This document shows, piece by piece, positions 1 through 64,000 of a stretch of 64,000 nt of DNA (positions are counted from its first letter, which is position 1; every line of letters starts with the position of its first letter). Location: NCBI RefSeq assembly GCF_002305895.1, contig NZ_CP022203.1, positions 474,501 through 538,500 of the forward strand, given 5' to 3'. A model generated the notes under the pieces. That model did not search any database, was not told the origin of the DNA, and saw only the letters and a program-made list of their open reading frames with translations. The stretch is from Corallococcus macrosporus DSM 14697. GTDB taxonomy: Bacteria; Myxococcota; Myxococcia; Myxococcales; Myxococcaceae. The position numbers were made by a program, and so were the translations under genes.

Positions 1-562
1 GGGCCGGGTCCTCGGAGATGAGGGCGCGCACGCTGTTGAGGCAGTTGAAGAGGAAGTGCGGCTGGAGCTGTGACTTGAGGAAGCGCAGCTCCGATGCCCG
101 CGCCGCCGCCTCCAGCTTCCAGCGCTCCATCTCCATGGCCCGGGCGTGCTCCACCGCGTGGACGCCGAAGTAGAGGAGCAGCCACAGCGTCATCATCACC
201 GTCCAGACGAAGCCGCTGACGAGGAAGCCCATCAGCGAGGACTCTCGCGGCGTGAAGAGCCCCAGCACGGTGATGCTCAAGCCGAAGGCGAGGAGGTTCT
301 GGGTCATCCCCAGGCCCACCGCAGTGAGGAGCACGCGCGGGGCCATCCGCGAGACGGGCAGCCGGGCCCACTCCCGCAGGGGCAGCGCGCGGCGCGCTAC
401 GTGCGTGACGAGCGCCGCGCACGAGCAGAGCACCCACCAGGACGCCCAGACCGCCGGCCTGGACGTCAGCAACGTCAGCAGGGAGTTGAAGGTGGCGTAG
501 AGGCCCCAGCCTCCGACCTGGCAGGCCACGTAGGCCCAGGCGCGCGCGGACGAGGGCTTCAT
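1..562 (-). CDS. LytS-type sensor histidine kinase, 3' part cut by window edge
   Basis: Reading the complement from the ATG at 562 gives about 187 residues and then leaves the window. The first ~130 residues contain four or so hydrophobic segments, followed by a charged helix and the motif QLQPHFLFNCLNSVRALI, which is the signature of the His_kinase family (PF06580; LytS/YehU type) with the phospho-acceptor His in QPHFLFN. The ATPase domain lies outside the window. By family it would be a membrane sensor that phosphorylates a LytTR-type regulator, probably encoded just beyond the edge. It starts 41 bases downstream of the lipoprotein hydrolase gene on the same strand and may be cotranscribed. 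Identity of family is secure; the signal is unknown. Confidence 0.85.
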   Translation of the reverse strand, partial: MKPSSARAWAYVACQVGGWGLYATFNSLLTLLTSRPAVWASWWVLCSCAALVTHVARRALPLREWARLPVSRMAPRVLLTAVGLGMTQNLLAFGLSITVLGLFTPRESSLMGFLVSGFVWTVMMTLWLLLYFGVHAVEHARAMEMERWKLEAAARASELRFLKSQLQPHFLFNCLNSVRALISEDPA

Positions 563-603
563 TCAAGGGCTCCCTGCTTCAAGGCGGCGCGAGTCCACCA
601 CAC

Positions 604-1551
604 TCACGGACGTGGCTCCACCCGGGCCACGGGCGCGTGGGCGCCGAGGAAGCCGTCCAGCTCACGGAAGAAGCCCTCCGGATCGTCCCACATGATGAAG
701 TGGCGGGCCGTGTCGTGCATCACGACACGCGCGGTGCGCAGCGTCGCGTACTGGCCCTTGTATACGGCCTCGACCGTCTCGCGCGGCATCTGGCCCTTCA
801 GGGCAATCCACGAACCGAGCACCAGGGTGGGCGCGGTGATGCGCGGCAGCTCCGGACGCAGGTCGGTGGTCATCAACTCGTACATCGCCTGGGCCACGGT
901 GTCGGTGTCCGACTGGTTCCCCCAGCGGAAGGCGACGTCCTGCCTGGACGCGTCGGTGATGTAGCGGCGCATCGTCCGCCGCTGCATCTCGTTGCGTTGG
1001 GCGACGGACTGGGTCCGCATCTGCGTGCGCATCTGGTCGGCGTAGGGGCGGCTGCTCTCCACCGTGGCGCCGGGGTACATGCCCGCGGGGAGGAAGGGCA
1101 GGCTGTCCACCACCACCACGCCGCCGACGCGCTCGGGGACGTCCGCGGCCACCGCGAGCGCCAGCACGCCGCCCAGGCTGTGGCCCACGAGGATGGGCTT
1201 CTCCAGGCCCTGCTCACGCAGGTACGCCGCCACCGCGCGGCGCTGCGTTTCGAAGAAGGGCGCGGAGATGGCGGGCTGCCCCGCGAAGCCGGCCAGCGTG
1301 AGGACGTGGCTGTCGTACTGACCCCCGAGGTGCGCCACCGTCTCGTTCCACACCTCTCCGGATGACGCGAGGCCAGGGATGAACACCACCGGGCGGCCCT
1401 TGCCGGAGCGCTCGACCCGGAAGGGCACTGGCGCGTTGGCCGTGGGGGACTCGGTGACGGTGGTGCCCGAAGGCGCGGCGCCGGACGTGGACGCGCAGCC
1501 GGAGAGCAGCGACAGGGCGAGCAGCGACGAAAGGACGCGGCGACGAAGCAT
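604..1551 (-). CDS. alpha/beta hydrolase lipoprotein
   Basis: A 315-residue protein starting at the ATG at 1551, preceded by a CAGGAG ribosome site; a longer reading to 1614 has no better start. The N-terminus MLRRRVLSSLLALSLLSGC is a lipoprotein signal with lipobox LSGC, so the enzyme is probably membrane-anchored and periplasmic or outer-membrane. The mature part has the alpha/beta hydrolase fold: oxyanion region VVFIPGLASSG, nucleophile elbow GHSLGG, and a C-terminal HDTARHF that supplies the catalytic His. Substrate is not evident; esterase or lipase-like activity is the family expectation. It lies directly upstream of the LytS-type kinase. Confidence 0.85.
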   Translation of the reverse strand: MLRRRVLSSLLALSLLSGCASTSGAAPSGTTVTESPTANAPVPFRVERSGKGRPVVFIPGLASSGEVWNETVAHLGGQYDSHVLTLAGFAGQPAISAPFFETQRRAVAAYLREQGLEKPILVGHSLGGVLALAVAADVPERVGGVVVVDSLPFLPAGMYPGATVESSRPYADQMRTQMRTQSVAQRNEMQRRTMRRYITDASRQDVAFRWGNQSDTDTVAQAMYELMTTDLRPELPRITAPTLVLGSWIALKGQMPRETVEAVYKGQYATLRTARVVMHDTARHFIMWDDPEGFFRELDGFLGAHAPVARVEPRP

Positions 1552-1841
1552 GAGTGGCTCCTGGGGCGAAGTGGGGCGTGACGTGGAACGAAGGTACGCC
1601 CCGCGAACACGCACGCTCTAAAGACTCCATGAGCGGTCCCGGGTGGGGATGAGCGGCGCCCGAGCAGGGTGACTGGTGCCGCTCCAGAGGCGTCAGGCAG
1701 GCTCAGGGCGCCATGTCCGTGCAGCCGCGCTTCAAGTCACTGACGTGGGCGAGCAGCCGGGCGCGTGCTTCGCGGTGTCCCTGGCGCGCAAGCTGCTGGC
1801 GGAGCAGCCTCAACGAACGGGGCCCGGCGCGGTGAAGGAAC

Positions 1842-2669
1842 TCAGCGCCGGCGCAGCAGCCACGCGCGGCCGCGACGGTCCATCACCCCGATGGCGCGGA
1901 CGAAGAGGCTGGGGAACAGGCGCCGCATGCGCCAGCCCCAGCGGGCATCCGCCATGGGCACGCTGTAGAGGCTGCGCGCGTCCACGGCCTTCAAGAGCTT
2001 GCGCGCGATGACGTCCGGGCCGATGCGCGCGGTGCCGGTCATCTGGACGGCGAGGGTGCGAAGCGTCTCGTCGGCGTAGCGGCCCGCGTTGCCGATGTTG
2101 GTGCGGAAGACGCTGGGGCTCGCGACGGTGACGCCGATGCCGCGGGGCTTCAGCTCGGCGTGGAGCGTCTCGGACAGCGCGACGACGCCCGCCTTGGACA
2201 CGTTGTAGGCCGCCAGGTCGGGCACGTACATCAGCCCCGCCGCCGAGGCGATGTTGAGGATGTGCCCGGAGCCCTGCCGCCGCATCCGGGGAACGAAGAC
2301 ATGGCAGCCATGGATGACGCCCCACAGGTTGATGTCCAGCACCCGCTTCCATTCCGCCAGTGACAGCGTGCCCACCGGGCCCGCGCTGACGACGCCGGCG
2401 TTGTTGACCAGCAGGTCCACGCCGCCCAGCGTGCGCTCCGCGGCGTCGGCCAGCGCTTCGACCTGCACCGGGTCGGTGACGTCACAGACCTGGACGTGGG
2501 CCTCGCCTCCCTCGCGGGTGACGCGCAGCGCTGTCTCCTCGGCGGAGGCGGCATGGATGTCCGCGACGAGCACGCGGGCCCGCCGGCGCGCGAGCGCCTC
2601 GCAGAGCGCGCGGCCCAGGCCGCTGCCCGCGCCGGTGACGACGGCTCTTGGACGGGGAGGAAGGGGCAT
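1842..2669 (-). CDS. short-chain dehydrogenase/reductase (SDR)
   Basis: A 275-residue classical SDR if started at the ATG at 2669 (MPLPPRPRAVVTGAGSGLG). In-frame ATGs at 2699 and further upstream exist, but none has a clear ribosome site, so the start is uncertain. Visible motifs are the NAD(P)-binding TGAGSGLG near residues 12-19, NNAG, the catalytic Ser in IASAAG, and the YNVSK active-site Tyr-Lys pair. The C-terminal ~50 residues are basic and extend beyond the core fold. ADIHAAS after beta-2 (Asp rather than Arg) suggests NAD(H) preference by family rule. Substrate unknown; no obvious pathway partners next to it. Confidence 0.88.
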   Translation of the reverse strand: MPLPPRPRAVVTGAGSGLGRALCEALARRRARVLVADIHAASAEETALRVTREGGEAHVQVCDVTDPVQVEALADAAERTLGGVDLLVNNAGVVSAGPVGTLSLAEWKRVLDINLWGVIHGCHVFVPRMRRQGSGHILNIASAAGLMYVPDLAAYNVSKAGVVALSETLHAELKPRGIGVTVASPSVFRTNIGNAGRYADETLRTLAVQMTGTARIGPDVIARKLLKAVDARSLYSVPMADARWGWRMRRLFPSLFVRAIGVMDRRGRAWLLRRR

Positions 2670-2873
2670 GGCGGTCCAGCATGTTCCGTCCACCGCCATG
2701 GCCGCCATCACCCCGGCGGCCCGCCGGTGAACGGGCCCGTCGCCGTCATGACGCAAGCGCCCGCAACGCCGATGACTCCGGGTGCTCCATGACACACCCG
2801 ACATCCCTGTCCCAGAATCGAGGACCCGCTGCCACCGTGTGGCCGGGACGCCAGGCAGGCAAGCGGCGGTTCA

Positions 2874-3164
2874 GTGACGAGGCGGACGAATCCGGGTAGA
2901 ACCGCCGCCGTGAGACGCGCCTTGTGCGGAGCGTTCGCCGCCATCGCGGTGGGCCTCTTCGGATGCAATGACCTGGAAGTCTGTGGCTCGACGGCCAGCG
3001 ACATCACCCGTGACGGCGGCGAGCCCTATCGCTGCGTCACGTCCGAGGACTGCCCGCGCACCTCGCGCGTCAACGTCTGCGTCACCGACGTGTCGCCGGT
3101 GGAGGTCTGCGTCCGCTGTCAGGACACGAAGTGCGTCACCGTGACGCCGGAGGCCTGCGACTGA
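2874..3164 (+). CDS. small cysteine-rich lipoprotein
   Basis: Up to 96 residues from a GTG at 2874; the in-frame GTG at 2910 gives 84 residues starting directly at the signal peptide and is the more natural start. The hydrophobic stretch ends in the lipobox LFGC. The mature domain has seven further cysteines in about 60 residues (for example VRCQDTKC), suggesting disulphide bonds in the cell envelope. No known domain is recognised. Its stop codon overlaps the start of the next lipoprotein gene (TGATG), so the two are translationally coupled. Confidence 0.7.
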   Translation: MTRRTNPGRTAAVRRALCGAFAAIAVGLFGCNDLEVCGSTASDITRDGGEPYRCVTSEDCPRTSRVNVCVTDVSPVEVCVRCQDTKCVTVTPEACD

Positions 3165-4069
3165 TGAAGTCCCTGCGGCTCGCGCTCGCCGTGTTGTCCC
3201 TGTCCGCCACGGCGTGCCGGGACAAGCCCGTGGACCATCTCCAGCGGGCCCGTGACGCCACCTTCGAGAAGCGGCCCGACGAGGCGCTCGTCGAGTACCG
3301 CAAGGCCTTCGATGCGCTTCGCCATGACACCTCGCCGGAGGCGCTGGTGCTCCGCGCGCGCGCCCTCAAGGGGGCCGCGGACGTCTACTGGTTGGAGCAG
3401 CGCAAGGTGAAGGAGGCCCTGGGCGTCTACCGCGAGCTCATCCAGCAGTGCCCCGAGTCCCCGGAGGCGCTCGAGGCGCGCATCATCGTCGCGGACCTGC
3501 TGCGCGTGCACTACCGCGACCTGCGCGGCGCCATCGACCAGCTCACCGCCGCCCTCAAGCTCAACCCGCCCCAGGGCGCGGAGCTGCACTACCTGGTCAC
3601 CAAGCTCTACTTCGAGCTGGGCGACTATCAGCAGTGCGAGCTGGAGACCCGCCGCGTCATGGAGCGCTTCCCCACCAGCGCCTACGTGGATGACGCCCTC
3701 TACCTCCAGGCCCAGGCCATCGCGATGATGGAGGGCCGCCGCCAGGAGGCGTCCCGCACCTTCGCGGACCTGCGCACGCGCTTCCCGGACTCCGAGCTGG
3801 CGCCGCACGCCCTCTTCGAGATGGGCAAGCTGCGCGCCGACGCGGGGGAGAACGAGAAGGCCATTGAGACCTGGGTGGAGACGCTGAAGACGCACCCGGA
3901 CCCGGCGCTGGTGCAGGACTACATCGCGCGGGCGCGCCGGCGCATCGCCAACACCACCGCCACGGGCGTGGGCAAGCGCGAGGTGGCCTTCGACCGTGTC
4001 CGTCCGGCCCGCACGTCGCTGGAGGCCGTGGGCGGCCGCCCCGAGGAAGCCGCGCACGAGCACGACTGA
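3164..4069 (+). CDS. TPR-repeat lipoprotein
   Basis: 301 residues starting at the ATG that overlaps the preceding stop (TGATG); a 12-codon longer reading exists but lacks the signal at its N-terminus. MKSLRLALAVLSLSATAC is a lipoprotein signal with lipobox ATAC. The remainder is a string of tetratricopeptide helices: a repeat near residues 25-60 (RARDATFEKRPDEALVEYRKAF), others through LNPPQGAELHYLVTKLYFELGDY and up to ~270 (GKLRADAGENEKAIETWVETL). This resembles YbgF/BamD-like envelope scaffolds in layout, but the partner is unknown. Coupled to the small Cys-rich lipoprotein upstream. Confidence 0.85.
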   Translation: MKSLRLALAVLSLSATACRDKPVDHLQRARDATFEKRPDEALVEYRKAFDALRHDTSPEALVLRARALKGAADVYWLEQRKVKEALGVYRELIQQCPESPEALEARIIVADLLRVHYRDLRGAIDQLTAALKLNPPQGAELHYLVTKLYFELGDYQQCELETRRVMERFPTSAYVDDALYLQAQAIAMMEGRRQEASRTFADLRTRFPDSELAPHALFEMGKLRADAGENEKAIETWVETLKTHPDPALVQDYIARARRRIANTTATGVGKREVAFDRVRPARTSLEAVGGRPEEAAHEHD

Positions 4070-4092
4070 CGCGGGGTGGACCCGGGCGCGCG

Positions 4093-5007
4093 CTACGCCG
4101 GGACGTCCAGCGTCGCTTCCAGCAGGGTCGCGGCGCCCGCGCCGTCCTCGGCGAGGGCCGCCAGGAGCACCCGCACGCGCCCCTGCTCCACCCGCGCGTC
4201 CACCCCCGTCACCGTCAGGTGGCCCTCCAGCGCGTCCAGGAACTGCGGCGAGCCATCCGGCGCCAGCACGCCCACGACGCTGCCGCCCACGGTGGCCGCG
4301 GGGCCCAGGCTGCCCGCGGTGGCGGAGAAGACCATCCGGCCTCCGCTCAGCGGCGAGGCCGCCGTGAAGGACAGCCGCATGCCCCCGGCCTGCCCCAGCT
4401 CCCAGCGGCGCGTCATGCGCACCACGTCCGGGCCCAGCGCGCCGGCCTCCAGGCCTCGCAGCACCCGCTCCGCGTCCAGGTCCACCAGCGCGTCCGTCCC
4501 GGGCTCACCGCTGCCTCGCTGGAACAGCCGCAGCAGCCCGCCCGACAGCGCCGCGCCGGCGATGCGGAGCGGGCCCAGCTCCCGGCTCAACTGGGTGTAC
4601 AGCGCGGTGACGTCCACGGCCCGCGCTTCTCCCGCCAGCGCGCCGTCTTCACCCAGGGCGACCACCGCGCCGCGGCGCCTGCCTTCGGTGGCGCCCGTCG
4701 GCAGCGCCAGCAGCGCCCCGGAAGGCGCGCCGGCCAGGGGGCCCAGCAGACAGGGGACCTCCAGGTCGGGCTGCGCTGACTTGAGCGACACGGGCTCGTC
4801 GGGCTGGTGGTTGGCGAAGAGCACCACGCCATGGCCGGGCGCCGCGTCCGTCAGGGGGAACGCGGCCAGGTGCAGCGGCTCCTCCGCGGAGGTGTAGAGC
4901 CAGGCGCCCGCGCGGACCAGTCCGCTCAAGGCGGTGACGTGCGCCGGACGGCCTGGCGCGACGGGCGCCTCCAGGTCGAGCGTGCGCCGCGAGGTGAGGT
5001 GAATCAT
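4093..5007 (-). CDS. conserved hypothetical protein
   Basis: 304 residues starting MIHLTSRRTLDLEAPVAPG. No signal peptide or membrane segment. The sequence is rich in short beta-strand-like stretches with repeated Gly and Leu, suggesting a beta-propeller-like or similar all-beta protein (for example WLYTSAEEPLHLAAFPL, VVLFANHQPDEPVSLK, GALLALPTGATEGRRRGAVVAL). I do not recognise catalytic motifs. The gene ends 24 bases from the convergent TPR gene and lies 44 bases downstream of mgtE, with a hairpin between, so it may or may not share the mgtE transcript. Confidence 0.7.
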   Translation of the reverse strand: MIHLTSRRTLDLEAPVAPGRPAHVTALSGLVRAGAWLYTSAEEPLHLAAFPLTDAAPGHGVVLFANHQPDEPVSLKSAQPDLEVPCLLGPLAGAPSGALLALPTGATEGRRRGAVVALGEDGALAGEARAVDVTALYTQLSRELGPLRIAGAALSGGLLRLFQRGSGEPGTDALVDLDAERVLRGLEAGALGPDVVRMTRRWELGQAGGMRLSFTAASPLSGGRMVFSATAGSLGPAATVGGSVVGVLAPDGSPQFLDALEGHLTVTGVDARVEQGRVRVLLAALAEDGAGAATLLEATLDVPA

Positions 5008-5017
5008 GGCCGTGCCT

Positions 5018-5041
5018 CCCGTGAAGCCGCGGCCTCACGGG
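5018..5041 (-). terminator. hairpin between mgtE and the downstream gene
   Basis: A perfect 7-bp stem, CCCGTGA at 5018-5024 with TCACGGG at 5035-5041, around a GC-rich 10-base loop, in the short gap after the mgtE stop. There is no clear U tract, so it may be a pause or processing hairpin rather than a full terminator. Confidence 0.35.
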
Positions 5042-5051
5042 CCCCGGCGCT

Positions 5052-6377
<1,326 letters not shown>

Positions 6378-6518
6378 GAGGGCTCACCTCCGGGCGTGTC
6401 GGGTGGAGCGCGTGGTGCCGCGGCGCGCCGGCCTCTCTACACCCGGAGGCCGGGTATCGCGAGAGGCAGGCAGGCGACATTTCGCGCTTTTCCTTCCGTG
6501 TGTGCCCCAACCGTCTCG

Positions 6519-7877
6519 TTATTTCAACGAAGACGGGGGCCGTTCGTAGACCCGCGTGCCCGCGCCGCCCTGGCTCACGTCGGCCTCCCAGTAGAAGCGC
6601 GGGGAGAGGGTCCGCAGTCCGGAGGAGAGGTCCGCGTTTCCCGGCAGCAGCTCCAGGCCCAGGGGGCCCTGGGACGCGGGGGCCACGGGCACGGCGGAGG
6701 CGGTCCGCGGCTGGCGCCACGTGATGAAGGGCAGGGCGAAGCCGGGGCGGAGGGGCGCGCTCACCAGCTCGAGCGGTGCGTCCACCACCAGGGTGCCACG
6801 TTCGGCCAGCGCGCCATCCACCGCCGCCCACCGGTACAGCGTCTGTCCTGGCTGCGTCAGGAGCAGGGAGTCCACGCGGGTCCACACCGCGCCGTCCTCG
6901 ATGCCCGCTGGCACGCCTGGCAGGCGCTGGCACGCCACCTCCAACGCGGCGAAGGCGCCGTCTGGGCCCAGCCGGTACGTGCAGGCGTGGCTGTCCGGCT
7001 CCGGCGTCATCTGGACGACGCTGACCGTGTCGGGGCCCAGGCGCACGAGCAGGCCCAGCACCATGTCGGCGCCGAAGGGCAGCCGGTTGGAGAGCCCCCA
7101 TGGCGTGGGCGTGGCGCCGGTGACGACGCCCTCCGGCGTGAAGGCGAAGCGGTGCAGCCGCTCCGAGTCGAGCACCCACAGCTCATCCTCGGTGGCGAGC
7201 CGGCTCTGGATGACCGTCACCGTGTCGCGCTGGCTCAGCAGGAGCGAGCCCGTGAGTGCCAGCTCCGCACCGGTGTCGACGAAGCGGCGCACCCGGTCCT
7301 CGCCCACCACCCAGACGACATTGCCCGCGACGGCCACGTCGGACAGCCCAGAGGTGCCGAGTACGGTGGTGTTTCCCGTCGTCCCGTGCCGCGCCACGCC
7401 GTCACACAGCCAGGTGCCGTGCGTGGTGCGGTCAAGCTGGGTGCACCGGGGCAAGGAGAGCCCGGTGGGCCCGCTGCCGGTCCAGGCGCGCGTCACGTAG
7501 GCGCCGAATTGCTGGAGGCTCCCCACGGGGGCGAAGGCGACGCGGAGGTGGTGGCGCCCGGAGGTCAGTGGGGTGAACCGGACCGTGGCCGCCTGTCCGT
7601 TGCTGGTGAGCGCGGCCTCCGAGTCCACGGTGCGGTTGTTCGGGTCGAACACCTCCGCGGTGACGCGGTCGGGGACCTGGAGGGGGGCGGTCCCATCACA
7701 CGACACGTTCAGGCTGGGCTGGACGTGCAGCTCCGCGGAGACCGCCAACGAGAGCAGGGGCGGAAGGTGTCCCACGCCCCCCGGGAGCGGGAGGAGGCCA
7801 CAGTCATCAAAGGTGTCCGCACACCCGGACAGGAACAGCGTCGCGGACAGCGCGAGCAGGCAGGGAACGGTCTTCAT
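6519..7877 (-). CDS. large lipoprotein of unknown function
   Basis: 452 residues with signal MKTVPCLLALSATLFLSGC (lipobox LSGC). After a Pro/Leu-rich linker the protein has an immunoglobulin-like stretch (VPDRVTAEVFDPNNRTVDSEAALTS, about residues 65-125) and then repeated beta-strand units resembling a beta-propeller read-out (VAVAGNVVWVVGEDRVRRF, TEDELWVLDSERLHRFAF, GAVWTRVDSLLLTQPGQTLYRW). It is probably displayed at the outer membrane. No enzyme motif is visible and no operon partner is evident. Confidence 0.75.
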   Translation of the reverse strand: MKTVPCLLALSATLFLSGCADTFDDCGLLPLPGGVGHLPPLLSLAVSAELHVQPSLNVSCDGTAPLQVPDRVTAEVFDPNNRTVDSEAALTSNGQAATVRFTPLTSGRHHLRVAFAPVGSLQQFGAYVTRAWTGSGPTGLSLPRCTQLDRTTHGTWLCDGVARHGTTGNTTVLGTSGLSDVAVAGNVVWVVGEDRVRRFVDTGAELALTGSLLLSQRDTVTVIQSRLATEDELWVLDSERLHRFAFTPEGVVTGATPTPWGLSNRLPFGADMVLGLLVRLGPDTVSVVQMTPEPDSHACTYRLGPDGAFAALEVACQRLPGVPAGIEDGAVWTRVDSLLLTQPGQTLYRWAAVDGALAERGTLVVDAPLELVSAPLRPGFALPFITWRQPRTASAVPVAPASQGPLGLELLPGNADLSSGLRTLSPRFYWEADVSQGGAGTRVYERPPSSLK

Positions 7878-8035
7878 CGAGAGGGGACGCCGCCCGGGTG
7901 TCCTCGGCCAGGGGAGGCGGCGCAGGCTCCAGGGGCCTTCTTACTCCATCCCCGGGCCCGGGCCCGTGACAGGCGTGGCGCCATGTCAGGCCCCGTGTTT
8001 CCCGCGCGTCATTCTTCCCAGAAAGGAGCGGTGAC

Positions 8036-8185
8036 ATGCAGACGACGAAGCAGACGAGCCCGATGAATCCCGACACCTTGAACGACACTGTCATCGGCAT
8101 CGGCGTGCTCGCGCCTGTCGCACTGCTGCCCGCTCCCGTGCTGCTGCCCGGTCTACCCCCTGGCGGTCGATGGCCCGGACTCTGA
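8036..8185 (+). CDS. tiny ORF A: conserved N-terminus, variable C-terminus
   Basis: 49 codons starting at an ATG 8 bases after a strong AAAGGAG ribosome site. Residues 7-22 (TSPMNPDTLNDTVIGI) are identical to residues 7-22 of tiny ORF B at 9890, while the C-terminal part differs completely (here a Leu/Pro-rich run ending GGRWPGL). The DNA around both ORFs is also duplicated, including the leader (GTCAGGCCCCG) and the terminator that follows. The pattern of conserved leader and divergent tail resembles peptide precursors, but no modifying enzyme lies nearby. No known family recognised. Confidence 0.6.
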   Translation: MQTTKQTSPMNPDTLNDTVIGIGVLAPVALLPAPVLLPGLPPGGRWPGL

Positions 8186-8222
8186 CGCCTCGCGCCCGTC
8201 TCACGACGTGGCATGACAGGCC

Positions 8223-8255
8223 AGAGGCCGGGCTCCCCGAGGGAACCCGGCCTCT
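8223..8255 (+). terminator. Rho-independent terminator after tiny ORF A
   Basis: A 10-bp perfect stem, AGAGGCCGGG (8223-8232) with CCCGGCCTCT (8246-8255), followed by TTCGTTT. Nearly the same hairpin occurs after tiny ORF B at 10081-10113, so it is part of the duplicated module. It separates the tiny ORF from the tRNA genes that begin 27 bases later. Confidence 0.85.
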
Positions 8256-8281
8256 TTCGTTTCCGGGTCCTCGCAGCACAT

Positions 8282-8353
8282 GCGGTCGTGGCCGAGTGGT
8301 CAGGCCCCAGGTCGCCATCCTGGTGAACGCGGGTTCGAATCCCGCCGACCGCT
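8282..8353 (+). tRNA. tRNA-Gly (GCC)
   Basis: Folds as a cloverleaf: acceptor GCGGTCG with CGACCGC, D arm GCC-GAGTGGTCA-GGC, anticodon stem CCAGG/CCTGG around TCGCCAT (anticodon GCC), and T arm GCGGG-TTCGAAT-CCCGC. Discriminator is T, as usual for bacterial tRNA-Gly. CCA is not encoded. First of three tRNAs in tandem, 11 and 10 bases apart. Confidence 0.9.
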
Positions 8354-8364
8354 TCTCGTAGAAC

Positions 8365-8438
8365 GCCGCGGTAGCCCAACTGGTAGAGGCGCTGCACTCA
8401 GAATGCAGAGGGTGCGGGTTCGAATCCCGCCCGCGGCA
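8365..8438 (+). tRNA. tRNA with CAG anticodon but short variable arm (Leu-like, atypical)
   Basis: A complete cloverleaf: acceptor GCCGCGG/CCGCGGC, D arm GCCCAACTGGTAGAGGC, anticodon stem CTGCA/TGCAG around CTCAGAA (anticodon CAG, normally Leu), T arm GCGGG-TTCGAAT-CCCGC, discriminator A. Bacterial tRNA-Leu has a long variable arm (class II); here the variable region is only five bases. All stems pair perfectly, so it does not look decayed. Its charging identity cannot be assigned with confidence. Confidence 0.8.
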
Positions 8439-8448
8439 ACGTTGTTTC

Positions 8449-8524
8449 CGGGACGTAGCTCAGCTTGGACAAGAGCGCGCGCTTGGGGTGCGCGAGGTCG
8501 CTGGTTCGAATCCAGTCGTCCCGA
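8449..8524 (+). tRNA. tRNA-Pro (GGG)
   Basis: Acceptor CGGGACG with CGTCCCG, giving the C1-G72 pair typical of bacterial tRNA-Pro; D arm GCTC...GAGC; anticodon stem CGCGC/GCGCG around TTGGGGT (anticodon GGG); T arm GCTGG-TTCGAAT-CCAGT with one G-T pair; discriminator A. CCA not encoded. Ends 6 bases before the stop of the convergent VOC gene. Confidence 0.92.
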
Positions 8525-8530
8525 CTGCCA

Positions 8531-8920
8531 CTATCCCTCCATCGGCGAGCAGAGCTCCACGAGGACGCCGTTGAGGTCCCTCACGTAGGCCACCGTCTGC
8601 CCCCAGGGCTTCTGCTTGGGCGGCTGCGTGGCCTCGGCGCCCGCGTCCACGGCGCGCGTGTACGCGCCGGCCACGTCGGAGGTGACGAGCGCGACCTCCA
8701 CGGCGGCGGGGTCGTCCTTCGGGCGGAGGTGGCGCACGGTGAAGCCGTGCTCCTTCGCCGCGCCTTCCTCGACGAAGGCGAGCGCGGTGGCCCCGGTCTC
8801 CATCTCCGCGTAGGTGCCGCTCTCGTGAACGAAGCGGCGCGCCAGGCCAAGGGCCTTCTCATAGAAGGCGACGGTGGCGCTCACGTCGGGCACGTAGAAG
8901 ATGATGTAGCCGAGCTTCAT
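8531..8920 (-). CDS. VOC (glyoxalase/bleomycin-resistance) family protein
   Basis: 129 residues from the ATG at 8920 (ribosome site GGAG seven bases upstream). MKLGYIIFYVPDVSATVAFYEKALGL is the typical first beta-alpha-beta module of the vicinal oxygen chelate fold; the second module begins near VALVTSDVAGAYTRAVDAGAE and ends YVRDLNGVLVELCSP, with a C-terminal Glu in the usual metal-ligand position. The start overlaps the stop of the AraC-type gene (ATGA), so the two form an operon and the regulator may control this enzyme. Substrate unknown. Confidence 0.9.
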   Translation of the reverse strand: MKLGYIIFYVPDVSATVAFYEKALGLARRFVHESGTYAEMETGATALAFVEEGAAKEHGFTVRHLRPKDDPAAVEVALVTSDVAGAYTRAVDAGAEATQPPKQKPWGQTVAYVRDLNGVLVELCSPMEG

Positions 8921-9807
8921 GGGGAACTCCTGTCGGTCAGTGGATGGCCTGCGTGAGCACGTCGTCCCACGGAGGGCGCGGGCCTGTCTTGAAGAAATCG
9001 GACAGCGCTCAGCCTGCGAGTGCGGTGGGGGGACACGCCGGCCAGCTCCCGTACATCGCGTGACAGGTGGGCCTGGTCCGCGTAGCCGCATTCGAGCGCG
9101 ACGTCGCACAGGTCCGCGCCATCACGGGCACGCAGGAGGGACACTGCTCGCTGGAAGCGCAGGACGCGGGCGAGCAGCTTCGGCGCGACGCCGGCTTCGT
9201 CCAGGATGTCCCGGTGCAGGGTCCGCTCGCTCACGCCCAGCGAGCGGGCGAGCGCGGCCATGCGCACCCGACCCGCTGACGCCTGGAGGTGCGCCAGGGC
9301 ATGGAGGGCCCGGGGCTTCGCGGTGCCGCGGAACGAAGCCCAGCGCCGCGTGATGGTGTCCTGGAGCAGGGCCATGGCCTGGGCGGGCGAGGCGCAGTCC
9401 TCCATTCGTCGCTGGAGCTGCGCGAGGGCGGGCGCGCAGTCCTGGACGGTGACGTTGAGGTCGCAGAGCTCGCGCGGGTGGATGCCAAGCAGGGCCTGCG
9501 CCCAGCCTGGACGGAGCCTGACGCCCAGGCTCACCGCGCCGGGCTCGAGGTCGATGAGGACGAAGCGCTTCATGGGCCCGACGACGGCCAGCCGTGAGCT
9601 GGCGAGCCACACCGGACCCGGCGCGTGGTGGAAGTCGAAGATGAGGTCGGTGCAGCCATCGGGCAGCACCCGGTGCTGCCGGGGCAGGGCTTCGCCAGGG
9701 TGAGGGCGGCGGGGCACCCAGAACTGCCAGAAGGCGTCCACCGCATCCGCCATGGCGACGGGCGGCGCCCACTGCGTGTAGCCCTGCTGCTGTACGTCCT
9801 CCGCCAT
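8917..9807 (-). CDS. AraC-family transcriptional regulator
   Basis: 296 residues if started at the ATG at 9807 (MAEDVQQQGYTQWAPP). The N-terminal half resembles the DUF6597/AraC-binding type sensory domain (LPDGCTDLIFDF, VVGPMKRFVLIDLEPG). The C-terminal half carries two helix-turn-helix units: RMAALARSLGVSERTLHRDILDEAGVAPK and LCDVALECGYADQAHLSRDVRELAGVSP, followed by a short tail. Translationally coupled to the VOC gene downstream. An earlier in-frame start would overlap tiny ORF B on the other strand and is unlikely. Confidence 0.9.
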   Translation of the reverse strand: MAEDVQQQGYTQWAPPVAMADAVDAFWQFWVPRRPHPGEALPRQHRVLPDGCTDLIFDFHHAPGPVWLASSRLAVVGPMKRFVLIDLEPGAVSLGVRLRPGWAQALLGIHPRELCDLNVTVQDCAPALAQLQRRMEDCASPAQAMALLQDTITRRWASFRGTAKPRALHALAHLQASAGRVRMAALARSLGVSERTLHRDILDEAGVAPKLLARVLRFQRAVSLLRARDGADLCDVALECGYADQAHLSRDVRELAGVSPHRTRRLSAVRFLQDRPAPSVGRRAHAGHPLTDRSSP

Positions 9808-9889
9808 GGTGCCCCTGTCGTTGACGCGTGCGACGTCTGTCAGGCCCCGCGTCGCCGCGCGTCCATTTCCCGTGAAAGGAGCGGTGGCC

Positions 9890-10042
9890 ATGAAGACGGC
9901 GAACCTGACGAGCCCGATGAATCCCGACACCCTGAACGATACTGTCATCGGCATCGATGCGCTCGCGCTCGCTGGCCTGACCACCGCCCGTGATTCCGAG
10001 CGTGGAGAGACCTCCCCTTGGGATTGCCCGCCTGGACGCTGA
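9890..10042 (+). CDS. tiny ORF B: paralogue of tiny ORF A
   Basis: 50 codons, ATG preceded by GAAAGGAGCGG. Shares TSPMNPDTLNDTVIGI with ORF A at the same position, then diverges into DALALAGL and a charged tail ending WDCPPGR. Leader DNA (GTCAGGCCCCG at 9839 onward) and the following terminator are also shared, so the whole ~280-bp module is duplicated; conserved codons differ at a few synonymous third positions, which argues that the peptide is selected. Function unknown. Confidence 0.6.
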   Translation: MKTANLTSPMNPDTLNDTVIGIDALALAGLTTARDSERGETSPWDCPPGR

Positions 10043-10080
10043 CCCACCATGCCCCGTCGAAAGACGCGGAATGGCAGGCC

Positions 10081-10113
10081 AGAGGCCGGGCTCCCCGAGG
10101 AGACCCGGCCTCT
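10081..10113 (+). terminator. Rho-independent terminator after tiny ORF B
   Basis: Stem AGAGGCCGGG (10081-10090) with CCCGGCCTCT (10104-10113), followed by TCCTTTT. Near-copy of the hairpin at 8223-8255, with changes confined to the loop and flanks. Confidence 0.85.
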
Positions 10114-10125
10114 TCCTTTTCCGGG

Positions 10126-11703
10126 TCAACCCCACTGCTCCGGGATGCGATTGGAATCGCAGCACGGCCGTCTACCGTGTGAACAGGGTTCGATTCCCTG
10201 TCGGAGCGCTCCACCCCGAGGTGACGCCCATGAACCCGCTCCCCATCCCCTCCGAGCCGGACGACCTGATCGACGGCATCGCTTCCTTCTGACGCCGCGC
10301 CCCGTGAATGGGGCGCGCTCGCAGTCGCGGTTTCCGGTCCTGTAGCTCAGAGGAGAGAGCACTCGGTTGCGGACCGAGAGGCCGCAGGTTCGACTCCTGC
10401 CAGGACCACTTCCCTCAACCCCGCGCAGCGCCTCGGGAATCTCCCTGGAGTCGTCTGCGCGTTGAGCCGCCTCCGCCGAGTTCCGCACCATCGGCGCACC
10501 ATGCGGGTCGCCCACGGCCAGCGGGAGCACCTTGGCAAGAGGCTCCTCGGTTGGCTGGAAGCTGAGTTGCTCCAGGCCCGCGCGCATGTCGTCCACATCG
10601 AGGTGGCCATAGACGCCTGCCGTGATCGTGGGCGAGGCGTGCCCGAGGATGCGCTGCACGACCGCCAGCGGCACCCGCGCCTTGAGCAGCAGGGTTGCCG
10701 TGGTGTGGCGCAGGTCGTGGAAGCGGATGGCGCGCGGCTTGGGCGAGGGCCACAGCATGAAGCCGCAGCCCGCCTTGGAGCAGCGGCGCACCTCGGATGA
10801 GGCCGCGTGCTCGACGCGTCCACAGCGGCGGCACTTGTGGGCCCACCCATCGACAAGCTGGGCGCGGCTCATCGCGGACCGGAGCAGCGGGGCAAGGTCC
10901 ACGTTCAGGGAGTGCATCGAGCCATCCGGACGAGGGAACACCAGCGCCGAGGGGCTCTCCCGCATCGCCTGGGCGAGGTAGGGCCGCAGCTCGTGGTGGA
11001 TGGGGACGAGTCGGGCCCGCCCGCCCTTCGTGGTGCCCGCCTTCCAACTCCTCGTGACGAGGATTTCCCCCTGCTCAAGGTCCACGTCCACCTTCTGGAG
11101 AGCCACCAGTTCGCCGCGCCGCATCCCGGTATAGACGGCAGTGGCGAACAGGCACCGCCACTCGGGGGGCACCTGGGCGAGCACCGGCCCCACCTCCTCG
11201 GCCTTGAGGTAGGACGGGGCACGTTTGGGCACCTTGCGCCGAGGGACGGCATCCACGGGGCTGGCGCCCTTCCAGAGCCCGCGCTGGATGGCTTTAGAGA
11301 AGACGGTCTGCGCGAAGCCGCGCAGGTTGTTGACCGACTTGGGCGACAGGTCGGCGGCTGCGGAGAGCGCCTCATCAATGCGAGCCGTGGTCACCTCGGG
11401 GAGGGCCAACGCGCCCAGGCGGGGCCGAAGGTGCTTCTCGGCCGCGAGCCGGTCCCCCTGGGAGCGAAGCTGCCCGGCGAAGTTCTGCGCGTACCAGTCG
11501 AGCAGTTCCCCGAAGGTGAGGGAGACGGGGACCTCGATGGGCTCCAGCCCGAGGCGCTGGAACTCGGCCTTGCGCTCCAACTCGCGTGCGAGTTCCTGGG
11601 CTGCGAGCTTCGTGGCGCAGTTGGTTCGACGCTGCACCCACCGGCCCGCCCCGTTTTTCCACTTCACCACCCATGAACCATCGCGCTTGAAGATGCTGGC
11701 CAT
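10126..11703 (-). CDS. tyrosine recombinase (integrase); C-terminus formed by chromosomal tRNA region
   Basis: 525 residues from the ATG at 11703, two bases after the stop of the XRE gene (ribosome site AAGGGGG). N-terminal SAM-like/Arm region to ~150, then the catalytic domain with R195 (TGMRRGE), H329-R332 (HDLRH), H355 (GHASPT) and Y365 (VYGHL). A four-Cys insertion (C291, C294, C308, C313) looks like a zinc ribbon inside the catalytic domain. From residue 431 the frame runs antisense through the attachment site and tRNA-Arg, then across the Asp-like tRNA, ending at 10126; those last ~79 residues are not conserved-looking. In the excised circle the frame would instead enter the HTH ORF at 19775-20017. 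Phage Mx8 of Myxococcus also has attP inside its int gene. Confidence 0.92.
   Translation of the reverse strand: MASIFKRDGSWVVKWKNGAGRWVQRRTNCATKLAAQELARELERKAEFQRLGLEPIEVPVSLTFGELLDWYAQNFAGQLRSQGDRLAAEKHLRPRLGALALPEVTTARIDEALSAAADLSPKSVNNLRGFAQTVFSKAIQRGLWKGASPVDAVPRRKVPKRAPSYLKAEEVGPVLAQVPPEWRCLFATAVYTGMRRGELVALQKVDVDLEQGEILVTRSWKAGTTKGGRARLVPIHHELRPYLAQAMRESPSALVFPRPDGSMHSLNVDLAPLLRSAMSRAQLVDGWAHKCRRCGRVEHAASSEVRRCSKAGCGFMLWPSPKPRAIRFHDLRHTTATLLLKARVPLAVVQRILGHASPTITAGVYGHLDVDDMRAGLEQLSFQPTEEPLAKVLPLAVGDPHGAPMVRNSAEAAQRADDSREIPEALRGVEGSGPGRSRTCGLSVRNRVLSPLSYRTGNRDCERAPFTGRGVRRKRCRRSGRPARRGWGAGSWASPRGGALRQGIEPCSHGRRPCCDSNRIPEQWG
10137..10208 (+). tRNA. tRNA-Asp-like (GTC), atypical
   Basis: Acceptor GCTCCGG/TCGGAGC, D arm TGCGA-TTGGAA-TCGCA, anticodon stem CACGG/CCGTG around CCGTCTA (anticodon GTC), T arm CAGGG-TTCGATT-CCCTG, discriminator G as in tRNA-Asp. 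All stems pair, but two near-universal bases are altered: position 8 is G and position 33 is C instead of U. It may be a divergent or decayed tRNA. The integrase frame on the other strand runs across it. Confidence 0.6.
10230..10292 (+). CDS. tiny ORF C between two tRNAs
   Basis: 20 codons; the ATG is seven bases after GAGGTG, a good ribosome site. It begins MNP and contains EPDDLIDGIASF, weakly echoing the LNDTVIGI of ORFs A and B. Only context (third small ORF with a good ribosome site beside tRNAs) supports it, and chance is possible at this length. Confidence 0.3.
   Translation: MNPLPIPSEPDDLIDGIASF
10336..10408 (+). tRNA. tRNA-Arg (GCG), attachment site of the integrative element
   Basis: Acceptor GGTCCTG/CAGGACC, D arm GCTC-AGAGGAGA-GAGC, anticodon stem CTCGG/CCGAG around TTGCGGA (anticodon GCG, Arg), T arm GCAGG-TTCGACT-CCTGC, discriminator A. 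Bacteria usually read CGU/CGC/CGA with an ACG (inosine) tRNA, so a GCG anticodon is uncommon. The 3' 45 bases form the left copy of a 48-bp direct repeat repeated at 20106, so integration restores the gene. The integrase starts immediately beyond on the opposite strand. Confidence 0.9.
10364..10411 (+). repeat. attL: 48-bp direct repeat in the 3' half of tRNA-Arg
   Basis: Identical over 48 bases to 20106-20153, from the anticodon stem (CGGTTGCGG) through the T arm to three bases past the tRNA end (CCACTT). It bounds the element on the left. A 32-bp version (from GGCCGCAGG onward) recurs at 24176-24207. Confidence 0.93.
10481..10501. repeat. 21-bp repeat near attL, matched near attR
   Basis: Begins TTCCGCACCAT and ends GGCGCACCA; occurs again at 19959-19979 with one change (T to C), same orientation. 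The two copies would flank the attachment site 69 and 126 bases away in the circular form. Candidate arm-type integrase or excisionase binding sites; both also lie in the same reading frame (encoding GAP-V/M-VRN), so a coding duplication is an alternative. Confidence 0.5.
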
Positions 11704-11705
11704 GG

Positions 11706-11975
11706 TCAAACCCCCTTGAGGCGAATCCGCTTCGAGCCGAAGCGGGCGAACACTTCCAGATTGCCCCCGAGCGCCTCGACGTACCGCTGGAGCGTGGAAA
11801 CCCGGTGGCCCGTCCGGCGCTCCGCCTTGGAAAGCTCGGACTGGTCCATTCCGGCTGCGGCGGCCAGCTCAACCTGAGTGAGGCCACGGAGCCGCCGGAG
11901 ATCGGCAAGCGTGAGCACTTCCGGAGTGGTGCGCTTGGAGCGCGGGCGAAGTGAAGTCCCCATGGACACGAACAT
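11706..11975 (-). CDS. XRE-family HTH regulator
   Basis: 89 residues, with a canonical Cro/CI helix-turn-helix at about residues 22-77 (LADLRRLRGLTQVELAAAAGMDQSELSKAERR) and the ending VSTLQRYVEALGGNLEVFARFG typical of HigA/antitoxin-type XRE proteins. It lies just upstream of the integrase, ending two bases before it, and is probably cotranscribed and involved in integrase or excision control. No toxin partner is adjacent. Confidence 0.88.
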   Translation of the reverse strand: MFVSMGTSLRPRSKRTTPEVLTLADLRRLRGLTQVELAAAAGMDQSELSKAERRTGHRVSTLQRYVEALGGNLEVFARFGSKRIRLKGV

Positions 11976-11987
11976 GCACTTAACCTC

Positions 11988-12197
11988 CTAGCGGCGCAAC
12001 GGGGTAACGGACCCACGGGGAACACGGTGGCGCTCAAGGAACGTGCGGATTTCCTCGGGCCGGAACCGGAGCGCCGCGCCGATGCGCACGCAGGGAAGCC
12101 GTCCCGCCTCGGCCTCCTTGTAAACCCACGAGGTGGACATGGAGAGGAAGCGGGCAACGTCCTGCACCCGCCAGAGCGGTTCGGGGGGGCCGCTCAT
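11988..12197 (-). CDS. excisionase-type HTH protein
   Basis: 69 residues from the ATG at 12197, overlapping the stop of the ATPase gene (ATGA). PLWRVQDVARFLSMSTSWVYKEAEAGRLPCVRIGAALRFRPEEIRTFLERHR is a typical HTH_17/MerR-like excisionase domain that binds DNA near attachment sites. Within the element it is a good candidate recombination directionality factor, though two other HTH_17-like proteins (14343, 19775) compete for that role. Confidence 0.85.
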   Translation of the reverse strand: MSGPPEPLWRVQDVARFLSMSTSWVYKEAEAGRLPCVRIGAALRFRPEEIRTFLERHRVPRGSVTPLRR

Positions 12198-13267
12198 GGC
12201 TCCTGCTCCGTAGCCGTGCCCGGGGCGAGGATGTACCCGCGCCCTTCCCACTTGAGTTCGCCCCGTTCTTCCATTGCGTTGATGGCCCGGAAAGCAACCT
12301 GCCGTCTCCCACCCACCATCTTGGCCAACTGCGCTTTGTTGAGAGGGGTAGTCGCGGAGGCGAGCACCCGCCGTACCTGTTGCTCCTTGTCCTGCGCGGC
12401 TGTCTCGCTCACGTCCTCGATGGTCACAGCGCCATCGGCAAGGGAGAGCGTGAACTGGTGGCGCTGCGCTGTTTCCCCATCACGCCCCTTCGCCACCTGT
12501 GCCACGAAGGAGATAAGCCCCGAGTGACGTGGCGTGTCCTCTCGCGTGAGGTTCACCTGCATGTCCGCCCACCCCGACAGCACAGTGCTTCCCCTTGCCG
12601 CGTGGATGGGTGGCCCCTCGCCGCGCTCGCCCGCCTTCGAGGTGTGGTGCACCAGCACGATGAGCGCACGTGGGTTGATGGTGGCGAGAGACTGGATGTG
12701 CTCCTTCGCCTGGTTCACGGCTTCGGTGTCATTCTCATTCCCGAGAAACAGCGAGGAGAACGGGTCGAGAACCAGGACAGGCGCCTCGTGGGCGCACAGG
12801 TGCGTGGCGATTTGCTCGCGTATCGCAGCGTCCTCAAGCCGCACCCCCTTACGGTGGGCGATGTGCACGATGGCCTCCGGGAGGAAGCCAAGGGCCGTGA
12901 AGCGGTCGAACATGCTGCGCGGCCGCCCCTCCTCGAACACTAAGAAGGAGTGCCGCCCAACTTCCGCCGCCTTCTTGGCGATGACGAGCGCGAGGTACGT
13001 CTTGCCCACCCCTGGCGCGGCCACGATGAGGAGGTTGCCGGAGTCTGGAACCACCTCCTCAATGAGCCAGGAGAGGGGCGGCAAGTCCTTGGTGCGAGCA
13101 AGGAAGGCCGCGAGAGGCTCGAAGAGGGGCGGAACGGTTCCCGGCGGTTCCGGGAACCGGTTCCCAGTTCCCGCCCCTATAGGCGGAACCGGAACCGACT
13201 TGCGGCGATGAGTCATGGCTGCGAGCACTTCCGCATCCGGGCGGCCGGAGGCATCGTCTCCGCTCAT
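12194..13267 (-). CDS. RepA/DnaB-like AAA ATPase (mobile-element helicase)
   Basis: 357 residues from the ATG at 13267, overlapping the primase stop (ATGA). Walker A APGVGKT at residues 84-90, Walker B APVLVLDPFSSLFLG, and sensor-like ALIVLVHHTSKAGE match the AAA_25 / RepA group of hexameric plasmid and phage helicases. The C-terminal ~70 residues (TTPLNKAQLAKMVGGRRQVAFRAINAMEERGELKWEGRGY) form a winged helix. With the primase it probably replicates the excised element. The codons for residues 25-40 contain a hairpin motif shared with two other element sites. Confidence 0.88.
   Translation of the reverse strand: MSGDDASGRPDAEVLAAMTHRRKSVPVPPIGAGTGNRFPEPPGTVPPLFEPLAAFLARTKDLPPLSWLIEEVVPDSGNLLIVAAPGVGKTYLALVIAKKAAEVGRHSFLVFEEGRPRSMFDRFTALGFLPEAIVHIAHRKGVRLEDAAIREQIATHLCAHEAPVLVLDPFSSLFLGNENDTEAVNQAKEHIQSLATINPRALIVLVHHTSKAGERGEGPPIHAARGSTVLSGWADMQVNLTREDTPRHSGLISFVAQVAKGRDGETAQRHQFTLSLADGAVTIEDVSETAAQDKEQQVRRVLASATTPLNKAQLAKMVGGRRQVAFRAINAMEERGELKWEGRGYILAPGTATEQEP
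13155..13195. repeat. hairpin-type motif with CTATAGG loop, copy 1
   Basis: Within the helicase gene: GGAACCGGTTCCCAGTTCCC followed by GCCCCTATAGGCGGAACC. Shares the GGTTCC, TTCCCGC and CTATAGG blocks with 18905 and 19729. Confidence 0.45.
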
Positions 13268-14346
13268 CGCTCGCCCTCCTGGCGGGACGAGAAGTCCACC
13301 CGCTCGACCGTGACTCCTACAGGGAGCGCCTCGCGAACCTGGAGTGCGTAGCGGTCTCCTGCTTCGTCTCCATCGGTTGCGACCCAGCAGGGAACTCGTG
13401 TGGGCCAATCCGAGAGGGAACGGAAGGCGTTCACGCTCCCAGCCACCATGCCGAGCACTGCCCAGCGCCGCCCGTAACGGCAGGCGACTTGCGCGAGTTT
13501 GATCGTGTCCGTGAGCCCCTCGGTCACCACCACGGCTTCGAGCGCAGCCAGAGTCTCCGCGCCCCGCACTGCCCGGAGGAACTCCCGGCCCCGGCCATCG
13601 GCAAAGAGCGTTCCCGCGTAGGAGAACCCTCGCGGGTTGCGCGTCTTGTCCTTCGCCGGAAGGTCCGCCCGGATGGCGCGTGCCTGGATTGAGGCCACGT
13701 TTCCATCTGGCTCGAAGGCGAGGAGCGCGAGCCGGTACACCTCTGGCGGGTAAGGCCACCACGTCGGGTATGGGTAGCGCTCGGGCGGCGGAAGGATGCG
13801 CGCAAGCTCGCGGGTCTCCGGCATGGTGAGCCATCCCATGTCGAAGCCGCGCATCGAAAGGTAGACGCGGACCGCTCCGGTCCAAGATGGGTCAAGGCCG
13901 GAGGGGACCGCATCCAGCGGAAAGCTCGCGCGCCAGAGGGACTCAAGCTCGGCTTTCGGGGGGCGCAGGGCGCGTGATGGTGCCACGGGCTGCATACGCA
14001 AGGGCGACGCGAGAGAAACCGCCAGGCCATCCGCCAACGCTGCGCGCACCGGCGTCCAGTCCCTCGGCCTGGGGTTCTGAGCGATCACCCATGCGGCGAG
14101 CGTCACAGCGTCGCCGTGAGCGTCGCACTCGTGGCAGCGCCAGCCGCGCCCATCCGGCGTGAGGCCGACAGCACCGCGTTTGTCACGGCGTGAAGTGTGA
14201 CGGTTCGCCGCCCTGCAGGCGGGACACGGCCTGATGAATGCCCCGCGTGGTCCACGCCTGCCCACTTCCAGGCCAAGCCCACGCGCGACTGCTTCAACGC
14301 CCCGCTCTCGCACCTCGGAAAACCAGCTTGGGAGGACGAGGCTCAC
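13264..14346 (-). CDS. mobile-element DNA primase (zinc finger plus Toprim)
   Basis: 360 residues starting at a GTG (14346) that overlaps the stop of the AlpA-like gene. CPAC at residues 41-44 and CHEC at 71-74 form a CHC2-type zinc finger. The C-terminal half has a Toprim domain with the conserved Glu in VVVTEGLTDTIKL and the DxD-like VATDGDEAGDRY. This is the layout of phage/plasmid primases (TOPRIM_N/DnaG related). Coupled to the helicase gene downstream. Confidence 0.88.
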   Translation of the reverse strand: MSLVLPSWFSEVRERGVEAVARGLGLEVGRRGPRGAFIRPCPACRAANRHTSRRDKRGAVGLTPDGRGWRCHECDAHGDAVTLAAWVIAQNPRPRDWTPVRAALADGLAVSLASPLRMQPVAPSRALRPPKAELESLWRASFPLDAVPSGLDPSWTGAVRVYLSMRGFDMGWLTMPETRELARILPPPERYPYPTWWPYPPEVYRLALLAFEPDGNVASIQARAIRADLPAKDKTRNPRGFSYAGTLFADGRGREFLRAVRGAETLAALEAVVVTEGLTDTIKLAQVACRYGRRWAVLGMVAGSVNAFRSLSDWPTRVPCWVATDGDEAGDRYALQVREALPVGVTVERVDFSSRQEGER

Positions 14347-14549
14347 GAGCGACCTCCCCGCGCGCGCGACTCGCCGATGAGCATCGCGATATCGCCCGCG
14401 CGCCATGCGGTGATGCGAGGCCCGAGTTTGACCGGTTGAGGGAAACGACCCGAGCGAACCCCCGCCCACCATGTGGAGCGGCTGACGGGGATGAGCTTGA
14501 GGATCGCCGGGAGCCTGAGAAGACCGGGAAGTGTTTCTGCGTCCGACAC
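14343..14549 (-). CDS. AlpA-type HTH regulator
   Basis: 68 residues. LLRLPAILKLIPVSRSTWWAGVRSGRFPQPVKLGPRITAWRAGDIAMLI is the AlpA family pattern (phage/satellite regulators that activate excision genes). First gene of a tightly overlapping block AlpA, primase, helicase, excisionase, then XRE and integrase, all on the minus strand with 1-4 base overlaps or short gaps. Confidence 0.85.
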   Translation of the reverse strand: MSDAETLPGLLRLPAILKLIPVSRSTWWAGVRSGRFPQPVKLGPRITAWRAGDIAMLIGESRARGGRS

Positions 14550-14668
14550 CGATTGCCTCCGTGCTGTGAAGAGCAGGGCAATCGTGAGTCGTCCGGCCTG
14601 TTGATTACGTGGGGACGGCCGGCGGATTCGTGGAGGGGTTGTCCCCCCTCAATTCGCTGGTCAGTTGG

Positions 14669-15331
14669 TCAACGCCCCCGAGTTGTTCGACCCGAGGATG
14701 CGCTTGCCTTCGCTCGCTCCAGTGCCTTCTTCCATTTTTCAAGGCGCTGCTCCCATGCGGAGTCTCGGGCATCGGGGGCATGCGGCAACTGGCTGCCGTG
14801 CGCTACCTCCAAGAGTGCCGCGATGGTCTTCGTGATGGACCATCCTTCTTTTGAAGACACTGTGACGAGGTAGCGGGCAATTGCCGTTGTCTCCTTCGCA
14901 TTGATTCCCGCGACTTCACCTCTCGGCCTGATTCGGTTGGCCTCCTTCAGAAGTTCGTCTCCCTCACGGAGCCAAGGCTCCAGCCGTTCAAGCAAGGCGC
15001 GCACTGCGGCAGGCCCCTCAGGCGCATTCTCCAGTTCCTCCCACGAATCTTCGAGTTGCTCGCGCAGGGACGCTGGATACGGCCCGGTTCCTTCGTTCTG
15101 GATAGCCCGCGACGCCTTGACGGTGTTCTTGAGGGCGCGCAGTTCGGGCCCGAGCGCTTTCAAGCTCTCCCAGAGAGCCACAGTCTCGCGTAGGCGCGTC
15201 GGGCGATGGACCTTCCGCCGGAGTCCTCGCAGTACCGCCGCGCATCGTGCATCTCCGAGGCGGCGCTTGCATTCGGCCAGCGCCTCTTCTGCGCTCGCGT
15301 ATGGCGGGCGCTCTCGTTTCTTCTTGCCCAT
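14669..15331 (-). CDS. hypothetical element protein
   Basis: 220 residues from the ATG at 15331 (MGKKKRERPPYASAEEALAECKRRL). Rich in charged helices throughout, no signal peptide or membrane segment, with Lys/Arg at both ends; it may bind nucleic acid. I recognise no family. Lower GC and looser codon use than core genes, as in the rest of the element. Confidence 0.6.
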   Translation of the reverse strand: MGKKKRERPPYASAEEALAECKRRLGDARCAAVLRGLRRKVHRPTRLRETVALWESLKALGPELRALKNTVKASRAIQNEGTGPYPASLREQLEDSWEELENAPEGPAAVRALLERLEPWLREGDELLKEANRIRPRGEVAGINAKETTAIARYLVTVSSKEGWSITKTIAALLEVAHGSQLPHAPDARDSAWEQRLEKWKKALERAKASASSGRTTRGR

Positions 15332-15427
15332 GTACGCCCCGGGTACTCCCCAGAAGATGGAAGGGGCGCGGACTGCCACGTCTGGGAACCGTGGCCGGCT
15401 GGCCGAGCGTGCCCACGCGGCGCTCTT

Positions 15428-15670
15428 CTATCGCAACTGGCCGCCATCAGCCGATGCCCAGACCGGAGGCTTTCCCGCTGGGCGAGGCAGCAACAGCCGG
15501 ATAACCACCGCTACGCCCTGGGGGGAACTGGCCTCGAACTCACTGAGCCAACGCTCCGCCGAGGTCATGTCGTCGTCCTCATACAGTTCCACCACGGCCA
15601 AGGAGGGCGCATCCCGGCTTGTGCGACGCTCCAGGGCTTCGATTCGGGAACGCAGCTTTACCGCGCGCAC
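15428..15670 (-). CDS. small hypothetical element protein
   Basis: 80 residues from a GTG at 15670, overlapping the end of the upstream gene by 13 bases. Begins VRAVKLRSRIEALERRTSRD, a basic coiled start followed by VAVVELYEDDDMTSAERWLSEFEAS. No family recognised. Coupling to the 15658-15936 gene and the good helical start support it. Confidence 0.5.
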   Translation of the reverse strand: MRAVKLRSRIEALERRTSRDAPSLAVVELYEDDDMTSAERWLSEFEASSPQGVAVVIRLLLPRPAGKPPVWASADGGQLR

Positions 15671-15936
15671 GCCAGTCCTCCCGGGCGGGGAGAGCCCTCG
15701 TTCCTGGCTGCGGCTTCGAGCTTGGCGAGGCGCTCCTCCAACTCGGTGCCCTGGATGACGCCGGCGAGTACCGAGTACCCGTAAATGAGCGCCCGTGCCT
15801 TGCTGGCCTCCATGGTTCCGTCTTCCAGCGCGCGGAGGCAGTCGGCGAGCCCGGTCCTCACGTTCCCGAGGTTCACCAGTCGCCGCCGACGCTGCCGGGG
15901 GGAGGGGGGGGAGGGCGAGTCCAGGGTTTCCGTCAT
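15658..15936 (-). CDS. small hypothetical element protein
   Basis: 92 residues: a Pro/Arg-rich start, then a helical domain (VRTGLADCLRALEDGTMEASKARALIYGYSVLAGVIQGTELEERLAKLEAA) that resembles small phage proteins often found beside primases or terminases. Role unknown. Overlaps the next gene, indicating an operon. Confidence 0.6.
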   Translation of the reverse strand: MTETLDSPSPPSPRQRRRRLVNLGNVRTGLADCLRALEDGTMEASKARALIYGYSVLAGVIQGTELEERLAKLEAAARNEGSPRPGGLACAR

Positions 15937-16030
15937 GATTACGGTTCCTTGCGTCCCTCGGGCTCTGTACCAAAGGGCCGGTTTCGGCTCACAATCGCGG
16001 GTTCTGGCCCGTGGAAGATGCTATCCCCCG

Positions 16031-16339
16031 TTACTTGCCGGAGCCCTCTGCATCGAGCCCGGGAAACAGTTCGCGGAGAGGCACCTTGTAGGCCATGGAT
16101 GCGGCAACCAGAGTGGCCACGGTCGGGTTGGCGGTGCCGCCTTCCAGGCGCGGCATGTACTTGGGATGCAGCCCCATGAGTTCTGCCGCATCCTCTTGAG
16201 AGAGGCCTCTCGCTTCGCGAAGTTCGCGGAGTCGCGCACCAAGTAGCCTGCGTTCACGCTTGATGGCAGGCGCCAAGTCCTTCCGGGTCCGGACTTCGGA
16301 ACGTCCATGGGAGTGTGGTGACTTACGGGCTACCGGCAC
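16031..16339 (-). CDS. XRE-family repressor 1
   Basis: 102 residues from a GTG at 16339. A 24-residue N-terminal extension (RKSPHSHGRSEV...RKDLAPAI) precedes a Cro/CI-type HTH (LGARLRELREARGLSQEDAAELMGLHPKYMPRLEGGTANPTVATLVAASMAYKVPL). It is a close paralogue of the gene at 16398 including the extension, so they arose by tandem duplication. A pair of ACT....AGT palindromes lies 23 bases upstream, suggesting autoregulation. Confidence 0.88.
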   Translation of the reverse strand: MPVARKSPHSHGRSEVRTRKDLAPAIKRERRLLGARLRELREARGLSQEDAAELMGLHPKYMPRLEGGTANPTVATLVAASMAYKVPLRELFPGLDAEGSGK

Positions 16340-16361
16340 GAAGCAGAGACTGACCGGCCCT

Positions 16362-16387
16362 ACTCATGAGTTACACAACTCACGAGT
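16362..16387. promoter_or_regulatory. operator pair upstream of repressor 1
   Basis: ACTCATGAGT (16362-16371) and ACTCACGAGT (16378-16387), centres 16 bp apart, in the gap between the two repressor genes. Same motif as at 16728-16754 and 16788-16813. Confidence 0.75.
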
Positions 16388-16397
16388 TTCCACGCGC

Positions 16398-16706
16398 TTA
16401 CTTGCTGGTGTCCTCTCCATCAGTCTCCGCGAGGAGCGCGCTGAGAGGCACTTTGTACGCTACGGACGCAGCAACCAGGGTGGCCACAGTGGGATTTGCG
16501 GTGCCTCCCTCTATGCGAGGCAACGACTTGGAATGAAGGCCGATGAGGTCGGCAGCCTCCTCCTGAGAGAGCCCCTGCTCCACGCGAAGTTTCCGGAGAC
16601 GCGTTCCCAGGCGCTTCAGCGTGCGGTTGATGGCTGGTGCCAAGTCCTTCCGTGTCCAGACTTCGGAACGCCCGTGGGAGTGAGGTGACTTACGGGATGT
16701 GGGCAC
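16398..16706 (-). CDS. XRE-family repressor 2, paralogue of repressor 1
   Basis: 102 residues from a GTG at 16706, with the same extension and HTH (LGTRLRKLRVEQGLSQEEAADLIGLHSKSLPRIEGGTANPT). The recognition helix differs (LHSKSLP here, LHPKYMP in repressor 1), so operator preference may differ. A palindrome pair lies 22 bases upstream. Together with repressor 1 this could form a two-repressor switch controlling the element. Confidence 0.88.
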   Translation of the reverse strand: MPTSRKSPHSHGRSEVWTRKDLAPAINRTLKRLGTRLRKLRVEQGLSQEEAADLIGLHSKSLPRIEGGTANPTVATLVAASVAYKVPLSALLAETDGEDTSK

Positions 16707-16727
16707 AGGCGAACATTGGCCGCCCCT

Positions 16728-16754
16728 ACTTATAAGTTACTACAACTCATGAGT
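16728..16754. promoter_or_regulatory. operator pair upstream of repressor 2
   Basis: ACTTATAAGT (16728-16737) and ACTCATGAGT (16745-16754), centres 17 bp apart, starting 22 bases upstream of the GTG start of repressor 2. Both are perfect palindromes. Confidence 0.75.
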
Positions 16755-16787
16755 TTCCTGTTCTTCATGGCCGAGAGGTGCGGGGTA

Positions 16788-16813
16788 ACTGGTGAGTTTC
16801 CCTACTCATGAGT
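16788..16813. promoter_or_regulatory. operator pair upstream of the divergent gene at 16853
   Basis: A degenerate site ACTGGTGAGT (16788-16797) and a perfect ACTCATGAGT (16804-16813), centres 16 bp apart, about 40 bases before the plus-strand gene. With the 16728 pair it occupies the divergent control region. Confidence 0.7.
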
Positions 16814-16852
16814 TACCGTGGCCTGTCTTTCAACGACGAAAGGACGGCCGCT

Positions 16853-17389
16853 ATGGAAGAAGAGAACGGACTTGGCAGTACCCCGCGAAGGGGAGTGGTG
16901 AGCCTGGACCTAGAGCTAGGAACCCTGGCCTCTGCGGTTCAGGGCGCACGGATGCTTGCGGACCTCCATGCGCGGCGCGACTTCCCGGATGCGGAGATGG
17001 AGCGGAACGCCCCTTCCTGTATTGTGTCCGTGCTTCTCCTGGCTGCAGAGCGCCTCGGGCAACTGCGGCGCGTGGTGCGCAACGAAGAGGACCCAGCCAA
17101 ATTGTGGACCCCTCACAACGAGGTAGAGGACCCAGCGGCCGGCGGCGAATTTCCCGGGGACATCGTCCTGTTCCCCTGGAATTCGCTTCGACTACCCCTG
17201 GCCATGTGGAGTAGCCGAAGAAGCGAGCCTCAAGTCCGGTCGGAGGGGCGCACGCGCAGGGGGCGCAAGGGAAAGAGCCGAAATCCGAGCGACGTCACTC
17301 GCAAATTCAAGGTGGCCCAGGGGGAGCCCCCGAGCGAGCCCGAGTTGCCCGTTCCCACCGCCTCAGACCCGGGGCAACAGCACGGGTGA
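16853..17389 (+). CDS. hypothetical element protein, divergent from the repressors
   Basis: 178 residues from the ATG at 16853, which has an AAAGGA ribosome site eight bases upstream; an earlier ATG at 16808 lies inside an operator and is unlikely. The N-terminal 110 residues look globular and helical (LASAVQGARMLADLHARRDFPDAEMERNAP); the rest is a basic, Pro/Ser/Arg-rich tail. No family recognised. Divergent position behind an operator pair suggests the first gene controlled by the switch. Confidence 0.65.
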   Translation: MEEENGLGSTPRRGVVSLDLELGTLASAVQGARMLADLHARRDFPDAEMERNAPSCIVSVLLLAAERLGQLRRVVRNEEDPAKLWTPHNEVEDPAAGGEFPGDIVLFPWNSLRLPLAMWSSRRSEPQVRSEGRTRRGRKGKSRNPSDVTRKFKVAQGEPPSEPELPVPTASDPGQQHG

Positions 17390-17694
17390 AGGAGAGGCTG
17401 ACCGAGGCGCTCGCTCAGGTCCCGCATTGAGCGCCTCGTCCACCCGTGCCCCCCGTCAACCAAGCCAGTGCCGTCGACGTTCAAGAGGTTGATGCCTCCC
17501 CAGCGGTGAGGGGGCTACAGGGGACTGCGATTTCGACGAAGTGGCGCGCCATCAGGTCGCGTGGGCGGTAACCGAGGCGGACGAGGAGGAGGACGTGCCG
17601 GCGCCCACGGTCGTCCGGCATTCCGCAGCCCTTGCTCTGCACTGGGCTCAGGCGGTGTAGTCGGCTTAGTTGACACGCCAAGCGGGAGACCACA
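17390..17694. other. intergenic stretch with a terminator hairpin
   Basis: 305 bases without a supported gene. It holds the hairpin annotated at 17404-17437; the rest shows no ORF with a ribosome site that I can defend. Confidence 0.5.
17404..17437 (+). terminator. hairpin after the 16853 gene
   Basis: A perfect 9-bp stem GAGGCGCTC (17404-17412) with GAGCGCCTC (17429-17437), 15 bases after the stop codon. No long U tract follows. Confidence 0.5.
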
Positions 17695-17964
17695 ATGACT
17701 GACGCCGACCACCGGGGAAGCAGCCCGGCCGTTGTGAAGTTTGACGCCTGTGCCCTCTGTGGCGCAGAGAAGCGAGCCCTTTCGTTTTCGCCGGGGATGC
17801 GAATTGAGCCATGGCCGGAGGTCACGGTCAGGTTGCCCCCGCCGACCGACAAGCAGCAGCAGGATTACAAGCGTCTCCTCTGCCCCAACTGCGCTAAGGC
17901 TGTGCCTTCGTGTGACTGGAAACGCCTCGTGACCGAGAAACTCGCGGCCGACCCCACGTCCTGA
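17695..17964 (+). CDS. small zinc-ribbon-like protein
   Basis: 89 residues. CALCG at residues 19-23 and CPNC near 64-67 form a likely four-Cys zinc site with a ~40-residue spacer; the C-terminus is helical and basic. No family recognised. Isolated on the plus strand inside the element. Confidence 0.6.
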   Translation: MTDADHRGSSPAVVKFDACALCGAEKRALSFSPGMRIEPWPEVTVRLPPPTDKQQQDYKRLLCPNCAKAVPSCDWKRLVTEKLAADPTS

Positions 17965-18032
17965 ATGGGCTGCGCCGCCATGCCTGCGGGCAACAAGGAT
18001 CGTGGACTCTCAACACGGCGAGCGCGCTGGGG

Positions 18033-18242
18033 CTACTTCTCCACCGGCTCCAAGGTCCATGTGTACCGGTGGCGGTTCCCTTTCTTGTCGCGCACCGCGA
18101 TGTCCCCCTGGGGCAGTTTGGCGCCCGCCACGTCGTGCCTGAAAAGGCTTGCCGCATGCTGCGGGCCATCCGCCATGATGCTCCGGGAGAAGTAAACCTC
18201 ACCAGCGTACAGGCTGCACTCGTAGAGGGGCATAGGGCGCAT
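18033..18242 (-). CDS. small hypothetical protein
   Basis: 69 residues (66 from the second ATG), ending KKGNRHRYTWTLEPVEK. The sequence alternates polar and hydrophobic residues like a small beta protein (ECSLYAGEVYFSRS, KLPQGDIAVRDKKG). 18 bases separate it from the upstream membrane protein gene, consistent with an operon. No family recognised. Confidence 0.5.
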   Translation of the reverse strand: MRPMPLYECSLYAGEVYFSRSIMADGPQHAASLFRHDVAGAKLPQGDIAVRDKKGNRHRYTWTLEPVEK

Positions 18243-18260
18243 TCTGCCATGCGGTGAGCA

Positions 18261-18773
18261 TCAGCGCCGCCAGACGTCGTCAGGAAGGCCGCGCGGCGGC
18301 AGGCGTGCACGAATTTCTTGTAACTCGTGCAGAATGGCGCGCTGGTACTGGAGATGACGCAGCACCGCGTCAACAACCGCCATCACCCCCACAACGGCGA
18401 GGGCGATAGTTGTGTGCTCAATGAGCGCGTAGCCGCTGACAGCGGCAAGCAACACCCATCGGCCACGCCACAAGATCCAAGTACCCCAGCCGAAACACCA
18501 CAACCCGGCAACCAGAGCGGGGCCGCCCAGGACAATACCAGCAAGCCTCAGGGCGCCAGGGTAAATCCCCAGCATGTCGGCGAGCACGCCTGTTCCAGGA
18601 GCCCCGTTGAGCTTAAAAGCGATGACGAGGTCAGCGAGGCGAACCAGCAGGGCTTGCGGCCAATTCCATAAGAGGCCCACGAAGAAGCCTAGACCGAGTC
18701 CTAGGGTGATGAAGGGATGGCGATCAGCCCAGTCTTTCTTGACTGGAGTCTCTGCGGTCGTCTCCATGTCCAC
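18261..18773 (-). CDS. small membrane protein
   Basis: 170 residues with four or five hydrophobic segments (for example FITLGLGLGFFVGLLWNW near residue 20 and ALIEHTTIALAVVGVMAVVDAVL near 120), then a cytoplasmic-looking helical tail. No homologous family recognised. Possible element cargo; phage exclusion or defence membrane proteins look like this, but there is no direct evidence. Confidence 0.6.
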   Translation of the reverse strand: MDMETTAETPVKKDWADRHPFITLGLGLGFFVGLLWNWPQALLVRLADLVIAFKLNGAPGTGVLADMLGIYPGALRLAGIVLGGPALVAGLWCFGWGTWILWRGRWVLLAAVSGYALIEHTTIALAVVGVMAVVDAVLRHLQYQRAILHELQEIRARLPPRGLPDDVWRR

Positions 18774-18904
18774 TAGCCTCCCGCTCTGCGAGCAAAGGCG
18801 TCAACAGCCCGAGGGGATGACGTAGGGCGCCGCCCACGAGAAGCAGAGCAGTTCTACCGGGCCACGCACGTCCCTTGAACGCGGCCCAGCTTCCCGAATG
18901 GCCG

Positions 18905-18940
18905 TAACCGGTTCCGGCTCCCGCTATAGGGGAGGTAATC
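18905..18940. repeat. hairpin-type motif with CTATAGG loop, copy 2
   Basis: Contains GGTTCCGGCTCCCGCTATAG, nearly the same as the core at 19729 and related to 13160-13185. Inverted flanks pair imperfectly around the CTATAG loop. Lies in the 214-base gap upstream of the membrane protein gene. Confidence 0.5.
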
Positions 18941-18987
18941 GGCGACAGACGCCGTTCGTCGGTGTCCCATGCGGACTCACGTCTCGC

Positions 18988-19641
18988 TTACCTGACCAGC
19001 GTCCAGAGCAGGACGCCACACAGAGCGACTCCGATTGCTCCTAGCCACATCAGGCATCCCCATTGATGAACCAGAAGGTCGAGTTGCTTCTTGATCGCAT
19101 CGACCTGTGCCGAAGTGGGAGTCGTTTTCCCTGCATCTCGTTTCGAGTTCTGCGCCAGCGTGAACTGGAACTGAAACTCCCACCAGACTACCTCGACCCA
19201 GGGGTGCTGGATGTTGTCCCACTCAATGCCATCGGGCACGCTGCGCTCCATTGCGGCCCCCTGCTCCACAGCAAGGCTGATTGTGGGTAACTTCCCTTCG
19301 CCTACGTGACTAAGGAGACGCTCGAAGGCATCTGGCGATACTAGTAGGGCAACTTGGAAGAAGCGCGCGCCCTCCTCGCTCAATGGGGGGTAGTCATGGA
19401 GGAGGCCGCTACATCGGTTGCCGCCTATTTCATGAAACTGGCCGATCTCAATGAGGACCGTTCCAGCCAGGTTCTTGAGCCACTCCCCCGAAGCCAAGCG
19501 GACGTGCTCTTGGAGCGGGGAGCGGACTTTCCAACCCAAGGTGCGCGCGGACCCGCTGGACGCAACGGAAGGTGGTGACTCACCCTCGCGCCGCAGCGTG
19601 TAGTGAGCATCGAAACCGGTTGGCTCAAGGGTAATCCGCAT
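18988..19641 (-). CDS. hypothetical protein with C-terminal membrane anchor
   Basis: 217 residues. A soluble, beta-rich N-terminal domain (residues 1-170, MRITLEPTGFDAHYTLRREGE...WVEVVWWEFQFQFTL) is followed by a linker and a single hydrophobic helix (LMWLGAIGVALCGVLLWTLVR) at the very C-terminus, so it is probably tail-anchored. No known family. Likely element cargo. Confidence 0.65.
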   Translation of the reverse strand: MRITLEPTGFDAHYTLRREGESPPSVASSGSARTLGWKVRSPLQEHVRLASGEWLKNLAGTVLIEIGQFHEIGGNRCSGLLHDYPPLSEEGARFFQVALLVSPDAFERLLSHVGEGKLPTISLAVEQGAAMERSVPDGIEWDNIQHPWVEVVWWEFQFQFTLAQNSKRDAGKTTPTSAQVDAIKKQLDLLVHQWGCLMWLGAIGVALCGVLLWTLVR

Positions 19642-19728
19642 GGGGCCATGTAATCACGGAGCCGCAACCGCAGTTCGAGAACAGCGTCGTTCGGGTTTCG
19701 GCGTAGCCAACTCGCGGTTACGAGGTTC

Positions 19729-19772
19729 CGGTTCCCGCTATAGGGCCGGGAACCGGGAACCAGCGGCCCAAG
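19729..19772. repeat. hairpin-type motif with CTATAGG loop, copy 3
   Basis: GGTTCCGGTTCCCG (from 19735) pairs with CGGGAACCGGGAACC after a CTATAGGGC loop, one bulged G. Starts directly after the HTH stop on the minus strand, so it could end that transcript, but the motif recurs twice elsewhere in the element. Confidence 0.6.
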
Positions 19773-19774
19773 CA

Positions 19775-20017
19775 TCAGCGCCGTCCCCGGGCGAGGAACG
19801 CCTCCAGTGACGCGGCCGGGATGCGGATGGAGTTCCCGACCCACACTCGCTCCAGTTCCCCGCGTTCGAGGAGCGCGTAGACGGTGGCTCGGCAGACGGC
19901 CAACTCCTCCGCCACCTCTCGCACCGTGAGCATCGGCAGGGGCACCGGCCGCACCATGTTCCGCACCACCGGCGCACCACGGCCAGTCGAAGCAGTGGAA
20001 ACGGTGCCAACCGGCAC
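19775..20017 (-). CDS. HTH_17 DNA-binding ORF, in frame with the integrase across attP
   Basis: Up to 80 residues from a GTG at 20017, with internal ATGs at 19957 and 19933. LTVREVAEELAVCRATVYALLERGELERVWVGNSIRIPAASLEAFLARG is an excisionase-like helix-turn-helix. The frame is open upstream through the right attachment repeat, and the codon phase at that repeat is the same as the integrase phase at the left repeat. So in the excised circle this ORF is the C-terminal end of a ~556-residue integrase; in the integrated state it is orphaned and could be expressed alone from an internal start. Confidence 0.8.
   Translation of the reverse strand: MPVGTVSTASTGRGAPVVRNMVRPVPLPMLTVREVAEELAVCRATVYALLERGELERVWVGNSIRIPAASLEAFLARGRR
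19959..19979. repeat. 21-bp repeat near attR
   Basis: Copy of the sequence at 10481-10501 (20 of 21 identical), 126 bases from the right attachment repeat. See that entry. Confidence 0.5.
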
Positions 20018-20105
20018 CGCTCGCGCTGCCTGGGAAGCGCCAATCCCTTCCGGAGGTTGCGAGCCGGTGACAGAGCCTGCGAACTCCTGCCAACCCGCCC
20101 CACCC

Positions 20106-20153
20106 CGGTTGCGGACCGAGAGGCCGCAGGTTCGACTCCTGCCAGGACCACTT
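20106..20153 (+). repeat. attR of element 1 / attL of element 2
   Basis: 48 bases identical to 10364-10411, here without the 5' half of the tRNA. It closes the first element and opens the second, as expected for two elements integrated in tandem at one site. Confidence 0.93.
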
Positions 20154-20163
20154 TTCTACTCAG

Positions 20164-20427
20164 TCATTGCGCATGGTTGGCCACGGCCTCTGCCTGTGTT
20201 GCACGTATGTCGCACGCGGGCGCAAGCGGGAGGTCCAGCACTCGCACCGCGTGACGACGCGTGTCGGGACGGAGGTGGGCATACCGCTCCGTCATGCCGA
20301 TGGTGGCGTGCTCCATCAGCTCTTGGATGACCTTCAGCACGTCGCGCGGACGACGCTCCAATGGATCCCGGCGCAGGCTCCCGGCGTGCGTTGACGAAGC
20401 AGCCGACCGTATGACGGCGGCCCTCAA
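20164..20427 (-). pseudogene. tyrosine integrase, C-terminal fragment
   Basis: About 87 codons. VIQELMEHATIGMTERYAHL contains the catalytic His and Tyr of a tyrosine recombinase (normally GHxx...Y), but the Arg and HxxR portions are absent, and the residues before VIQELM are out of context. The tail PACDIRATQAEAVANHAQ ends 10 bases before the attachment repeat. Remnant of the integrase of element 2. Confidence 0.75.
20197..20214. repeat. 18-bp direct repeat, left copy
   Basis: TGTTGCACGTATGTCGCA, identical at 24037-24054. On the minus strand both encode CDIRAT at an integrase-like C-terminus. Possibly another, older attachment core used by element 2. Confidence 0.55.
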
Positions 20428-20533
20428 GCCCTCTTGCTACCGCTGATTCACCACCGGCACGGCGCCAGCCGTCAGACCGGCCGGGAGACTGTGTTCCTCG
20501 GGCCTCATGTCGGGGCACGCACGGGAGGCGTGT

Positions 20534-21883
20534 ATGCACAGGAAGCGAAGCTGTCTGGCGGCGCTGCTGCTGTTGCTATTACCGATGAAGGGATGGGCCT
20601 CGGAGCCTCCTGCTCCGGAGGAAAAGGCAGCCACAGCCCCGTCTGTAGCTCCCGCGCGCAAGTGGCACTCCCTGACGCGCGTGGAAGTCACGTCGCTGGC
20701 GCTCCTGCCTCGCGCTGGCGTGGGAGAGGACGAGGGCTTCGTGCAGGTGGAGCCCACCTTCATCCTCGACGGAGGGTCCGAGTTCGGCGTCAACCTGGGG
20801 GCGCCCGTGCGCTTCCGTCTGTGGGGAGGGAACGGTGACGGGGCCCCTGTGCGTCGCGAGGACTGGGACTCTCTCTCGGACTGGGGACAGCTCGTTCGCG
20901 GCCTCCTGTTGGGTTCGGACAACGCGCCCATGGGCATCTGGTTCGGCCCGCTGGAGGAACACCGGCTCCTCTCCGGGCATCTCGTCCGCCGATACTCCAA
21001 CCGCACGAATCCGGACTACCACCCGGCGGGAGGCATCTTCACTGGCGCGGCTGGCCCCCTCTACACGGAAGCCTTCGCCTCCGACGTGTTGGGCGCGCGG
21101 CTGATGGGCGCGGAGGTGGCCCTGGACATGGAGCACCTCCTCTTTGGCCAGCCGAAGCAGCGGGGCCGGTACACGCTCGCGGTGTCCGCCGTCCATGACT
21201 GGGGGCGAACTGGAGGGGCGGCGCCGTCACTAACGCTGGCCCACCTGGACGCCATGGCGGTGGTGGTGGCGCGGCCCGGCATGGAGGCTTACGTGAATGC
21301 CGGGTGGGGCGGTCGTCCCGGACAGGGCGGTGCCTGGGGCGCAGTCGTGGGGGGCGGGGTGGACTCCCTCTCCGAGAGGTTCAACCTCCGCCTTCGGCTG
21401 GAGGCGAGGCGCCAGCATGGCGGCTTCCGGCAGGGCTTCTTCGGCGCGGACTACGAGCTGGCTCGCTTCCAGGCGGCGGGCCCTGACGGCGTGCCGCTCG
21501 CGGAGGCGCACTTCCCGGACGGCTACTCCGCATTCGCGGAAGCCCTCGTGGAGTGGGATGCCGTCAGCTACGGCGGGCTCTACAAGCACTTGAAGTTGTC
21601 GCTGGGGGCGGAGGCGTTCTCCTGGGGCCGCTTCGACGTGGACGGCCGTGTTGCGGTGCAGCTCCTCGAGCGTGCGCTGGAAGTGGCGCTGAAGGGCCTC
21701 GCCGTTGGGGCTGGGAAGCCCGGGGCGCGCTACCTGGGAGCGGCGGAGGTCCGCTGGAGGTTTCTGGGCGGGAAGCTCTACGCGATGGGGACAGGTGGCA
21801 CGCTGCACTTCCCCACGGCGGAAGGGACGCTGCGGCCTGGGGCCTTCGCCTCGGTGGGGCTGGGGGTGGACAATGCGCGCTGA
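20534..21883 (+). CDS. secreted outer-membrane-like protein, SitB-like position
   Basis: 449 residues from the ATG at 20534, with GGGAGG seven bases upstream. Signal peptide MHRKRSCLAALLLLLLPMKGWA with cleavage near ASE. The mature protein is full of alternating aromatic/small residues with Gly (for example FNLRLRLEARRQHGGFRQGFFGADYEL), suggesting an outer-membrane beta barrel. It overlaps the lipoprotein gene by 11 bases. In Myxococcus sitBAI cassettes a sitB gene precedes the toxin gene sitA; this position fits, but homology to SitB is an inference from context. Confidence 0.7.
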   Translation: MHRKRSCLAALLLLLLPMKGWASEPPAPEEKAATAPSVAPARKWHSLTRVEVTSLALLPRAGVGEDEGFVQVEPTFILDGGSEFGVNLGAPVRFRLWGGNGDGAPVRREDWDSLSDWGQLVRGLLLGSDNAPMGIWFGPLEEHRLLSGHLVRRYSNRTNPDYHPAGGIFTGAAGPLYTEAFASDVLGARLMGAEVALDMEHLLFGQPKQRGRYTLAVSAVHDWGRTGGAAPSLTLAHLDAMAVVVARPGMEAYVNAGWGGRPGQGGAWGAVVGGGVDSLSERFNLRLRLEARRQHGGFRQGFFGADYELARFQAAGPDGVPLAEAHFPDGYSAFAEALVEWDAVSYGGLYKHLKLSLGAEAFSWGRFDVDGRVAVQLLERALEVALKGLAVGAGKPGARYLGAAEVRWRFLGGKLYAMGTGGTLHFPTAEGTLRPGAFASVGLGVDNAR

Positions 21884-23408
21884 TGCCCTGCTCGTGGCCG
21901 TGGTGCTTGCCACGGGATGCGCGTCGGTGCCGCAGCCTCCCGTGCGAAGCGGCACGCTGAGCTACACGCCTCACGGGGCGACAGCCTCCGAGTGGGCGGA
22001 CGTGCTGAGTGACGAGCTTCCTCATTCCTTCGGCGCTTCTCCGTACTGCCTCGCGAGCTCTGGGGCTGGGCAGCGCCTGTTCCGTCATGTCGGGCCACGA
22101 GGCGACGCAACGAAGGCCGCACCTGGCACCGCATCTGGAGCTGTCGGAGGCATGGGCCCGCAGGCCGCCCCGGCGCGTCAAGCCGTCCTCGACGCCATTG
22201 ATGAAGTGAAGCGCACCCTGGAGCGGAGCGAAGCGACGCGCTCCCGGCTCACCTCGCGCTCGCCTGCTCCTGGGGGCCGGAGGCTCGACGGTGTCTTCGC
22301 GCGCTATCTCGACCATGGCACCAACCAACTGACGTGGCTCCGAGGAACGCTGGCGAATGCCACCGCGCTGGCGGGAGTGGCCTCGGAGGTGGAGGACTCG
22401 GACATGGCGCTGGGCGTCCTGCGCATGGTGGGGCCTCGGCTCCAGGCCGCGATGTTCGGAGCCCTGCTGCTGGCCACGTGGGTGGACTTCCTGCAACTCG
22501 CTGATGCCTTGCTCCGCGACTGTCCCATGTGCGGCTCCGAGAAGCTGTTCGCGGACCTGCACCGCGTTCAAGGCAAGCTGACTCCGACGCTGGCGGACCT
22601 CTCATCGGGGGACTCGGAGCGCATCGAGGCAGCGACGACCGCGATGCCCGTGCTGATGGGGGAGCTGACCCACGAGTTCGACACGATTCGTCGGGAGGCG
22701 CGCTCGGCCATGGAGGTGGGTGGCAAAGTCATGGTGGCGGCGCAGGTGATGGAGTTGCTCGCCCTGGTTTCCACGCTGAAGGTGTCACTCCCCCGGCCAC
22801 CGCCAGCCGCCCCCGCGACGCTCGGCGTGGGCATCGTCATGAGGTCGGGAGGCGTCATGGCGGGCTCGCGGCTCGTCGTCTCGGCGGAGTGGGTGGAGAT
22901 GATGCGCGGGCTGGTGCAGGCGGGCGTCATTTCCCTCCCCGCCGTCAGCGCCGCGGTCCGCATCCACAGTGGGCAGGTGATGATGGCCCAGGCGCACCAA
23001 GATTTGCCCGAGGGCGTGCGTGAGGCACTGGGGGACAGCCCCGAGGTGCGAGGCATGCGCGTGACGGGCAAGGCCGGTGCGGGCATGGCCGAGGCTCCGA
23101 AGCACCACGTCCTACCGAAGGAGCACCGCGAGTGGTTCGAGGCGCGTGGCTTCAAGGGTGACATGGACATCGACCAGTTCTGTGTCCGGCTGGAGCAGGC
23201 CCACCACGAGGCGATTCACGGAGGGGGAAACTGGAAGATGGGGCGCATGTGGCCTGACGAGTGGAGCAGAAGGATCATGCGCGCGCTCCAAGATGCTGAA
23301 GTCAGCGCCGGGAGGCCGCTGACGCGAAATGCGATCCTCAAGATCGTCGGTAAGAATATGAAGGCCTACGATATTCCAATGAACTTCACTCCCGGGAGAA
23401 GCCGATGA
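21873..23408 (+). CDS. lipoprotein polymorphic toxin candidate (SitA-like)
   Basis: 511 residues from the ATG at 21873 (MRADALLVAVVLATGC, lipobox ATGC). Residues 20-330 are a helical delivery-type region with hydrophobic segments (MFGALLLATWVDFLQLADALL). The last ~100 residues form a separate His-rich domain: HHVLPKEHREWF, then QAHHEAIHGGGNWKMGRMWPDEW, resembling the DUF2380/TIGR02269 lipoprotein family of Myxococcus and, in outline, HNH/GHH-like nucleases. SitA toxins of M. xanthus are lipoproteins passed to kin by outer-membrane exchange. A small overlapping gene follows, as expected for immunity. Activity is inferred. Confidence 0.75.
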   Translation: MRADALLVAVVLATGCASVPQPPVRSGTLSYTPHGATASEWADVLSDELPHSFGASPYCLASSGAGQRLFRHVGPRGDATKAAPGTASGAVGGMGPQAAPARQAVLDAIDEVKRTLERSEATRSRLTSRSPAPGGRRLDGVFARYLDHGTNQLTWLRGTLANATALAGVASEVEDSDMALGVLRMVGPRLQAAMFGALLLATWVDFLQLADALLRDCPMCGSEKLFADLHRVQGKLTPTLADLSSGDSERIEAATTAMPVLMGELTHEFDTIRREARSAMEVGGKVMVAAQVMELLALVSTLKVSLPRPPPAAPATLGVGIVMRSGGVMAGSRLVVSAEWVEMMRGLVQAGVISLPAVSAAVRIHSGQVMMAQAHQDLPEGVREALGDSPEVRGMRVTGKAGAGMAEAPKHHVLPKEHREWFEARGFKGDMDIDQFCVRLEQAHHEAIHGGGNWKMGRMWPDEWSRRIMRALQDAEVSAGRPLTRNAILKIVGKNMKAYDIPMNFTPGRSR

Positions 23409-23875
23409 CCGATGGACGTTCGTGGGAGGGGAATTGGATCGCCCGCATGTATGAGCGCGTCCGTGAGCGGGGGTACGACTCGGTCACCGCCTTTGCTGAA
23501 GATCGTCCCACGGCATCCCTGGTCGCTCTTGCAGAGGAGCTTGGCCCGGACGACGTTGCTGGCGTCCAGGTGTTCAAAGGGTTGGTCGCTGAGGCTGAGC
23601 GCAGCAAGAAGCTCACTCGATTGGCTCGCGGACAGCTTGTTCGCGAACTGTCGGAGGTCATCGCCAACGGCTGGCCATCTGTGCTGGATGATGATGCCCG
23701 CTTGGAGGTCGCGATAGCACTTGGCCAATGGTCGGCATACACCCCGGAACCCCTCGTGGAGCGTGTAAGGAGTGCTAGCGGCGCGCTCCTCGCCAATCCG
23801 CCTCCGGCCGGCTGGCGCCCGCTCGGTCCTGACGATGAGCTTCTTCGGACGCTCCTCCCCGACGAAGAAGTGTGA
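23405..23875 (+). CDS. immunity protein candidate (SitI-like)
   Basis: 156 residues; its ATG overlaps the toxin stop (ATGA). Soluble, helical, acidic at the C-terminus (DDELLRTLLPDEEV), no signal peptide. No family recognised with certainty. Small cytoplasmic protein directly coupled behind a lipoprotein toxin is the normal layout of an immunity gene. The GC content is lower than in neighbouring core genes. Confidence 0.7.
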   Translation: MTDGRSWEGNWIARMYERVRERGYDSVTAFAEDRPTASLVALAEELGPDDVAGVQVFKGLVAEAERSKKLTRLARGQLVRELSEVIANGWPSVLDDDARLEVAIALGQWSAYTPEPLVERVRSASGALLANPPPAGWRPLGPDDELLRTLLPDEEV

Positions 23876-23966
23876 CCAACGGCGGTGGACTCGCACGGGC
23901 GCTGAGTACTCGTCAGGCTCGCGAGCGTTATGGCCACACTCGCTTGCCCCAGCCTCGGGAATACGA

Positions 23967-23994
23967 GGGGCCGAGCCATCCCCAGCTCGGCCCC
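23967..23994 (+). terminator. terminator of the toxin cassette
   Basis: Perfect 9-bp stem GGGGCCGAG (23967-23975) with CTCGGCCCC (23986-23994), loop of 10, followed by GTTCTAT. About 90 bases after the immunity stop. Confidence 0.7.
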
Positions 23995-24036
23995 GTTCTA
24001 TACGGGTTGAAGACAGTCTCCATCAGCCCCCCGCCA

Positions 24037-24054
24037 TGTTGCACGTATGTCGCA
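24037..24054. repeat. 18-bp direct repeat, right copy
   Basis: Identical to 20197-20214. See that entry. Confidence 0.55.
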
Positions 24055-24094
24055 TGACCCCGCGGAACGCGTTGGAACCTGGCGGGACGTCGGG

Positions 24095-24205
24095 GTCCTG
24101 AACGGGAGTCGAATCCGAGGTTCTCCGAGCGGATGCGAGGTAAGGGCGCGACTCTGCTGGGTATGCGCACCGACCGGCCGCAGGTTCGACTCCTGCCAGG
24201 ACCAC
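24095..24205. other. rearranged tRNA-Arg remnant with inverted acceptor/T-arm
   Basis: Begins GGTCCTGAACGGGAGTCGAA, which is a diverged reverse complement of a tRNA 3' end, and ends with the direct-orientation GGCCGCAGGTTCGACTCCTG...AGGACCA. The two arms form an imperfect inverted repeat about 110 bases long. Looks like debris from repeated integration and excision at the tRNA. Confidence 0.6.
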
Positions 24206-24207
24206 TT
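24176..24207 (+). repeat. attR of element 2, 32-bp partial copy
   Basis: Identical to the 3' 32 bases of the 48-bp repeat (GGCCGCAGG to CCACTT). The preceding bases are a diverged version of the rest of the repeat. Confidence 0.85.
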
Positions 24208-24291
24208 CTCCTTTGTCGGGTGCCCCGTGGGTATGGCAAGTGGGGGCCTCGCCGTCATGGATGAGGCGACCTCCCTCGTGCTGGACACGCC

Positions 24292-25254
24292 GTGAACCCG
24301 GTCACCCTGCAAATCAACCTCGCGCCCACGGACCATCCGCACGCGCGCCTCATCCTCCCGCATCAGCTCCGCCAGCTCGGGCCCTCCGTGCAGGAGGTGC
24401 TGCTGGTGCTGGACCTGCATCGCAGCAAGGGGAGCCGCTTCGCGGGCGCCTGGGAGGAGCGCAAGCCGAAGATGGACGCGCTGCTCGCGGCGCTGACGTC
24501 CACGGACCCGCGCATCCGCGTGGCGGAGGTGGATTACTCACCCGCGACCACGAAGGCGCTCGCCGAGCAGTTCTTCGGGGGCACCCGGCTGCCGATGAAG
24601 GACTCGCGCGGCGGTCCCTTCCACTCCTATTTCTTCGGACTCGCCGCGGCGAAGCATCCGCAGGTGCTGCACCTGGACGCGGACATGCTCATCGGCGGCG
24701 CCTCCCGCTCCTGGATGGCGGAGGCGGCCGCGCAGCTCGCGTCACGCGAAGAGCTGGTGAGCTGCAGCCCGCTGTCAGGCCCACCGCGCGCGGACGGCAC
24801 GATTGCGGGAGACCCGCGCTGGTACGAGCCGGATGCCCTGGGCACGCACGCCTTCCGCTTCCGGCGCTTCAGCAGCCGCGCCTTCTTCGTGGACCGTGAC
24901 GCGCTGGTTCGCCGGGTGGGCGCGCTCCGGGCGAAGCTGGCGCCGCCCATTCACGTGCTGCGGGCATTGCGCGCGGGCAACCCGCCGTATCGCGAGCCGG
25001 AGAACCTCATCACCCGGAGGCTCAAGGGCCAGGGCCTGTGGCGGCTGGACTTCCTGGGCGCCGCGCCGGGATTGTGGACGCTGCATCCCCAGTACCGCTC
25101 GCCCACGTTCTACGCGCGACTGCCCGAGCTGATTTCGCGCGTGGAGTCGGGTGACATGCCCGACGCACAGCGCGGCCAGGAGAACGTGCAGGACTGCCTG
25201 GTGGACTGGTCCGACGTGCGGGCCGCGCGGCGCAAGTGGTGGCGGCGCGGGTAG
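24292..25254 (+). CDS. glycosyltransferase-like protein
   Basis: 320 residues from a GTG at 24292. Early Rossmann-like strands (SVQEVLLVLDL, RIRVAEVDYS) and the motif VLHLDADMLIGG, a DxD in the position used by GT-A glycosyltransferases to bind metal and nucleotide sugar. FFVDRDALVRRVGAL and ENLITRRLKGQGLWRLDFLG follow. No membrane segment. First intact chromosomal gene beyond the tandem elements, so its normal upstream neighbour may be the tRNA. Confidence 0.75.
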   Translation: MNPVTLQINLAPTDHPHARLILPHQLRQLGPSVQEVLLVLDLHRSKGSRFAGAWEERKPKMDALLAALTSTDPRIRVAEVDYSPATTKALAEQFFGGTRLPMKDSRGGPFHSYFFGLAAAKHPQVLHLDADMLIGGASRSWMAEAAAQLASREELVSCSPLSGPPRADGTIAGDPRWYEPDALGTHAFRFRRFSSRAFFVDRDALVRRVGALRAKLAPPIHVLRALRAGNPPYREPENLITRRLKGQGLWRLDFLGAAPGLWTLHPQYRSPTFYARLPELISRVESGDMPDAQRGQENVQDCLVDWSDVRAARRKWWRRG

Positions 25255-25284
25255 CGCGAACACCTCCGCCCGCGCCGGGAGAGG

Positions 25285-25782
25285 TCAGCCCAGCGGCGAC
25301 TCGGAGGTGATGATGCCGTCCACGTCCGCGTAGACGTAGTGACCGGGCCGGAAGACGACGCCCGCGAAGCGGACCTCCACGTCACGCTGGCCTTCGTTGC
25401 GCTTGAGGCTCTTGAGCGGGTGCGTGCCCAGCGCCTTGACGCCAAGGCGCATGCGGCCCACGTCCTCCGCGTCACGGATGCAGCCGTTCACCACCACGCC
25501 CGCCCAGCCGTTCTGCTGGCCGAGCAGCGCGAGCTGGTCGCCCACGAGCGCGCAGCGGCGGCTGCCTCCGCCGTCCACCACCAGCACCCGGCCCTGGCCA
25601 GGCTCCTCCAGGGCCTTGCGCACCAGCGAGTTGTCCTCGGGCGCGCGCACCGTGCTGATGGGACCGGCGAAGGTCCGGACGCCGCCGTAGTCGTGGAAGC
25701 CGGGCTCGGCAATCTGGATCTGCGGCGAGCCCGCGTGGGCGTCGCAGAGGTCTGCCGTCTTGAAGTCGGTGAGCGTGCTCAT
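25285..25782 (-). CDS. rraA: RraA family protein
   Basis: 165 residues, full family length. Motifs: FKTADLCDAHAG at the start, the substrate loop GRVLVVDGGGSRRCALVGDQLA, then GWAGVVVNGCIRDAEDV and the ending HYVYADVDGIITS. RraA proteins in enterobacteria inhibit RNase E; the same fold includes HMG/CHA aldolases, and DGGG...R...D motifs here would also fit a class II aldolase. Function as RNase regulator is family-based. Confidence 0.9.
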   Translation of the reverse strand: MSTLTDFKTADLCDAHAGSPQIQIAEPGFHDYGGVRTFAGPISTVRAPEDNSLVRKALEEPGQGRVLVVDGGGSRRCALVGDQLALLGQQNGWAGVVVNGCIRDAEDVGRMRLGVKALGTHPLKSLKRNEGQRDVEVRFAGVVFRPGHYVYADVDGIITSESPLG

Positions 25783-26145
25783 GGGCCCAGAGCCTTCTCA
25801 GGCAGCGGGGAAGACGCAACGCCCAGGGCGCTCGGGCCGTCCCCGGTCCGTTGCAACGTGAACGCACCCCGCTGCGTCGCGTGGGTGGACGTCGCGCGGC
25901 GCGGCACGAGGGCTCCGCGCCGCTGGACGCGTGGATTCGCAACCGTCTGGGCGGCCCGGCCGTTGGGCGGGGGAGCGGGCGTCGCCGAGGCCCTCAAGTT
26001 GGGTCTGATTTACAAAAATGACGGTTTCTTCCGTCCTTCCGGGGACTGTCCATAATGTGTCGGCGGCGGCACGAAGAAGCGAGGGGCATGGGGGCGGGCG
26101 TGCGGGGACACAGCTTGCGTCGTGCCGCATGTTATGGAACGCGCC
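25783..26145. promoter_or_regulatory. divergent intergenic region rraA/hemL
   Basis: 363 bases between two divergent genes. An AT-richer patch at about 25998-26060 (GATTTACAAAAATGACGG, later CCATAATG) is the most promoter-like part; no exact -35/-10 pair can be assigned. Confidence 0.35.
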
Positions 26146-27441
26146 ATGAACCACGCTCACAGTCAGGCTCTCTTCGCTCGCGCGCAGGCTCGCATTCCCG
26201 GCGGAGTGAATTCTCCGGTGCGCGCCTTCCGGGGCGTTGGCGGCGACCCTGTCTTCTTCCGTGAAGGCGCCGGTGCCTGGCTCACGGATGTGGACGGCAA
26301 CCGCTACGTCGACCTCGTGGGGAGCTGGGGGCCGCTCATCCTGGGCCACGCGTATCCGCCCATCGTGGACGCCATCATCGAAGCCGCGCGCCGGGGCTCG
26401 TCCTTTGGCGCGCCGCACGCGGGCGAGGTCGAGTTCGCGGAGCTCATCTGCGCCACCATGCCCGCGGTGGAGATGGTGCGGCTGGTCTCCAGCGGCACCG
26501 AGGCCACGGTGGCGGCCATCCGCGTCGCGCGGGGCTTCACCGGCCGCGAGCACATCCTCAAGTTCGAGGGCTGCTTCCACGGCGCGGGGGACCCGTTCCT
26601 GGTGAAGGCGGGCAGCGGCGTGGAGACGCTGGGCCTGCCGGACTCGCCGGGCGTGCCGTCGGCGCTGGCGAAGCTCACGCTCACCGCGCCGTTCAACGAC
26701 CTGGCGGCGGTGGAGCGCATCTTCGCGGAGAAGGGCCAGGACATCGCCTGCGCCATCATCGAGCCGGTGGTGGGCAACATGGGCGTGCTGGTGCCCAGGC
26801 CGGGCTATCTCGAAGGGCTGCAGGCGCTCTGCCAGAAGCACGGCGTGCTGCTGGTGCTGGACGAGGTGATGACGGGCTTCCGCCTGGCCCGTGGCGGCGC
26901 GCAGGAGCTGTACGGCCTCAAGCCGGACCTCACCACCATGGCCAAGGTGGTGGGCGGGGGCATGCCGCTGGGCGCGTACGGTGGCCGCCGCGACATCATG
27001 GAGAAGGTGGCGCCCGCGGGGCCGGTGTACCAGTCCGGCACGCTGTCCGGGAACCCGGTGGCGGTGGCGGCGGGCCTGGCGTGCCTCAAGGCGCTGGCGG
27101 CGCCCGGCACCTACGCGCGGCTGGAGGAGGTGAGCCGCATGCTGGAGGTCGGGCTGCTCGCCGAGGCGAAGGCCGCGGAGGTGCCCGTCACCATCAACCG
27201 CGTGGGCAGCATGCTCACGGTGTTCTTCACCGGTGAGCCCGTCTACGACTACACCAGCGCGAAGCAGGCGGACACGGCGCGCTTCGGCGAGTTCTTCCAC
27301 GCCATGTTGAACGAAGGTGTCTACCTGCCGCCCAGCCAGTTCGAGGCGGCGTTCGTGTCGCTGGCCATTGGCGAGCCGGAAGTCGCGCACGTGCTCGCGG
27401 CGGCGAGAAAGGCCTTCCGTTCGCTTGGCAAGACCGGTTGA
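26146..27441 (+). CDS. hemL: glutamate-1-semialdehyde 2,1-aminomutase
   Basis: 431 residues from the ATG at 26146 (in-frame ATGs at 26122 and 26134 give slightly longer forms). Full-length match to the GSA aminomutase pattern: IPGGVNSPVRAF near the N-terminus, GSWGPLILGHAYP, SSGTEATVAAIRVARGFTGR, DEVMTGFR, and the PLP-lysine region TTMAKVVGGGMPLGAYGGR. It makes 5-aminolevulinate from glutamate-1-semialdehyde in the C5 haem pathway. The following kinase gene overlaps its 3' end. Confidence 0.96.
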   Translation: MNHAHSQALFARAQARIPGGVNSPVRAFRGVGGDPVFFREGAGAWLTDVDGNRYVDLVGSWGPLILGHAYPPIVDAIIEAARRGSSFGAPHAGEVEFAELICATMPAVEMVRLVSSGTEATVAAIRVARGFTGREHILKFEGCFHGAGDPFLVKAGSGVETLGLPDSPGVPSALAKLTLTAPFNDLAAVERIFAEKGQDIACAIIEPVVGNMGVLVPRPGYLEGLQALCQKHGVLLVLDEVMTGFRLARGGAQELYGLKPDLTTMAKVVGGGMPLGAYGGRRDIMEKVAPAGPVYQSGTLSGNPVAVAAGLACLKALAAPGTYARLEEVSRMLEVGLLAEAKAAEVPVTINRVGSMLTVFFTGEPVYDYTSAKQADTARFGEFFHAMLNEGVYLPPSQFEAAFVSLAIGEPEVAHVLAAARKAFRSLGKTG

Positions 27442-29665
27442 GCCCGCGCCCCTCGAGGGGCCCGTTCGCTTCGGTCCCTATACCCTCGCGCGCCGCATTG
27501 GCGCCGGGGGCATGGGAGAGGTGTTCCTCGCGCGCGAGGAGTCGCCGCGCCGCGCCTGTGTGGTGAAGAAGGTCCTGCCGCAGCTCATGGCGAGCCCGCA
27601 GTTCGCCGGACGCTTCCGGGACGAGGCCCGCGTGGTGGTGCGGCTGCACCACCCGAACATCGCGCGCGTGTACGCCATGGGCGAGGTGGACGGGCAGCTC
27701 TACCTGTCCATGGAGTACGTGCAGGGCAAGACGCTCAGCCGGCTGACGTACCGGCTGCGGCAGCTCGGGCGGACGCTGCCGCTGGGCATCCTGCTCCACC
27801 TGGGGCAGCGGCTCTGCGAGGGCCTGGCCTACGCGCACGACGCGACGGACGAGAACGGCCACCCGCTGCACCTGGTCCACCGGGATTTGTCTCCCGCGAA
27901 CGTGTGCATCAGCTACGCGGGCGAGGTGAAGATCATCGACTTCGGCGCGGCGCAGTCCACGCTGAAGGAGCAGCAGACGGCGCCCCGGGTGGTGATTGGG
28001 AACCTGACGTACATGGCGCCGGAGCAGGCGCGGAAGCGCTTCGTGGACCGGCGCGCGGACGTGTACGCGGTGGGCGCGCTGCTGTGGGAGTTGTTCGCGT
28101 GGCGGCCGCTGGCGCAGCGGGGCGATCCGGTGGAGCGGTGGCGGCGCGCGGCGTACCCGCAGTGGGAGCCGGCGGGGCACTTCCGCCAGGGCGTGCCCGC
28201 CAGCGTGGACGCGTTCCTGATGCGCGCGCTGGCCTCCGAGCCCGACAACCGCTTCCCGGACGCGGCCGCCATGGGCGCGGAGCTGGCGCGGATGAAGGCG
28301 AAGCTGGCGCCCAACGTGGGGGATGCGGAGCTCGCGAAGGTCATCGCGGCCGCGTTCCCTCGGGAGAAGAAGGCGGAGGAGCTCGTGCTCCGGGAGTTGC
28401 TGCGCGAGCCGCGCTCCCGTGCGCTCACCGAGCCAGCGCTGGCCACCGTGTTGGCGCCCCCCACCGCGCTCGCCTTCGAGCACGGCGGCATCGACGCGCC
28501 CGAGGACTTCGTCCCCGCCGAGCAGGGGGACGCGGATGGCGCGAAGGCGCAGGGCGCTCCCGACGCGCGCGGTGGCGACGCGGACGAGGGCGAAGCCACG
28601 GTGCGCGGCGCTCCCGCCGCGCGCGGTGCAGATGCGGCCGAAGCAACAGTCCGTGGTGTCCGTGAGAGGCCGTCCCCTCTCGGGCAGGGTGCGGACGAGG
28701 AAGGACTCGAAGCCACGGTGCATGGAGGCGGCGCAAGGCCGTCCACTTCAGGGCAGGGTGCAGACGAGGAAGGGCACGAAACGACGGTGCGCGGGGCCGC
28801 TGAGCGGCCGCCCGATACGCTCCAGGCCGTCAGCGGGCGAGTCGGCACAGCGTTGTATGGCACGGAGGACGAGTCCACCGTGGTGGAAGGCGGCGCCTCG
28901 CGGACACCCCGCGGACCGCCCAGCGCCGACCCCGGTGGCCCCGCGAGCGCGCGCCACGACGCCGACGATGAAGCCACCGTCGTTCAACCGGGGCGCAGGT
29001 CTGGCGCGGATGGAATGCCCGCTGCCGCTCCCGGTGATGGTGAGTCCACGCTCGTTCATCCCGCGCGAGGCACGGCCGCGAGCGCACCCGGCGACGCGGA
29101 CGAGGAGACCACCGTCGTTCAGCCCGAGCGCGCCCGATTGGCCGCGGGCAATCAGGTCGCCTCGCAGTCCCACGGGGGCGGCGAGCCACGGCCCGCACCC
29201 GCGGAGGCGCAGCGCCCGGGCATCCCCTCTCCCGCGGGGGAATCCGCGAACGGCGCCAGCACGGCCGGAGACGCCGCGGCCACCGAGGCCGTTGACGCCG
29301 CGAAGCTGATGGTCGCCCTTGAACGGGCGGAGGCCGCTCGCAACGAGACCGCCCGTGCCACGGCATCCGAGGACGTCACCGTGACCGAGGTGAACCCCTC
29401 CAGGGCGCTCCACGCGCAGCGCCGGGCCACCCGCGAGACGCAGGTGGGCTTCGGCGTGGACATCTCCCAGTCGGTGGACGCGGCGGCCGTGGAGGCCCGT
29501 CGCCTGGAGTTGGTCCGCGCCATCACCGGGGACGAGGCGCTCCCCATCCCCGAGGCGGACAAGCCCTCCGGCATCTGGCGCCTCGGAAGGCGCGCCTGGC
29601 TCGCGGCGGGGCTCTTCACGGGCGCGTGTGCCCTGGGGCTCGCGCTGGCGTGGGCCCTGTCCTGA
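27425..29665 (+). CDS. eukaryote-like Ser/Thr protein kinase with repetitive linker and C-terminal membrane helix
   Basis: About 746 residues if started at the TTG at 27425, overlapping hemL by 17 bases; no ATG or GTG start fits better, so the start is uncertain. Kinase domain ~15-300: GAGGMGEVF loop, VVKK lysine, HRDLSPANV catalytic loop, IIDFGAA. Residues ~330-700 are low-complexity and contain repeated acidic E/D-ATV or E-TTV blocks separated by Arg/Pro/Gly-rich spacers, each Thr a possible phosphosite for FHA recognition. The C-terminus AWLAAGLFTGACALGLALAWALS is a membrane helix. Such kinases are abundant in myxobacteria. Confidence 0.88.
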   Translation: MARPVEPAPLEGPVRFGPYTLARRIGAGGMGEVFLAREESPRRACVVKKVLPQLMASPQFAGRFRDEARVVVRLHHPNIARVYAMGEVDGQLYLSMEYVQGKTLSRLTYRLRQLGRTLPLGILLHLGQRLCEGLAYAHDATDENGHPLHLVHRDLSPANVCISYAGEVKIIDFGAAQSTLKEQQTAPRVVIGNLTYMAPEQARKRFVDRRADVYAVGALLWELFAWRPLAQRGDPVERWRRAAYPQWEPAGHFRQGVPASVDAFLMRALASEPDNRFPDAAAMGAELARMKAKLAPNVGDAELAKVIAAAFPREKKAEELVLRELLREPRSRALTEPALATVLAPPTALAFEHGGIDAPEDFVPAEQGDADGAKAQGAPDARGGDADEGEATVRGAPAARGADAAEATVRGVRERPSPLGQGADEEGLEATVHGGGARPSTSGQGADEEGHETTVRGAAERPPDTLQAVSGRVGTALYGTEDESTVVEGGASRTPRGPPSADPGGPASARHDADDEATVVQPGRRSGADGMPAAAPGDGESTLVHPARGTAASAPGDADEETTVVQPERARLAAGNQVASQSHGGGEPRPAPAEAQRPGIPSPAGESANGASTAGDAAATEAVDAAKLMVALERAEAARNETARATASEDVTVTEVNPSRALHAQRRATRETQVGFGVDISQSVDAAAVEARRLELVRAITGDEALPIPEADKPSGIWRLGRRAWLAAGLFTGACALGLALAWALS

Positions 29666-29680
29666 GTCCTGCTCGGAGCG

Positions 29681-30538
29681 TCAGCTCCCCCACGGCAGCC
29701 GGTAGCTGAAGCCCAGGCTGATGGTGGCGGTGTCAATCCAGTTGCTGGTGAAGCCGTCGCCGAACTGCTCCTCGTCATCGTCCGACGTGCCGCGCGCGCC
29801 GCCGCCCAGGTAGCGCAGGTTGAGGAACGCATCCACGTTCTCCGTGATGCGCACGCCCCCGCGCAGGGACGCGTCCAGCAGCGCGCCCGTGGTGTTGGAG
29901 TCACTGTCGCCGTTGATGATGGCCGTGGGCGCGTAGCTGCCGTCCGCCTCGAAGCCCAGCCACCAGCCGCCGCCCAGGCCCCAGCGCCCGCGCACCTTCA
30001 GCAGCGGCACCGGCCCCACGTCCCGCGCGGTCCGCCGCAGCGTGCCGTCCGCGGAGGTGAAGACGTAGTTCGCGTTGCGGAGCTGCAGCGACACACCGAC
30101 GGACAGCTCCCGGTCTGGTCCGGACAGCAGGTCATACAGGTAGCTGGCCCGGTAGAACGGGAAGCTGTAGCCCACGTCCAGCGGCGTGCCCGCCGGGAAG
30201 TCCAGCGCGTCGATGCGCACGTCCCGCTTGAGCACCACCTGCGTGTCGATGGCCAGCGGTTGGTAGAGGAACACCACCGAGTGCCGGCCCTTCAACGTCA
30301 GCTCGGCCGACAGCCGCATGAAGTTGTAGAGGTTGGTCTGTCCACCGTCGTCCGTGTAACGGAACAGGGTGCCGTCACTGCCCTGGCGCAGGCTGTGGGC
30401 CAGCACGTCCAGGAAGCCCATCTCCCCCACGAACTTCAGTTGCACCCGAGGCTCGTCCGGAGGCGTGGGCGCCTGGGCCTGGACGGTGAAGGTGCTCAGA
30501 CTGACAAGGATTCCGAAGACGGCGGCATGGCGGTGCAT
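29681..30538 (-). CDS. outer-membrane beta-barrel protein
   Basis: 285 residues with signal peptide MHRHAAVFGILVSLSTFTVQAQA. The mature chain has regular 10-residue amphipathic strands (RHSVVFLYQPLAI, ELSVGVSLQLRNANYVF, WWLGFEADGSYAP, ATISLGFSYRLPWGS) and ends in a hydrophobic strand, as in outer-membrane porin-like proteins. Acidic loops (DSDSNT, TSDDDEEQF) may be extracellular. Transport role unknown. Convergent with the kinase gene, 15 bases apart. Confidence 0.8.
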   Translation of the reverse strand: MHRHAAVFGILVSLSTFTVQAQAPTPPDEPRVQLKFVGEMGFLDVLAHSLRQGSDGTLFRYTDDGGQTNLYNFMRLSAELTLKGRHSVVFLYQPLAIDTQVVLKRDVRIDALDFPAGTPLDVGYSFPFYRASYLYDLLSGPDRELSVGVSLQLRNANYVFTSADGTLRRTARDVGPVPLLKVRGRWGLGGGWWLGFEADGSYAPTAIINGDSDSNTTGALLDASLRGGVRITENVDAFLNLRYLGGGARGTSDDDEEQFGDGFTSNWIDTATISLGFSYRLPWGS

Positions 30539-30590
30539 TCCTGCTCCTCGCGAGGGGATTTGGGCCCCGGACGCGCGAGCTTCAAGTGCG

Positions 30591-33218
<2,628 letters not shown>

Positions 33219-33390
33219 GGCGGCCTGACTCTTCCACCGCTGACAGGCCCCGCGAAATCACCCCACCGCCACTTCGCCCACCATCCCACAACGTGGCGCC
33301 GTCGCTGCGGCTTACCCGTAGGACAACGGGCCCGGCCGCGTGAGGCAGCCGAGCCCGGGGCTCCAGGCCTGGAGGGGCCCCCGTGCCGCG

Positions 33391-33909
33391 TCAGGCGGGG
33401 GACGCCCCGGAGGGCTCCGCGCCGCGGTGGTGGACCTTGGTGTACAGGCCAATGAGCTCCGCCTCGCCCAGGATGTGGCCCGCCATGGTCTCCCGGAGCT
33501 GGGTGCGCGAGGCCCGGCCCAGGTCCGGCAGCACCGTGTCCAGCGCGAACAGGCGGAAGAAGTACCGGTGCATGCCGATGGGCGGCATGGGGCCCCCGTA
33601 GTCCTGGCGGCGGAAGTCGTTCTGCCCCTGCCGGGCGCCCTCCGGCAGCACGTCCGGCGTGGCGCCTTCCGGCAGCCCCTGGGCCGAAGGTGGGATGTTG
33701 TAGACGACCCAGTGGGAGAAGGTCATCTGCGGGTTGCGCGGGTCTGGCGCGTCCGGGTCTTCCACGATGAGGGCCAGGCTCTTCGTCCCGGCCGGCATGC
33801 CCGTCCATTGCAGGGGCGGCGAGACGTCGTCGCCCTCGCCCGTGTAGGCAATGGGGATGAGGTCGCCGTCCTTGAAGCGGGGGGACGTGAGCACGAGCGG
33901 CTTCGGCAT
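33391..33909 (-). CDS. PEBP / YbhB-YbcL family protein
   Basis: 172 residues from the ATG at 33909 (GGAGGAC ribosome site). Signature segments DVSPPLQWTGMPAGTKSLALIVEDPDAPDP and the anion-site region FSHWVVYNIPP, then GGPMPPIGMHRYFFRLFALD, are typical of bacterial phosphatidylethanolamine-binding-like (Raf kinase inhibitor-like) proteins. Cytosolic. Biochemical role in bacteria is not settled. Confidence 0.92.
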   Translation of the reverse strand: MPKPLVLTSPRFKDGDLIPIAYTGEGDDVSPPLQWTGMPAGTKSLALIVEDPDAPDPRNPQMTFSHWVVYNIPPSAQGLPEGATPDVLPEGARQGQNDFRRQDYGGPMPPIGMHRYFFRLFALDTVLPDLGRASRTQLRETMAGHILGEAELIGLYTKVHHRGAEPSGASPA

Positions 33910-34327
33910 GGAGTCCTCCAAAGAAGAATCACGGTGGGTTGACGCGTATCGGGTGCAAGCTGGCGACGCTGGCTCCCAGGCGCCGAGGAGCGGGGTGGCC
34001 ACCGCCCGGAGGCTGGCCACCTGGGCGGTGGGGCAGGCAGTCCCCGCCCCACACGGTGGCCCGCGACCGGGGGCCGCTGCCTGCGCGGAGCCCGGCGCGC
34101 CCCTCGGTGCGGGGGGCTCCGGGGCGGGTGCCTCCACCAGGCGGGGCAGATCGGCGGTAGCTGAGCTTGCCGAAGCGGCAATCGCGACTGGGGGCCGGGG
34201 GACCGCCGCCCATGGTACCGGTTGCGTGTGCCGCGTGTTCGGTGTTAAGCGGCGCCCGCGCGTAGCGGGGTTGGGTCTGGTGGGGTTGGAAAAGCGAGGG
34301 TTTCCCGGGGTTTGGGGAGGCGTCCGA
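33910..34327. promoter_or_regulatory. intergenic region upstream of the F0 ATP synthase genes
   Basis: 418 bases between the divergently transcribed PEBP gene and atpZ. It must contain the promoters for both. No convincing sigma-70 pair or operator palindrome stands out; a long ORF crosses it in frame with atpZ but lacks a ribosome site and codes Gly/Pro/Arg-rich sequence. Confidence 0.4.
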
Positions 34328-34594
34328 ATGGAAGTGAAGGAGCCCCGGAAACCGGGCGGTTCGGATGGCAGCGAGCTGGGGGAGACGGCCCGGCAGATGC
34401 GGGCGGCGCAACCCTACGTCGCGGCGGTGTGGAAGCTGGTAGGGGGAGCGGTGGTGGGCGTGCTGGGCGGCTACTGGCTGGACAAGAGGTTGGGGACAGG
34501 GCCCTGGCTGATGGTGGTGCTGAGCCTGGTGGGCATCTGCGTGGGCTTCTATGGATTCCTCCATGAGATGGCCCGGCTGGGGAAACGGAAGTGA
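34328..34594 (+). CDS. atpZ: AtpZ-like F0 accessory membrane protein
   Basis: 88 residues from the ATG at 34328 with GGGGAGG upstream. A charged N-terminus (about 30 residues) precedes two membrane helices (LVGGAVVGVLGGYWLDKRLG and WLMVVLSLVGICVGFYGFL), the AtpZ/AtpI (F0F1-ATPase_gp1) pattern. Known members help assemble the c-ring or carry Mg2+/Ca2+. First gene of the F0 operon and coupled to the next by a GTGA overlap. Confidence 0.85.
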   Translation: MEVKEPRKPGGSDGSELGETARQMRAAQPYVAAVWKLVGGAVVGVLGGYWLDKRLGTGPWLMVVLSLVGICVGFYGFLHEMARLGKRK

Positions 34595-35001
34595 CGGCGC
34601 GGGGCGGCGGTAGCGGGACGGACTCCTTCCGGAGTCATGCGGCGCTGGCGGGTGGCGTGGCGGTGGTGGGCCTGGCGCTGGCGGCGTTGATGCCGCAGGT
34701 GGTGGAGGACCGCGTCTCCGCGCTGTGGGGCGTGGGGCTGGCGACGGTGACGGGCGCGGTGGCGCTGGTGCTGAAGCGGCGGGCGGTGCGGCAGGACCTC
34801 AACGCCGCGCTGAAGGTGGTCGGAATCATCTTTGGCCTTCGGGCCGTGGGCGTGTTGGCGGGGCTGTTGGGCGTGGTGACGCGGGGCATGGCGGCGGTGC
34901 CGTTCATCGCCGGGTTCTTCGGCGTCTACTTCGCGCTGCAGTGGATTGAAGTGAGCTACGTGATGGCCGCGTCGAAGGAATCGGCGGGCGGAGACGAGTG
35001 A
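34591..35001 (+). CDS. atpI: ATP synthase subunit I-like protein
   Basis: 136 residues from the GTG overlapping the atpZ stop. Four hydrophobic segments (AALAGGVAVVGLALAALMPQVV, GVGLATVTGAVALVLKR, ALKVVGIIFGLRAVGVLAGLLGVV, FIAGFFGVYFALQWIEVSYV), matching the AtpI family (ATP-synt_I) that assists c-ring assembly. Ends overlapping the atpB start. Confidence 0.85.
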   Translation: MTARGGGSGTDSFRSHAALAGGVAVVGLALAALMPQVVEDRVSALWGVGLATVTGAVALVLKRRAVRQDLNAALKVVGIIFGLRAVGVLAGLLGVVTRGMAAVPFIAGFFGVYFALQWIEVSYVMAASKESAGGDE

Positions 35002-36008
35002 TGCGCAAGGCAATGGTGCTGTTCGCCAGTCTGTTCGCTGCCACGGCGTGGGCCGCGGGGTCGGAAGACGACGTGCCGGGGTACATCCTCCACCACGTCG
35101 TGGACTCGCCCTACCTGGAGATTGAAGTCCCGCTGGGCAGCCCCATCCACGCGCTGGACTTCCCCCAGTGGCTCATCCCGCTGAAGCCCAACGGGTGCGA
35201 GCTGCGGATGACGGACCACGGCCAGGAGGTTCCGGGCTTCACGGAAGGCTGCCTGGACGTCTCCCTCACCAAGCACACCGTGATGATGTGGCTGGCCGCG
35301 CTGCTGCTGCTGGCCACCTTGTTCACCTGGGGCAACCGGGACAAGACGAAGCTGGTGCCGCGCGGCGCGGGCGCCAACATCATCGAGATGCTGGTGCTGT
35401 TCGTGCGTGACGAGCTGGCCATCAAGAACATCGGCAAGGAGGAGGGCCCCCGCTACGTGCCCTACCTGCTCACCGCGTTCTTCTTCGTCCTCTTCATGAA
35501 CCTGCTGGGCCTGATTCCCTGGATGGCGACCGCCACCGGCAACCTGGCCGTCACCGCGTCGCTGGCGGTGTGCACCTTCGTCATCACCCAGATTGCCGGC
35601 ATCCGCGCGGCGGGCCTGGGCGGCTACCTGAAGCACCTGACGGGTGGCGTGGCGCCCTGGCTGTGGCCCATCATGATTCCGGTGGAGGTGCTGGGCCTGT
35701 TCACCAAGCCCTTCGCCCTCACGATGCGTCTGTTCGCCAACATGCTGGCGGGCCACATCGTCCTCTTCTTCCTCCTGGGCCTCATCTTCATCCTCGGCCA
35801 CCCGGCGGTGGCGGCGGTGAGCGTGCCCTTCGCCTTCGCCATCTACCTGCTCGAGCTCTTCGTGGCCTTCGTGCAGGCGTACGTCTTCACGATGCTGTCG
35901 GCGCTGTTCATCGGCATGAGCGTGGCCATGGGCCACCACCATGACGACCACGGCCACGCGTCCGAGGTGGGCCCCAGCCACGACCACGGCAAGGCGCACC
36001 ACATCTAG
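35001..36008 (+). CDS. atpB: ATP synthase F0 subunit a
   Basis: 335 residues from the ATG at 35001, which overlaps the previous stop (a GTG three bases earlier is in frame). Longer than the E. coli protein (271) because of an N-terminal signal-like segment (MRKAMVLFASLFAATAWA) with a periplasmic extension and a His-rich C-terminal tail. Core helices include the essential Arg in PFALTMRLFANMLAGH and the later LLELFVAFVQAYVFTML. Forms the proton half-channels against the c-ring. Confidence 0.95.
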   Translation: MRKAMVLFASLFAATAWAAGSEDDVPGYILHHVVDSPYLEIEVPLGSPIHALDFPQWLIPLKPNGCELRMTDHGQEVPGFTEGCLDVSLTKHTVMMWLAALLLLATLFTWGNRDKTKLVPRGAGANIIEMLVLFVRDELAIKNIGKEEGPRYVPYLLTAFFFVLFMNLLGLIPWMATATGNLAVTASLAVCTFVITQIAGIRAAGLGGYLKHLTGGVAPWLWPIMIPVEVLGLFTKPFALTMRLFANMLAGHIVLFFLLGLIFILGHPAVAAVSVPFAFAIYLLELFVAFVQAYVFTMLSALFIGMSVAMGHHHDDHGHASEVGPSHDHGKAHHI

Positions 36009-36026
36009 GCCTCCGACCAAGTTAGC

Positions 36027-36049
36027 GGGGCGCGGCGGTACGGCGCCCC
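36027..36049 (+). promoter_or_regulatory. intercistronic hairpin before atpE
   Basis: GGGGCGC (36027-36033) pairs with GCGCCCC (36043-36049) in the 143-base atpB-atpE gap. A second hairpin, CGGCGG (36061-36066) with CCGCCG (36076-36081), follows. They may stabilise or process the mRNA so that subunit c is made in excess. Confidence 0.5.
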
Positions 36050-36151
36050 GGCAGAAGACCCGGCGGTTCGAAAGGCCGCCGGAGGTAGTCCTAAAGGGAC
36101 ATCACGACCCCCCCACAAGCGGGTCCACGCTACGAAAGAATAAGTGTTCCC

Positions 36152-36382
36152 ATGACGAACCTCGCTCTTGCCTTCCTCGCCGCCGGTCTGGGTGCCGGTC
36201 TCTCCATCATCGGTGCCGCGCTCGGCATTGGTAAGCTGGCCGCCGCCGCCATGGACGCCACGGGCCGTCAGCCGGCCGCGGGCGGCGACATCCGCACCAC
36301 GATGATCATCGCGGCGGCCCTTATCGAAGGCGCCACGCTGTTCGCGCTGGTCGTTTGCATCCTGCTCGCCACCAAGGTCTAG
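36152..36382 (+). CDS. atpE: ATP synthase F0 subunit c
   Basis: 76 residues, two membrane helices joined by the polar loop around GRQPAAGGDIRT. The proton-carrying carboxylate is Glu in AALIEGATLFALVV. The glycine-rich first helix (AAGLGAGLSIIGAALGIG) is typical of c-rings. No extra Na+-site residues are obvious (no Gln in helix 1 at the usual place), so H+ coupling is expected. Confidence 0.96.
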   Translation: MTNLALAFLAAGLGAGLSIIGAALGIGKLAAAAMDATGRQPAAGGDIRTTMIIAAALIEGATLFALVVCILLATKV

Positions 36383-36513
36383 GTCGAGCGCAGGTCGAGT
36401 CATCGCCGGAAGGCCGCCGGTGCCCGCGGGGTGTCTTGCCCCGGGTGCCGGCTGCTCCGGCCGCAGCAACCGACGTCTTCGCAGTCTCCCTCCCTCACGC
36501 TGGACATCCCGCC

Positions 36514-37068
36514 ATGTTCCTGCCCTCTGTCCTCGCCGCCAGTAGCCTCGTGAAGGTCCAACCGGGCCTCATCTTCTGGACCCTCGTCACCTTCATCTTC
36601 GTCGCCATCGTCCTGAAGGCGAAGGCCTGGGGCCCCATCCTGTCGCTGGTGGAGGAGCGCGAGAAGCAGATCGCCAGCTCCATCGAGAGCGCCAAGCGTG
36701 AGCGCGCCGAGGCGGAGAAGCTGCTGGCCGACCAGAAGACGGCCATCGCCGAGGCCCGCCGCGAGGCCGCGGAGATGATGCGCCGCAACACGCAGGAGAT
36801 GGAGAAGTTCCGCGAGGAGCTCATGGCCAAGAGCCGCAAGGAGGCCGAGGAGCTCAAGCTGAGCGCGCGTCGCGAGATTGACGAGCAGAAGGCCAAGGCC
36901 ATCGCCGAGGTCCGCTCCATGGCGGTGGACCTGGCCATGGAAGTGGCCGGCAAGCTCATCAGCGAGCGCATGGACGACAGCAAGCAGCGCGCGCTGGCCG
37001 AGCAGTTCGTCCAGGGCCTGCCGCTGAACGGCACCAGCGCCTCCGGCGCCGTCCGCCGCACCGCCTAA
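36514..37068 (+). CDS. atpF: ATP synthase F0 subunit b
   Basis: 184 residues from the ATG at 36514. One N-terminal membrane helix (PGLIFWTLVTFIFVAIVLKAKAW) and a long charged coiled coil (residues 50-160) that forms the peripheral stalk. Ends VQGLPLNGTSAS...RRTA. It is the last F0 gene here; the usual atpH, A, G, D, C do not follow, so F1 genes are elsewhere in the genome. Confidence 0.95.
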   Translation: MFLPSVLAASSLVKVQPGLIFWTLVTFIFVAIVLKAKAWGPILSLVEEREKQIASSIESAKRERAEAEKLLADQKTAIAEARREAAEMMRRNTQEMEKFREELMAKSRKEAEELKLSARREIDEQKAKAIAEVRSMAVDLAMEVAGKLISERMDDSKQRALAEQFVQGLPLNGTSASGAVRRTA

Positions 37069-37119
37069 TCCCCTTCTGGGGAAGCGCGCCCCCCGGCGCG
37101 CGTGTTCCAGGGAATCACC

Positions 37120-38229
37120 ATGGGTCTTTCCATCGGCATCGTCGGGCTGCCCAACGTCGGCAAGTCCACCCTGTTCAACGCGCTGTCGGCCGCGGGCGCG
37201 CAGGCGGCCAACTACCCCTTCTGCACCATCGAGCCCAACGTGGGCGTGGTGCCCGTGCCGGATGACCGCCTTGACCAGTTGTCCGCGCTCATCAAGCCGC
37301 TGAAGAAGGTGCCCACCTCGCTGGAGTTCGTGGACATCGCCGGCCTGGTGCGCGGCGCGTCCAAGGGCGAGGGCCTGGGCAACCAGTTCCTGGGCAACAT
37401 CCGCCAGGTGAACGCGGTGCTCCACGTGCTGCGCTGCTTCGAGGACGACAACGTCACCCACGTCGAGGGCGGGGTGAATCCGGTGCGGGACCGGGACGTG
37501 GTCGACACGGAGCTGTGCCTCAAGGACCTGGAGACCGTGGAGAAGCGCCGCGAGCGCACCCTGAAGAACACCAAGGTGGGCGGCAAGGTCGGTGAAGAGG
37601 CCAAGGCCGAGGTGGCGCTCCTGGACCGCATCAAGGCGGGCCTGGACAACGGCATCACCGTGCGCGCCCAGAAGCTCACCGAGGAGGAGGGCGCCGTCAT
37701 CCATGACCTGTTCCTGCTCACCGACAAGCCCGTGCTGTACGTGGCGAACATCGGCGAGGGGGAGCTGGGCAAGGAGGACGCCAACCCCCACGTGAAGGCC
37801 GTCCGGGAGATGGCCGCGAAGGAGGGCTTCGAGGTGGTGGTGCTCGCCGCCGCGCTGGAGTCCGAAATCCAGCAGCTTCCGGAGACCGAGCGTCCGGGCT
37901 TCCTGGAGAGCGCGGGCCTGTCCGAGCCCGGCCTGCACAAGGTGGTGCGCGCCGGCTACAAGCTGCTGGGCCTGTGGACCTACTTCACCGTGGGCGAGCA
38001 GGAGTGCCGCGCCTGGACCATCCACCAGGGCTACAAGGCCCCGCAGGCGGCCGGCGTCATCCACTCCGACTTCGAGCGCGGCTTCATCAAGGCCGAGGTG
38101 ATGCGCTGGGAGGACCTGGTGAAGCTGGGCAGTGAGTCCGCCGTGAAGGAGAAGGGCCTGCTGCGCGTGGAAGGCAAGGAGTACGTCGTGCAGGACGGCG
38201 ACTGCATGCACTTCCGCTTCAACGTGTAG
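37120..38229 (+). CDS. ychF: redox-regulated ATPase/GTPase YchF
   Basis: 369 residues from the ATG at 37120 (AGGGA ribosome site). G1 loop GLPNVGKST, the switch region ANYPFCTIEPNVGVV, G3 DIAGLVRGASKGEGLGNQFL, then the coiled-coil insertion and the C-terminal TGS domain (RAWTIHQGYKAPQAAGVIHSDFERGFIKAEV). YchF/Ola1 proteins prefer ATP and associate with ribosomes. Lies 51 bases after atpF. Confidence 0.97.
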   Translation: MGLSIGIVGLPNVGKSTLFNALSAAGAQAANYPFCTIEPNVGVVPVPDDRLDQLSALIKPLKKVPTSLEFVDIAGLVRGASKGEGLGNQFLGNIRQVNAVLHVLRCFEDDNVTHVEGGVNPVRDRDVVDTELCLKDLETVEKRRERTLKNTKVGGKVGEEAKAEVALLDRIKAGLDNGITVRAQKLTEEEGAVIHDLFLLTDKPVLYVANIGEGELGKEDANPHVKAVREMAAKEGFEVVVLAAALESEIQQLPETERPGFLESAGLSEPGLHKVVRAGYKLLGLWTYFTVGEQECRAWTIHQGYKAPQAAGVIHSDFERGFIKAEVMRWEDLVKLGSESAVKEKGLLRVEGKEYVVQDGDCMHFRFNV

Positions 38230-38254
38230 CGGTTCGTCCGTCCACTCCGGTCAT

Positions 38255-38302
38255 CGCGGGCGCTGTGCTTCCGGACGCTTCGGTCTGGAGGCGGCGCCCG
38301 CG
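38255..38302. terminator. bidirectional hairpin between ychF and the convergent gene
   Basis: Outer stem CGCGGGCGC (38255-38263) with GCGCCCGCG (38294-38302) and an inner stem TTCCGGAC/GTCTGGAG closing on GCTTCG. Sits between two convergent genes. Confidence 0.65.
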
Positions 38303-38332
38303 AGCCGTTTCAGGGCCGGGGCTCCGTGTCGC

Positions 38333-38629
38333 TCAGAAGCCGCGCGGGCCTTGCAGCACCGTGTAGACCCAGATGCCCACGGCGATGAGGGCCAGCACGG
38401 TGGTGAAGGTGGCCGTGCGGCGCATGCGCGGGCGCTCCTCCGGCGGGTGCTTCGAGGCGAAGAACCACATGCCTCCGACGCGCAGGACCAGGAACATGAG
38501 GAGCAGGAGCGGGCCGACCACCTGCCAGCCGGAGGGGCGCATCAGCACCACGCCCCACGAGGCGAGGAAGGCGACGTTGCCCAGCAGCGAGGCGATGGCG
38601 AAACGGGGATAAACGCGTCGAGTGTCCAC
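38333..38629 (-). CDS. small integral membrane protein
   Basis: 98 residues from a GTG at 38629 with GGAGA ten bases upstream. Three hydrophobic segments (FAIASLLGNVAFLASWGVVL, GPLLLLMFLVLRVGGMWFFAS, ATFTTVLALIAVGIWVYTVL). No family recognised and no clear partner. Confidence 0.6.
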   Translation of the reverse strand: MDTRRVYPRFAIASLLGNVAFLASWGVVLMRPSGWQVVGPLLLLMFLVLRVGGMWFFASKHPPEERPRMRRTATFTTVLALIAVGIWVYTVLQGPRGF

Positions 38630-38820
38630 GGCGCGGGAGTCTCCCCTTCCGCGTGCGGGCTTCCAACCACGGACTTCGCCCGGTGCGTGGCAGGCGACAG
38701 AGGCGGTGCGCCTCTGCGTCGCGGGCGCGGAATGGCGCGCCCGGCCCGCTACCGCATGAGGGCGCGGTGCCGCAGGAGCCTGTCTCGCGAGGCCGTGCCG
38801 CGTGGCCCTCACGGAGTGCG

Positions 38821-40137
38821 TCACGCACCGCCGGGTGCCTGGCCTCCCGTGGGGCGTGGTGCCGGCTCCACGTAGCGCGCCCGGGGGCGGAGCAGATGGC
38901 CCTGTTCTCGCTGCTCCAGCACATGGGCCACCCAGCCCGCGGAGCGCCCCACGGCGAACAGCGTGGCGCCCGCGCCTGGAGGCAGTCCCAGCGCCGCGGC
39001 GAGCATCACCAGCCCGAAGTCCACGGACGGCGGTGGGTGCCCCGCGGCGCGCATGGCGTCCATCACCGCGCTGGCGATGCGGACCCCTGGCGCCTCGGAG
39101 TTGACGGCCCGGGCGGCTTCCACCAGGGGCGGTGTCCTCGGGTCTCCGTCGGGGTAGAGCTGATGGCCGAAGCCGGTGATGACCTCGCCGCGCCGCAGCC
39201 GCTCCCGGATGACCTCCGCGGCGCGCTCCGGCCGTCCCACCTCCACGAGCAGCGCCTCCACCCGGTCGCAGGCGCCGCCATGCCTGGGGCCCGACAGCGC
39301 GGCCAGCGCGGCGCTCAGGCAGGCGTACAGGTCCGCGCCGGACGAGGCCACCACGCGCGCGGCGAACGTGGACACGTTGAGCTCGTGGTCCGCGCACAGC
39401 ACCAGCGCGCGGTCGAGCAGCGCCGGCGCGCGCTTCACGCGGGTGTTCCAGGCGCGTGCCAGGGATTGCGCCACGGTGGGCTCGTTCAACGCGTGGGTCA
39501 CCCGCCCCGGCGCGTTCGCCACGCAGACCCAGGCGGAGAGCTGGCGCAGCAGCCTCCGGGCGCGGGCGCGCTCCTGCTCGGGCGGCGCGGCGAAGCGCAC
39601 GGCGTCTCGTGCGCCCCAGAGCGGCACCAGGGAAGACAGCGCGGCCACGGGCGGTGTGCCACGGGGCAGCAGCTTCGCCAGCTCGGACGGCGGAAACGCT
39701 GGCTCGGGCGAGGGCCACCGGGTCGCCGCCTCGGGCAGCGCGCCGGTCCACAGCAGCTCCGCGACGTCCTCGAACGCGCGCCCCTCCACCGCGAGCGTCA
39801 CCGCCGAGTGCCCCCGGTACGCGAGCCCCTCCGCGCCCACGCGCGACACCGACGAGTCGATGACGGGCTCGCCCCAGCGCAGGGCTCCCGAGGCCACCGC
39901 GGCGTGTCCCGCCCTGGCGTCGTGCCGCGCCTTCAGCCGCTCCAAATCCGAGCGCACATAGCGGTTCTCCTTGGTGCCGCGCTCCGGCACGCAGCGCACG
40001 AGCCCGCGGCTCACGTAGGTGTAGAGCGTGGCCCGCTTCACGCCCAGGAGCGCGGCGGCCCGCGCGGCGGTCACCAGCTCCTCCTCAGGTCGATGGTCGA
40101 ATCGAGATTGAGAGCGTCCGCCCTTGGGCCTACTCAT
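38821..40137 (-). CDS. citrate synthase-family protein with N-terminal HTH domain
   Basis: 438 residues. Residues 20-70 are a MerR-type helix-turn-helix (LVTAARAAALLGVKRATLYTYVSRGLVRCV). The rest is a citrate synthase fold with the catalytic regions ADHELNVSTFAARVVASSGADLYACLSAALAALSGPRHGG and GFGHQLYPDGDPRTPPL and a C-terminal FGLVMLAAALGLP. HTH-citrate synthase fusions are a known subgroup of uncertain substrate (citrate or 2-methylcitrate). It could sense a metabolite and regulate itself or the divergent methyltransferase gene 106 bases away. Confidence 0.88.
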   Translation of the reverse strand: MSRPKGGRSQSRFDHRPEEELVTAARAAALLGVKRATLYTYVSRGLVRCVPERGTKENRYVRSDLERLKARHDARAGHAAVASGALRWGEPVIDSSVSRVGAEGLAYRGHSAVTLAVEGRAFEDVAELLWTGALPEAATRWPSPEPAFPPSELAKLLPRGTPPVAALSSLVPLWGARDAVRFAAPPEQERARARRLLRQLSAWVCVANAPGRVTHALNEPTVAQSLARAWNTRVKRAPALLDRALVLCADHELNVSTFAARVVASSGADLYACLSAALAALSGPRHGGACDRVEALLVEVGRPERAAEVIRERLRRGEVITGFGHQLYPDGDPRTPPLVEAARAVNSEAPGVRIASAVMDAMRAAGHPPPSVDFGLVMLAAALGLPPGAGATLFAVGRSAGWVAHVLEQREQGHLLRPRARYVEPAPRPTGGQAPGGA

Positions 40138-40243
40138 GTCTCACGCACCTCCACGAAGGCCATTGTCGACTCGACTGGACGACGTGTCGATACGTCCCCG
40201 GCTCGGCGTGGCCCACGTGTGCGCGCGAGGAGAGGAGCCTGTC

Positions 40244-41023
40244 ATGCAGGTGGACTTCGGACGCACGTCGTCGGACTACGTGAGACACCGGGCCGGCTTC
40301 CCGGAGGCCTTCTTCGAGCGGCTCGACAGGGAAGGGCTGCTGCGTCAGGGGCTCCGCGCCGTGGACCTGGGCACGGGGACGGGGACGGTGGCCCGGGGAC
40401 TGGCCCAGCGTGGCGCCGTGGTGACGGGGCTGGATGTCTCCGCGGACATGCTGGAGGCCGCGCGCGGGCTCGCCTCGGGGATGGGCCTGGACATCGACTT
40501 CCGGCAGGCGCCCGCGGAGAACACGGGCCTGCCCTCGCAGGCGTTCGACCTGGTGGTCGCGGGACAGTGCTGGCACTGGTTCGACCGGCCCGTCGCGGCG
40601 CGTGAGGCCGCGCGGTTGCTCGTCCCCGGTGGGCGGCTGGTCATCGCCCACTTCGACTGGCTGCCGCTGCCCGGCAACGTGGTGGAGGCCACCGAGTGGC
40701 TCATCGAGCGCTTCAACCCGGGCGCGCCCACGCCCTCCGTCTCCTTGAGTCTGTCCTCGGGCGTCTATCCCCCGTGGTTCCGCGACGCCGCCGAGGCGGG
40801 CTTCACCCAGCTCACCTCGTTCTCCTTCGACGTGAGCGTGCCGTACACCCACCGGGCCTGGCGGGGCCGCATCCGCGCCAGCGCGAAGGTGGGCGCGTCC
40901 ATGCCCGCGGCCACGGTGAGCCGCTTCGATGCCGCGCTCGCGGACCTGCTCGCGGGGAGCTTCCCCGCGGACCCGCTCGACGTCCCCCACCGCGTCTTCG
41001 CGCTGCTCGCGACGCGGCCCTGA
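40244..41023 (+). CDS. SAM-dependent methyltransferase (class I)
   Basis: 259 residues from the ATG at 40244 (GAGGAG upstream). SAM-binding motif I VDLGTGTGTVARGLAQRG, the acidic end of beta-2 in TGLDVSADMLEAA, and motif FDLVVAGQCWHWFDRP fit the Methyltransf_11 group. The phrase CWHWFD is typical of a subfamily acting on small molecules or quinone-like substrates, but the substrate is unknown. The longer frame back to 40124 overlaps the divergent gene and is not used. Confidence 0.9.
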   Translation: MQVDFGRTSSDYVRHRAGFPEAFFERLDREGLLRQGLRAVDLGTGTGTVARGLAQRGAVVTGLDVSADMLEAARGLASGMGLDIDFRQAPAENTGLPSQAFDLVVAGQCWHWFDRPVAAREAARLLVPGGRLVIAHFDWLPLPGNVVEATEWLIERFNPGAPTPSVSLSLSSGVYPPWFRDAAEAGFTQLTSFSFDVSVPYTHRAWRGRIRASAKVGASMPAATVSRFDAALADLLAGSFPADPLDVPHRVFALLATRP

Positions 41024-41050
41024 ACCTCGAAGCACCAGGAGCCCTTGCTT

Positions 41051-41554
41051 ATGTCCTCACATCCCCACGTCGTCCACGAGCCCGAGCTTCCCTGGACCGA
41101 AGTCACCCAGGGCCCCCGGGTGCAGTACCGCCGCAAGCAGTTGGGCGCCGCCGCGAAGGGCCGCAAGCTGGGGTGCAGCCTCATGGAGCTGCCCCCCGGC
41201 AAGCACGCGTGGCCGCGCCACTACCACCTGGCCAACGAGGAGGCCTACTTCATTCTCTCCGGCTCGGGCCGGCTGCGCCTGGGCGATGACACGCTCGCCG
41301 TGAAGGCCGGGGACTACGTGGCGCTGCCCGTCGGGCCCACGGGCGCGCACCAGCTCCTCAATGACGGAGCGGAGACGCTGCGCTACCTGGCCTTCTCCAC
41401 CATGGTGGAGCCGGACGTCATGGTGTACCCGGACTCGGAGAAGGTGGTCATCTCCGCCGGCAGTGCCCCTGGCGGGGACAAGGCGGCCCGCACCCTGTTC
41501 ACCACGCTGCCGCTCTCCGCGGAGGTGGACTACTGGAGCGGCGAGGAGCGATAG
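41051..41554 (+). CDS. cupin-domain protein
   Basis: 167 residues from the ATG at 41051. Cupin motif 1 HYHLANEEAYFILSGSGRLRLGDDTLAVKAGDYVALPVG is complete, with His-His-Glu metal ligands (H-Y-H ... E). Motif 2 is weaker (GAHQLLNDGAETLRYLAFS). Could be an isomerase, dioxygenase or sugar-binding protein; not decidable. 27 bases downstream of the methyltransferase. Confidence 0.88.
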   Translation: MSSHPHVVHEPELPWTEVTQGPRVQYRRKQLGAAAKGRKLGCSLMELPPGKHAWPRHYHLANEEAYFILSGSGRLRLGDDTLAVKAGDYVALPVGPTGAHQLLNDGAETLRYLAFSTMVEPDVMVYPDSEKVVISAGSAPGGDKAARTLFTTLPLSAEVDYWSGEER

Positions 41555-41567
41555 GCTGTGGGCCGCG

Positions 41568-42065
41568 ATGGCCCCCTTGCTCGACGTGCTCACCCGGGAG
41601 CGGCTCCTCAAGAACCGCGCCGCCGCCGCGGCCCTGCTGCCGCGCGGCGAACCTCCCCATGTGTCCCTGCTGCGCCTGTGCGACGCGGGGCTGCTCGAAG
41701 GCGGCCTGTCCGTGGGGTACGGCGTGCGCGCCGACGAGCTGGTGGGCCCGCTCACCACCGCCATGGGCGGCGCGGCCCGCCGCTTCAAGGTGGTGGACGT
41801 GCGGGAGCGCCCCGTCCTGGAGCTCCACGTCATGGCCGGTGACGTGACGGAGCGCTGGGAGGTGGAGGACCTGTCCTCGCTGGTGCACAACCTCAACAGC
41901 CTCTACCGCGACGCGCCAGACGTGCGCGCGGTGGCCGAGCTGGGTGAGTGGGAGGACGCGCTCCAGCTCTGGTGTGTGGACAAGCGCGCCCTGCCGCGGC
42001 TGGTGCGCCAGCCCTTCTTCGCGCCGCGCAATGGCCGGGCGCTGATGAACCCTTCGGGGGACTGA
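41568..42065 (+). CDS. conserved hypothetical protein
   Basis: 165 residues from the ATG at 41568, 14 bases after the cupin stop. Two alpha/beta halves: RLLKNRAAAAALLPRGEPPHVSLLRLCDAGLLEGG and FKVVDVRERPVLELHVMAGDVTERWEVEDLSSLVHNLNSLYRD. No signal or membrane segment. I do not recognise a family. Probably cotranscribed with the methyltransferase and cupin genes. Confidence 0.65.
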   Translation: MAPLLDVLTRERLLKNRAAAAALLPRGEPPHVSLLRLCDAGLLEGGLSVGYGVRADELVGPLTTAMGGAARRFKVVDVRERPVLELHVMAGDVTERWEVEDLSSLVHNLNSLYRDAPDVRAVAELGEWEDALQLWCVDKRALPRLVRQPFFAPRNGRALMNPSGD

Positions 42066-42125
42066 GGCTCCAGAGGGCGCCCCGCACTCGCGGCAGACCC
42101 GGATTCTGAGGCAGCATGAGGGGGC

Positions 42126-44530
42126 ATGCGCTTCGTCCTGACCTGCCTGCTCGTGTTGCTCCCGGCGTCCCCCGCGCTGGCGGAGCTGGATTCCTTCGGC
42201 CTGGGCACGGGCCGCGATGGCGCGCTGTCCGTCACGACGGAGGGGCGGGTGCTCAACACCGCCACGCCGCTGACGGACCTCGCGGTGGCCGGCGCCCGCG
42301 ACGTCCCCGTCCAGAGCGTCTCCGGCTTCACCGCCGGCGGGCTGGTGCTCCTCCACCAGAGCGGCGGCTCGGCGGAGGCCGTGGTCGCCAGTGACGGCGG
42401 CACCCTGGCGCTGCGGCGAATGGGCCACTGGGAGCTGGCGCGCGTGGAGGCGGTGTCGGCCTCGCCGCCCGCGCTGCGCCTCACCGAGCCCCTGGCGCAG
42501 GCCTACACCGCGCCCGGGGCGCAGGCCGTCACCGTGCCGGAGTACACGAACGTCCTCGTGGGCTCGGGGGCTCCGTGGTGCCCCGGCCGTGGGATGGGCG
42601 CAGTGGTGGCATCGTGGCCTTCCTCGCCACGGGCACGGTGACGAACCAGGGCCTCATCAGCGCGCAAGGGATGGGCTTGCGCGGCGGCGCGTTCGCCAAC
42701 CACCCGGAGCGCTTCGGTTGCACCGACCTGGACGTCCCCCCCGAGGCTGGCGGGGCCTACAAGGGGGAGGGCCTTCGGGTGGGCCGCTTCGGTACGGCCG
42801 CGGGGCGCGGCTCCGTGGCCGGCGAAGGCGGCGGCGGCAACTGCCACAACGCGGGAGGGGGCGGCGGTGGAAATGGGGGCCGGGGCGGCGTGGGAGGCCG
42901 CACGTCGGAGGCGGACCTGGCGCGGGACGTGGGTGGGTTGGGTGGCGCGCCCGCGCAGTACTCGCTCGTGGAGAAGTTCGTCTTCGGGAGCGGCGGTGGC
43001 GCGGGGGAGGGCAATGACGACCTGGGCTCGGGCGGCGGCGCGGGCGGTGGCGCGGTGCTCATCCGGGCGCGGGCGATTTCGGGCACGGGGCGCTTCACCG
43101 TGGATGGGCAGGCCGCCGAGCACACGCCGGGCGACGATGGCGCGGGGGGCGGTGGCGCGGGCGGTGTCCTCATCCTTCGCGCGCAGGAGTCGCTGGGCTG
43201 CGGGAGCGCCAAGGCCGGGGGCGGCAATGGCGGCGACGTCACCTATCCGGACTGGCTTCTGGGGCCGGGTGGGGGCGGCGGTGGTGGCGGCATGCTGCTG
43301 CAGGGGGTGACGGTGTCGTGCCCTGGGAGCGTGCCAGGCGGCTCCGCTGGGACCGTCGCGACGGCCGATGGTGGAACGCACGGCGCGGGCGTGGGGACCG
43401 AGGGCTTCGTCGAGGAGTACCTCACGGCCTACCGCACGCCCACGATGCCGGCGGTCATCTCGCCTGTGTCCGGAGCGGTGGGGTTGCCGCACCGGCCGCG
43501 CTTCGAGGGCCGGGCGGACCCTGGCGTTCGCGTCCTCGTGTTCGTCGATGGCGTCGAACGGGTCCAGGTGGGCTCGGGCGCGGACGGCCTGTTCGTCGCG
43601 GGCATCCCCGCGCCGCAGCCGCCGCTCGATGTCGGCATGCACACGGTCCACGTGGTGACGGAGTCCTTGGGGGCCTACAGCGAGCCCTCCGAGCCCGTGT
43701 CGTTCTCCGTCGCCGCCACCTTGGAGGACGGTGGCGTGGTGGTGGAGCCCATCCTGGTGATTCCGCAGGACGGTGAGACGGTGGGGACCACGCCGCTGTT
43801 CGCGGGGGTCGCGCCCAACGGGCTGACGGTGGGCATCGAGGTGGACAACGGCCCCGAGGTCATCATCCCCGTGGATGGCGCGGGCCGCTTCCGTTACCAG
43901 TGGCCCGCCGAGACACCCCTGTCGCCGGGGCCTCACTTCGTCACCGTGCATTCCCACAACGAGGCGGGCGTGAGCGGCCCGTATTCACAGGCCAGCCGCT
44001 TCGAATCCCAAGCCGGGGCGGACGGGGGCACGCCCGGTGACGCAGGCACGTCCGGTGACGCAGGCACGTCCGGTGACGCAGGCACGTCCGGGCAGGACGC
44101 GGGGACGCAGCCAGGAGACGGCGGCACCCAGGTGCCGGAGGACGGCTGGCCGGTGCTGGTGGTGCCTGAAGAAGGCGAGGTGGTGGACTCCACGCCGCTC
44201 TTCGCGGGCGCGGCGACGGCGGGCGCCACGGTGGTCATCGAGGTGGATGGCAGCGAGGTCGCCACGGTGACGGCCGATGACACCGGCGCCTTCCGCTATC
44301 AGGTGCCCCCTGAGCGCGCGCTGCCGGTGGGCGCGCACAGCGTGGCGGCGCAGGAGCACCTCGTCACCTCCAGCCGGGCGCCGGCGCGCTCACGGTCCAC
44401 CGGCTTCGAGGTGCGGGGGCCCGCGGCGCTCGACGTGGGCTGCGGCTGCGGCGCATCCCCCGTGGGCGTGGTGGGCTCCTGGGCGCTGCTGGTGGGGCTG
44501 GCCGGCCTGTCGCGGCGGCGTCGCGGATAG
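42126..44530 (+). pseudogene. AgmC-like gliding motility protein, frameshifted
   Basis: Frame 1 codes a signal peptide (MRFVLTCLLVLLPASPALA) and a beta domain ending TVPEYTNVLVGSG; about 42570 the frame must shift (one base missing) to continue as VPRPWDGRSGGIVAFLATGTVTNQG, the conserved continuation in this family. The second part is very Gly-rich (to ~43300), has two or more Ig-like repeats (PVLVVPEEGEVVDSTPLFAGAA and IPQDGETVGTTPLFAGVA), a short DAGTSG repeat, and a MYXO-CTERM-like end (GCGCGA, hydrophobic helix, RRRRG). Repaired length is about 801 residues. Both parts keep good coding character, so this is a very recent mutation, a programmed slip, or a sequencing error. Confidence 0.75.
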
Positions 44531-44535
44531 CGGCG

Positions 44536-44571
44536 CGGCCCGCGGGGCATCACCTTCCCGCGCGGGCCGCG
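44536..44571. terminator. bidirectional terminator between the AgmC-like gene and AIM24
   Basis: GCGGCCCGCGGGG pairs with CCCGCGCGGGCCGC around CATCACCTT, one base bulged. It lies between convergent genes a few bases after the first stop. Confidence 0.65.
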
Positions 44572-44595
44572 AACGGATGGCGCACCGGGGCAGCG

Positions 44596-45393
44596 CTAGT
44601 CGTCGCCGAGCAGGCTGCCCAGCCCGACGCCGCCCAGCACGCTGCCTTCTCCCGTCGCGCCACCCGGCCGCGAGGCGGAGAGGATGCGGCCCGCGAGCCG
44701 GCTGAAGGGCAGCGACTGGAGCCACACCTTGCCGGGGCCGCGCAGCGTGGCGAAGAAGAGCCCCTCGCCGCCGAAGAAGGCCGTCTTGATGCCGCTCACC
44801 ATCTGGATGTCGTAGTCCACGGTGGGCTGGAACGCGACGATGCAGCCGGTGTCCACGCGGAGCAGCTCGCCGGGGCCCAGCGTGCGCTCGTGCAGCGTGC
44901 CGCCCGCGTGGATGAAGGCGAGCCCGTCTCCCTGGAGCCGCTGCATGATGAAGCCCTCGCCGCCGAACAGGCCGGTGCCCAGCTTCTTCTGGAAGGCGAT
45001 GCCCAGCGACACGCCCTTGGCCGCCGCGAGGAAGCTGTCCTTCTGCGCGATGAGCTCGCCGCCCAGCTCGCTCAGGTTCACCGGGATGATTTTGCCCGGG
45101 TAGGGCGCGGCGAAGGACACCTTGCGCTTGCCGCGGCCGCTCTTGTTGAGGAAGACGGTGGTGAAGAGGGACTCGCCCGTCAGCAGGCGCTTGCCCGCGC
45201 CGAGCAGCGAGCCGAAGAAGCCGCCCGTCTTCTCCGAGCCGTCACCGAAGATGGTCTCCATCTCGATGCCGTCCTCCATGTACATGAGGGTGCCGGCTTC
45301 GGCGACCGCGGCTTCTCCCGGGTCCAGCTCCACCTCGACGAACTGCAGGTCCTCGCCGTAGATGTGGAAGTCCACTTCGTGCATGCGTGTCAT
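44596..45393 (-). CDS. AIM24 / TIGR00266 family protein
   Basis: 265 residues from the ATG at 45393 (GGAG eight bases upstream). Segments [98 protein letters not shown] and [11 protein letters not shown]-like [16 protein letters not shown] match the AIM24 (DUF124) family of all-beta proteins. The mitochondrial AIM24 affects membrane organisation; the bacterial role is unknown. C-terminal Gly-rich tail. Confidence 0.92.
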
Positions 45394-45447
45394 GGATGCG
45401 CTCCGTCGTGAGGAAACGGCGCGCACCATAACCGCCCCTTCACGGGG

Positions 45448-45969
45448 CTACCGCGACAGAATCAAAGCCAGGGTGGCCACGAGCCGGGCGTCGTCATTGC
45501 CAAGGGCGGGCGGAATCGACAGCGACACGGGGTTCTCCAGGCCCGCCAGGCACGAACGCCAGCCCTGGTAGCGGCCGTCCTCGGAGGCCTTGAGCTCGTA
45601 GCTGCACCGGCCCACGTCGCCCTTGAGCGTCTGGGGCGTCACCTGGAAGTCGGTGAGCTGCCCGCCGAAGGTGCCCTTGGCGCGCAGGGCGCCTTGTTCC
45701 TGCGTCAGCCGCAGGTCCACGGGGCCGCTCCCGTAGATGCCGCGAATCCGCGCGGCGTCGAACGAGAGGTTGAGGGGCAGGCCGAAGGCGCGGCCGCGCA
45801 GGGCCTCGTCGCTGAAGCCAAGCTGGAGGTCGGGGCTGGAGACGTCCTGTCCGGTGACGCGCGCGTTGAGGGCGACTCGGGGCGTCCTCAGGTCCAGGTA
45901 CTGGACGGGCTCGGCCCAGGCCGCGCTCGCCGCGAGCAGCGCGGCCGTGAAGATATGTGAAGTTCGCAT
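45448..45969 (-). CDS. periplasmic protein of unknown function
   Basis: 173 residues from the ATG at 45969. Signal peptide MRTSHIFTAALLAASAAWA. The mature part is a small beta-rich domain (VQYLDLRTPRVALNARVTGQ, GLPLNLSFDAARIRGIYGSGPVDLRLTQEQGALRAKGTFGGQLTDF, CSYELKASEDGRYQGWRSC) with two or three Cys. No family recognised. Confidence 0.7.
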   Translation of the reverse strand: MRTSHIFTAALLAASAAWAEPVQYLDLRTPRVALNARVTGQDVSSPDLQLGFSDEALRGRAFGLPLNLSFDAARIRGIYGSGPVDLRLTQEQGALRAKGTFGGQLTDFQVTPQTLKGDVGRCSYELKASEDGRYQGWRSCLAGLENPVSLSIPPALGNDDARLVATLALILSR

Positions 45970-46146
45970 GGATGGAACGTAGCTGGCTCGCCAACCCGTC
46001 GCCCGTGTCTTAGGTGTGGTGCTCGCGATGAGGCGTTGACCCGGCCGGTGTGCGGGCGGGTTGCCGGGCAGCGGCCCCCGACAGCCGTTATGTCCCAGCG
46101 CTCCGGGCGCTGTCATGGCGGGCACCGGTGAAGGAGGTTGTCGTTC

Positions 46147-47361
46147 GTGGCGGAGCTGAATCCAGGCATGCGGCGGGAGGCCCGGCCCAGGGTGTCCCTG
46201 GCGCTGGTGTTGCGGTGGTTGATGTCGCTGGGCGGCATCCTCACGCTGATGGGCGGGCTGCATGCGTACCTCGCGGTGCGCCTGTTCCTGAGCCCGCAGC
46301 TCCCCGCGCCGTGGGGCTGGCTGGGGCCCGCGCTGGTGGCGCTGCTGTTCGTGTCGCTGCCGGTGGGGATGATGGCGTCGCGGCGCGAGCCGACCTTCTG
46401 GACGCAGGCGCTCCAGTGGACGTCCTACGTGTGGCTGGGCGCCTTCGGCATCCTGCTCAGCGCGGTGGTGGTCGCGGACCTGGTGGGGTGGGGCCTCAGC
46501 GTGTCTGGCGTGGTGATGGATGCGCTGGCCCTGGCGCGCGGCAAGGCCCTGGTGGCGGTGGGCGTGACGGTGCCGGCGGTGGTGTATGCCTTCGTCACCG
46601 CGCGGGGCCGGGCGACGGTGGAGCGCGTGACGGTGCCGGTGGCGGGGCTGGCGCCCGGGCTCCATGGCCTGAAGGTGGTGCAGATTTCAGACATCCACAT
46701 CGGGCCCACGCTGGACGGGCGCTGGCTGCGGCGCGTGGTGGAGCAGGTGAACGCGCTCCAGCCGGACGTGGTGGCGGTGACGGGCGACCTGGTGGACGGC
46801 ACCGTGGACGCGCTGCGGGACGAGGTGAAGCCGCTGTCGGAGCTGCGCGCGTCCCTGGGCGTCTTCTACGTCACCGGCAATCACGAGTACTACCACGGGG
46901 GACCGGCCTGGGCGTCCGAAGTGGCGCGCCTGGGCCTCACCGTCCTCCAGAACGAGCACCGGGTGGTGGAGCGCGGCGGAGCGCGGCTCACCATCGCCGG
47001 GGTGACGGACCATGACGCGGGCCACATCATTCCCTCGCATGCCAGCCGTCCGGAGCTGGCGCTGCACGGGGCGCCGCACGGGGTGCCGCGTCTGTTGTTG
47101 GCGCACCAGCCCCGGACGGCCCTGCGCGTGGCGGAGTCTGGCGTGATGGTGGACCTGCAGCTTTCCGGTCACACACACGGCGGGCAGGTGTTTCCCTTCA
47201 TGTTCTTCATCAAGCTGCAGCAGCCGGTGGTGCGCGGACTGGCCACCATCGCCGGGGTGCGCGTCTATACCCACCGAGGGACGGGCTACTGGGGGCCGCC
47301 GCTCCGGTTGGGGCCCTCGCCTGAGATTGCCGAGCTGACCTTGGTGCCCGCCCCGGGTTGA
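46147..47361 (+). CDS. membrane-anchored metallophosphoesterase
   Basis: 404 residues from the GTG at 46147 (GAAGGAGG upstream). Four or so membrane helices in the first 150 residues, then a calcineurin-like phosphoesterase domain: QISDIHIGPTLDG, VTGDLVDGTVDAL, TGNHEYYHGG and SGHTHGGQ give the full di-metal site. The closest known layout is YaeI/YkuE, phosphodiesterases acting on lipid-related substrates. Outer or inner leaflet orientation is not shown. Confidence 0.9.
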   Translation: MAELNPGMRREARPRVSLALVLRWLMSLGGILTLMGGLHAYLAVRLFLSPQLPAPWGWLGPALVALLFVSLPVGMMASRREPTFWTQALQWTSYVWLGAFGILLSAVVVADLVGWGLSVSGVVMDALALARGKALVAVGVTVPAVVYAFVTARGRATVERVTVPVAGLAPGLHGLKVVQISDIHIGPTLDGRWLRRVVEQVNALQPDVVAVTGDLVDGTVDALRDEVKPLSELRASLGVFYVTGNHEYYHGGPAWASEVARLGLTVLQNEHRVVERGGARLTIAGVTDHDAGHIIPSHASRPELALHGAPHGVPRLLLAHQPRTALRVAESGVMVDLQLSGHTHGGQVFPFMFFIKLQQPVVRGLATIAGVRVYTHRGTGYWGPPLRLGPSPEIAELTLVPAPG

Positions 47362-47433
47362 TTGCACACCATGTGCAAGTGTTGAGTATCCGCCTAGAAT
47401 CCGGGACCTTCCTAGCTGAAGAGGGTCACTCCC

Positions 47434-48507
47434 CTGGATCTGGCAACGCTCAACAAGCTGCTCGCGGTCGGTGTGCAGAACGGTGCATCGGACATCCATT
47501 TCAGGCCGGGAGACCCGCCCATCTACCGGGTCAATGGCGCGCTCCGGCCCTTGAAGATGGAGAAGCTTCACGCGGACCACACACGACAGGTGGCGTTCCA
47601 TGTCGTGTCGGACCCCGAGGTGAAGAAGCAGATCGACACGCTGCAGGAGTGCGACGCGTCCTACAGCCTGCCGGGCGTGGCGCGCTTCCGGGTGAACATC
47701 TACCGGCAGCGGGGCTCGCTGGCGTGCATCCTGCGCATCATCCCGGATGAAATCCCAACCATTGACGGGCTGGGATTGCCGCAGGTGCTGAAGAAGATTG
47801 CCGGCAACGAGCGCGGGCTGGTGCTGGTGACGGGCGCGACGGGCTCCGGAAAGAGCTCCACGCTGGCGTCGATGATTGACCACATCAACCGCACGGAGAA
47901 CCTGCACGTCCTCACCATCGAGGACCCCATCGAGTTCATCTACAAGAACATCAAGTCCTCCATCTCCCAGCGGGAGATTGGTCCGGACACGCAGAGCTTC
48001 GCCATCGCCCTGCGCGCGGCGCTGCGCCAGGACCCGGACGTCATCCTCGTGGGCGAGATGCGCGACACGGAGACCATCGACATCGCGCTCAAGGCGTCCG
48101 AGACGGGCCACCTGGTGCTCTCCACGGTGCACACCACGGACGCGTCCCGCACCATCAACCGCCTGGTGTCGGTGTTCCCCGCGGAAGAGCAGACGATGGT
48201 GCGCATGCGCCTGGCGGACTGCCTCAAGGCCACGGTGTCGCAGCGCCTGCTGCCCCGGGCCAGCGGCAAGGGCCGCACGGTGGCGCTGGAAATCATGGTG
48301 CAGACGAAGACGGTGGAGCAGTACATCCGCGACGACCGCGCCAACGAGCTGAAGGACGTCATCGAGAAGGGCCGCGACATGTTCGGCATGCAGTCCTTCG
48401 ACCAGCACCTGACGCAGCTCTACCGGGAGGGGCTCATCACCCTGGAGACGGCGCAGAGCGCGGCCTCCAACCCGGCCGACTTCCAGCGCGCGCTCGAGTT
48501 CGAGTGA
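47434..48507 (+). CDS. PilT-type twitching/retraction ATPase; unusual start codon
   Basis: Walker A TGATGSGKSS, the Asp box, Walker B VILVGEMRD (Glu), the His box TGHLVLSTVHTTDA and arginine-finger region RVNIYRQRGSLACILRIIP identify the GspE/PilT superfamily, PilT branch (lacks the zinc tetracysteine, ends LITLETAQSAASNPADF). The conserved N-terminal helix LATLNKLLAVGVQNGASDIHFRPG begins before the first GTG (47473). No ATG, GTG or TTG lies between the TAG at 47413 and 47473, so a CTG start (47434) or a start lost by mutation is implied. Gives 357 residues. Several PilT paralogues exist in myxobacteria. Confidence 0.9.
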   Translation: MDLATLNKLLAVGVQNGASDIHFRPGDPPIYRVNGALRPLKMEKLHADHTRQVAFHVVSDPEVKKQIDTLQECDASYSLPGVARFRVNIYRQRGSLACILRIIPDEIPTIDGLGLPQVLKKIAGNERGLVLVTGATGSGKSSTLASMIDHINRTENLHVLTIEDPIEFIYKNIKSSISQREIGPDTQSFAIALRAALRQDPDVILVGEMRDTETIDIALKASETGHLVLSTVHTTDASRTINRLVSVFPAEEQTMVRMRLADCLKATVSQRLLPRASGKGRTVALEIMVQTKTVEQYIRDDRANELKDVIEKGRDMFGMQSFDQHLTQLYREGLITLETAQSAASNPADFQRALEFE

Positions 48508-48800
48508 GCGTCGCGGGCAGCCGCCTTGCCCGGTGGGGCAGGGAGGCGCCAGGGGCGCAGGCGCGCGCAGGGTGTTCATGGACGCGCGGCCACTCCAGCA
48601 GCGGTGCGCGCGCTCAGCTCAGAGGAGGTAAGTGGGTCTTTATATACCCGATACACCTGGATAGGTGTTACCTCTGACCCACTGAACGGGCGTTTCAAGA
48701 TGCCCAACGTCACGGGTTTGGAGGTCCAGGAACTCAGGAACTGTTCCCAGGAATTGAAGCAAAGATTGATATTTCCGCTATTGCTGGTTATTGTCGCGTT
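48508..48800. other. AT-richer intergenic region with interleaved inverted repeats
   Basis: 293 bases. Contains GAGGTAA and GTGGGTC (about 48623-48638) followed ~35 bases later by TTACCTC and GACCCAC in the same order, so the two helices would interleave, with an inner ACACCT/AGGTGT hairpin. The end sequence GTGGGTCAGAGG-like resembles ends found near REP-associated transposases. No gene supported; an ORF at 48526 has no ribosome site. Confidence 0.5.
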
Positions 48801-49334
48801 GTGTCCAGCGCCCCCGCCCCCCTGATTCGCCGTGCGCAGTCCCTCCTCGATGCCCGCCACCTGGTGGAGGCTGGCGCACTGCGTCTTCCCATCGAGCCGG
48901 CGCCCGCGCCCGCACGGCGTCACCGGAGCGCGCCCAAGGGGCCTCGGGTGATGCTCGTGTCGGAGGAGCCGCTGTTCCGGCTGGCCATGGGCCGCGAGCT
49001 GGCGTCAGACTTCGAGCTGGTCCCCACGTTGGGCATCGCGTCGGCGGACCGAAGGATGGACCTGGGCGTGGTGCCGGAGGCGGTGATCGTGGACCTGGAC
49101 TCCGTGGAGCGGGCGGCCGTGCCGACCTTCCTGGCGCGGCTGGTGGAGCGGGACCTGGCGGGGCCGCGCATCCTCGTGTCGTCGCACTTCCGTCCCGAGG
49201 TGGCCGCGGCCTACAGCGCCTCCAGCCTCACGCACTTCGCGCTGTCCCGTCCGTGGCGTCCGGGCGCGCTGCGCACGCTGGTGGAGTCCGTCATGGGGCT
49301 CTCCGGGCTGCGCGCCATGGCGGCGGGGCGTTGA
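48801..49334 (+). CDS. receiver-like protein lacking phospho-acceptor
   Basis: 177 residues from a GTG at 48801. After a Pro/Ala linker the domain PRVMLVSEEPLFRLAMGRELASDFELV...EAVIVDLDSVERAAVPTFLARLVERDLAGPRILVSSHFRPEVAAAYSASSLTHFALSRPWRPGALRTLVESVMG follows the response-regulator fold order. The acidic pocket is degenerate (SEEP; VDLDS), so phosphorylation is uncertain. Eleven bases separate it from the next gene. Confidence 0.65.
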   Translation: MSSAPAPLIRRAQSLLDARHLVEAGALRLPIEPAPAPARRHRSAPKGPRVMLVSEEPLFRLAMGRELASDFELVPTLGIASADRRMDLGVVPEAVIVDLDSVERAAVPTFLARLVERDLAGPRILVSSHFRPEVAAAYSASSLTHFALSRPWRPGALRTLVESVMGLSGLRAMAAGR

Positions 49335-49344
49335 GGCGCATGGC

Positions 49345-50118
49345 ATGAGCCCCGCGGGCACCTTCTCCGAGCGGCTGGTGGATGCGGGCCGGGGCCTGCT
49401 CACCGGCGCCACGAGCGCGTCGGTGGGGGTGGCTCGCAGCGTGGGCGTGGTGCTGAGGTCCATGGGCGGCGGCGTGGCGCACTGCGCGCGTGGCCGGCCT
49501 CGCGAGGGGATTCCCCGGCTGGGCCAGGGCCTGACGCGCGTGGCGCAGCTCCCCGCGGACGCGGTGCTGATGATGGGCGGGCGCGTGCTCAGCTCGGTGC
49601 AGGTGCTCGTCGGCCTGGAGCCGCCGGGCCGCCGCCTCACGGAGGACGAGGTCTCCCGCCTGCGGCCCATCTTCGGAGACAGCCTGGACTTCGCGGCGGT
49701 GCGGGTGAAGGTGGGGCGGCTGGGCCTGTTGGGCCTGCCCGGGCGGGCCTTCGCGCACGGCGACACCGTCTTCGTCCCGCCCCAGAGCGGGGGCGTGGAC
49801 TTCGGCCTGCTCGTCCACGAGCTGACGCACGTGTGGCAGCACCAGCACGGCGGCACCGCCTACCTGAGCGCGGCGCTGGCCGCCCAGTGGTCCGGGGACG
49901 GCTACGACTGGCGCAAGGGCGTGAGCCGCGAGAAGCGCTGGGCCCAGCTCAACCCCGAGCAGCAGGCTCAGCTCATCGAGGACGCCGCCGTCGCCGGCCT
50001 CATCCCCTTCACCTCGCCGGTGTCGCCGCGCATGAAGCTGCGGGGCTGGTCGGACGCGGCGCTCGCGCTGCTGGATGAAGCGGTGACGTGCCTGCACGCG
50101 GGCCGCGGCGCGCCCTGA
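49345..50118 (+). CDS. DUF4157-like zincin-fold protein
   Basis: 257 residues. The central segment RLRPIFGDSLDFAAVRVKVGR...GRAFAHGDTVFVPP...LLVHELTHVWQHQHGG is the DUF4157 pattern, with a HELTH zinc-binding motif. DUF4157 is often found near extracellular contractile injection systems and toxins, but none is adjacent here. No signal peptide; the N-terminus has weakly hydrophobic helices. Confidence 0.8.
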   Translation: MSPAGTFSERLVDAGRGLLTGATSASVGVARSVGVVLRSMGGGVAHCARGRPREGIPRLGQGLTRVAQLPADAVLMMGGRVLSSVQVLVGLEPPGRRLTEDEVSRLRPIFGDSLDFAAVRVKVGRLGLLGLPGRAFAHGDTVFVPPQSGGVDFGLLVHELTHVWQHQHGGTAYLSAALAAQWSGDGYDWRKGVSREKRWAQLNPEQQAQLIEDAAVAGLIPFTSPVSPRMKLRGWSDAALALLDEAVTCLHAGRGAP

Positions 50119-50122
50119 TTCA

Positions 50123-50422
50123 TCACAGCTTGGGCGGGGCCAGCGGGTCGTGCTCGGAGAGGAGCCGGGACACGCGCGCCTCGTCCAGCCGCGTGCCGAG
50201 CTGCTCCATCTCGTGCTGGTCCCTCACCGTCTTCGACAGGCTGAACGTCGACCCGACGGTGAAGAGCAGGCCCATGCCCAGGAAGGACTTCACCCAGATG
50301 TCCACGGGCAGGTTCCAGATGCCGACCGCCGTCACGCCGACGGAGAGGACAAAGGAGAGCCAGGTCTGGGCAACCCAGGCGGTGCTGTGGGCAACGACAA
50401 CCTTCGGCGTGGCGCGGGCCAT
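50123..50422 (-). CDS. YiaA/YiaB-family two-helix membrane protein
   Basis: 99 residues. Two membrane helices (STAWVAQTWLSFVLSVGVTAVGIWNLP and WVKSFLGMGLLFTVGSTFSLSKTVRDQHE) match the yiaA/B two-helix domain, here a single copy with a short cytoplasmic tail. Function in bacteria is poorly defined. Convergent with the zincin gene, 4 bases apart. Confidence 0.85.
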   Translation of the reverse strand: MARATPKVVVAHSTAWVAQTWLSFVLSVGVTAVGIWNLPVDIWVKSFLGMGLLFTVGSTFSLSKTVRDQHEMEQLGTRLDEARVSRLLSEHDPLAPPKL

Positions 50423-50532
50423 GTGGACTTCCTCCTCGTGGGCGAGCCGTGCTCGCTGACAGGAGGAACCATGCGCCTTTCCACCGCAAAGCGCATGGAA
50501 CTAATCCAAGCGCCATTGATAACCTGCAGTGA

Positions 50533-51408
50533 ATGATTCAGCTCCAGCGGCTCGAGGGCTTCTACCGGGTGGCGCGCGCGGAAGGGTACGCGCGGGCCGT
50601 GCCCACCTTCCCGTATCCGATTACGCAGCCGGGCATCCATCAGCAGGTGAAGCGGCTGGAGGCGGAGGTCGGCGTGCCGCTCTTCGAGCGCGTGGGCAAG
50701 GACCGCGTGGTGCTCACACCGGAGGGGCGCGCGCTGTACGCGCATGTGGCGCCGTTCCTCGAAGGGCTGGACACCGTGGTGCAGTCGCTGCGCAAGGGCG
50801 AGGTGGGCGGCACGCTGCGCATCCACGCCTCTGGCCACGTGCTGCGGCACCTGCTGCCCGCGTGGCTGCGGAAGCTCCAGGCGAAGCGGCCGGACATCGA
50901 GGTCGTCCTGTTCGAGTCCAAGACGCCCGCGCTGGACGTGCTGCGCGCGGGCGACACGGACCTGGTGGTGGACCACCTGCCCGCGGTGCCCGACGACGTG
51001 GAGGCCCGCGAGGTGGGCCACACCCGTCCCTTCCTGGTGCTGCCCGCGCATCACCCGCAGGCGAAGCGTCAGCGGGTGCAACTGGAGCAGCTTCGCGACG
51101 ACGCGTTCATCGCCTACAGCACGGACCGGTACCTGCGGGACTTGCAGCTCGCGGCGCTGGCGCGGGCCGGCGTCACGCCCCGGCGGCTGCACGCGGCGGA
51201 CTCCTCGGAGACCATCCTGGGCTTCGTGGCGGCGGGGCTGGGGTTCTCGCTGCTGGCCTCGCTCCTCCCGGGCGGGCCGCGCGAGGCGGGCGTGGTGTCC
51301 AGGCCGCTGCCGGGCGTGGGCACGGGCACCGTCCACGCCGCCTGGCGCAGGTCCGCGGCGCGCAGCCCGCTCATCCAGGCCGCGTTGTCGCTGGCGCCCC
51401 GGCCCTGA
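50533..51408 (+). CDS. LysR-family transcriptional regulator
   Basis: 291 residues. N-terminal winged helix LEGFYRVARAEGYARAVPTFPYPITQPGIHQQVKRLEAEVGVPLFERVGKDRVVLTPEGRALY, slightly unusual because of the TFPYPITQPGIHQQ recognition region. Effector domain from residue 95 (GGTLRIHASGHVLRHLLPAWL). The target is unknown; no divergent gene is close enough to show an operator. Confidence 0.92.
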   Translation: MIQLQRLEGFYRVARAEGYARAVPTFPYPITQPGIHQQVKRLEAEVGVPLFERVGKDRVVLTPEGRALYAHVAPFLEGLDTVVQSLRKGEVGGTLRIHASGHVLRHLLPAWLRKLQAKRPDIEVVLFESKTPALDVLRAGDTDLVVDHLPAVPDDVEAREVGHTRPFLVLPAHHPQAKRQRVQLEQLRDDAFIAYSTDRYLRDLQLAALARAGVTPRRLHAADSSETILGFVAAGLGFSLLASLLPGGPREAGVVSRPLPGVGTGTVHAAWRRSAARSPLIQAALSLAPRP

Positions 51409-51416
51409 GCCGCCGC

Positions 51417-51454
51417 GGCGGGGGCCCGAACGCCAGCGGGGCCCCGGGCCCGCC
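51417..51454. terminator. bidirectional terminator between LysR and the LysM gene
   Basis: GGCGGGGGCCC (51417-51427) with GGGCCCGCC (51446-51454), two bases bulged, just after the LysR stop and before the convergent stop. Confidence 0.5.
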
Positions 51455-51507
51455 TGGAAGGACGGACGCGGAGCCCCGTGGGTGCTCGCTCAGGCCTGCG
51501 CGGGCGC

Positions 51508-52215
51508 TCAGCCCTGGTACTGGTGCACGGCCATGATGGGGTAGTTCATGCTGGAGATGGTGACGCGCTGCGAGCCATCCGAGTTGACGTTGTTGGAGCC
51601 GATGAACTGCGGCTTGCCGTCCTTCCAGCCCGCGAACATCACCACGTGCTGGCCGCCGTTGGTCTTCATGGAGACCACGTCACCCGGCTTCGCGTCCTTC
51701 AGGTCGATGCGCTTGAAGTTGGGGTCCCGGTCCAGCTTGGCCATCAGGCCCATCACGCTGTTGTCGTGCTGCGCGTCGGAAATCTGGCCGGCCTGCTCCA
51801 GCACGGCGGACACGAAGTTGGCGCAGTTGACGTTGTTGGGGACCCAGTCCTCCATGTCCGCGCCCACGCCGTTCCCCTCCAGCTTCAGCGAACCGGCGTT
51901 CTTGCCCAGGTGCTGCGACGCGATTTCGAAGGGGCTGCCCTTGGGGCCGCGGATGCCGGGGCCGGAGCTGCCGGGGCCCTGCACGCCCTGCGAACCGCCG
52001 CTGCCACCCGTGGCGCCGCCCGCGCGGCCGGAGCCGGACGTGCCGCTCTCGAAGGTGTCCCGAGCCCCCGGGATGTTCAGCGACTTGCCGGCGTAGATGA
52101 GGTCCGCGTTCTTGATTTGCGGGTTCGCCTTCATCAGCGCGCTGACGCTGGTGTTGTAGCGCTGCGCCAGGTGGGAGAGGGTGTCGCCCGACTTGATGCG
52201 GTAGCTGCTGCTCAT
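51508..52215 (-). CDS. LysM protein with NlpC/P60-like peptidase domain
   Basis: 235 residues. LysM at residues 3-49 (SYRIKSGDTLSHLAQRYNTSVSALMKANPQIKNADLIYAGKSLNIP), a Gly/Ser linker, then a cysteine peptidase domain with the catalytic Cys in NCANFVSAVLEQAG, GDVVSMKTNGGQHVVMFAG supplying His, and a following polar residue. No signal peptide is visible, so export would need another route (for example a type VI or contractile system) or lysis. Probably cuts peptidoglycan. Confidence 0.85.
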   Translation of the reverse strand: MSSSYRIKSGDTLSHLAQRYNTSVSALMKANPQIKNADLIYAGKSLNIPGARDTFESGTSGSGRAGGATGGSGGSQGVQGPGSSGPGIRGPKGSPFEIASQHLGKNAGSLKLEGNGVGADMEDWVPNNVNCANFVSAVLEQAGQISDAQHDNSVMGLMAKLDRDPNFKRIDLKDAKPGDVVSMKTNGGQHVVMFAGWKDGKPQFIGSNNVNSDGSQRVTISSMNYPIMAVHQYQG

Positions 52216-52445
52216 GGGGGGCTCCGTGGGGGTGTGGAAGGGCGCGAGGGCGCCGCATGTACGTCTTGAACCTATTCTCGAAGACTGAGACCCGAAGTTG
52301 CTTTCCCCCTGATTTTCCAGCCGGTCGTGACGTAACCCGTGGAGATTCCAGCGGATTTACACGAGGGTGGGTCGAAAAACACTTCGTATGGGTTTTGAGG
52401 CCCGGAGGTGCTGCCACGGCGTGCGGGCTGCCCTACCTTGGGGGC

Positions 52446-53009
52446 ATGAGCGCGCCGTCCCGGAGACTGAACCTGGACTGGGTGCTGCCCTCGCTGGCGT
52501 TGGGGGGCCGCTTCCCCATCGACACGGCGGAGCACCTGGCCGCGAAGCTCGGCATCCGCTGCGTGGTGGATGTGCGGGTGGAGGCGTGTGACGACGAGCG
52601 CGTCCTGCGCGAGCACGGCATAACCCTGCTGCACCTGCCCACCGAGGACCTCCGCGCCATCCGCGGCGACCGGCTGGATGACGGCGTCGCGTGGGTGACG
52701 GAGCAGCTCGCGCAGGGCCACAAAGTCTATATCCACTGCGAGCACGGGGTGGGGCGCAGCGCGCTGTTGGCCCTCTGTGTCCTGGTGGCCCTGGGCCATC
52801 CGCCCCTGGAGGCGCTGGCCCTGGCGAAGCAGCGGCGCTGGCAGGTGTCGCCCAGCACGGAGCAGCTTCGCACCTTCATGTCGTGGGCGGAGACCTGGCG
52901 TCAGCGGCATGCGGCCGCGTGGCCTGTGCCCCGGTTGGAGGACCTGGCCGCCATTGCCCACAGTCACCTGGCCCAGCCGCCACCGCTGTCCCGCCTGGGC
53001 GAGGACTGA
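52446..53009 (+). CDS. dual-specificity/tyrosine-type phosphatase
   Basis: 187 residues from the ATG at 52446. The P-loop HCEHGVGRS (Cys and Arg of CxxxxxR) and the upstream general-acid region ITLLHLPTEDLRAI fit the DSP superfamily. The N-terminus LDWVLPSLALGGRFP resembles the usual DSPc entry. 12 bases precede the phosphoribosyltransferase-kinase gene, so they form an operon and may act on one phosphorylated substrate. Confidence 0.85.
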   Translation: MSAPSRRLNLDWVLPSLALGGRFPIDTAEHLAAKLGIRCVVDVRVEACDDERVLREHGITLLHLPTEDLRAIRGDRLDDGVAWVTEQLAQGHKVYIHCEHGVGRSALLALCVLVALGHPPLEALALAKQRRWQVSPSTEQLRTFMSWAETWRQRHAAAWPVPRLEDLAAIAHSHLAQPPPLSRLGED

Positions 53010-53021
53010 GGGAGCGACGCG

Positions 53022-54857
53022 ATGTTGGTGACGGGAGAACATCCGCGAGAGGTGGACCCCACGGCGGAGGCGCGGGCGCTGGCGAGCGCCTGGTGGGAGG
53101 TGGACGCGCTGCCGCCGGGCCTGACGCGCCACGCGGCGTTGGTGTCGCTGCTCATCCGCGCCGGGGAGTGGGTACAGGGCGTCCTGGACGCGGAGCAGGT
53201 GGTCCACCAGGGCGAGGACGGTGACACGGTGCTGGCGCGCGCCTGTGAGTCCACGCTGCTGGCCTTGGGGCACGCGGTGGTGGCGTCGTGGACGGACGGC
53301 TTCCGCGCGGACCTGTCGCGCGTGGGCAGCGCGCTGGAGTCGCTGGGCGGGTTGGGGCTTCCTCCGCGCGTGCGGTGTAAGGTGCCTCGGGGCTACGCCT
53401 TCCAGGGCCTCTATCCGGAGTTGTACCTGGCGTCGGCCCGGGCGCTGCCCGGGGAGGGCGGCCCCTGGCGCGTCGTGGGCATCCGCGGCATCGGCGCGAG
53501 CCTGGCGGGCGTGGTGGCCGCGGCGCTGGGCACCCAGGCGCTGTGCTTCGTCCGGCCGCGTGGGCATCCCTACCGGCGCACGCTGTCGCTCTCACCCGAG
53601 CGGACCGCGCGGCTGGTGGAGGAGGCGCGCGCGGGCTACCGCTTCGTGGTGGTGGACGAGGGGCCGGGGCGGTCCGGCTCGTCCTTTGGCGCGGTGGCGG
53701 AGTTCCTGGAGGCGCGGGGCGTGGCGCCCTCGTCCCTGTTCTTCCTGCCCGGGCACGGCGGTGACGTCGGGCCGCACGCGACGCCGAAGCACCGGGAGCT
53801 CTGGCGCCGGGCCCGGCGCGGCGTGGTGGACTTCGAGTCGGTGATGGTGACGCCGCCCGAGCCCGCCCATTCGCTGGCGAGCTGGGCGGAGGACGTGACG
53901 GGCAAGGCGACCGCGCCGCTGGAGGACCTGAGCGCTGGGGGCTGGCGGAAGCACCTGCTGCAGGACGTCCCGAAGGCCGCGTGGCCCGCGGCGCACCGCT
54001 GGCGTGAGCGCCGCAAGTACCTGCTGCGCGCGGGCGGCCGGCCGTGGCTGCTGAAATTCGCGGGCCTGGGGGCCTATGGCGCGCGTGCCTACCTCCAGAC
54101 GCGGGTGCTGGCGGACGCGGGCCTGGGCGTGCCCGTGTCGGGCCTGAAGCATGGCTTCCTGGTGCAACCCTGGCTGGAGGAGGCGCGGCCCCTGAGCGCG
54201 GTGGGGCGCGGGGTGGACCGCTGGGAGCTGGTGGCGCGCGTGGGGGCGTACCTGGGCTTCCGCTCACGTCACTTCGGGCGCGTGGAGGATGGGTGCGGCG
54301 CGTCCACGCGCGAGCTGTGGGAGATGGCGCGCTACAACACGGAGGTGGCGCTGGGCCGTGAGGTGGCGCAGGCGCTCCACGTGTGGATGCCCCGGCTGGG
54401 CGCGCTGGAGCGGATGTCGCGCCGGACGGTGACGGACAACCGGATGCACGCGTGGGAGTGGCTGGTGTTGCCCGGTGGCCGCGTGCTCAAGGCGGACGCG
54501 GTGGACCACCACCGGGCGTACGACCTGGTGGGCTGCCAAGATTTGTCCTGGGACCTGGCGGGCGCGGCGGTGGAGCTGTCGCTGGACGCGGAGGAGCTGG
54601 CCGCGCTCTGCGCGGTGGTGGAGCGCCACAAGGGCCGGCTGCCCCCGCTGGAGCTGCTGCGCTTCCACCGGCAGGCCTACCTGGCCTTCCAGTTGGGGGA
54701 CCATGCGCTGGCCGCCGCGTCCTATGACGGGCACGCGCCGGATGAAGCGGCCCGGTTGCGGCATGCCGCGGCCCGGTATGCGGAGCTGCTGCGCCGCGAG
54801 CTGTCCCCGGCCAGCCGTCCACACGCGGGCGCGGCGGGAGCGGGCGCGCAGATGTAA
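53022..54857 (+). CDS. phosphoribosyltransferase-like and kinase-like fusion protein
   Basis: 611 residues. N-terminal ~120 residues helical. Residues ~125-270 are PRTase-like: WRVVGIRGIGASLAGVVAAALG, then YRFVVVDEGPGRSGSSFGAVAEFLEARG, a PRPP-loop in which the usual DD-TG-T is VDEGPGRSGSS. Residues ~320-600 resemble the aminoglycoside/choline kinase fold: KYLLRAGGRPWLLKFAG (beta-3 Lys), ...VLKADAVDHHRAYDLVGCQDLSWDLAGAAVEL with the late Asp-Trp-Asp. The nucleophilic HxD loop seems altered. Similar PRTase/phosphatase modules occur in Ter-type stress systems; function here is unknown. Confidence 0.7.
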   Translation: MLVTGEHPREVDPTAEARALASAWWEVDALPPGLTRHAALVSLLIRAGEWVQGVLDAEQVVHQGEDGDTVLARACESTLLALGHAVVASWTDGFRADLSRVGSALESLGGLGLPPRVRCKVPRGYAFQGLYPELYLASARALPGEGGPWRVVGIRGIGASLAGVVAAALGTQALCFVRPRGHPYRRTLSLSPERTARLVEEARAGYRFVVVDEGPGRSGSSFGAVAEFLEARGVAPSSLFFLPGHGGDVGPHATPKHRELWRRARRGVVDFESVMVTPPEPAHSLASWAEDVTGKATAPLEDLSAGGWRKHLLQDVPKAAWPAAHRWRERRKYLLRAGGRPWLLKFAGLGAYGARAYLQTRVLADAGLGVPVSGLKHGFLVQPWLEEARPLSAVGRGVDRWELVARVGAYLGFRSRHFGRVEDGCGASTRELWEMARYNTEVALGREVAQALHVWMPRLGALERMSRRTVTDNRMHAWEWLVLPGGRVLKADAVDHHRAYDLVGCQDLSWDLAGAAVELSLDAEELAALCAVVERHKGRLPPLELLRFHRQAYLAFQLGDHALAAASYDGHAPDEAARLRHAAARYAELLRRELSPASRPHAGAAGAGAQM

Positions 54858-54956
54858 TGACGCGCAGTCCCACCGTTACTGTCGCCACCCGACATCTGGC
54901 GCCGCGCCTACGCCGAGGCGCTTGAAGCGGGCCAGGGCTCCGCGCATGGTGCCGGG

Positions 54957-56057
54957 GTGAGCTCCATTCCTCATCCTGACTTCACGGCCGCGCGCTTCTC
55001 CACCTGCCCGGATGCGCGCCTCCAGCCGGCGCCCGCGGACGGCGTGTTGCCGGAGGGCTTCTTCACCACGACGAACCTGCCCACCTACGTGCGCGTGGGC
55101 GGTGCCTGGCGCATGCCGCGCGAGCCCCGCATGGACGGCGCGCTGGTGCTGGACGCGCAGGGCGAGCTGTGGATTCGCGAAGGGCGGCGCGTGCGCGCGG
55201 GCGAGCGCGTGGTGGTGGGCCACGCCGAGGACGGCAGCGAGGGCGTGTACGTGAACTCCACCTACCTGGCCGGAGAGGGCGAGGGGGAGTTCAAGTTCAT
55301 GACGAGCGCGGTGTCGCGCGAGAAGCCCATTGACTACGCCCACATGGCCCGGGTGCTGGTGGACGAGCGCGAGCGCGGGGGCTACCCCATCTGGGTGACG
55401 GGGCCGGCGCTGGTGCACTCACGGGCGCGCGCGGACATGACGTGGTTCGTGGCCAACGGCTTCGTGGGCGCGCTGCTGGCGGGCAACGCGGTGGCGGTGC
55501 ACGACATCGAAGCGTCCATCTTCGGCACCACGCTGGGGATGAGCGGCTCGGGCGAGGCCACCTCGGGCGGCCACGGCCTGCACATGCGCGCCATCAACAA
55601 GGTGCGGGCGGCGGGCTCCATCGCCAAGGCGGTGGAGGCCGGGGTGATTACCAACGGCATCATGCACGCGTGCGTGGTGCACCAGGTGCCCTTCGTGCTG
55701 ACGGGCTCCATCCGGGACGACGGGCCGCTGCCGGACGTGGTGACGGACAACCTGGAGGCGCAGGTGGCCATGCGTCAGCACGCGGTGAAGGCCACCATGG
55801 CGGTGATGATCGCCACGGCGCTGCACGCCATCGCCACGGGCAACATGCTGCCGGCGTTCGTCACGGAGAGGGACGGCTCGCTGCGGGAGCTGCCCACCAT
55901 CTGCGTGGACTCGTCCGAGTTCGTGGTGAGCAAGCTGAAGGACCGCGGCACGCACCAGGCCTTCGGCGTGGTGACGAACGCGCAGGACTTCATGCACATC
56001 CTGCGGCTCTACGTGGAGCGCGACCTGGCGGCGCGCGGGCTGCCGGTGCCGAAGTAG
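54957..56057 (+). CDS. LOR/SDH (TIGR00300, ArgZ C-terminal-like) family protein
   Basis: 366 residues from a GTG at 54957. Contains the Rossmann-like stretch YPIWVTGPALVHSRARADMTWFVANGFVGALLAGNAVAVHDIEASIFGTTLGM and the family phrase GGHGLHMRAINKVRAAGSIAKAVEAGVITNGIMHACV. This region is shared with the ornithine-cyclodeaminase-like domain of ArgZ and with plant LKR/SDH-related proteins (LOR/SDH). Likely amino-acid metabolism; substrate not assigned. About 100 bases after the PRTase-kinase gene, so cotranscription is uncertain. Confidence 0.8.
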   Translation: MSSIPHPDFTAARFSTCPDARLQPAPADGVLPEGFFTTTNLPTYVRVGGAWRMPREPRMDGALVLDAQGELWIREGRRVRAGERVVVGHAEDGSEGVYVNSTYLAGEGEGEFKFMTSAVSREKPIDYAHMARVLVDERERGGYPIWVTGPALVHSRARADMTWFVANGFVGALLAGNAVAVHDIEASIFGTTLGMSGSGEATSGGHGLHMRAINKVRAAGSIAKAVEAGVITNGIMHACVVHQVPFVLTGSIRDDGPLPDVVTDNLEAQVAMRQHAVKATMAVMIATALHAIATGNMLPAFVTERDGSLRELPTICVDSSEFVVSKLKDRGTHQAFGVVTNAQDFMHILRLYVERDLAARGLPVPK

Positions 56058-56123
56058 CGGGCGCCTCCCAGCCGCGGCCGCGAGCCTGGCGCGGGTGGCC
56101 AGGCCCGCCTCGGCGCGGAAGCG

Positions 56124-57938
56124 TCAGAACGACTCTTCCGGCACCTCCATCAGGTCCAGGTTGCCGCGCTCCACCATGTGCGCGGCGTGGGCGACGCCGG
56201 GCAGCACCTCGTGGCAGAACCAGCGGGCGCTGGCGAGCTTGCCCACGTAGAAGGCGCGGTCCCCGGGGTTGCTCTGCATGCGCTCCACCGCGACCTCCGC
56301 GTGGCGCACCAGCAGCCAGCCGATGACGACCTCCGCCACGGCGGCCAGCACGCGGTTGCCCTGCAGGCCCACGTGGTAGACGGACTCGCCCAGCTTGCCC
56401 ATCAGCGTGCCGAGCATCGTCTCCAAATCACCCAGGGCCTTGCCCAGCGCGGCGCGCTCGGCCTCCAGCGCCTTGCCCTCGTCGCTGCGCTCGGCCGTCT
56501 CGCGAATCTGCGACAGCAGGCCCTGGAGCGTCGCGCCGCCGTCACGCGCCACCTTGCGCATCAGCAGGTCCAGCGCCTGGATGTGCGTGGTGCCCTCGTA
56601 GAGCGTGTCGATTTTCTGGTCCCGGATGTACTGCTCCACCGGGTAGTCCTGCAGGTAGCCGGAGCCGCCGTGGACCTGGAGCGACAGCGACAGCAGCTCG
56701 TAGGCCTTCTCCGAGCAGTAGCCCTTCACCAGCGGCAGCAGCATGTCGTTGAGCGTGTCCAGCTCACCGGCCTCCGTGGCGCGGTGGCCGCCCTTGCGCT
56801 CCACGCCGTCCTGGACGAACGCCGTGTAGAGACAGAGCGCGCGCATGCCCTCCGCGTGGGCCTTCTGCGCCATCAGCATGCGGCGCACGTCGGGGTGGCG
56901 GAAGATGGGCACGCGCGGCGCCGTCTTGTCCCGGGCCTGCATCAGGTCCGCGCCCTGGAGGCGGTCCTTGGAGAAGGCCAGCGCGCGGTTGTAGCCGGCG
57001 GACAGCGTGGCCATGGACTTCACGCCCACCGCCATGCGCGCCTGCTCGATGATGTAGAACATCTGCCGGATGCCGTCGTGGACCTCGCCCAGCAGCAGGC
57101 CCCGGCAGGGCTTCCCGTCGCCGAAGGTCAGCTCACAGGTGACGGAGCCCTTCAGCCCCATCTTCTTCTCCAGCTTGGTGCACACCACGCCGTTGGCTTC
57201 ACCCAGGCTGCCGTCCTCGTTCACCCAGTACTTGGGCACGACGAACAGCGACAGGCCCTTGGTCCCCGGCGCCGCGCCGTCCGGCCGCGCCAGCACCATG
57301 TGGATGATGTTCTCGGACATGTCCGAGTCACCGTTGGTGATGAAGCGCTTCACCCCTTCGATTTCCCAGACCTCGTTGGAGACGCGGCGGGCCTTGGTGC
57401 GGGCGGCGCCCACGTCGCTGCCGGCGTCGGGCTCGGTGAGCACCATGGAGCCGCCCCAGCGGCGGTCCAGCATGTGCGGCAGGAAGCGCTGCTTCTGCGC
57501 GTCCGTGCCCAGCCGGTCGATGATGCGTGCCAGCAGGTTGCCCAGCGTGTAGAAGGCCAGCGACGCGTTGGCGCCCACCAGCAGCTCGAACGCGGCCCAG
57601 CCCAGCGACGGCGGCGCGCCCAGGCCGCCCAGGTGCGGCGGCTGCTCCAAGAGGTGCATGCCCGCGTCGAAGAAGGCGTTCATCGACTTCTTCAGGCCCG
57701 GGGGCAGCGTCACCTCGCCGTTCTCCAGCCTGGGCGGGTTGTGCTCCGGCTCCTCGAAGCTGGGCGCCAGCTCGTTGACGCTGAGCTGGACGAACGTCTG
57801 GAGCATCTGGCGCGCGGACGTCTCGTCCAGGTCGCCGAAGGGCGCGTGGCCCAGCGAGGCGCGGCCGATATCGAGGAACTCGAAGAGGTTGAACTCGATA
57901 TCGCGCAGGTTGGGGACGTAGTGGTTCGACGACGACAT
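56124..57938 (-). CDS. acyl-CoA dehydrogenase (long form)
   Basis: 604 residues. N domain with LGGLGAPPSLGWAAFELLVGANASLAFY, the middle beta domain MVLTEPDAGSDVGAARTKAR...FITNGDSDMSENIIHMVLARPDG, and the C helical domain with the catalytic-base region and VHGGSGYLQDYPVEQYIRDQKIDTLYEGTTHIQALDLL, a classic ACAD ending (YEGTT). The extra C-terminal ~130 residues match the ACAD-C (DUF) extension of FadE-like enzymes. Predicted beta-oxidation of medium/long acyl-CoAs. Confidence 0.95.
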   Translation of the reverse strand: MSSSNHYVPNLRDIEFNLFEFLDIGRASLGHAPFGDLDETSARQMLQTFVQLSVNELAPSFEEPEHNPPRLENGEVTLPPGLKKSMNAFFDAGMHLLEQPPHLGGLGAPPSLGWAAFELLVGANASLAFYTLGNLLARIIDRLGTDAQKQRFLPHMLDRRWGGSMVLTEPDAGSDVGAARTKARRVSNEVWEIEGVKRFITNGDSDMSENIIHMVLARPDGAAPGTKGLSLFVVPKYWVNEDGSLGEANGVVCTKLEKKMGLKGSVTCELTFGDGKPCRGLLLGEVHDGIRQMFYIIEQARMAVGVKSMATLSAGYNRALAFSKDRLQGADLMQARDKTAPRVPIFRHPDVRRMLMAQKAHAEGMRALCLYTAFVQDGVERKGGHRATEAGELDTLNDMLLPLVKGYCSEKAYELLSLSLQVHGGSGYLQDYPVEQYIRDQKIDTLYEGTTHIQALDLLMRKVARDGGATLQGLLSQIRETAERSDEGKALEAERAALGKALGDLETMLGTLMGKLGESVYHVGLQGNRVLAAVAEVVIGWLLVRHAEVAVERMQSNPGDRAFYVGKLASARWFCHEVLPGVAHAAHMVERGNLDLMEVPEESF

Positions 57939-57993
57939 CTCGGGCTCCTCGCGGGGGTGGGCCCGCGAGGCTAACCCGAGATTGATTCGCGAG

Positions 57994-59118
57994 TCAGTGA
58001 CTCTTGAGCTGCAGGGTGGGCACCGCGCCCTCGCCGAGGACGAGGTGCACCTGGCCCACCTTGGACGCGAGGTCCTTGTAGGCCTCCAGCTCCTTGAGGC
58101 GCACCAGCAGCGGGTTCTCCGCCAGCACCTTGGCCGTCTGCGCCATGGAGCGGGTGGCGGCCGTCTCCTCGCGCCGGAGGATGACGTTGGCCTCTGCTTC
58201 CTTCTGCGCCTGGATGACGCGGTTGAGCAGCTCCTTCATCTCACCCGGCAGGACGACGTCCTTGATGCCGAAGCGCAGCAGCTCCAGGCCCACCGTGTTC
58301 GCGCGGTCCTTCACCTGGGTGAAGAGGCCCTCGGCCACGGCCTCGCGCGAGGCGAGGAGTTCATCCAGCGTCCGCTCCGACACGGCCTCGCGGGCCGCGA
58401 GCTGCATGGCCAGGTAGAGGACGTCATCCGGGGCGCGGGACACGACGGCGAGCCGGCGCGCGTCCGCGACGCGGAAGGCCGCTGACAGGTTGAGGCGCAG
58501 GGTGACGCGGTCCTTCGTCATCACCTCCTGGCCGGTGACGTGGAGCAGGCGCTCGCGCAGGTCGATGACGGCGAGCTGCACCTTGCGCGCGACGGTCCAC
58601 GCGGCGTGGCGGCCCGAGGGGAGCTCGGCGTCCAGCACGCCGTCCACGTAGCGGAGCACGACGGTGCCCTCGGTGGCGGTGGCCTCCACGTAGTCACTGG
58701 CGGGGACCAGGGCGCGCACGTCGTCACGCAGCGGCGCCGTGGCGATGCCCGAGGTGTCCACGCGCTCCACGCGCACCGTGGGCGTGGGCGGCGCGTGGTC
58801 GCGGCTGGGGATGCGCTCCACCTGCCACACCTGGTGCAGGCCCCGGCCGAGCCAGCGCACGGGGCGGCCCTTGTGGAAGAGGATGGCGCGCTCGTCCGCG
58901 CCGAGCTCCACGACCTGGAGGTCCGCCTCCGGCACGAGGGCCAGGAGCGCCGGGTCGAGCTGGGCGAGCGGCTGCTCGGTGTTGACGCGCACCAGCCGCA
59001 CGTTGTGGAACGGATAGGCGAGCCAGTACCGGCCGGGGACGAGGTAGCGCTCTGGCTTCTCGTTCACCAGCACGAAGGCCCGTTCATTCTGCCCGACAGT
59101 CACACGCATGATGCTCAT
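57994..59118 (-). CDS. slipin family (SPFH/Band 7) protein
   Basis: 374 residues from the ATG at 59118 with a very good ribosome site (AAGGAGG). SPFH core: VNEKPERYLVPGRYW, VQLAVIDLRERLLHVTGQEVMTKDRVTLRLNLSAAFRVAD, EAVSERTLDELLASREAVAEGLFTQVKDRANTVGLELLRFGIKDVVLPGEMKELLNRVIQAQKEAEANVILRREET. It resembles slipins/stomatin-like proteins, but no N-terminal membrane helix is seen, so membrane association may be through the hydrophobic beta start. Function: membrane-microdomain scaffold by family. Confidence 0.9.
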   Translation of the reverse strand: MSIMRVTVGQNERAFVLVNEKPERYLVPGRYWLAYPFHNVRLVRVNTEQPLAQLDPALLALVPEADLQVVELGADERAILFHKGRPVRWLGRGLHQVWQVERIPSRDHAPPTPTVRVERVDTSGIATAPLRDDVRALVPASDYVEATATEGTVVLRYVDGVLDAELPSGRHAAWTVARKVQLAVIDLRERLLHVTGQEVMTKDRVTLRLNLSAAFRVADARRLAVVSRAPDDVLYLAMQLAAREAVSERTLDELLASREAVAEGLFTQVKDRANTVGLELLRFGIKDVVLPGEMKELLNRVIQAQKEAEANVILRREETAATRSMAQTAKVLAENPLLVRLKELEAYKDLASKVGQVHLVLGEGAVPTLQLKSH

Positions 59119-59825
59119 CGCGCACCTCCTTTCCCCCTCCGGGGAGCTTGAAGAACCGGGACGATTTGGTGCGCGGTGTCGCGCGGGTCCCGGGCACTGC
59201 TGAAAAAGTGAGGGCCCCGCCGTTCACGGACGGACGCGCGCGGACTGCATGTCCTGGCCACTTCCTGGCTGCTCGCGCCAACGCGCCGGGCGCATCCGCG
59301 GGCGGCGGCAGGGGCTCTCGCTGACAGCGCGAAAGGGGCCTTGTCGCCCTGGCGGAGGGCCGGGCATCGAGGTGGGAGGAGTGGGAAGCGGTGGACCCGC
59401 GCTCGCGTCAGCTCGCGGCGAAGCCCTCTGGATTGAACGAAGGAATCGAACCTTCTCCGCAGGATTGGGACCTGTGCTCTACCAGTGAGCGAGTGCAAAA
59501 CAGGCGCGGCTGGCGCCTGCTTCCATTTGGGCCCGTCGGGGGCCTGGCCGGGCGGGCCGATGCGAGGGAACCACCGCGAGCGATGGACCCGGGGACGCCC
59601 TCTCCGGTCCATGGGCGCAACGCACCCACGGCAAGAGCAGGGAGCCCGGGGACAGCCCCGTGGCACCTCTGGATTCCGCCGGGGTGGAGCGACGGGACTC
59701 GGGGCGGGAGCTGACAGGAGGGAAGCCCCGAGTGACTCGGTGGCCTGGGCGCGTCAATGGCGTGGAGGCCCGTCGTGGCCCCCAGGGAGGCACGCACCCA
59801 CGCCGGAGGTGAAGCGGCCGCCGGC
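59119..59825. other. long intergenic region with one tRNA-like gene
   Basis: About 700 bases on either side of the tRNA-like sequence at 59431-59499. The part from 59500 to 59825 has no ORF with a ribosome site; frames there read Arg/Pro/Gly-rich. I see nothing else defensible. Confidence 0.5.
59431..59499 (-). tRNA. tRNA-like sequence, Trp-type anticodon (CCA), probably degenerate
   Basis: On the minus strand: D arm GCTC-ACTGGTA-GAGC, anticodon stem ACAGG/CCTGC (one mismatch) around TCCCAAT (anticodon CCA if standard), T arm GAAGG-TTCGATT-CCTTC. The acceptor TTTGCAC/GTTCAAT has two mismatches and base 33 is C. D and T arms are well kept. Likely a decayed tRNA or a non-canonical one. Confidence 0.45.
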
Positions 59826-60953
59826 CTACGGCCGCGGGGCCGGGCGAACCCAGGGGTGGCTCAGCAGCTGCCGTCTCTGGGCCGGGCTCCAGCCTCGTGC
59901 GGCGGCGCGGCTCGGGTGGGCGTTCATGATGTTCAGTTCGCCCGTGTCGCTCAGGAGGTCGGCCGTGCCGTCTGTCTCGACGGAGTGGTAGATGCCGAGG
60001 AAGTGCCCCAGCTCGTGCGCGAGGACCTTCGCGTAGGCGTTCAGTGGCCAGGGGGCAGGGCCGCCTCCTCCGAAGGCGTCACAACGCAGGCCGGGCATGA
60101 AGACCGCTGACGCGGGGCCGGCGCCCCCTCCCACGCGCGGGGTGAAGCCCTCGACCGGCACCGGCGGCCCGAAGAAGGGGTCGTCGTAGAGGAGGCATCC
60201 GGCGAAGACGACATCGACCGTCATGTCCAGCGCGGGCGGCGCGCCGTCGCGCAGGGCGGAGAGGCCGGCGAGCTCCGTCGTCCAGAAGCGCGTCTCCTCG
60301 GCGGCGTCCGGGAGCTCGGCGACCGCGTCCAGCGTCACCTCCAGGCCCGCCTCCGCGAGTTCGTCATTCAAGCGCTCCAGGAGTTCACGCTGCCGCTCGG
60401 GGTGCCCCTGCAGCATGGAGTGCCGCGACACCAGGAAGCGCAGCGAGAGGCGTCCGCGCTCCGGGATGCGCTCGCGCGGCAGCCAGGCCAGTTGGAGCCG
60501 CGGCGCGCCGCCAGTCCTCAGGGGGGTGAGCGTCTCGCACGCCATGAGCCCGAAGCGCACGGTGAAGCCCTCGTGGGACGCGAAGCCCTCGCCGCTGGGG
60601 AGCACGAACAGCGCCTCCTCCTGCGCGATGGAGGTGCGCACCTCGCAGCCGGTGCAGTAGGGGCCCGCCTCCCGCTGGCGCACCCAGGCCCGGCCCTGGG
60701 CGTCTTCAAGGGAGGCGACCGCGAAGCAGGTGCCCGGCTCGCTCCGGGCCCACAGCGCGACGGACTCTCCAGCGAACGGCGGGATGGACAGGGCCGGCGT
60801 GAGCCCGTCCGCGCCGAAGGCGACGGGCTCCGCCGTGAGCCAGGGCGCTCCCCCGTCGGGCGGGGCGCGGGGAGGCGTGTCTCCCCCCGCGCACGCCAGG
60901 AGGCTCACGAACGCGAGACAGGTCGCGAAGGCTCGCGTCCGTGAGGGGGTCAT
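59826..60953 (-). CDS. metzincin-type metalloprotease lipoprotein
   Basis: 375 residues from the ATG at 60953, overlapping the stop of the HEAT gene (ATGA). Signal MTPSRTRAFATCLAFVSLLAC, lipobox LLAC. The C-terminal third has the extended zinc site HELGHFLGIYHSVE (HExxHxxGxxH) followed by LSDTGELNIMNAH, whose Met gives the Met-turn. The N-terminal two thirds are beta-rich. Third gene of a coupled minus-strand operon. Confidence 0.88.
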   Translation of the reverse strand: MTPSRTRAFATCLAFVSLLACAGGDTPPRAPPDGGAPWLTAEPVAFGADGLTPALSIPPFAGESVALWARSEPGTCFAVASLEDAQGRAWVRQREAGPYCTGCEVRTSIAQEEALFVLPSGEGFASHEGFTVRFGLMACETLTPLRTGGAPRLQLAWLPRERIPERGRLSLRFLVSRHSMLQGHPERQRELLERLNDELAEAGLEVTLDAVAELPDAAEETRFWTTELAGLSALRDGAPPALDMTVDVVFAGCLLYDDPFFGPPVPVEGFTPRVGGGAGPASAVFMPGLRCDAFGGGGPAPWPLNAYAKVLAHELGHFLGIYHSVETDGTADLLSDTGELNIMNAHPSRAAARGWSPAQRRQLLSHPWVRPAPRP

Positions 60954-62830
60954 CGCATGAACTCGCGCAGCTCGCCGGGCGTCACGAACGCCCCGATGCG
61001 CTGCTGGAGGCGGACGTTCGGTTCCCGGGGGAAGTGAGCGGCCAGGACGCGCCGCGCCTCGGGCTGTCCGTGCGCGCGGCCGACCCACTCAATCACGCCC
61101 GCGCGCTCCTCCACGTTCGTGGACGTGGCGAGCTTCCGCCCGGCCAGCGCCAGCTCGGCCCCGGTCAGGTCGAGCGCCGCTCCCGGCGCCAGGTGGGCCA
61201 GGCTCCGGAGGATGGTGGTGCTCACCCCCGGGCTGGGCTCGCGCTCGAGCTGGGACACGAGGAGCGGCCGGCTGACCTCGGGCGAGAGGCGCCCGAGCGC
61301 CTCGGCCGCGCGCCCCCGCAGGGCGGCCGGGCCCGACTTCAGCCGCTCGTCGAGCGCGTCGCGGAACGCGTCGCCCCCGCTGTTGCCAATGGCATCCAGG
61401 ACGGCGAGCTCCTCCTGGCTGCCCGCGGCGCGCCGCAGCTCGTCGCGCAGCGCCGCGTGCAGTTCGTCGCGCAGCGGGTCGCCGGGCTGGGTGCGGCCAG
61501 CCATGCTCCCGAGCCCGAGCAGGCTCACGTTCGCGACCATGGGCGAGTCCGACTCCCGGACCTGGGTGAGCAGCAGCTCCGCCGCGGCCCGGGACGGCTC
61601 GCCATGGTCGGCCAGCGCGGACGCCGCCCGGCTGCGGTCGAGCGCCGAGAGGTCCCTGCTGACCAGCGCGTCCGCGAGCACCTGTCGGGACTGCTCGGTG
61701 CCCGCGAGCTCGAAGGCCAGGAAGAAGGCGGAGCGCGCCGCCTCGTCAATGGCCCCGCGCCGCAGGTCCGCGAGCAGCAGGGCGCTCTGCTCCGGGTGCG
61801 CGCGGAGCCACCCCGCCAGGAAGCGCGCGGCGGGGAACACCGCGCTCTTCTCGCCTCCGCTGAAGAAGGCGAGGAAGCGGGAGCGCGCCGTGCCAGCGTC
61901 GAGCGCGGCGAGCGCCGGGTCCACGGGGGATGGCGTCTCCGGAGCTGACGCCCACACCTCCGCGAAGTCCGCCTCCCCCGGCGTCACCGCGTCACTCACG
62001 GAGACGAAGCGCCCGTCCTCGCGCACCAGGTGGAAGCGGTGCGTGAAGCCCTGGGGGGCCTCTCCAGGGAAGTGGATGCGAATGGTCTCCTGGCCCTCCA
62101 CGCGCCGCGGCCAGCCGCCGTGCGCGGCGTCGAAGTCCGCCTCGGCGCTCGCGCCGAGCACCTGCACGCGCAGCCCCAGGCGACGGGCGGTGTCGTCGAG
62201 CTGATAGCGCTGCTTGGTGCGGACCAGGCGGGCCGTGGCGCCTCGGGGCGCGGCCTCACGGCGGTATTCCGCGGTGTAGGTGCCCACCCCGTCGCGCTGC
62301 TCGGCGCTCCAGTGCGTCGAGCCGTCACCCGGCAGCACGAACTCGAAGCTCTCCAGGAGCGTGCTCACGAGGCGGCGGCTCGCGCCGCTCCAGCGCGGGG
62401 AGAAGCCGAGGCCCGTGAAGCGGCACCGCGTGTCGACGCGCACGTAGAAGGGGCTGCCTTCCAGCTCCATCGCGTCCCCCTGCTCCTGGGAGAGCGCCTG
62501 CTCCAGGTCCACGCCGCTCAGGGCCGCGCGCAGGAGCGCGGGGCGCCCCGGTTGCGTCTCCTCGACGACGACCCAGCTCAAGTGGCCCTGGAGGCGGTCC
62601 TCCGCGCGGGGCGAAGGGACTCCGTCGAGCGTGGCGGTGGACGCGAACGAGAAGGCCGCGGTCTGCTGGCGCTCGAAGCGGCACTCGCTGACGCCTGAAG
62701 AGGGCTGCTCGGGCTCCGTCGCGCCGCGCGTCGCCGGAGGGGACGCCCCCCGCGTCAGGTCCTCCCACGTCCCGGCCACGAGCCCCATCGCCGCGAGCCC
62801 GGCCGCGATGCCCATCACCCGCCCCTTCAT
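60950..62830 (-). CDS. secreted protein with N-terminal beta domain and HEAT repeats
   Basis: 626 residues from the ATG at 62830, overlapping the preceding stop (ATGA). N-terminal hydrophobic helix (MKGRVMGIAAGLAAMGLVAG) as signal or anchor. Residues ~50-300 are a beta domain; from ~310 there are helical repeats of HEAT type (ADHGEPSRAAAELLLTQVRESDSPMVANVSLLGLGSM; LDAIGNSGGDAFRDALDERLKSGPAALRGRAAEALGRL). The layout of a beta barrel followed by a helical superhelix recalls the lipovitellin/vitellogenin N module, so a lipid-binding role is conceivable; this is inference only. Confidence 0.75.
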   Translation of the reverse strand: MKGRVMGIAAGLAAMGLVAGTWEDLTRGASPPATRGATEPEQPSSGVSECRFERQQTAAFSFASTATLDGVPSPRAEDRLQGHLSWVVVEETQPGRPALLRAALSGVDLEQALSQEQGDAMELEGSPFYVRVDTRCRFTGLGFSPRWSGASRRLVSTLLESFEFVLPGDGSTHWSAEQRDGVGTYTAEYRREAAPRGATARLVRTKQRYQLDDTARRLGLRVQVLGASAEADFDAAHGGWPRRVEGQETIRIHFPGEAPQGFTHRFHLVREDGRFVSVSDAVTPGEADFAEVWASAPETPSPVDPALAALDAGTARSRFLAFFSGGEKSAVFPAARFLAGWLRAHPEQSALLLADLRRGAIDEAARSAFFLAFELAGTEQSRQVLADALVSRDLSALDRSRAASALADHGEPSRAAAELLLTQVRESDSPMVANVSLLGLGSMAGRTQPGDPLRDELHAALRDELRRAAGSQEELAVLDAIGNSGGDAFRDALDERLKSGPAALRGRAAEALGRLSPEVSRPLLVSQLEREPSPGVSTTILRSLAHLAPGAALDLTGAELALAGRKLATSTNVEERAGVIEWVGRAHGQPEARRVLAAHFPREPNVRLQQRIGAFVTPGELREFMR

Positions 62831-64000
62831 TCGAGCACCTCGGCGAAGTCCATGGAGCGGTCGAGCAGCGTCTGGGAGAAGCGCCGCGAGCTGAAGCTGA
62901 AGAGGTGGACGCGCAGGGTGCGGCTGAAGCGGCGAATCCCGACGCGGCCGACGATGGACACGTCCCCGCGGATGAGCTGCATGCCGAGCTCCCAGTTGGC
63001 GTTGCCGAGCACCACCAGGTTCCCGTTGTCGAGCTGGCCGAAGGCGAGCGAGGCGGTGAGCGGGAAGTCGGTGTTGACGAGCTTGAGGTCGGCCACCACG
63101 GCGGCCTTGACGATGCGGACGTTGATGCCGCCCTCGATGGAGGCGGTGAAGTTGAACCCGGGGGTGATGGTGCGGGCAATGGCCCCGCACATGCCGAGCG
63201 CGTCCTCGCTCTGGAGAAGCTCCCCGCAGCGCGCCGGGTCGGTCGAGACGGAGAGGCTGTCATTCGTCGTCAGGCCGACCTCGCCGCCGAGGCTGATCTT
63301 GAACCCGACGCGCACGGGGCCGAAGCCGAAGCCGAGGCCCGGGAACGCGAACGACTTCGCCGCGGAGAACTCCTCCTCGTGCTCCATGCTGGGGGCGCTC
63401 TGGGCGAAGCTGTGGACGCGCTGGTTGAAGGCGTCCACGGTGATTTCGTAGCCCGTCTCCCCCGGGTCCACGCCGAGCGTGGCCTGCCCCACGGCGCGCG
63501 CGATGGTGACCGAGTAGGAGCGCCCGAGCTTGCCCTCGAGCTCGACCGCGCCCTCGATGCGGCTGGCGGCCCCGGCGCGGTCGAGCGTGTTCTGCGTCAG
63601 GAGCCGCACCCCGATGCTCATGCGGTTCGAGTTCCCGAGCTTGCGGGTGAACTCCTGGTTGAAGCCAATCGACGTCGCGGCGGAGGCGTCCGGCGTCTCG
63701 CGCACCAGGACGACCGGCAGGACGTGGCAGTCGCTCGTGTCCGCCTCGCCCTCGTTGCCCTCCTGCGCGAAGTCCGCCACGAAGCACCCCCTCACCGCGA
63801 AGTCGCTGACGTCCGCCCACGCGCCGCCCTCGCGCAGCGCGGCGCGCGTGTCTCCTTCGGCGAAGAGCTCATGGGCGAAGGTGTTCGCGGTGCCTGGCTG
63901 CAGGTGCTCGATGATGACCTCGTCGACGCGACCGGTCTCCGAGTCCAGGGCGCCCACGGTGAGCGGGAGCCAGTCGCGCTCCGTGCCCTCGGGCGCGATT
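62827..64000 (-). CDS. hypothetical secreted protein, 5' end outside window
   Basis: At least 391 residues; the frame is open to the edge. Beta-rich throughout (RMSIGVRLLTQNTLDRAGAASRIEGAVELEGKLGRSYSVTIARAVGQ; VAADLK-like VVADLKLVNTDFPLTASLAFGQLDNGNLVVLGNANWELGMQLIRGDVSIVGRVGIRRF). A Cys-containing loop (SVSTDPARCGELLQSEDALGMCGAIAR) is present. No family recognised. First visible gene of a coupled set with the HEAT and metalloprotease genes. Confidence 0.7.
   Translation of the reverse strand, partial: IAPEGTERDWLPLTVGALDSETGRVDEVIIEHLQPGTANTFAHELFAEGDTRAALREGGAWADVSDFAVRGCFVADFAQEGNEGEADTSDCHVLPVVLVRETPDASAATSIGFNQEFTRKLGNSNRMSIGVRLLTQNTLDRAGAASRIEGAVELEGKLGRSYSVTIARAVGQATLGVDPGETGYEITVDAFNQRVHSFAQSAPSMEHEEEFSAAKSFAFPGLGFGFGPVRVGFKISLGGEVGLTTNDSLSVSTDPARCGELLQSEDALGMCGAIARTITPGFNFTASIEGGINVRIVKAAVVADLKLVNTDFPLTASLAFGQLDNGNLVVLGNANWELGMQLIRGDVSIVGRVGIRRFSRTLRVHLFSFSSRRFSQTLLDRSMDFAEVLE

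Follow-up and report, generated by a model that had tools for sequence, protein, structure and literature searches.

The attachment site attP of a small tRNA-integrating element in our window, the whole 64-kb stretch of DNA that was analysed, probably falls within the 3′ half of the element's integrase gene int. Integration would sever a C-terminal HTH_17 domain from the integrase (Int), excision would restore an Int-linker-HTH protein and the full-length form would be the one that integrates. We assign this reading a probability of roughly three in four. The sequence itself shows one joint frame that many elements conserve, selection on the codons of the HTH and paired repeats resembling arm sites; that a fusion protein is produced, and what its HTH does, is inferred.

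The element comprises 9742 bp, the offset between two exact 48-bp direct repeats at positions 10364-10411 (attL core) and 20106-20153 (attR core). The repeat corresponds to the 3′ end of the target gene, a tRNA-Arg(GCG) gene that ARAGORN located at 10336-10409 on the plus strand and that is intact at attL. With such a tRNA 3′-end repeat at both boundaries and int abutting attL, this is a small tRNA-integrating element, which carries an integrase, a helicase, a primase and regulators. The AAA/DnaB-like helicase (12194-13885) and the Toprim primase (13264-14472), both encoded on the minus strand, are replication genes recognised by profile matches. No structural genes were recognised among the scanned proteins of the element, and no near-identical copy of it was found in phage records.

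In its integrated form, int covers 10126-11709 on the minus strand and encodes 527 aa from a TTG at 11709 or 525 aa from an in-frame ATG at 11703, with the stop codon at 10126. The initial annotation had proposed that this frame is open through the left repeat, that an HTH-encoding ORF at 19775-20017 is open through the right repeat in the same phase, and that the two join into one frame of about 556 aa. All of this held. There is no stop across attL and none between the attR repeat and 19775, and the in silico circle contains a single stop-free int frame of 556 aa from the ATG (558 aa from the TTG) that ends at 19775. At the crossover, we found neither a stop codon nor a difference in phase, either of which had been named in advance as fatal to the idea. 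The severed 3′ part of int (19775-20105, minus strand), delimited by the in silico join and profile matches, comprises a linker, an HTH_17/excisionase-type domain and the stop codon, and it continues the frame of int in the circle only. After the att segment, the protein continues for 110 aa in the circle versus 79 aa in the chromosome. As had been claimed, these last 79 aa of the integrated Int come from host DNA, read on the strand opposite to the tRNA-Arg and tRNA-Asp genes.

The catalytic domain of Int (Phage_integrase, PF00589, 1.5e-21) spans residues 184-371; it is present as annotated, but ends earlier than the residue ~430 given originally. Residues R195, K226, R332, H355 and Y365 are invariant in the family and, together with an HDLRH motif, identify Int as a tyrosine recombinase. 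The 80-aa ORF of the tail matches HTH_17 (PF12728; 6.4e-14; 52.4 bits, cut-off 27) and the TIGR01764 'excisionase family' (8.8e-12; 45.2 bits, cut-off 28.8).

The same 8.97-Mb single-contig genome has the tail twice more, with 90% and 87% identity, at a tRNA-Met locus. This locus holds a decayed copy, in which a C-terminal fragment of int reads in frame through the att peptide SGPSWIRTRDQSVMS into the linker (RGGAGWQ...). As it is the same linker, a different tRNA core has been joined to it in the same frame. After the linker, the copy is interrupted by an insertion that looks like an IS3-type element, and the HTH continues beyond this insertion.

Furthermore, of 147 genomes of the class that we searched, 62 contain a tail and 62 an integrase. 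Tail and integrase share the strand and mostly lie 3.5-13 kb apart (31-83 kb in some). For each pair, the att repeat was taken as the longest common stretch, chosen blind to the reading frame, and the halves were then joined; in five elements this repeat is only 18-25 bp long. The HTH was in phase with int across att in 26 of the 28 joined elements, which answers the objection, raised beforehand, that homologous elements might never hold the two in frame. The frame is fully open in 23 of them (the window element, L069, L070/L190, L071, L072, L074, L075, L077, L078, L082-L089, L091, L093, L204, L272+L271, L276+L275 and L106+L277). Three in-phase elements are damaged, by a TAG (L073), a stop at the junction (L107+L269) or a frameshift within the HTH (L102+L274). 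The two out-of-phase joins appear to involve damaged integrases: L220 is an integrase fragment, and in L108+L270 the integrase has no start and enters att in another frame than its relatives, whereas the tail keeps the relatives' frame. All five of these copies look decayed. Against an expectation of one in three, 26 of 28 joins in phase has a probability of ~1e-10 if the joins are independent; because the elements share ancestry they are not, and counting only the ten clusters into which the integrases fall at 60% identity gives ~2e-5.

The joined family uses at least nine tRNA targets and includes integrases as low as 33% identical. The tRNAs recognised at attL are Arg(GCG, CCG, ACG), Met, Pro(CGG, GGG), Val(GAC) and Gly(CCC, GCC). 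Above ~37% integrase identity, the matches listed in the genome scan are from Myxococcota only, with named hosts including Archangium lansinium, A. violaceum, Myxococcus vastator and Hyalangium versicolor. The ends of the integrated forms are variable (1-98 aa), and the tails of the circle forms are 100-161 aa long and contain the HTH. Moreover, Int and HTH distances are correlated (Mantel r 0.81, p ~0.0002; 16 elements). Two family members, L100 and L101, end before att and have no tail in the retrieved stretch, and an HTH tail was found in none of 80 integrase relatives on viral contigs. Contigs with a contiguous int and tail (L076, L079, L080 and L081) were set aside as proof of the fused form, because the half-sites of L076, L079 and L080 do not agree between the int side and the tail side, suggesting junctions between two different elements; the lack of a common frame in L076 and L080 may have the same cause.

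In the mechanism that we favour, the gene would encode the 556-aa Int-linker-HTH protein in the circle, and strand exchange at the tRNA gene would split int at the core. The attL side would retain the catalytic part of Int, now ending in a short stretch of 1-98 host-specified residues, and the attR side would retain the P′ arm and the HTH, lacking promoter and start. Excision would rebuild the fusion. The full form would favour attP x attB recombination, as its HTH would hold on to attP or stabilise the synapse, and the shortened form would be weaker or differently specific, keeping the element integrated, as with IntP and IntX of phage Mx8. A separate small HTH protein would serve excision. 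Since the chromosome-made form of Mx8 Int (IntX) was reported to be less active (PMC4701971; PMC6070905), the full-length form is by analogy likely the integrating one. The Mx8 tail contains no recognisable HTH_17, so these activity data may not transfer.

Small HTH proteins serve as directionality factors in HTH_17-type systems. This, and the score of the tail above the TIGR01764 cut-off, would fit an alternative in which Int carries a recombination directionality factor, the HTH, as a fused domain. The fusion produced by the circle would then excise and block re-integration, and the chromosome-made Int could not excise; through this positive feedback both states would be self-sustaining, as in a memory switch. 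We consider this rather unlikely, though it is the strongest competitor. The window element has a small HTH_17 gene of its own (11988-12251, minus strand; Pfam 1.2e-10) two genes upstream of int, HTH-model matches occur just upstream of int in many other elements, and of the two forms of Mx8 Int the phage form is reported to be the more active one in integration (PMC4701971). The product of the small HTH_17 gene scores slightly under the TIGR01764 cut-off, and an Xre-type HTH_3 regulator (11706-11975, minus strand; Pfam 7.6e-9) is encoded between this gene and int. By its family and position, we regard the small HTH_17 protein as a candidate excisionase and a better candidate than the fused HTH. 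The location of its gene is comparable to that of Mx8 uoi, which adjoins Mx8 int on its upstream side.

The right end might instead carry the HTH as an independent gene that uses its own start when integrated, with the shared frame a by-product of GC-rich DNA. The window is rich in long spurious ORFs, and in some copies an ATG directly precedes the HTH (MLTVREV), but this ATG is not conserved (LLTV in L007 and L014-L016). Of the tail linkers of 18 elements, 15 lack an in-frame start with an SD-like motif, and two lack any in-frame start codon. These tail-side linkers contain no in-frame stop in 1103 codons, compared to 31 stops in 2188 codons of the other frames (10 and 21) and ~26 in-frame stops expected from base composition; the count excludes L073 and L107/L269, which have known stops, and rises to two when they are included. 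The conserved phase and the stop counts exclude a chance open frame in GC-rich DNA, and a stand-alone HTH gene is very improbable.

Substitutions in the HTH were compared among 13 close tails. In its own frame dN/dS was 0.13, versus 1.6 and 3.6 in the other two, and the rates at codon positions 1, 2 and 3 were 0.073, 0.033 and 0.249. The frame is open in 12 of the 13, and the sole indel in the linker is 12 nt long. Judged from these codons, the HTH is under purifying selection at the protein level. It must therefore be translated, with the integrase frame as the most likely entry. Because the HTH is selected, yet almost never has its own start codon and ribosome site, it is most likely made only as a fusion to Int.

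The linker behaves differently. A dN/dS check of the linker had been suggested at the outset; run on the same 13 tails, it gave ~0.8 (0.81), so that conservation was not found at the protein level but at the DNA level. Conserved DNA blocks are present, and the block encoding GAPVVRN has the lowest third-position variability. The linker would be conserved as DNA because it carries a presumptive arm-type site of the integrase. In the window, site P (GTTCCGCACCATCGGCGCACCA, 10480-10501) lies within int at a distance of 68 bp from the edge of att, and its direct repeat P′ (GTTCCGCACCACCGGCGCACCA, 19958-19979) lies in the tail linker at a distance of 126 bp. When up to two mismatches are allowed, the 64-kb window contains no match besides these two, and none is expected by chance. 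Counterparts were found in 17 other elements, so that all 18 of 18 contain a pair of direct repeats. The repeat is 18-33 bp long, with one copy on the int side of the core, usually starting ~90 bp before it, and one in the tail linker, usually 113-126 bp past it, so that the pair flanks the core at a fixed spacing. Each copy usually consists of a tandem pair of half-sites spaced by about one helical turn (TGGTGCGCCGATGGTGCGG / TGGTGCGCCGGTGGTGCGG in the window element, TTGCTGCATCCTTGCTGCA on both sides in L086 and CTTCTACCCGGCTTCTACCC on both sides in L078). The half-sites vary by lineage (for instance, TGGTGCG versus TTGCTGCA) and match within an element. Scores of the arm pairs were 13.5-23, compared to shuffled means of ~9 for the 18 elements.

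Lambda-like integrases have arm-type sites of similar position and form, and by this analogy the paired repeats look like putative arm-type integrase sites. With arm-like repeats on both sides of the core, a complete attP (P arm, core and P′ arm) appears to lie within int, and the HTH would be encoded beyond P′. The same repeat test gave no arm pair in Mx8 or Mx9, and a search of the tail linkers for an extra shared DNA motif that could be the HTH target gave none above shuffled controls. That the frame is open only because the arms and core of attP are needed as DNA, with no protein role for the tail, would fit the DNA-level conservation of the linker and the arm-like repeats, but it is the least likely explanation of all, as DNA sites do not need an open frame and the HTH past the arm has a dN/dS of 0.13 and no other means of expression.

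If our preferred reading is correct, the enzyme edits its own gene, each reaction adding or removing a DNA-binding domain. We suggest tentatively, at somewhat less than even odds, that a large family of elements across Myxococcota attaches and detaches an accessory DNA-binding domain of its recombinase through recombination itself, and that this swap determines in which direction recombination runs and creates two self-maintaining states without a separate switch gene, the complete attP, core and both arm sites included, being embedded in coding sequence. This would be a natural case of directionality control via domain swapping and a ready-made two-state recombination memory. It would also provide a rule for finding the true ends of myxobacterial elements, namely to join attL and attR and to look for an Int-HTH frame, and account for orphan HTH_17 ORFs beside tRNA fragments as well as for the odd tRNA-antisense C-termini of annotated integrases.

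The principle of such a switch is already known from Mx8, whose attP within int the initial annotation had cited: in IntP/IntX, integration swaps the C-terminal 112 residues for 13 (Tojo 1996; Magrini 1999; PMC6070905, PMC4701971). Like Mx8 Int, the integrase of the window element is a tyrosine integrase with attP within its coding sequence and a C-terminus that is replaced on integration. However, the 533-aa Mx8 protein has no HTH_17 and is only distantly related, and there is no close relationship over the whole Int, tail included. The best phage match for both halves is Mx9, whose Int (AY247757; Julien 2003) is annotated as one 548-aa ORF with Phage_integrase followed by HTH_17 at 489-537. 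This integrase is 34% identical and has the same contiguous order of catalytic domain, tRNA-derived segment and HTH_17, so the window element has a precedent in the databases. In the sequence of Mx9 int, we read an antisense 5′ tRNA-like segment at 2005-2043. Mx9 differs in being a full phage, and in that its att-like segment, only ~25 bp from the HTH, corresponds to the 5′ part of a tRNA. The initial annotation knew of no description of a swapped DNA-binding domain, and none of an HTH as the swapped part was found in the literature searched, the primary Mx8 and Mx9 papers aside. The new points are an HTH as the domain that is swapped, how conserved and widespread it is, and arms that are embedded in int; a design known from two Myxococcus phages becomes widespread, conserved and testable.

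Integrases altered by integration have been described as very few (PMC4701971), and the Islander paper cites Mx8 and SSV (PMC4383910). In streptococcal ICEs that integrate into rumA, att also lies inside the integrase gene and the C-terminus differs when excised, but these are serine integrases (PMC4701971). In mycobacteriophage BPs, attP lies in a gene and integration alters the C-terminus and function of a regulatory protein (PMC4557955); there a repressor loses a degradation tag, whereas here a recombinase would lose a DNA-binding domain. The SSV1-type 'suicidal' integrases of archaea likewise have the recombination site within the integrase gene, which is split by integration, but their N-terminal part is separated from the catalytic part and the enzyme is inactivated (PMC8371274). 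In the window element the catalytic domain remains whole on the attL side, so it is not of this type, and only the added HTH is lost in its family. Self-disrupting recombinases were considered exclusive to archaea in a 2021 review (PMC8371274), and the family described here would be their milder bacterial counterpart.

The same arrangement, in which joining the element ends carries the integrase frame through att into a linker and an HTH_17 tail, was found at the bounds of stretches of 57 kb (L271/L272), 83 kb (L275/L276) and 75 kb (L106/L277) from other myxobacterial genomes, so larger elements or prophages probably rely on it as well.

In the genome that holds the window, at least two related elements are represented by decayed ends at a tRNA-Met locus (L004, 3673-3834 and 13465-17790), where a transposase-coding IS3-like insertion lies exactly at the boundary between linker and HTH. 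Directly past the tail stop, this locus also retains (L004, 13417-13450) a repeat of about 35 bp, GGTTCCGG.TTCCCGC-TATAGG, which occurs three times in the window element (13159-13196, 18910-18942 and 19724-19761). Two of the three window copies showed strong hairpin folding (z about -2.7), and the repeat may be a terminator, an origin or a regulatory element.

Adjoining attR on its outer side is the C-terminal remnant of a tyrosine integrase distinct from the element's own (EHATIGMTERYAHLRPD; 20164-20427, minus strand; weak PF00589 match, 0.0035), and its position suggests that an older element once occupied the same tRNA.

Within the element, two Xre-type regulator genes lie in tandem on the minus strand (16031-16339 and 16398-16706; 75% identical to each other in DNA). 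Around them, operator-like palindromic ACTCATGAGT sites are located at 16362, 16378, 16745 and 16804 (four matches versus 0.56 expected).

It is possible that the window element lives as a satellite, since no capsid or terminase gene was found among the proteins scanned and an AlpA-type regulator (14343-14549, minus strand; PF05930, 1.5e-8) adjoins the primase gene, as is the case in P4-like satellites.

Follow-up and report, generated by a model that had tools for sequence, protein, structure and literature searches.

The locus analysed here raises the question of what a small phosphatase gene does directly ahead of a gene whose product joins a phosphoribosyltransferase (PRTase) part to a kinase part. 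In the window, i.e., the whole analysed stretch of 64,000 nucleotides, the sequence-only reading had regarded the fusion as a stand-alone protein, perhaps related to Ter-linked systems. The results presented below suggest, with a probability of about 0.4, that the phosphatase and the fusion constitute a detached module within an inositol-linked saccharide pathway that is both widespread and uncharacterised, the chemistry proposed for the pair included.

Gene organisation of the locus

The window belongs to a genome that consists of a single contig of 8.97 Mb. Re-reading of the sequence placed both open reading frames, and the 12-base spacing between them, where the sequence-only reading had put them. 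The following features were distinguished:

52446–53009, + strand: gene of a dual-specificity-type phosphatase (DSP), 187 aa (Pfam DSPc 2.8e-11, PTP-SAK 1.1e-10)
52734–52760, + strand: catalytic signature HCEHGVGRS of the DSP (read from the sequence, conserved in orthologues)
53010–53021, + strand: 12-base gap gggagcgacgcg from the DSP stop codon to the ATG of the fusion
53022–54857, + strand: PRTase–kinase fusion gene, 611 aa (open reading frame, AlphaFold model, 293 relatives)
53022–53381, + strand: N-terminal helical domain, residues 1–120 (secondary structure of the model)
53382–53831, + strand: type I PRTase domain, residues ~121–270 (structure match)
53655–53684, + strand: PRPP-type loop D212-E-G-P-G-R-S-G-S-S221 (residue conservation)
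53832–54821, + strand: choline-kinase/APH-fold domain, residues ~271–600 (structure match)
54435–54554, + strand: putative kinase catalytic stretch D472...E479...K490-x-D492...D507..W-D511 (near-invariant)

The 12-base gap may plausibly serve as the ribosome-binding site of the fusion gene. The start codons of both genes are backed by conservation, as the homologues start at the corresponding sites, MSA.SRRLNLDW and MLVYGDH. Since dN/dS is low (~0.19–0.27 for the DSP and 0.12–0.27 for the fusion) and homologues are also present in other phyla, both open reading frames are considered real genes.

The gene at 54957–56057 (+ strand) lies 99 bases downstream of the fusion, and its syntenic homologue (L035:6929–8029) matches the NPN-dependent ornithine cyclodeaminase model NF052526. 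It is syntenic in Myxococcus only and therefore probably lies outside the DSP–fusion module. The open reading frame at 49345–50118 (+ strand) contains a metalloprotease-like (HExxH) motif, VHELTHVWQHQ, with a resemblance to the DUF4157 type that was judged by eye.

Predicted structure and conserved residues of the fusion protein

The AlphaFold2 model of the fusion, built on 48 aligned sequences, had a mean pLDDT of 92.7 and a pTM of 0.93, and residues 1–270 modelled alone reached a pLDDT of 92.8. In this confident predicted structure, residues ~121–270 adopt the type I PRTase fold. The alignment with uracil PRTase 6wn8 gave a VIA-align Z of 9.1 and an rmsd of 3.0 over 131 residues, Foldseek linked the domain to XGPRT with a probability of 1.00, and all 50 structural matches listed were PRTases, PRTase-fold relatives (e.g., PyrR) or PRPP synthetases. 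Residues ~270–600 adopt the choline-kinase/APH fold, with a Z of 18.6 and an rmsd of 4.8 over 267 residues of the choline kinase LicA (4r77) and a Foldseek E-value of 5.8e-8 to 4r7b. On account of these matches, the PRTase-like and the small-molecule-kinase-like domains first proposed from the sequence both stand; neither folds as something else in the structure prediction, which had been named as the way to check them.

At the sequence level, the fusion alone showed no family match in Pfam or NCBIfam and no PDB sequence match, 17 members of its family scanned singly against Pfam gave scattered weak matches only, and the family profile had no match among PDB sequences. Likewise, the Pfam APH profile did not recognise the kinase domain. 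The hhalign comparison of the C-terminal profile with four APH proteins of the window genome, a set of low diversity, gave no meaningful alignment, and the kinase assignment therefore rests on the fold.

The altered PRPP loop already noticed in the sequence, VDEGPGRSGSS, corresponds to residues 211–221 of the fusion, and its core is conserved: D212, E213, S218, G219 and S220 were invariant in 106 of 106 covering rows (some of them duplicates), S221 was kept in 105, and R178, P179, G181, P183 and R186 of the same domain were likewise invariant (106 rows, some duplicates). With the acidic pair D212 E213 and the S218-G-S-S phosphate-binding loop present, the motif is a variant of the classical PRTase loop. 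In the kinase domain, D472, K490, D492 and D511 are kept almost everywhere among the relatives. The APH signature (HxDxxxxN, DxE/D) was mapped, and the residue roles were assigned, by the order of strands and not by model coordinates; D472 and D492 are near-invariant, and E479 occupies the position where the Mg-binding Asn of a kinase is expected, which counts against the explanation preferred here.

The PRTase domain could also be a PRPP-binding sensor, as in PyrR or PurR, the fusion then acting in the inositol–saccharide pathway with the kinase domain as its sole catalyst. Such a role would agree with the loop DE..SGSS instead of the usual DD..TGGT and with the presence of PyrR and PurR among the structural matches. 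However, the acidic pair, the SGSS loop and the R178/R186 stretch are conserved, and in the most distant myxobacterial full-length relative, G189 (L034/L171), it is the kinase residues that decay (E479C, D492G and D495A) while the PRTase motif remains intact, the opposite of what a sensor would predict. We regard a sensor as improbable. The loss of most kinase residues in G189 also counts against the preferred explanation, a saccharide-pathway module in which both domains would be catalytic.

Distribution of the fusion and its genomic context

A total of 293 relatives of the fusion were found in species-representative genomes, the nearest named one in Myxococcus vastator (92% identity). The distribution is patchy, with a full-length fusion in 17 of 100 relative genomes. 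Neighbourhoods were compared in the 80 loci kept, most of them alphaproteobacterial, using gene calls from a codon-score script whose starts may be off.

Some relatives depart from the common pattern. The fusion of G147 (L031) reads 813 aa, owing to an in-frame insertion of ~220 aa after about residue 95, and that of G189 sits outside any recognisable cluster. A fusion 82% identical to that of the window, with Myxococcus synteny on both sides, occurs in a record labelled Comamonas sp. KCTC 72670 (L036), an organism label that looks wrong.

The neighbours that recur across phyla (Alphaproteobacteria, Myxococcota and others) are INO1 (inositol-3-phosphate synthase), a TIGR04290 methyltransferase and a protein annotated as 'beta-xylosidase', as well as a nucleotidyltransferase, CgeB-type and GT4 glycosyltransferases, NDP-sugar epimerases, a zinc dehydrogenase and a Gfo/Idh/MocA oxidoreductase. 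The cluster of myxobacteria also includes an MsbA-like ABC exporter, and in S. meliloti 1021 the cluster, with its fusion relative, is located on pSymB, where the match to the fusion spans 253446–255086 of NC_003078. The fusion is indeed stand-alone at the window locus, as the sequence-only reading described it, whereas at other loci it lies within a saccharide cluster or shares a genome with one.

The co-occurrence analysis showed TIGR04290 in 12 of 17 fusion-positive and 1 of 83 fusion-negative relatives (Fisher p = 7e-11, shared ancestry ignored), and the 'beta-xylosidase'-like gene in 13 of 17 and 4 of 83, respectively (p = 7e-10, again ignoring shared ancestry). In the family of G198, TIGR04290 was present in 17/17 fusion-positive versus 7/82 fusion-negative genomes (p = 6e-14, with the same disregard of ancestry), and 34 of 35 further fusion carriers had it, compared with none of 14 control genomes. 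INO1 was dropped as a marker because it is common throughout the genus, where its presence says little. Three Myxococcus genomes (G006, G018 and G024) carry the fusion and the DSP without TIGR04290 and without the beta-xylosidase-like gene, which counts against the preferred explanation. Membership of the fusion in an inositol-linked saccharide pathway is nevertheless very probable. Within the collection of papers searched, none contained TIGR04290 or the S. meliloti locus-tag prefixes tried, the tags being guessed from position.

According to passages of PMC5512222 that cite Anantharaman 2012, PRTases form part of Ter systems, and the PRTase–kinase–HAD fusion of G262 described below recalls multi-enzyme nucleotide chemistry; both would suit a Ter-like pathway leading to a nucleoside-like metabolite or a phosphorylated signal. 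However, TerD had 0 matches in the 8.97-Mb window genome (compared with matches in 2 of 14 control genomes), no Ter-type PRTase family was among the Pfam matches of the fusion, and its neighbourhoods contained saccharide genes and no Ter genes. We consider a Ter-like pathway very improbable, and the Ter link suggested from the sequence was abandoned. The accompanying proposal, that the pair builds and removes a phosphorylated signal, is conceivable, although the genome evidence agrees better with a pathway of biosynthesis than with a signal.

The phosphatase and its counterparts at other loci

The window DSP was recognised by the DSPc profile with 43.8 bits (cut-off 33.5) and has the intact HCxxGxxR[ST] active site (here HCxxGxxRS), in agreement with the dual-specificity phosphatase read from the sequence. 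A DSP lies directly upstream of the fusion, on the same strand, for 23 of 27 Myxococcota fusion genes, and the same order, strand and tight spacing are found in Caulobacter, Sphingosinicella, Propylenella and one Microvirga MAG. Of the 80 loci of the broader sample, only 13 have the DSP upstream, and most alphaproteobacterial fusion loci are without it. The neighbourhood survey thus supported the DSP–fusion linkage in Myxococcota and found it sparse elsewhere.

A histidine phosphatase is present in 36 of the 80 loci, in seven of them directly downstream of the fusion. In G262, the middle of a 997-aa relative (L197:3156–6149, G262:C13) matches the fusion-family kinase, with a HAD-IIB sugar-phosphatase-like domain behind it and a PRTase-like motif, DDPPRTAGT (read by eye), ahead of it. 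The gene of this protein and the one upstream of it, whose product has a protein-kinase-like domain, overlap, and the G262 genome is without TIGR04290. Given the DSP, the histidine phosphatase and the fused HAD-IIB domain, a phosphatase is therefore a recurrent partner of the fusion, of changing type, and the phosphatase partnership was upheld in this broader form.

The closest DSP paralogue outside the two clusters of the window genome (the second is described below) is 43% identical over 138 residues and shares HCEHGVGR. It ends an operon-like run of INO1, PAP2_3, CDP-alcohol phosphatidyltransferase/GtrA and a protein of unknown function (L180:7807–12854, i.e., 565.8–570.9 kb of the window contig, outside the window), and in the Myxococcus genomes checked the distance between it and INO1 is ~4 kb. 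Judging by its gene content, the run is likely an inositol-lipid operon and its DSP possibly a candidate inositol-phosphate phosphatase. Because the paralogue sits in such a run, an inositol-phosphate-type substrate is plausible for the window DSP as well. In a passage of PMC9246714, M. xanthus is cited as reportedly making ceramide phosphoinositol; the inositol-lipid phosphatase identified in that work belongs to the PgpA family and not to the DSPs, and therefore supports such a step in principle only.

In 9 of 16 Myxococcus genomes the DSP is present without an adjoining fusion, under purifying selection where this was measured. As it outlasts the fusion, it may have a job of its own, which counts against the preferred explanation. 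The two proteins might accordingly act separately, with the DSP kept as an inositol-phosphate or inositol-lipid phosphatase and the adjacency being a myxobacterial habit; the paralogue in the inositol-lipid-like operon and the lack of a DSP at most alphaproteobacterial loci point the same way. This is unlikely, however, in view of the arrangement shared by most Myxococcota and the other taxa named above, and of the other phosphatases that stand in elsewhere. A joint module of DSP and fusion is preferred.

Alternate loss of the fusion between two loci

The window genome has a second cluster at ~2.088–2.105 Mb, 1.56 Mb from the window pair, with its own intact DSP, the TIGR04290 methyltransferase, the beta-xylosidase-like gene and glycosyltransferases. 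The fusion is missing exactly between the DSP and the beta-xylosidase-like gene, its place in M. xanthus; judged by this gene order, it is deleted from the remote cluster. The M. xanthus strains G019 and G023 present the reverse pattern, as they keep the cluster copy and have the window-type copy deleted, with different end points (window-equivalent about 53017–54619 and 53110–54832) and the DSP intact. A third deletion at the window-type locus was found in G007, which has no other fusion copy. The presence of one fusion each in the window genome, G019 and G023 is in keeping with a pathway that one copy can serve, whichever of the two loci holds it.

Deletions that differ in their end points and spare the upstream DSP would also suit a toxin–antitoxin or anti-phage pair, in which the fusion is harmful and the DSP its antidote. 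However, many relatives occur without a DSP, and the co-occurrence with a biosynthetic gene is near-complete. Searches for a defence or phage origin were negative throughout: there was no PADLOC match, and no fusion relatives were found among viral contigs and phage records. Such a pair is hardly credible, and the saccharide-pathway module remains the preferred explanation.

Proposed function of the gene pair

Since the fusion travels with an inositol/sugar cluster, the likeliest role of the pair is to build part of a sugar compound for export and not to produce a stress signal. The specific chemistry, i.e., phosphoribosyl transfer, dephosphorylation and re-phosphorylation, is put forward tentatively; we infer the catalytic steps, their order, the acceptor and the end product from the fold, the invariant residues, the phosphatase pairing and the logic of BtrL/BtrP and CobT/CobC. 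The PRTase domain would use PRPP to place a 5-phosphoribosyl group onto an acceptor, a cyclitol or a sugar, whose probable source is the inositol phosphate made by INO1. The phosphatase (the DSP here, a histidine or HAD phosphatase elsewhere) would strip phosphate from the phosphoribosyl product or its precursor, and the kinase domain would phosphorylate an alcohol on the same small molecule. The product might then join the pathway encoded by the cluster, 1.56 Mb away in this genome, with its glycosyltransferases, the TIGR04290 methyltransferase, epimerases, oxidoreductases and an ABC exporter.

In its most far-reaching form, the proposal is that of an undescribed two-headed enzyme, which would transfer phosphoribose from PRPP onto an inositol-type acceptor and also phosphorylate that acceptor, with interchangeable phosphatases (DSP, histidine phosphatase or HAD), to yield an unusual ribosylated cyclitol block for an exported glycan of rhizobia, Methylobacterium, Roseomonas, Azospirillum, myxobacteria and others; taken as a whole, this is rather doubtful. 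The family has hundreds of members, including the pSymB copy in Sinorhizobium meliloti 1021, a model symbiont, and no curated family was found for it. Its tight association with INO1, the TIGR04290 methyltransferase and glycosyltransferases makes an uncharacterised saccharide pathway accessible to experiment.

Comparison with known systems

The NCBIfam models TIGR04290 and TIGR04295 match other members of the clusters in which the fusion occurs, whereas the fusion itself is annotated, where annotated at all, only as "hypothetical protein". Ter-linked systems likewise have a PRTase in a multi-enzyme setting, but TerD is absent from the window genome. Type I PRTases (uracil PRTase, APRT and XGPRT) share the fold of residues ~121–270, with an acidic pair followed by a Ser/Gly phosphate loop; they differ in the loop itself (DD..TGGT as opposed to DEGPGxSGSS), in the helical and kinase domains added in the fusion and in the lack of a sequence-level match. 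The choline kinase LicA and the APH superfamily share the fold of residues ~270–600 and, if the mapping by strand order holds, an Asp each where the catalytic and the metal residue would lie, whereas the fusion has Glu at the position where Asn would be expected, additional conserved K490 and D495-H496 and a fused PRTase, and is not matched by Pfam APH.

In the butirosin (BtrL/BtrP) and cobalamin (CobT/CobC) pathways, a phosphoribosyl group is transferred to an acceptor, after which a partner phosphatase removes the 5'-phosphate. These systems have no fused kinase, and we know of no described precedent for the pairing of PRPP chemistry, a kinase and a partner phosphatase. The histidine phosphatases of the saccharide cluster give sub-threshold matches to the CobC model. 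Common to both systems and the window pair is a phosphatase gene linked to a PRTase gene, a likeness in the way the systems would work.
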